From NCBI GenBank assembly GCA_021157815.1, contig JAGGVT010000004.1:1-13220 (forward strand): 13,220 nucleotides of DNA, written 5' to 3'. Below the pieces are notes generated by a model. That model saw only the letters and a list, made by a program, of their open reading frames with translations, did not search any database and was not told the DNA's origin. The stretch comes from a bacterium. Lineage in GTDB: Bacteria; JAJVIF01; JAGGVT01. Positions 1 to 13,220 of this stretch are shown here, piece by piece. Made by a program: the position numbers and the translations under genes. How positions within the stretch are numbered: position 1 is the first letter of the stretch; each line of letters begins with the position of its first letter.

Positions 1-702
1 ATTGTTCAGGCGTATGAGGAACTGGCGAAAGTCAAGGAACCCAAAGAGGGGGAGGGGATTTTATGTGAAATTAAGAAGCGAATTCCTGTTGGCGCCGGTA
101 TGGGGGGAGGGTCATCCAATTGTGCGTCAACACTTATCGCTTTGAACGAGTTGCTGGAAACAGGTTTGAATCATAAGGAATTAATCGAAATCGGCGCGAA
201 ACTTGGCAGCGATGTTCCTTTCTTTTTCACAGGCGGGACATGTTTTGTGAAAGGCCGTGGTGAATTACTTGAGATGATTACGCCAATCTCAAACGGAGCG
301 TTTATAATTGTTACGCCATCCGTGAGTGTCAATACAGGCGAAGCTTATGCTATTATGGATGAGGTTCGCGAAAAAAAGGGGATTGAAGTTGGGAACGATA
401 TCGATTTTCTTGAGATGCGAAATATGTTCAACCAGTCTATACTTGACAATACCATCGAATCGTTTCTGAATAACGATTTCGAAAGCGTGATTTTCGAGAA
501 ATATGATAAAATACGAAAGCTGAAGAATCGGCTTGAACGAATATTCACAGCGACACTCATGACCGGCTCAGGTTCATCGGTGTTTTCATATTTTCAGGAT
601 TTCGACAAAGCGTGGGAGGCGCTGGAGCTTTATGAACCACATGAGGACGAGAATGTGTGCATTACTCGTCCCGTGAACGAAGGATATGTGATTAATGGCT
701 GA
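1..702 (+). CDS. ispE: 4-diphosphocytidyl-2-C-methyl-D-erythritol kinase, 3' part (5' end outside window)
   Basis: GHMP-family kinase of the MEP isoprenoid pathway that phosphorylates the 2-hydroxyl of CDP-methylerythritol with ATP in the cytoplasm. The frame is open from base 1, so the N-terminus (about 60 residues, judging from the usual length near 290) lies outside the window; 233 codons remain. The GHMP phosphate-binding loop is seen at about 85-129 as PVGAGMGGGSSN, matching the family P-x-GAG(L/M)GGGSSN. The C-terminal GHMP motif appears as LMTGSGSSVFSYF at about 557-595. The motif 'LGSDVPFFFTGGTCFVKGRGE' region (about 208-275) is also typical of IspE. The stop overlaps the start of the next gene by 8 bp, so the two are probably co-transcribed and translationally coupled. 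An ATG at 100 falls inside the phosphate-binding loop and cannot be the start. Identification is firm. Confidence 0.95.
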   Translation: MVQAYEELAKVKEPKEGEGILCEIKKRIPVGAGMGGGSSNCASTLIALNELLETGLNHKELIEIGAKLGSDVPFFFTGGTCFVKGRGELLEMITPISNGAFIIVTPSVSVNTGEAYAIMDEVREKKGIEVGNDIDFLEMRNMFNQSILDNTIESFLNNDFESVIFEKYDKIRKLKNRLERIFTATLMTGSGSSVFSYFQDFDKAWEALELYEPHEDENVCITRPVNEGYVING

Positions 703-1504
703 AAATCATATAAACATACCAGCGTTGATTTTGGCGGGAGGGCCAACTCCGAGCAGTTTGCAGGAGGTTACCGAGGAGAAGGAACGGGCTTTCATTCAAC
801 TTGCCGGCAAGCCGATGGTTGCTCATACCGTTGATAATATCCGAAAGAATATGTTTCTTTCATCGTTGACTATAATCGGTAATGTTGACAGACTGAAAGA
901 ATTGTTTAAAGAGGACAGTTTCAAGTATCTGGAGGATTCCGGTTCTCTTTTGGATAATCTCATGTTCGGATTGAGAGAACTTGAGCAGCACAGGAGGGTT
1001 TTAATTCTGACAGCGGACATACCGCTTATCACCGCTGATATTATCGCATCGACACTTCTGGAGTGTCATAAAACAGATGCGGAGTGCTATTATCCGATTG
1101 TAAGCAAAACGATTATCGAGAAGAAATTCCCTGGCGGCAAACGCACATATATCGCTCTGAGGGAGGGGCAGTTTTCAGGCGGCAATATTTTTCTTGTCAG
1201 CCCGAAAGCTCTTCTTCGCAACGAGGATGTTTTCAGGCGATTGATTCATGATAGAAAAAACGTTCCCAAACTTGTCGGATTTCTGGGATTTTCATTTCTA
1301 TTGCGTTTGTTGTTAGGCATGCTGGATATCCCGTTGCTCGAGAAGAAAACATCGCAGATTCTTGGTGTTACAGTTAAAGCAATTGTATCGCCAAATGCGG
1401 AAATAGCTGTGGATGTTGACAAGGAAAGCGATTATCTTATTGTCACGCGATTTCTCGAACGTAAAAAGGGAATCGACAATCGTGTGAACAACCGTATTGT
1501 TTAG
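695..1504 (+). CDS. MobA/IspD-like nucleotidyltransferase family protein
   Basis: A 269-residue GT-A-fold NTP transferase. Near the N-terminus is ALILAGG (residues 10-16), the nucleotide-binding loop, followed by a KERAFIQLAGKPMV segment that replaces the usual R-x-G-x-x-K signature. LILTADIPLIT (about 103-113) supplies the metal-binding Asp108, FSGGNIFLVSP (160-170) is the sugar/acceptor strand, and AVDVDKESD (239-247) offers the second metal Asp. The family transfers a nucleotidyl group from NTP to a phosphorylated acceptor; the acceptor cannot be read from sequence. The ATG at 695 overlaps the ispE stop by 8 bp and has a GAAGGA-like ribosome site about 9 nt upstream. The position beside ispE might suggest IspD, but the loop lacks the IspD G-x-G-x-R signature, so I do not call it ispD. 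MobA, MurU-like or an uncharacterised sugar-phosphate nucleotidyltransferase are alternatives. Confidence 0.8.
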   Translation: MAENHINIPALILAGGPTPSSLQEVTEEKERAFIQLAGKPMVAHTVDNIRKNMFLSSLTIIGNVDRLKELFKEDSFKYLEDSGSLLDNLMFGLRELEQHRRVLILTADIPLITADIIASTLLECHKTDAECYYPIVSKTIIEKKFPGGKRTYIALREGQFSGGNIFLVSPKALLRNEDVFRRLIHDRKNVPKLVGFLGFSFLLRLLLGMLDIPLLEKKTSQILGVTVKAIVSPNAEIAVDVDKESDYLIVTRFLERKKGIDNRVNNRIV

Positions 1505-1507
1505 TAC

Positions 1508-1527
1508 CGCATGATGTAACTCATGCG
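1508..1527 (+). promoter_or_regulatory. Hairpin abutting the start codon of the phosphotransferase gene
   Basis: CGCATGA at 1508-1514 and TCATGCG at 1521-1527 are perfect 7-bp inverted repeats around a 6-nt loop. The last base of the stem is the first base of the GTG start at 1527. No convincing Shine-Dalgarno sequence precedes this start, so the hairpin may limit or tune translation of the third operon gene. It could equally be a chance palindrome in a 22-bp gap. Confidence 0.35.
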
Positions 1528-2501
1528 TGGATTTCATCAGAGGTTGGACCGGTCTTTTGGCGGATTACAAAGTCATCGAGAGGATTATAAATCGTCACAG
1601 CGCGTTGTTCGGACAGGCAAGTGTAAGTGATGTTTCCGTTTTTGAAACCGCGAGTTTTAACCTCGTTTTCAAGTTTGTATGCTCCGAAAATAAATATGTT
1701 CTCAAGGTGATGAAAAAGGGAGCGAAAGACGAATTCACAATCATGCAGGAGGCGGGCAAGCATATTAGTGTTCCCTCGCCGTTGAGCTATGGTGAAATCG
1801 ACGATGATGAGTATCTCCTGATGACCCGCGCGCCGGGAAAAGAAACGCAGTCGCTGCTTAAATCGATGGACAAAATCAAACGCGCGGGGTTTGTGCATTA
1901 CTCAGCCGGGATTCTGGCTAAGCTTCATAGATCTACATGCAACATTCATGAATCTGATCATGTTCAATCTACTCGATTGACATCTGTTAATAAACTGGAC
2001 CGCAGATTGACAAGCCTCGGAATTCCCAATTGGCAGGGATTGTCCACACTGCAGGCAATGGAGCCTGATTCCACCGGCGATATCTGCCTTGTTCATGGAC
2101 GGTATTTCCCGTCAAATATCATGCTCGATAAATCAGGCATTACAAGCGTAATCGACTGGTCACAATCATTCTGGGGATCGCCGCTGCACGATGTCGGTTA
2201 CGCGCTTTTCATGATGAATTCACTTGGGCTTGACGCCGCTTTATTCCTCCGAAGCTACCTCGATGAATGGTCAAAGCCTGTCGTGACTGAACTGAACAAC
2301 GCAAATTCATTAACCGCGCCTGATGAGATTCTATCCTCGCTTCCATACTATGAAACCCTCGCCGCTGTTGAGTTCTACACGATTGGCATAAGGATTCAGC
2401 AGGATCCGAAACTGCACGAGATTTTCCATTCACCGCAGTACGCGTGGTCGCTCAAAGCGATAGCTGCCGGTGAGCAGGTGGCGGTGGGGCTTTGTGGGTA
2501 G
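1527..2501 (+). CDS. APH-family phosphotransferase (aminoglycoside/choline-kinase fold), catalytic-loop Asp replaced
   Basis: A 324-residue protein with the APH/choline kinase fold. The N-lobe shows KYVLKVMK (residues 56-63) with the ATP-binding Lys60 and a following Glu75. The hinge is YLLMTRAPGK (96-105). The C-lobe carries LVHGRYFPSNIML (188-200), which aligns with the Brenner motif H-G-D-x(4)-N, and VIDWSQSFWGSPLHDVGYAL (208-227), the metal-binding Asp210 segment. At the position of the catalytic base Asp the codon is CGG (Arg192), so the enzyme is either inactive, altered in mechanism, or a binding protein. The start is GTG at 1527; an in-frame stop at 1512-1514 rules out a longer frame, and an in-frame TTG near 1554-1557 is an alternative. 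It lies 22 bp after the nucleotidyltransferase and is probably in one operon with it. Sugar kinase is the family-level guess; the substrate is unknown. Confidence 0.75.
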   Translation: MDFIRGWTGLLADYKVIERIINRHSALFGQASVSDVSVFETASFNLVFKFVCSENKYVLKVMKKGAKDEFTIMQEAGKHISVPSPLSYGEIDDDEYLLMTRAPGKETQSLLKSMDKIKRAGFVHYSAGILAKLHRSTCNIHESDHVQSTRLTSVNKLDRRLTSLGIPNWQGLSTLQAMEPDSTGDICLVHGRYFPSNIMLDKSGITSVIDWSQSFWGSPLHDVGYALFMMNSLGLDAALFLRSYLDEWSKPVVTELNNANSLTAPDEILSSLPYYETLAAVEFYTIGIRIQQDPKLHEIFHSPQYAWSLKAIAAGEQVAVGLCG

Positions 2502-2514
2502 GAGGTCGATGATT

Positions 2515-2558
2515 GGTGTCTGACACCTTGATAATGCTAGTGTCAAGATGTTTGACAG
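2515..2558 (+). repeat. REP-like palindromic repeat, copy A (overlaps RAYT 3' end)
   Basis: Begins with the 13-bp palindrome GGTGTCTGACACC (2515-2527) followed by TTGA, a short spacer, TCAAG and a decayed right arm (ATGTTTGACAG). It aligns without gaps to copy C at 3470-3514, with substitutions in the spacer and right arm. The right half contains the RAYT stop codon (2543-2545) and its last residues. Confidence 0.75.
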
Positions 2559-3220
2559 AATACAGGTTTGGGTTGCTGTTGGTTGATGCTCCCAGTGAAA
2601 CCACACAATGAAACTTTTTTCAGGAATCGTTTCCCACTCAAAGGTGCGCCTGTTTTTGTCTGATCTCTAATTTGAGTAAGCTCATTGTCGAGCAAATTCT
2701 CTATCAGGAAATCGCTCCATGCCTTAGGATCAAATTTACGATTCCACCATTTCATATCAAGGATATTAAATGCATCTGCTCCAGTAACATGTGCCGATGC
2801 ACTGGACCATTTGTAATCCACTGGTGACTTGACAAGTCCGGCTCTCACGGGATTCTGCTCGACATATCGAAGTGTGGCAACCAGATGCTTGTTATCCATG
2901 GGGCAGGAGAAGTAACGTTGCTGCCAGATATGTCCTGAATTGCCATAGATATTGTTAGTTATTGCGGAGTACTGGCTCTGCGTGGATTGAAGCACTGCTG
3001 GTATAGTTTTCTTGAGTTTCGGTATTGCTACGAGATGGATATGATTCGACATCAGGCAGTAGCTAAGTATTTTGAGATCATGCTTCACTGAGTATTTCGA
3101 TAGAAGAGAAAGGTAACGCTTTCGGTCATCATCGCAGAGGAACACTAAGCGTTTATTGTTTCCACGTTGAGTCAAATGATGTGGAGCTCCCGGAATAAGA
3201 ATTCGTTTGGGTCTAGGCAT
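2543..3220 (-). CDS. REP-associated tyrosine transposase (RAYT, Y1/IS200-like HUH nuclease)
   Basis: A 225-residue single-strand DNA nuclease of the IS200/IS605-like Y1 transposase family, which cuts and joins hairpin-forming REP sequences. The N-terminus MPRPKRILIPGAPHHLTQRGNN is typical of RAYTs. The HUH metal site is SNHIHLVAIP (His60 and His62), and the candidate nucleophile is Tyr119 in LRYVEQNPVRAGLV (117-130). GHIWQQRYFS (96-105) is another family hallmark. The C-terminal TKTGAPLSGKRFLKKV segment matches RAYTs, and the final 20 or so residues are Gln/Pro-rich and run into repeat copy A. The start ATG at 3218-3220 is preceded by a GAGGT-like ribosome site about 7 nt away. All catalytic residues are present, so it may be active. 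It has probably been acquired horizontally, although base composition is not strikingly different. Confidence 0.92.
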   Translation of the reverse strand: MPRPKRILIPGAPHHLTQRGNNKRLVFLCDDDRKRYLSLLSKYSVKHDLKILSYCLMSNHIHLVAIPKLKKTIPAVLQSTQSQYSAITNNIYGNSGHIWQQRYFSCPMDNKHLVATLRYVEQNPVRAGLVKSPVDYKWSSASAHVTGADAFNILDMKWWNRKFDPKAWSDFLIENLLDNELTQIRDQTKTGAPLSGKRFLKKVSLCGFTGSINQQQPKPVFCQTS

Positions 3221-3333
3221 GATATTACCTCGATTTTAATATTTTTAAATACGAACTGCATAATAGACGGCGCCGATGTGAAAAACGCTGCAAGAATTGG
3301 TAAAAAATATGAAAATAAAATTGGCAATTAGTT

Positions 3334-3377
3334 GGTGTCAGAGCCCTTGAGTCTCCTAATGTAGGGTGTCGGACTCC
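3334..3377 (+). repeat. REP-like palindromic repeat, copy B (degenerate)
   Basis: Reads GGTGTCAGAGCCCTTGA, then a 10-nt spacer, then TAGGGTGTCGGACTCC. It has the same plan as copies A and C (GGTGTC-n-GA-n-CC-CTTGA ... GGTGTC-n-GAC-n-CC) with several substitutions and a 1-nt length difference, so it appears to be an older or diverged copy. It lies upstream of the RAYT start. Confidence 0.6.
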
Positions 3378-3469
3378 TTCATATTATTCGCACAATTTTG
3401 CTGTGAGGCATGGATAGGGCGGTAGACGAACTTTACCTTATATGGCATTTCAAATTAACTTGGGATATA

Positions 3470-3514
3470 GGTGTCTGACACCTTGACAATGGTGTTATCA
3501 AGGTGTCTGACACC
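3470..3514 (+). repeat. REP-like palindromic repeat, copy C (best preserved)
   Basis: Two identical 13-bp palindromes, GGTGTCTGACACC at 3470-3482 and 3502-3514, flank a spacer whose edges TTGA and TCAA are also complementary. The outer 17 nt form an inverted repeat with a single central mismatch. Each 13-mer is itself palindromic, so the DNA can fold as two small hairpins or one large one, a layout typical of RAYT substrates. Confidence 0.8.
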
Positions 3515-3528
3515 GGTAAAATGACGTT

Positions 3529-3555
3529 AAAAAAAGCGCAATAAAGTACGCCTTA
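3529..3555 (-). terminator. Weak intrinsic terminator candidate downstream of apt
   Basis: Read on the minus strand, a short imperfect stem (AAGGCG pairing with CGCTT, with one bulged base) is followed by seven T residues (A-run at 3529-3535). It lies about 55-80 nt after the apt stop. The stem is only 3-5 bp, so the call is tentative. Confidence 0.35.
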
Positions 3556-3608
3556 AATAGACTGAATATTTCATTCAAATTCAAGTATGCCGTATCGTTT
3601 TCAATAAC

Positions 3609-4121
3609 CTAATACTTAATCAACGAGTAAATCGGGACATCCAATATCTTTTCGCGGCCGTTCAGGAATTCAAGCTCAATCACAAATGACAATCCGGCGA
3701 TATGCGCATCCAGCGATTTAATCAATTTAACTGCCGCGGCTGCGGTACCGCCGGTTGCGAGAAGGTCATCGCAGATAATCACATTACTGTGCATATTAAG
3801 AGCGTCAGTATGAAGTTCAATCGTGTCAGTGCCATATTCGAGTGAATACTCCTCTGAGGTTGTTTTGCCGGGAAGTTTGCCCGGTTTTCTGATTGGAATG
3901 AATCCGACTCCGAGCTCGATTGCCAGAGCGGCCCCAAAAATGAATCCGCGCGATTCAATGCCGACTACATCCGTAATGCCCATATCCCAGTATGGTTCAG
4001 ACAGTTGCGCGATTGATTCCTCAAACGCTGTGGCGTTTTTTAAAAGCGGTGTGATATCCTTGAAAATAATTCCCTCTTTGGGGAAATTCGGAATGTCGCG
4101 TATAAATTGTGCCAGATCCAT
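3609..4121 (-). CDS. apt: Adenine phosphoribosyltransferase
   Basis: A cytoplasmic purine-salvage enzyme that converts adenine and PRPP to AMP and pyrophosphate. It is 170 residues long, the normal size for the family. DIPNFPKEGIIFKDITPLL (residues 9-27) is the characteristic N-terminal segment that contacts adenine. ESRGFIFG (56-63) and RKPGKLPGKTTSEEYSLEYG (78-97) form the hood/flexible loop, and VIICDDLLATGGTAAA (114-129) is the PRPP-binding motif with the two acidic residues. The ATG at 4121 has a GAGGT ribosome site about 7 nt upstream. A terminator-like hairpin ends 28 bp before the start codon, so apt is either served by a promoter within that hairpin region or controlled by attenuation. 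The HEPN gene lies upstream on the same strand. Identification is firm. Confidence 0.97.
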   Translation of the reverse strand: MDLAQFIRDIPNFPKEGIIFKDITPLLKNATAFEESIAQLSEPYWDMGITDVVGIESRGFIFGAALAIELGVGFIPIRKPGKLPGKTTSEEYSLEYGTDTIELHTDALNMHSNVIICDDLLATGGTAAAAVKLIKSLDAHIAGLSFVIELEFLNGREKILDVPIYSLIKY

Positions 4122-4148
4122 TTGGTAACCTCAGTTCGATGATGAAAT

Positions 4149-4182
4149 AAAAAAAACGCTTCCTTGATGAATTTGGAAAGCG
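4149..4182 (-). terminator. Intrinsic terminator or attenuator between the HEPN gene and apt
   Basis: On the minus strand CGCTTTCC (4182-4175) pairs with GGAAGCG (4163-4157), with one bulged T and an 11-nt loop, and is followed directly by eight T residues (A-run 4149-4156). This is a good Rho-independent terminator. It lies about 125 nt after the HEPN stop and only 28 nt before the apt start, so it either ends the HEPN transcript or attenuates apt transcription. Confidence 0.7.
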
Positions 4183-4307
4183 TACTAGATTTAAGCACCT
4201 ATTTCAAGTTGCCTTTGGTTCAGATTGTTGGCGGCTGATTGAAGAAAGGTAATAAAGCAGGCTTGATGATATGATATAAACACATCAGCCGTAACCCGAA
4301 CCAGGAA

Positions 4308-4736
4308 TCAGTTATTGTAGTGAAGCAGCCTTGGGTCGATCTTCGATTTAGTCGGTTCTCCAAGGTGTGCAAGGGCATCGACAAGATCAAGGGTTGCCTG
4401 GACAATTCGCTCCGCTCTGGCATGATCAATTTCCTCGGGATGCCCCTCCTGCTCATTTTCCCAGTATTTCTTGATTTTGCTCAGATGATTGGCGTATTTC
4501 TTATCGATGACTCCCTTGTCAATCACCTCTCGGCGGTAATTCGAGGCGACAGTCTGATGGGTTGAAACGGTATGTCCCATCTTCTTCAAAGCTCCGCGTG
4601 CCGCCATGAACATAACATTATACGCATCAACGATAATGTTATCCCAGTCGCCCTCCTTGACCTGATGCTGCATACCACGAGCCTTGATGCGCGCTTTGCG
4701 TATCATGCCATCAGGATCATGCATTCCTTCATGCAT
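4308..4736 (-). CDS. HEPN-domain protein (UPF0332-like), solitary
   Basis: A 142-residue helical protein. The segment DNIIVDAYNVMFMAARGALKKMGHTVSTHQTVA (about residues 32-64) matches the HEPN pattern of an 'AYyAMf-AArAlL' helix followed by a 'TH' loop. The C-terminal half (IDKKYANHLSKIKKYWENEQEG ... ERIVQATLDLVDAL) gives the other two HEPN helices. HEPN proteins are often RNases or nucleotide-modifying toxins paired with an MNT nucleotidyltransferase antitoxin. No MNT gene lies on either side here, and a compact R-x(4-6)-H active motif is not evident; Arg47 and His55 are eight residues apart. I chose ATG at 4734-4736 because AGAGGTG lies just upstream; a TTG at 4754 is a less likely longer start, since it would bury that site. 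The N-terminal Met/His-rich stretch has other possible ATGs. Function unknown: toxin remnant, substrate-binding HEPN or a housekeeping RNase. Confidence 0.7.
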   Translation of the reverse strand: MHEGMHDPDGMIRKARIKARGMQHQVKEGDWDNIIVDAYNVMFMAARGALKKMGHTVSTHQTVASNYRREVIDKGVIDKKYANHLSKIKKYWENEQEGHPEEIDHARAERIVQATLDLVDALAHLGEPTKSKIDPRLLHYNN

Positions 4737-5086
4737 TTCACACCTCTGTTCCAATTGTAATACTATCTAAAACAGGCTTAAAACCTATGAAACATAGAAA
4801 AGCATGCACAAACAATGATGAATCGATGAAAGAAATGAAGTTATTAATCATTTTCATTATATATCATTTAAATGGATTTGGAAAGTTATTTTTCCATCTC
4901 CGGTTATTTATTTAGACGTTGCCCTGGGGGTTTTGGTTTCATTATTATTGAAAAATTAACATGTTAAACCGGACAGTAGTGAAATTCATCCCAAATTAAC
5001 TACTTTGATTAAATTTGTAAAAGAACGGTAAATGCAGTCTGGACGATACTATTTTGATTGTAAATTTCTTTCAGGAGCTATCGCTA
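4737..5086. other. AT-rich divergent intergenic region (350 bp)
   Basis: The spacer between the HEPN gene (-) and the PH-like gene (+) shows no supportable gene. It must hold promoters for both directions, but I see no convincing -35/-10 pair. It contains a perfect 12-bp palindrome at 4956-4967 and a G-rich patch (CCCTGGGGGTTTTGG) near 4922-4936. The ribosome site of the PH-like gene (AGGAG, 5073-5077) lies at its right end. Confidence 0.5.
4956..4967. promoter_or_regulatory. Perfect 12-bp palindrome, possible operator
   Basis: TTAACATGTTAA is a perfect inverted repeat, about 120 bp before the PH-like gene and 220 bp before the HEPN start. It has the form of a dimeric repressor site. No regulator is encoded nearby and no second copy is seen, so it may be chance in AT-rich DNA. 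Confidence 0.25.
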
Positions 5087-5791
5087 GTGAGTGAAACTTC
5101 AAATCAGAAAAAATTCTGTGTTACCAGATGGAAGCAGCTGATCTTTCCCAAGGAATTGATTATTGATGAAAGCAGCGTTCTAACACGGAAGCGGAAATTT
5201 CCGGCGTTCTGGATTATCCAGGAGGAGTCGATACCTCTCAGGAGTGTCGCGTCGGTTCAAATCTACCGTGGATTGTTTTTCAGCTCATTGCTGATAGAGA
5301 ATTCCGGTGGTCCGTATCCAATTCAAATCGAAGGGATTCCAAACAGGCTGGCTTCTGAAATAAGGCGGCTTATCGAGGGCTTCAATCCATCGGATGCAGC
5401 AGAAATTCCCCAAACAGATAAGCCCGATAAGTTTGAGGAATCACTTCCGAAGGTTGAGCCGAAAAAATCAAGACGTCCCATTTTCAATCCGTTCAAGAAC
5501 ATAAAACTTAAAAGAGAAAAGAAATACATGCAGTTCGATGACTTGGAGGATGATTTGTGGGGTGATTTGTCCGCTGGTAGTGAGTTTGATCCTGTGATTG
5601 ATAATGAACTCAGCGAAGACCCGATTCCGGAAGCGGATGTCCTGTACAGGATGCAGGAAGAGGAACAAAGTGAAACGTCTCATCTGCCATCAATTGATGA
5701 GGCGCTTGATGAATACGAAAAAAGAAAATCAGCATCGCCGGGATGGATGGAAGACATTGTAACGCCTCCTGCGCATAGTTCTAAAAAGTAA
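5087..5791 (+). CDS. PH-like domain protein with charged low-complexity tail, function unknown
   Basis: A 234-residue protein I cannot name. Residues about 22-98 look like a bacterial pleckstrin-homology-like domain: alternating beta strands (ELIIDESSVLTRKRKF ... SIPLRSVASVQIYRG ... SSLLIENSGGPYPIQIEGI) followed by a closing amphipathic helix (NRLASEIRRLIEGF). In bPH domains the 'IPL-x-x-V-x-S-V' strand is typical. The remainder is a linker, a basic cluster (126-147, KKSRRPIF ... KLKREKK) and a long acidic, probably disordered stretch (151-215). No signal peptide or membrane segment is seen, so it is likely cytosolic, perhaps membrane- or protein-docking. I prefer GTG at 5087 because AGGAG lies 9 nt upstream; an in-frame TTG at 5054 would put that ribosome site inside the gene. 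It stands alone between a divergent and a convergent operon. Confidence 0.65.
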   Translation: MSETSNQKKFCVTRWKQLIFPKELIIDESSVLTRKRKFPAFWIIQEESIPLRSVASVQIYRGLFFSSLLIENSGGPYPIQIEGIPNRLASEIRRLIEGFNPSDAAEIPQTDKPDKFEESLPKVEPKKSRRPIFNPFKNIKLKREKKYMQFDDLEDDLWGDLSAGSEFDPVIDNELSEDPIPEADVLYRMQEEEQSETSHLPSIDEALDEYEKRKSASPGWMEDIVTPPAHSSKK

Positions 5792-5856
5792 TGCATATGA
5801 TTTCAGTGTGAAATTGAAATCCAGGTAGTTTTTATAAAAGTAACATCAGCTTCTTT

Positions 5857-5890
5857 GAGCGAACCCTAACCGGTTCGCTCCCTGTTCTTT
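5857..5890. terminator. Hairpin between convergent genes, probable terminator
   Basis: GAGCGAACC (5857-5865) and GGTTCGCTC (5872-5880) form a perfect 9-bp stem with a 6-nt loop. On the plus strand it is followed by the T-rich CCTGTTCTTT, an imperfect tail. It sits 65 bp after the PH-like gene and 16 bp before the stop of the sulfatase-like gene on the opposite strand, so it may serve both directions; the minus-strand side lacks a T-run. Confidence 0.55.
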
Positions 5891-5895
5891 AGGGG

Positions 5896-8181
5896 CTAAA
5901 TCCCGTCAGCGTAGTCGTCATCAGGAAGCTGCCACGGATCGATGGATATATCCTCACTATCGCGGCCACGGCATCCGCAGTCCTCATCGACATAACTTTG
6001 CCCGGTATCATCCTCATCATTCGACCAGTCAGATGAGAACATGCTGTCCAGGTCGGCATCGGAAATATAACCAAGCCCAATAAGAGTATCAACAAGCTTC
6101 TTATCTTCTTCATCACCCAGCTTGATATATTCATCGAATGGAATCCGTTTGAAATTGCGCTTTCTCTCAAGGGATGACATCATTTCCTCAAGAATACCGA
6201 TTAGTTCATCCCTTTTTTCAGGATATTCATCGACCATGTTGATACACTCACCCGGGTCGTTGCGGATGTCGTAAAGGTGAAATTCATCACAGTTGTAGCG
6301 GAAGAATCTGTCGCCCCTGTTAAGTCCCCACACGAGTTTCCAGTCTCCGACTCTAATCGCTCTTGAATAGACGAAAATTTGGCTAAGGACAGGTTCCTTC
6401 CATGTCGGCACAACCTCTGGATCCAACTCAATCAGTGGCTTGAGCGACCGGCCATACATGAAGCTGTTTCCCTTATGGCGGAAAACGGACGGCATCTTAA
6501 GGCCTGCGTAATCAATCAAAGTAGGCATTAAATCTATGCTTTCGACATTCCAGCCTATTTCCCTAACGCCGTTGGTTGTGTATTTATCATTTATATCTCT
6601 GGCAAGATATCCCATGCTTTCAAGTGTTGTGGTGATGTCATCAGGCTGCCTCCCCCAGACGGAAGGTGGTATGAACAAAACAAACGGAACACGGATTTCA
6701 TCATCGTTCAGAAAATAGTTATGTCCAAAATAACCGCGCTCGTATAATCCTTCTCCGTGGTCTCCAATTAATGCGATTATTGTGTTATCCAGAATATCGA
6801 GTTCCTTTAGTTGAGCCATGACATCGCCGAATGCCTCATCGACATGTTTTATTTCCTCGCGGTAGAGATTACGAATGTAGGAAACATCATCATCTGTGAG
6901 CTCCTCGCTGCTTATTTTCTCGTTTATAAAGTAGCGGCTTCCGAAAAGGCAGGTGAGAGATTTAACGCTGGCGGACATCAAGCTGGTCTCGACATTGCCC
7001 ATCTGCTGCGCTCTTGGAATATCAGCCATGGATGGCGGGAGATAGGGGGCATGAAGATCAAAATAATGCAGCCACGCGAACCATCTGCGCCCCTGGTTTT
7101 TTTTCATCCATCGTAGGAAGTGGGAATTTGTCAGTTTCGCGTTGGAATTAATAGGCATTTCAGGTTGCGCAATCTCATATCCGCAAACCGTTTCCAGAAA
7201 TCGAACCGGCGCGATATAACTGTATATTGTGGTTTGTAAATCATCGGATATCTGTCGATTTGCGAAATAATCGAATCCCTGGTTGAAATTATTCAGGGAT
7301 GTTACACAAAACGCGCTGGGGAAACCGCCTGTTACATATCCCTTGTTCTTAAAATATTCGGAGATTGTTTTAACTCTGAAAGGCAGTTTGGATTCATTCG
7401 AGTATGCCTTGTGATACTGCGGATACGCGCCGGTGAAAATTGACCCGTGCGATGGCGTTGTAAGGGGCGTGGACACATAAGCGTTTGTAAACAAAACCGA
7501 TTCATCAACAAATTGCGCAATCCTAGGAGCGACAAGGTCGGGGGAGCCGTACCCCGGAAAGTAATTTATATTTGCCGTATCGAGTGTTATCAGCAGGATA
7601 TTCGGTTTGTCTTTCAGGTGGCGTTTCGCTGATGTTACTCGCGATGAACTGAACGCAATCGACAGAAGGAACAATCCGATGCCGATTAACAGTAAATTTC
7701 TTAATTTAAACGGGGCAACCACTCGTTCTTTTGAACGTTTGGCAACAGGATAGAAAATCGCGCCCGTTATCACAAAACTCAGGATTAATCCAATTATGAT
7801 ATACAGCCAAGCAGCGTTATCGAGTCCTGACGATGATTTAAACGCGAGCGCGACCCGGTTCGTTATCAGAATGAACACTACAATCGCGATATTCATTGCG
7901 AAATTCCAGTTGGCGAATCCGAATCCGAATCCAATTTTCTTTGTGCTTTTCAGGATGATTTGATAGAACGGATATGTCAGCAGGCCGACTATGAATCCAA
8001 GTATCGCAAGCGGAATGTAAATCAACAGCGGCATGATATAAGCGAGCAGGCTGAGTTTATGCAGTCCGAAATACCAGTACCACTTGTAGAACGGCAGTTC
8101 AACTATATATAGGAACAGCCATGGAACCAAAATGAATAAAAGCCCCTTGATTATTTTCATTGTTTTCTGAGGATCTTTCAT
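5896..8181 (-). CDS. Membrane-anchored sulfatase/alkaline-phosphatase-superfamily protein with Thr at the nucleophile position
   Basis: A 761-residue protein. About five or six hydrophobic segments fill residues 10-30, 43-76, 94-114, 122-146 and 160-178. The rest is a large sulfatase-type domain, probably periplasmic. Visible motifs are NILLITLD (194-201, first metal Asp), LTTPSHGSIFTG (240-251) at the position of the sulfatase C/S-x-P-S-R signature, LHYFDLHAPY (371-380), and IGDHGEGLYERGYFGHN (472-488) with metal ligands Asp474 and His475. Thr241 replaces the Cys/Ser needed for formylglycine, His245 replaces Arg, and the usual second Asp after LD is Thr202. Thr is the nucleophile in related phosphoethanolamine and LTA-type transferases, so phospho-transfer or hydrolysis is as likely as desulfation. 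The C-terminal 60 residues are strongly acidic with a Cys-Gly-Cys. The start ATG overlaps the upstream stop as ATGA and has an AGGGAG ribosome site. Confidence 0.85.
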   Translation of the reverse strand: MKDPQKTMKIIKGLLFILVPWLFLYIVELPFYKWYWYFGLHKLSLLAYIMPLLIYIPLAILGFIVGLLTYPFYQIILKSTKKIGFGFGFANWNFAMNIAIVVFILITNRVALAFKSSSGLDNAAWLYIIIGLILSFVITGAIFYPVAKRSKERVVAPFKLRNLLLIGIGLFLLSIAFSSSRVTSAKRHLKDKPNILLITLDTANINYFPGYGSPDLVAPRIAQFVDESVLFTNAYVSTPLTTPSHGSIFTGAYPQYHKAYSNESKLPFRVKTISEYFKNKGYVTGGFPSAFCVTSLNNFNQGFDYFANRQISDDLQTTIYSYIAPVRFLETVCGYEIAQPEMPINSNAKLTNSHFLRWMKKNQGRRWFAWLHYFDLHAPYLPPSMADIPRAQQMGNVETSLMSASVKSLTCLFGSRYFINEKISSEELTDDDVSYIRNLYREEIKHVDEAFGDVMAQLKELDILDNTIIALIGDHGEGLYERGYFGHNYFLNDDEIRVPFVLFIPPSVWGRQPDDITTTLESMGYLARDINDKYTTNGVREIGWNVESIDLMPTLIDYAGLKMPSVFRHKGNSFMYGRSLKPLIELDPEVVPTWKEPVLSQIFVYSRAIRVGDWKLVWGLNRGDRFFRYNCDEFHLYDIRNDPGECINMVDEYPEKRDELIGILEEMMSSLERKRNFKRIPFDEYIKLGDEEDKKLVDTLIGLGYISDADLDSMFSSDWSNDEDDTGQSYVDEDCGCRGRDSEDISIDPWQLPDDDYADGI

Positions 8182-10568
8182 TTCGATTCTCCCTGAAGGT
8201 TACGGATTATTCCCTCAACGTTTCTCGCCTGAGCGATATTCGGATTTATCTGAAGCACTCTTTTAAAATGAAACAGAGCCTCCTCGGGTTGATTCAGGTT
8301 GTTCATGTATATCAATCCAAGGTTGTAGTGAGTGTTAATGTGGTCAGGATTCAATTTAAGCACATCATTGAACATTTTAACAGAATTTTTAAAATCACCC
8401 TGCATTGATAATACGTTCGCGAGATTAACCAACGCTTGAAGGTAATTGGGGCGGAAGTAAAGCGCACTCTTGTATGCTTTCCCCGCGGAGTCAAGGTCGT
8501 TTAGCTTCACGTACGCGTTGCCGAGATTGTAGTACGCAAGGTCGGGGAATCTTGATATCTGTGTCGCCTCGGTGAATATCTCTATTCCCTTTTTAATATT
8601 CCCTTCTTCGATTTCAAGTATTCCCAGGTTATTCAAAGCCTCGTAGTAATTTGCCTTTAGTTCAATCGCTTTTTCATAATGCTCACGCGCTTTTTCAATT
8701 TGATTGAAAGCCTTGTATGTTACCCCGATATTAAATTGCAAAACCGCGTCTTCGGAATCAATCAGTTCAGCCTTGTGGAATGTTTCCAAAGCTCTTGAGT
8801 AATCGCCCTGAATCAGATAGAGATGTCCCAGATTCACAAGGGCATAGACACTCTTTTTATCAATCTTAAGCGCATCCTGATAGAGCGATTCAGCCTCAGA
8901 GAACATAGCAAGCGCTTGAGCCTGCAGCCTGTCAGTTTCCTCTCTGGTCTTGATTTGATCGGAGTTTTTAAGAATATATTCCGCTTTTTGCTCCAGAAGG
9001 AATCCGAGATTAACTTTTGGCCGCGTTTTGGATGGCGACTTCGCGACAACGTCCTTCCAGAATACAAGTTCATCAGCCCAGACAGCGTTGCGGTCAATTG
9101 TCCATGAAATGCATACAACAGTTGTGACAATAAGAATAATCGAGATTATCCCACTGAACGCTATTGACGGTTTTACGGTTTTCATGTCCCTGGTCAGATA
9201 TCTGAACAGTGCGAATATGCTGTACACTAAAAGAAGAATCGCGCCCCATCCGGGAAGGTAAAACCTGTGTTCATACACCATTTCAAGCCCGATGAACGAT
9301 GACTCAATAATCAGCTGCCCGAAATACCACAGAATGAGAAACGGAATAAACCTGTCCTTTTTTAGATACTTAATTGATGTGATTACTGCTGCAAACCATG
9401 CGATTATCGCGAAGTATGTTGAAACCGGTGATATTACAGATGTCGATTTAACAATTTCAACATCCAGATTCAATCTCGATGGGTGAGCGTATATCATCAG
9501 TAGAAGATAATTCCATACTACTCTGAACTGTGTGAGAACTCTCTCCCAGACTGTGAAATCACGCTCCTCGTATGTAACAAGGATTTTATCCCACAGCACC
9601 GGACTGATGAGAACAAGGAATCCGGCGACAAATCCCCATCCGACAATCGAGCGTTTTTTGAATGATTCATCGTTGCCGCTGATAAATAAATAATCGTAGA
9701 ACCAGCAGAAAAAGGGAAGCGTGATCGTGTTTTCCTTTGTGGTGAGTGCGATAAGCCCTGCTGGAATCGCCAGAAGCAGATTTATATCGCCATCCTGGCG
9801 TTTGATTAATCCTTTTTTATTCAGGAGCATGATGATCGGAACACCAATTACAAGCACAATCGCGAAACACAAAAGCGCGTACTGCCCATCCGACGGCTGA
9901 TTGAAAACATTCCGCCACACATAAAACAGCGCGTACCAGATAAAGCCGATCCAGACCAGAAGCGGAAAATTTCCTAAAAACGGGATGGTTTTCTTTTTCT
10001 CGGATGCCCGATGCTTAATGTAAAGATAGAGAGCCAGCAGATACCAGAAAGCTGCAGCGCCCGCCATGCGTTGGACAATATATGTAACAGTCTGCGTCTG
10101 AATCGGATTGAGCGCGAAAAACACAGCAGTCGTAAATGCCAGCCAGAATCTTGTGCTCTCCGCCCAATCACCGCGAGCGCGTTTCAGAAGATCGAAACTC
10201 AGAAGGAAAATTAAATACGATGTCAGAACGTGCAGAATGATGTTTACAATATGCCATAGCATGGGGTCGAGTCCGCTGCCGAATATCGCATTGGCAAAAT
10301 AATAATTCAGCGCGAATCCAAGATATGATGACTGCCTTAGAACTCCACTGAGCTGTCCATTAAGTGTCCCCGCCAGTTCCGATGGGCTTAAATCGACAAT
10401 CTGAATCCATGAATTGTCAACTATGTTGGTTTTATCATCGAAGTGCCACGGCACATAAAGCGAACTGAAGTACGCAATGCTAATCAGTATTGCAAGCAGA
10501 ACGAAAACAAGGAGCGGACCGTATGGCGGTTTATGTATTTGCTGTTTTTCCAATGTTAGTGTCCGCAT
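8178..10568 (-). CDS. GT-C-like multi-pass membrane protein with C-terminal TPR array (TMTC-like)
   Basis: About 796 residues from ATG at 10568; a GTG at 10580 would add four, and neither has a clear ribosome site. Residue numbers here follow the longer form. The N-terminal 490 residues contain about ten or more membrane segments. WHFDDKTNIVDN (45-56) carries the Asp-Asp pair in the first outer loop, as in GT-C glycosyltransferases. FALNPIQTQTVTYIVQR (155-171) and VYEHRFYLPGWG (435-446) resemble conserved loops of eukaryotic TMTC O-mannosyltransferases and their bacterial relatives. Residues about 575-795 form six or seven TPR units (for example ALVNLGHLYLIQGDYSRALETF, then YYNLGNAYVKLNDLDSAGKAY), likely outside the membrane and binding a protein partner or acceptor. 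The family uses a lipid-linked sugar donor. Translation couples to the sulfatase-like gene via ATGA. Donor and acceptor are unknown, and the GT assignment rests on motif resemblance. Confidence 0.8.
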   Translation of the reverse strand: MRTLTLEKQQIHKPPYGPLLVFVLLAILISIAYFSSLYVPWHFDDKTNIVDNSWIQIVDLSPSELAGTLNGQLSGVLRQSSYLGFALNYYFANAIFGSGLDPMLWHIVNIILHVLTSYLIFLLSFDLLKRARGDWAESTRFWLAFTTAVFFALNPIQTQTVTYIVQRMAGAAAFWYLLALYLYIKHRASEKKKTIPFLGNFPLLVWIGFIWYALFYVWRNVFNQPSDGQYALLCFAIVLVIGVPIIMLLNKKGLIKRQDGDINLLLAIPAGLIALTTKENTITLPFFCWFYDYLFISGNDESFKKRSIVGWGFVAGFLVLISPVLWDKILVTYEERDFTVWERVLTQFRVVWNYLLLMIYAHPSRLNLDVEIVKSTSVISPVSTYFAIIAWFAAVITSIKYLKKDRFIPFLILWYFGQLIIESSFIGLEMVYEHRFYLPGWGAILLLVYSIFALFRYLTRDMKTVKPSIAFSGIISIILIVTTVVCISWTIDRNAVWADELVFWKDVVAKSPSKTRPKVNLGFLLEQKAEYILKNSDQIKTREETDRLQAQALAMFSEAESLYQDALKIDKKSVYALVNLGHLYLIQGDYSRALETFHKAELIDSEDAVLQFNIGVTYKAFNQIEKAREHYEKAIELKANYYEALNNLGILEIEEGNIKKGIEIFTEATQISRFPDLAYYNLGNAYVKLNDLDSAGKAYKSALYFRPNYLQALVNLANVLSMQGDFKNSVKMFNDVLKLNPDHINTHYNLGLIYMNNLNQPEEALFHFKRVLQINPNIAQARNVEGIIRNLQGESK

Positions 10569-10618
10569 GAATGATAGCACACAACAAACAGACTTAATCC
10601 CAAATTATTTATACTCGT

Positions 10619-10865
10619 AGCGCTGGCGTCCCGGGGCTGTTGAAAAAGCTTATTTCTACCGTAACCCGGTCATACCGTCCCGAATAAAATCAACAATTAT
10701 CTATTAAGTGAATCAGGCATGCCGGGGTTTCGCATATCTACCCACCTCCCCGGCATGCCTGATTTACATTATATAAAATTGTCAACTGTGCACGGGACGG
10801 CATGACCGGGTTAAGGTTCATCGTTTTTTATCTGCCTTTTTCAACAGCCCCGAGACGCCAGCGCT
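10619..10865. repeat. 247-bp fold-back element (long imperfect palindrome, MITE-like)
   Basis: The outer arms 10619-10648 and 10836-10865 are inverted copies with 29 of 30 matches. Middle arms 10662-10682 and 10793-10813 match 20 of 21, and inner arms 10711-10727 and 10748-10764 match 17 of 17 around a 20-nt loop. The AT-rich stretches between the inner and middle arms also partly pair (ACAATT core). The outer ends contain GGGGCTGTTGAAAAAG, the kind of terminal inverted repeat seen on non-autonomous elements. It has no coding capacity and fills the gap between the divergent GT-C operon and ffh. I saw no clear target-site duplication. Alternatives are a bidirectional terminator or a structured leader RNA. 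Confidence 0.85.
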
Positions 10866-10906
10866 GCGAATAATCACATTTAAGGATTTTAATTCAATCA
10901 TTCTGT

Positions 10907-10935
10907 TTGGTATTAACCGCCGTATTTAGTAAAAT
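10907..10935 (+). promoter_or_regulatory. Sigma70-type promoter of ffh
   Basis: TTGGTA (10907-10912), a 17-bp spacer and TAAAAT (10930-10935) make a good -35/-10 pair. Transcription would begin near 10942, 25 nt before the ffh ATG at 10967. The site lies outside the fold-back element. Confidence 0.65.
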
Positions 10936-10966
10936 AACTGACTTACGAAAGCCATCTAATAAAACT

Positions 10967-12319
10967 ATGTTCGAAAAACTATCAGATAAAATTCAAAATG
11001 TATTCGACCGCCTTCGCGGCAAGGGGCGTTTGAACGAAAAGGCTGTGGAGGAGGGCCTTCGTGAAATACGAATGGCGCTTCTGGAAGCTGATGTCAACTA
11101 CAAGGTTGCGAAGGATTTCATCGCAAGGGTAAAGGAAAAATCGGTTGGTGAGGAGATTCTGAAAAGCCTTACCGCCGGACAGCAGATTGTCAGGATTGTC
11201 CGTGATGAACTGACTGAACTGCTCGGCGGTGAAACGGTCGAGATTGAACTTGAGCGCAATCGGCTGAATGAAATCCTGCTTATTGGATTGCAGGGCTGCG
11301 GCAAGACCACAATGGCAGCGAAAATGGGCATGAAATATCGCGAGGATGGCTGGCGGCCGTTGCTTGTCGCTCTGGATATCTATCGCCCGGCAGCAGTCGA
11401 GCAATTGCAGAAAACCGGAGCGCAGGCGAATGTTCCTGTATTTGCGCCTGAATCCGGCGAAAAGCCTATGGCGATTCTCTCTCGCGCGCATGAATACGCT
11501 CTTGAGAACAATATAGATATTCTAATCGCTGACACCGCGGGCCGGCTGACAATCGATGATGAAATGATGGCTGAGGTGGAGGAATTAACTCAGGCGATTG
11601 ATTTCGATGAAGTTTTACTTGTTGTCGATGCCATGACCGGACAGGAGGCTGTTACAGTCGCGGAGACTTTCAACAGCCGTATTGGAATCAGCGGATGCAT
11701 CATGACCAAACTCGATGGCGATGCACGAGGCGGCGCGGCGTTGAGTGTACGCTCGGTTACCGGTGTTCCAATCAAACTAATCGGTACCGGTGAGGGGTTG
11801 CAGGGAGTCGAGGTTTTTTATCCTGAGCGAATGTCCGGGCGAATTATAGGCATGGGTGATGTCCTCTCACTTATCGAAAAAGTCGAGCAGGAAATCGACC
11901 AGGAGGAAGCTCTCAGGCTGGAGAAGAAAATCCATGACCAGACATTTGATTTCGAGGATTTTCTCGGGCAGCTTCGACAACTGAAGAAAATGGGACCGCT
12001 TGAAAACATTGTCAAGATGATTCCCGGAATGCAGCGAATGGTTGGCAGCCAATTGGAAAATCTCGAGGGAAATGAACTTTCAAGAGTCGAGGCAATCATA
12101 TGTTCCATGACGGCAAAGGAGCGCCATCAGCCGGATATAATCAACTCGTCTCGGAAGAATAGAATCGCAAGAGGCAGCGGCACTAAAATATCCGAGGTGA
12201 ACGCGATACTCAAACAGTTCAAGCAGGCGCGTAAAATGATGAAAAAAATGGGGAAGATGTCGAAGCAATTATCCAAAAAGGGAATTAACCCATCCGAGGG
12301 GCTTCCTTTTGATCTATAA
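10967..12319 (+). CDS. ffh: Signal recognition particle GTPase Ffh (SRP54)
   Basis: A 450-residue protein, the usual Ffh length, that binds 4.5S RNA and signal sequences and docks with FtsY to deliver nascent membrane proteins. The N domain (1-95) begins MFEKLSDKIQNVFDRLRGKG. The G domain has G1 GLQGCGKTT (107-115), DIYRPAAVEQL (137-147), G3 DTAGRL (189-194), G4 TKLDGDARGG (247-256) and GTGEGLQGVEVFYPERM (273-289). The M domain follows with the RNA-binding RIARGSGTKISEVN (399-412) and a Met/Lys-rich tail, which distinguishes it from FtsY. In the P-loop the usual Ser is Cys111. The frame could extend to a TTG at 10907, but that lies inside the promoter -35 box and the extra 20 residues are not family-like, so ATG 10967 is the start. 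A lipoprotein-like gene follows 9 bp downstream instead of the frequently seen rpsP. Confidence 0.97.
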   Translation: MFEKLSDKIQNVFDRLRGKGRLNEKAVEEGLREIRMALLEADVNYKVAKDFIARVKEKSVGEEILKSLTAGQQIVRIVRDELTELLGGETVEIELERNRLNEILLIGLQGCGKTTMAAKMGMKYREDGWRPLLVALDIYRPAAVEQLQKTGAQANVPVFAPESGEKPMAILSRAHEYALENNIDILIADTAGRLTIDDEMMAEVEELTQAIDFDEVLLVVDAMTGQEAVTVAETFNSRIGISGCIMTKLDGDARGGAALSVRSVTGVPIKLIGTGEGLQGVEVFYPERMSGRIIGMGDVLSLIEKVEQEIDQEEALRLEKKIHDQTFDFEDFLGQLRQLKKMGPLENIVKMIPGMQRMVGSQLENLEGNELSRVEAIICSMTAKERHQPDIINSSRKNRIARGSGTKISEVNAILKQFKQARKMMKKMGKMSKQLSKKGINPSEGLPFDL

Positions 12320-12328
12320 TACATCAAT

Positions 12329-13132
12329 ATGCTGATTCGAATTATCATATCAATTTCATTGCTGGCGTTTCTTTCCATCGGATGCGCGTGGGAGAATATC
12401 GACCAGGATGTAGCCGATGTTGACCGGATCTGGGAACTTCGAATGGTGATGGAGGGCGCTGTTGATGACTACTCCTATTACATCATCGTGTTCAACTTTT
12501 CCGGCGACGTCAACCAGAAACCGCTTGCGGCACTGGATGGCGAGGAGCGCGGACGGTTCTGGGAGGTCTATTACATGCGCGGCAAACCGGGAGACCGTCC
12601 CGAGATGGCGCCTGAACCTCTTGATTTCTACAAGGGATTCGGAGGGAGTGGGCAAACAATCGGTGCGCTGCCGTACGAAACGGATGACAAAAAACGCCGC
12701 GATGACCCAACCAAACCGGCTACGGAAACAAATCCGCTCGACAGGCTTCCCGACTTGTTCAGGGAAAAAATAGAATATGTCGATGCCCGTGTCATATCAT
12801 CGCCTATTATTGATGGCGGTCCATCTATTCCCAACAATACAATTTATCTGAAATTCAACTGGCGAGGATTCCCTGAATTTCCATCAACGGTGAATATCAA
12901 CATGATGGTTACAAGCCTTGGTGTGGATGAGCTGTCATATGACCCCGAATGGGACATTGAGGCAATAGTCTGGGATTCATTCGCGTATAACGGAGTCAGC
13001 ATCCCGATTAATGACCGCGAGGAATTCCGCGAATCGGAATTTTTGGTCGAGGTCCCCGCTGCGGATCAGATAGTCTATGGACGGCTTCCCTCACAAAACA
13101 TCGTTGATTGGTCGTTAAAGATTTTGGAATAG
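12329..13132 (+). CDS. Putative secreted lipoprotein, function unknown
   Basis: A 267-residue protein I do not recognise. MLIRIIISISLLAFLSIGC (1-19) is a signal peptide ending in Cys19, with Gly at -1 and Leu at -4. The -3 residue is Ser rather than the usual Leu/Val, so lipidation is likely but not certain. The mature part is acidic and rich in Tyr, Trp, Pro and Asp, with alternating short strands (YSYYIIVFNFSGD, NTIYLKFNWRGFPEFPSTVNINMMV), suggesting a beta-sandwich exposed on the envelope. Residues about 105-150 (DDKKRRDDPTKPATETNPLDRL) look like a flexible charged loop. It starts 9 bp after ffh without a visible ribosome site, so it is probably co-transcribed and perhaps coupled, though nothing ties its role to SRP. 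Confidence 0.75.
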   Translation: MLIRIIISISLLAFLSIGCAWENIDQDVADVDRIWELRMVMEGAVDDYSYYIIVFNFSGDVNQKPLAALDGEERGRFWEVYYMRGKPGDRPEMAPEPLDFYKGFGGSGQTIGALPYETDDKKRRDDPTKPATETNPLDRLPDLFREKIEYVDARVISSPIIDGGPSIPNNTIYLKFNWRGFPEFPSTVNINMMVTSLGVDELSYDPEWDIEAIVWDSFAYNGVSIPINDREEFRESEFLVEVPAADQIVYGRLPSQNIVDWSLKILE

Positions 13133-13141
13133 GTTAAAAAT

Positions 13142-13220
13142 GTTAGCAGGTTAGTAAGTTAGTAAGTTAGTAGGTTAGTAAGTTAGCAGGTTAGTAAGTT
13201 AGCAGGTTAGTAGGTTAGTA
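13142..13220 (+). repeat. 8-bp tandem repeat array, GTTAG(T/C)A(A/G), truncated by window end
   Basis: Nearly ten uninterrupted copies of an 8-mer. The units differ only by transitions at positions 6 and 8: four are GTTAGTAA, three GTTAGCAG, two GTTAGTAG, and the last is cut by the window end. Each unit contains TAG and 8 is not a multiple of 3, so no frame can read through. It begins 9 bp after the lipoprotein-like gene. The phase is exact, typical of slippage-prone satellite DNA. Confidence 0.95.

Follow-up and report, generated by a model that had tools for sequence, protein, structure and literature searches.

The window, the whole stretch of 13,220 nucleotides that was analysed, belongs to a 3.2-Mb draft genome from a small bacterial phylum. 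It carries a gene for a membrane GT-C protein with a tetratricopeptide (TPR) array, followed by a gene for a membrane sulfatase-like protein of the alkaline-phosphatase superfamily (Table 1). Both open reading frames lie exactly where the original prediction had placed its coupled genes (5896-10580), with the ATGA common to both. The GT-C/TPR gene has two candidate starts, GTG at 10580 or ATG at 10568. The operon-like pair stands alone: its upstream neighbour, the ffh-like gene, is divergent, and the downstream gene (5054-5791) is convergent. No pilin gene was found beside the operon within the window, and no Rfam family matched within it. A 290-bp palindromic repeat (10596-10888) lies in the gap that separates the GT-C gene from the ffh-like one. 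Related copies occur at ~40 genomic sites or more (85 matches, both strands counted), and the repeat may affect the promoter region of the GT-C/TPR operon.

Elsewhere in the window, GGTGTCTGACACC palindromes at 2515-2527, 3470-3482 and 3502-3514 flank a Y1-type transposase gene (2543-3220), an arrangement like that of RAYT with REP elements. A MobA-like nucleotidyltransferase gene and then an APH-family kinase gene occupy 695-2501, a pair that we take to resemble MurU/AmgK sugar recycling. A HEPN-domain protein (PF05168, E 1.8e-6) is encoded at 4308-4754.

Table 1. Coordinates of the gene pair and of its conserved residues in the window
Feature	Position	Strand	Length	Remarks
GT-C/TPR gene	8178..10580	-	800 aa	membrane GT-C half ~1-540, TPR array ~556-797
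Asp48-Asp49, first extracytoplasmic loop	10434..10439	-		conserved 72/73 and 71/73
Lys282-Glu283 motif	9732..9737	-		K 76/76, E 63/76
EHRFYLP segment, residues 437-443	9252..9272	-		E437 60/73, Y441 72/73
ATGA overlap	8178..8181	-		GT-C/TPR stop and sulfatase-like start
Membrane sulfatase-like gene (alkaline-phosphatase superfamily)	5896..8181	-	761 aa	Thr at nucleophile position (T241)
Thr241, nucleophile position	7459..7461	-		aligned with choline sulfatase Cys; Thr in 56/60 relatives
Asp474-His475, probable metal ligands	6757..6762	-		conserved 59/61 and 60/61

Fold of the GT-C/TPR protein and comparison with TMTC enzymes

The membrane half of the GT-C/TPR protein gave no Pfam match up to E 0.1, including DUF1736 (PF08409, a segment of TMTC proteins), PMT and PMT_2, and no solved structure was found by sequence with a profile of the GT-C half. 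We modelled residues 1-560 with AlphaFold2 from 82 sequences (pLDDT 86, pTM 0.86). Structure prediction and structural search had been proposed as a check on the GT-C fold, and the protein passed it, because structure alignment with VIA-align 2 ranked Stt3 of the yeast oligosaccharyltransferase (Z 21.4), Pmt1-Pmt2 (19.1), ALG12 (17.3) and ArnT (16.5). Among the top matches listed, all were GT-C enzymes or their kin, at Z ~10-21 over residues 11-528. Foldseek alone gave a weak ranking (best E 8.9e-4). The model thus confirmed a GT-C fold in the N-terminal half. PMT and Stt3-type oligosaccharyltransferases share this fold with the window protein at Z 19-21, but identity to them is only ~11%, the PMT and PMT_2 models do not match its sequence, and its TPRs stand where PMT and Stt3 have MIR or Stt3 C-terminal domains. 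Rank among GT-C folds is no proof of function, although the protein-modifying Stt3 and PMT match best.

The Asp-Asp loop, the EHRFYLP segment and the TPR array that had been read from the sequence were all recovered, the last as about seven repeats from about residue 556 (TPR_1 E 3e-37). Across 73-76 diverse family members, most retain ten residues (D48, D49, R82, H110, R171, K282, E283, Y358, E437 and Y441), and the window protein carries all of them. TMTC1-4, the animal protein O-mannosyltransferases, have the same two-part layout of a GT-C membrane half and then a TPR array, and their seven motifs (M1-M7) were used for comparison (PMC7801869). M1 (DD), M4 (KE(T/Q)xxT) and M7 (ERxxY) are found as D48 D49, K282 E283 N284 T287 and E437 H438 Y441, with N284 and H438 as variants. 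M2 and M3 are present in part only: Arg82 and Arg171 are kept, but no P follows R82, and the D of RxD in M3 is missing (A173). M6 (PxxP) is absent, residues 424-433 reading IIESSFIGLE, and for M5 (DW, in the loop before TM8), where the alignment is loose, the window protein has D373 in LNLDVE and no W. Relative to TMTC, the model also adds some low-confidence helices around residues 200-255. The proposed likeness to TMTC enzymes thus holds for the layout and part of the motifs; it does not extend to a DUF1736 or PMT Pfam match, and two motifs are lost. Because of the changes after R82, at 173 and in PxxP, the window protein might differ in function.

Genomic company of the GT-C/TPR family

Homologues were collected with a GT-C profile limited to residues 1-470, since an earlier profile had drifted into the TPRs. 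The family is present in 58 of 385 sampled genomes and at 481 confirmed places in a species-level genome collection. We surveyed 80 loci of this collection, picked by one peptide pattern and mostly from Desulfobacterota, so that related loci are not independent. In 35 of these loci, a pilin signature scan placed a pilin gene no more than 300 bp from a GT-C/TPR gene, compared with a mean of 5.6 and a maximum of 12 when the same pilins were placed randomly in their loci (2000 trials). The pilin was upstream on the same strand in 29 pairs, and most resembled major pilins of type IVa. In a more diverse set, 3 of 60 loci had an adjacent pilin. Of 85 further immediate neighbours scanned with Pfam, 17 carry VKOR, almost always together with a DsbA-like domain, and GT2 and PMT_2 come next; in ~16 loci the pilin, GT-C/TPR and VKOR-DsbA genes are all co-directional. 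In the family tree, the window protein belongs to a supported part of 84 rows, among which are 34 of the 36 pilin-labelled ones; the label is clustered, yet many changes are needed to account for it. Two or more GT-C/TPR genes lie in the surveyed stretch in 25 of the 80 loci (e.g. L178, L180, L184, L223, L241).

Because close relatives form cassettes with major pilin and VKOR-DsbA genes, type IV pilins would be the best acceptor candidates. Pilin accessory genes sit directly downstream of the major pilin gene, and relatives of the window gene do likewise, as TfpO and TfpW do in Pseudomonas aeruginosa (PMC11841053). The likeness is one of gene position: unlike TfpO and TfpW, the GT-C/TPR family has TPRs and often VKOR-DsbA next, and the window copy is without an adjoining pilin. 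In cable bacteria (Ca. Electrothrix), the pilA clusters contain sugar enzymes and genes for TPR proteins, which are read there as protein-binding (PMC10580974). Our search of the open-licence literature turned up no description of a pilin-linked GT-C/TPR family.

Conserved co-occurrence of the two window genes was also expected, and this expectation largely failed. No sulfatase-like pairing was seen in the 80 species-collection loci, over up to 10 kb per side, which rules out pairing as a general feature of the family. When a sulfatase-like gene within 150 bp of the GT-C/TPR gene was scored in 60 diverse loci, two paired (L054, L081); with 0/80 and 2/60 loci, pairing is rare. Nevertheless, the pair recurs in at least three other lineages (examples are L054, L081, L141, L303 and L307). 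At L141 (G190:C9), the GT-C/TPR gene is followed by a membrane sulfatase-like gene across a 4-base overlap (9377-9380). L303 (G385:C37), from another genus of G190's family, has the same order, a 4-base overlap (6861-6864) and a partner 67% identical, and L307 (G190:C5) has the reversed order, again with a 4-base overlap. At L054 (G207:C40), where a 1-bp gap separates the paired genes, two pilin-like open reading frames precede the GT-C/TPR gene, so that this locus joins both threads. In a quick tree with long branches, the window protein and its GT-C counterparts at L054, L141 and L081 form no single group; this scatter suggests that the pairing arose more than once. The recurrence of co-directional pairs in unrelated lineages, some with a 4-base overlap, argues for a functional link of the two enzymes. 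The proposed two-enzyme module therefore gains from these recurring pairs and loses from their overall rarity. Another link between both modules is a 951-aa protein at L149 (5335-8190) that joins a sulfatase-like domain to TPRs, and L157 (1795-4956; G002, of the window's class) encodes a fusion of a membrane sulfatase-like protein with a radical SAM domain.

The G190 and G385 pairs belong to a glycan locus that also encodes a GT2, a GDSL hydrolase and a membrane protein weakly similar to GT87, and a further G190 pair has a sulfotransferase gene nearby. Such company would fit a GT-C/TPR enzyme that modifies an envelope polysaccharide or lipid-linked glycan, with the partner trimming or decorating that glycan and the TPRs holding other enzymes of the pathway. 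The GT-C model also matches AftB, EmbB and PimE, which act on glycans or lipids, at lower Z. However, this arrangement leaves the pilin and VKOR-DsbA cassettes of the relatives unexplained, and the top structural matches modify proteins, although rank by itself does not establish function; we consider it unlikely.

In three other genomes of the window's class we found no such GT-C/TPR gene, yet membrane sulfatase-like genes are present, in tandem in G001 and G003, which indicates that the partner can work alone. The tandem in G001 consists of full-length relatives with 33% and 29% identity to the partner. Together with the rarity of pairing, this would agree with one operon whose products have separate targets in general envelope upkeep, one being a protein glycosyltransferase and the other a phospholipid or lipid-A phospho-form transferase. 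We judge this improbable, since tight pairs occur in separate lineages, with the overlaps in G190:C9 and G385:C37 and the minimal gap in G207:C40. Action of both enzymes on a common product, with an exported protein as acceptor, remains our preferred reading.

Active site of the sulfatase-like partner

The partner was predicted to carry a metallo-enzyme domain behind its own membrane bundle. Indeed, PF00884 covers residues 193-560 (E 6.4e-39), with an SGSH_C domain too, and is preceded by several N-terminal hydrophobic helices: seven partly overlapping hydropathy segments, and five long helices in a low-confidence model (pLDDT 48, with only three viral relatives in the alignment). Viral contigs held only four weak sulfatase-like relatives. 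The best named models were choline sulfatase and arylsulfatase, with scores far under their cut-offs; YejM (27.5 of 825 bits) and MCR-3 (21.3 of 1225 bits) were likewise under threshold.

Alignment to choline sulfatase (PDB 6fny) places Thr241 at the Cys nucleophile, His245 at the sulfatase Arg and His487 at a Lys; a second choline sulfatase structure, 7pth, has Ser at the nucleophile site. The formylglycine (S1) sulfatases share the PF00884 domain with the partner, but in place of their C/S-x-P-x-R the partner has T241-T-P-S-H245. Besides the residues in Table 1, Asp201 (59/60), His377 (57/58) and His487 (57/60) are kept among ~60 relatives. N-terminal membrane helices, Thr at the nucleophile position and the metal-ligand pattern are common to the partner and to metalloenzymes of the EptA, MCR, PptA, LtaS and YejM type. 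EptA binds zinc through Glu240, Thr280, Asp452 and His453 and has a second site with His383 and His465 (PMC7576196, PMC10525099); the spacing equals that of the partner, 40 residues (240-280 versus 201-241) and 12 residues (453-465 versus 475-487). The first metal ligand differs, being Asp in the partner and Glu in EptA, and the closest sequence similarity of the partner is to S1-type sulfatases.

Given the Thr at the nucleophile position, the His in place of the sulfatase Arg and the EptA-like ligands and spacing, phosphate-type chemistry via a Thr intermediate appears likelier than sulfate removal. The earlier view of an enzyme acting on phosphate or sulfate thus survives for the alkaline-phosphatase superfamily and leans to its phosphate side, since the active site favours phosphate chemistry. 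That the partner is a true sulfatase taking sulfate off a glycan, as its domains and best named models might imply, is very improbable, because it has no Cys or Ser for formylglycine, lacks the sulfatase Arg and the choline sulfatase Lys, and has Thr at the nucleophile in nearly all relatives. This suggests that many membrane 'sulfatases' of the partner's type carry Thr and do phosphate chemistry.

Proposed function of the gene pair

No second GT-C protein of the window kind was found in the window's own genome, where the other matches were to TPRs only; one other sulfatase-like protein is present, weakly similar to the partner. The genome has 29 pilin-like matches, and contig C80 (L314, L315; G000) bears a type IV pilus cluster that comprises PilM, a 1507-aa secretin and ~eleven pilin-like genes. 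Adjoining this cluster is a GT2 that, among solved structures, matches dolichol-phosphate-mannose synthase best (PDB 5mlz, E 3.6e-35). With this Dpm1-like GT2 and the pilin genes, a likely donor-making enzyme and likely acceptors are encoded in the genome, on another contig.

We tentatively propose, at a little short of an even chance, that the GT-C/TPR protein belongs to a largely pilin-associated family and acts as a lipid-linked-sugar:protein O-glycosyltransferase, made together with a Thr-type phospho-form transferase or hydrolase. Both enzymes would sit in the inner membrane with their active sites outside the cytoplasm. The Dpm1-like enzyme would make the polyprenyl phosphate sugar donor. 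From this donor the GT-C enzyme would transfer a single sugar, probably mannose or another hexose, onto Ser/Thr of an exported protein that the TPR array holds. The partner may be a metal-dependent phospho-form transferase or phosphodiesterase with a Thr nucleophile, acting on the same glycan or protein; it would add or remove a phospho-group on the GT-C product, much as PptA acts on Neisseria pilin. That pilin carries both glycans and phospho-forms, its phosphoethanolamine being set by PptA (PMC4569582, PMC10525099).

More broadly, bacterial GT-C/TPR proteins may be widespread, unrecognised O-glycosyltransferases of pilins or pilin-like proteins, encoded in VKOR-DsbA cassettes, some with a Thr phospho-form transferase, and forming a counterpart to the animal TMTC pathway; we regard this generalisation as possible but somewhat doubtful. 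TMTC-like proteins are present in bacteria, and we know of no function described for them. Gene neighbourhood singles out type IV pilins as a concrete target, and this can be tested in cultured hosts such as Desulfosarcina widdelii, Desulfoprunum benzoelyticum and Desulfobulbus alkaliphilus. If true, this would add a new family for pilin glycosylation and provide a simple bacterial model of protein substrate choice by TPR-bearing GT-C enzymes.
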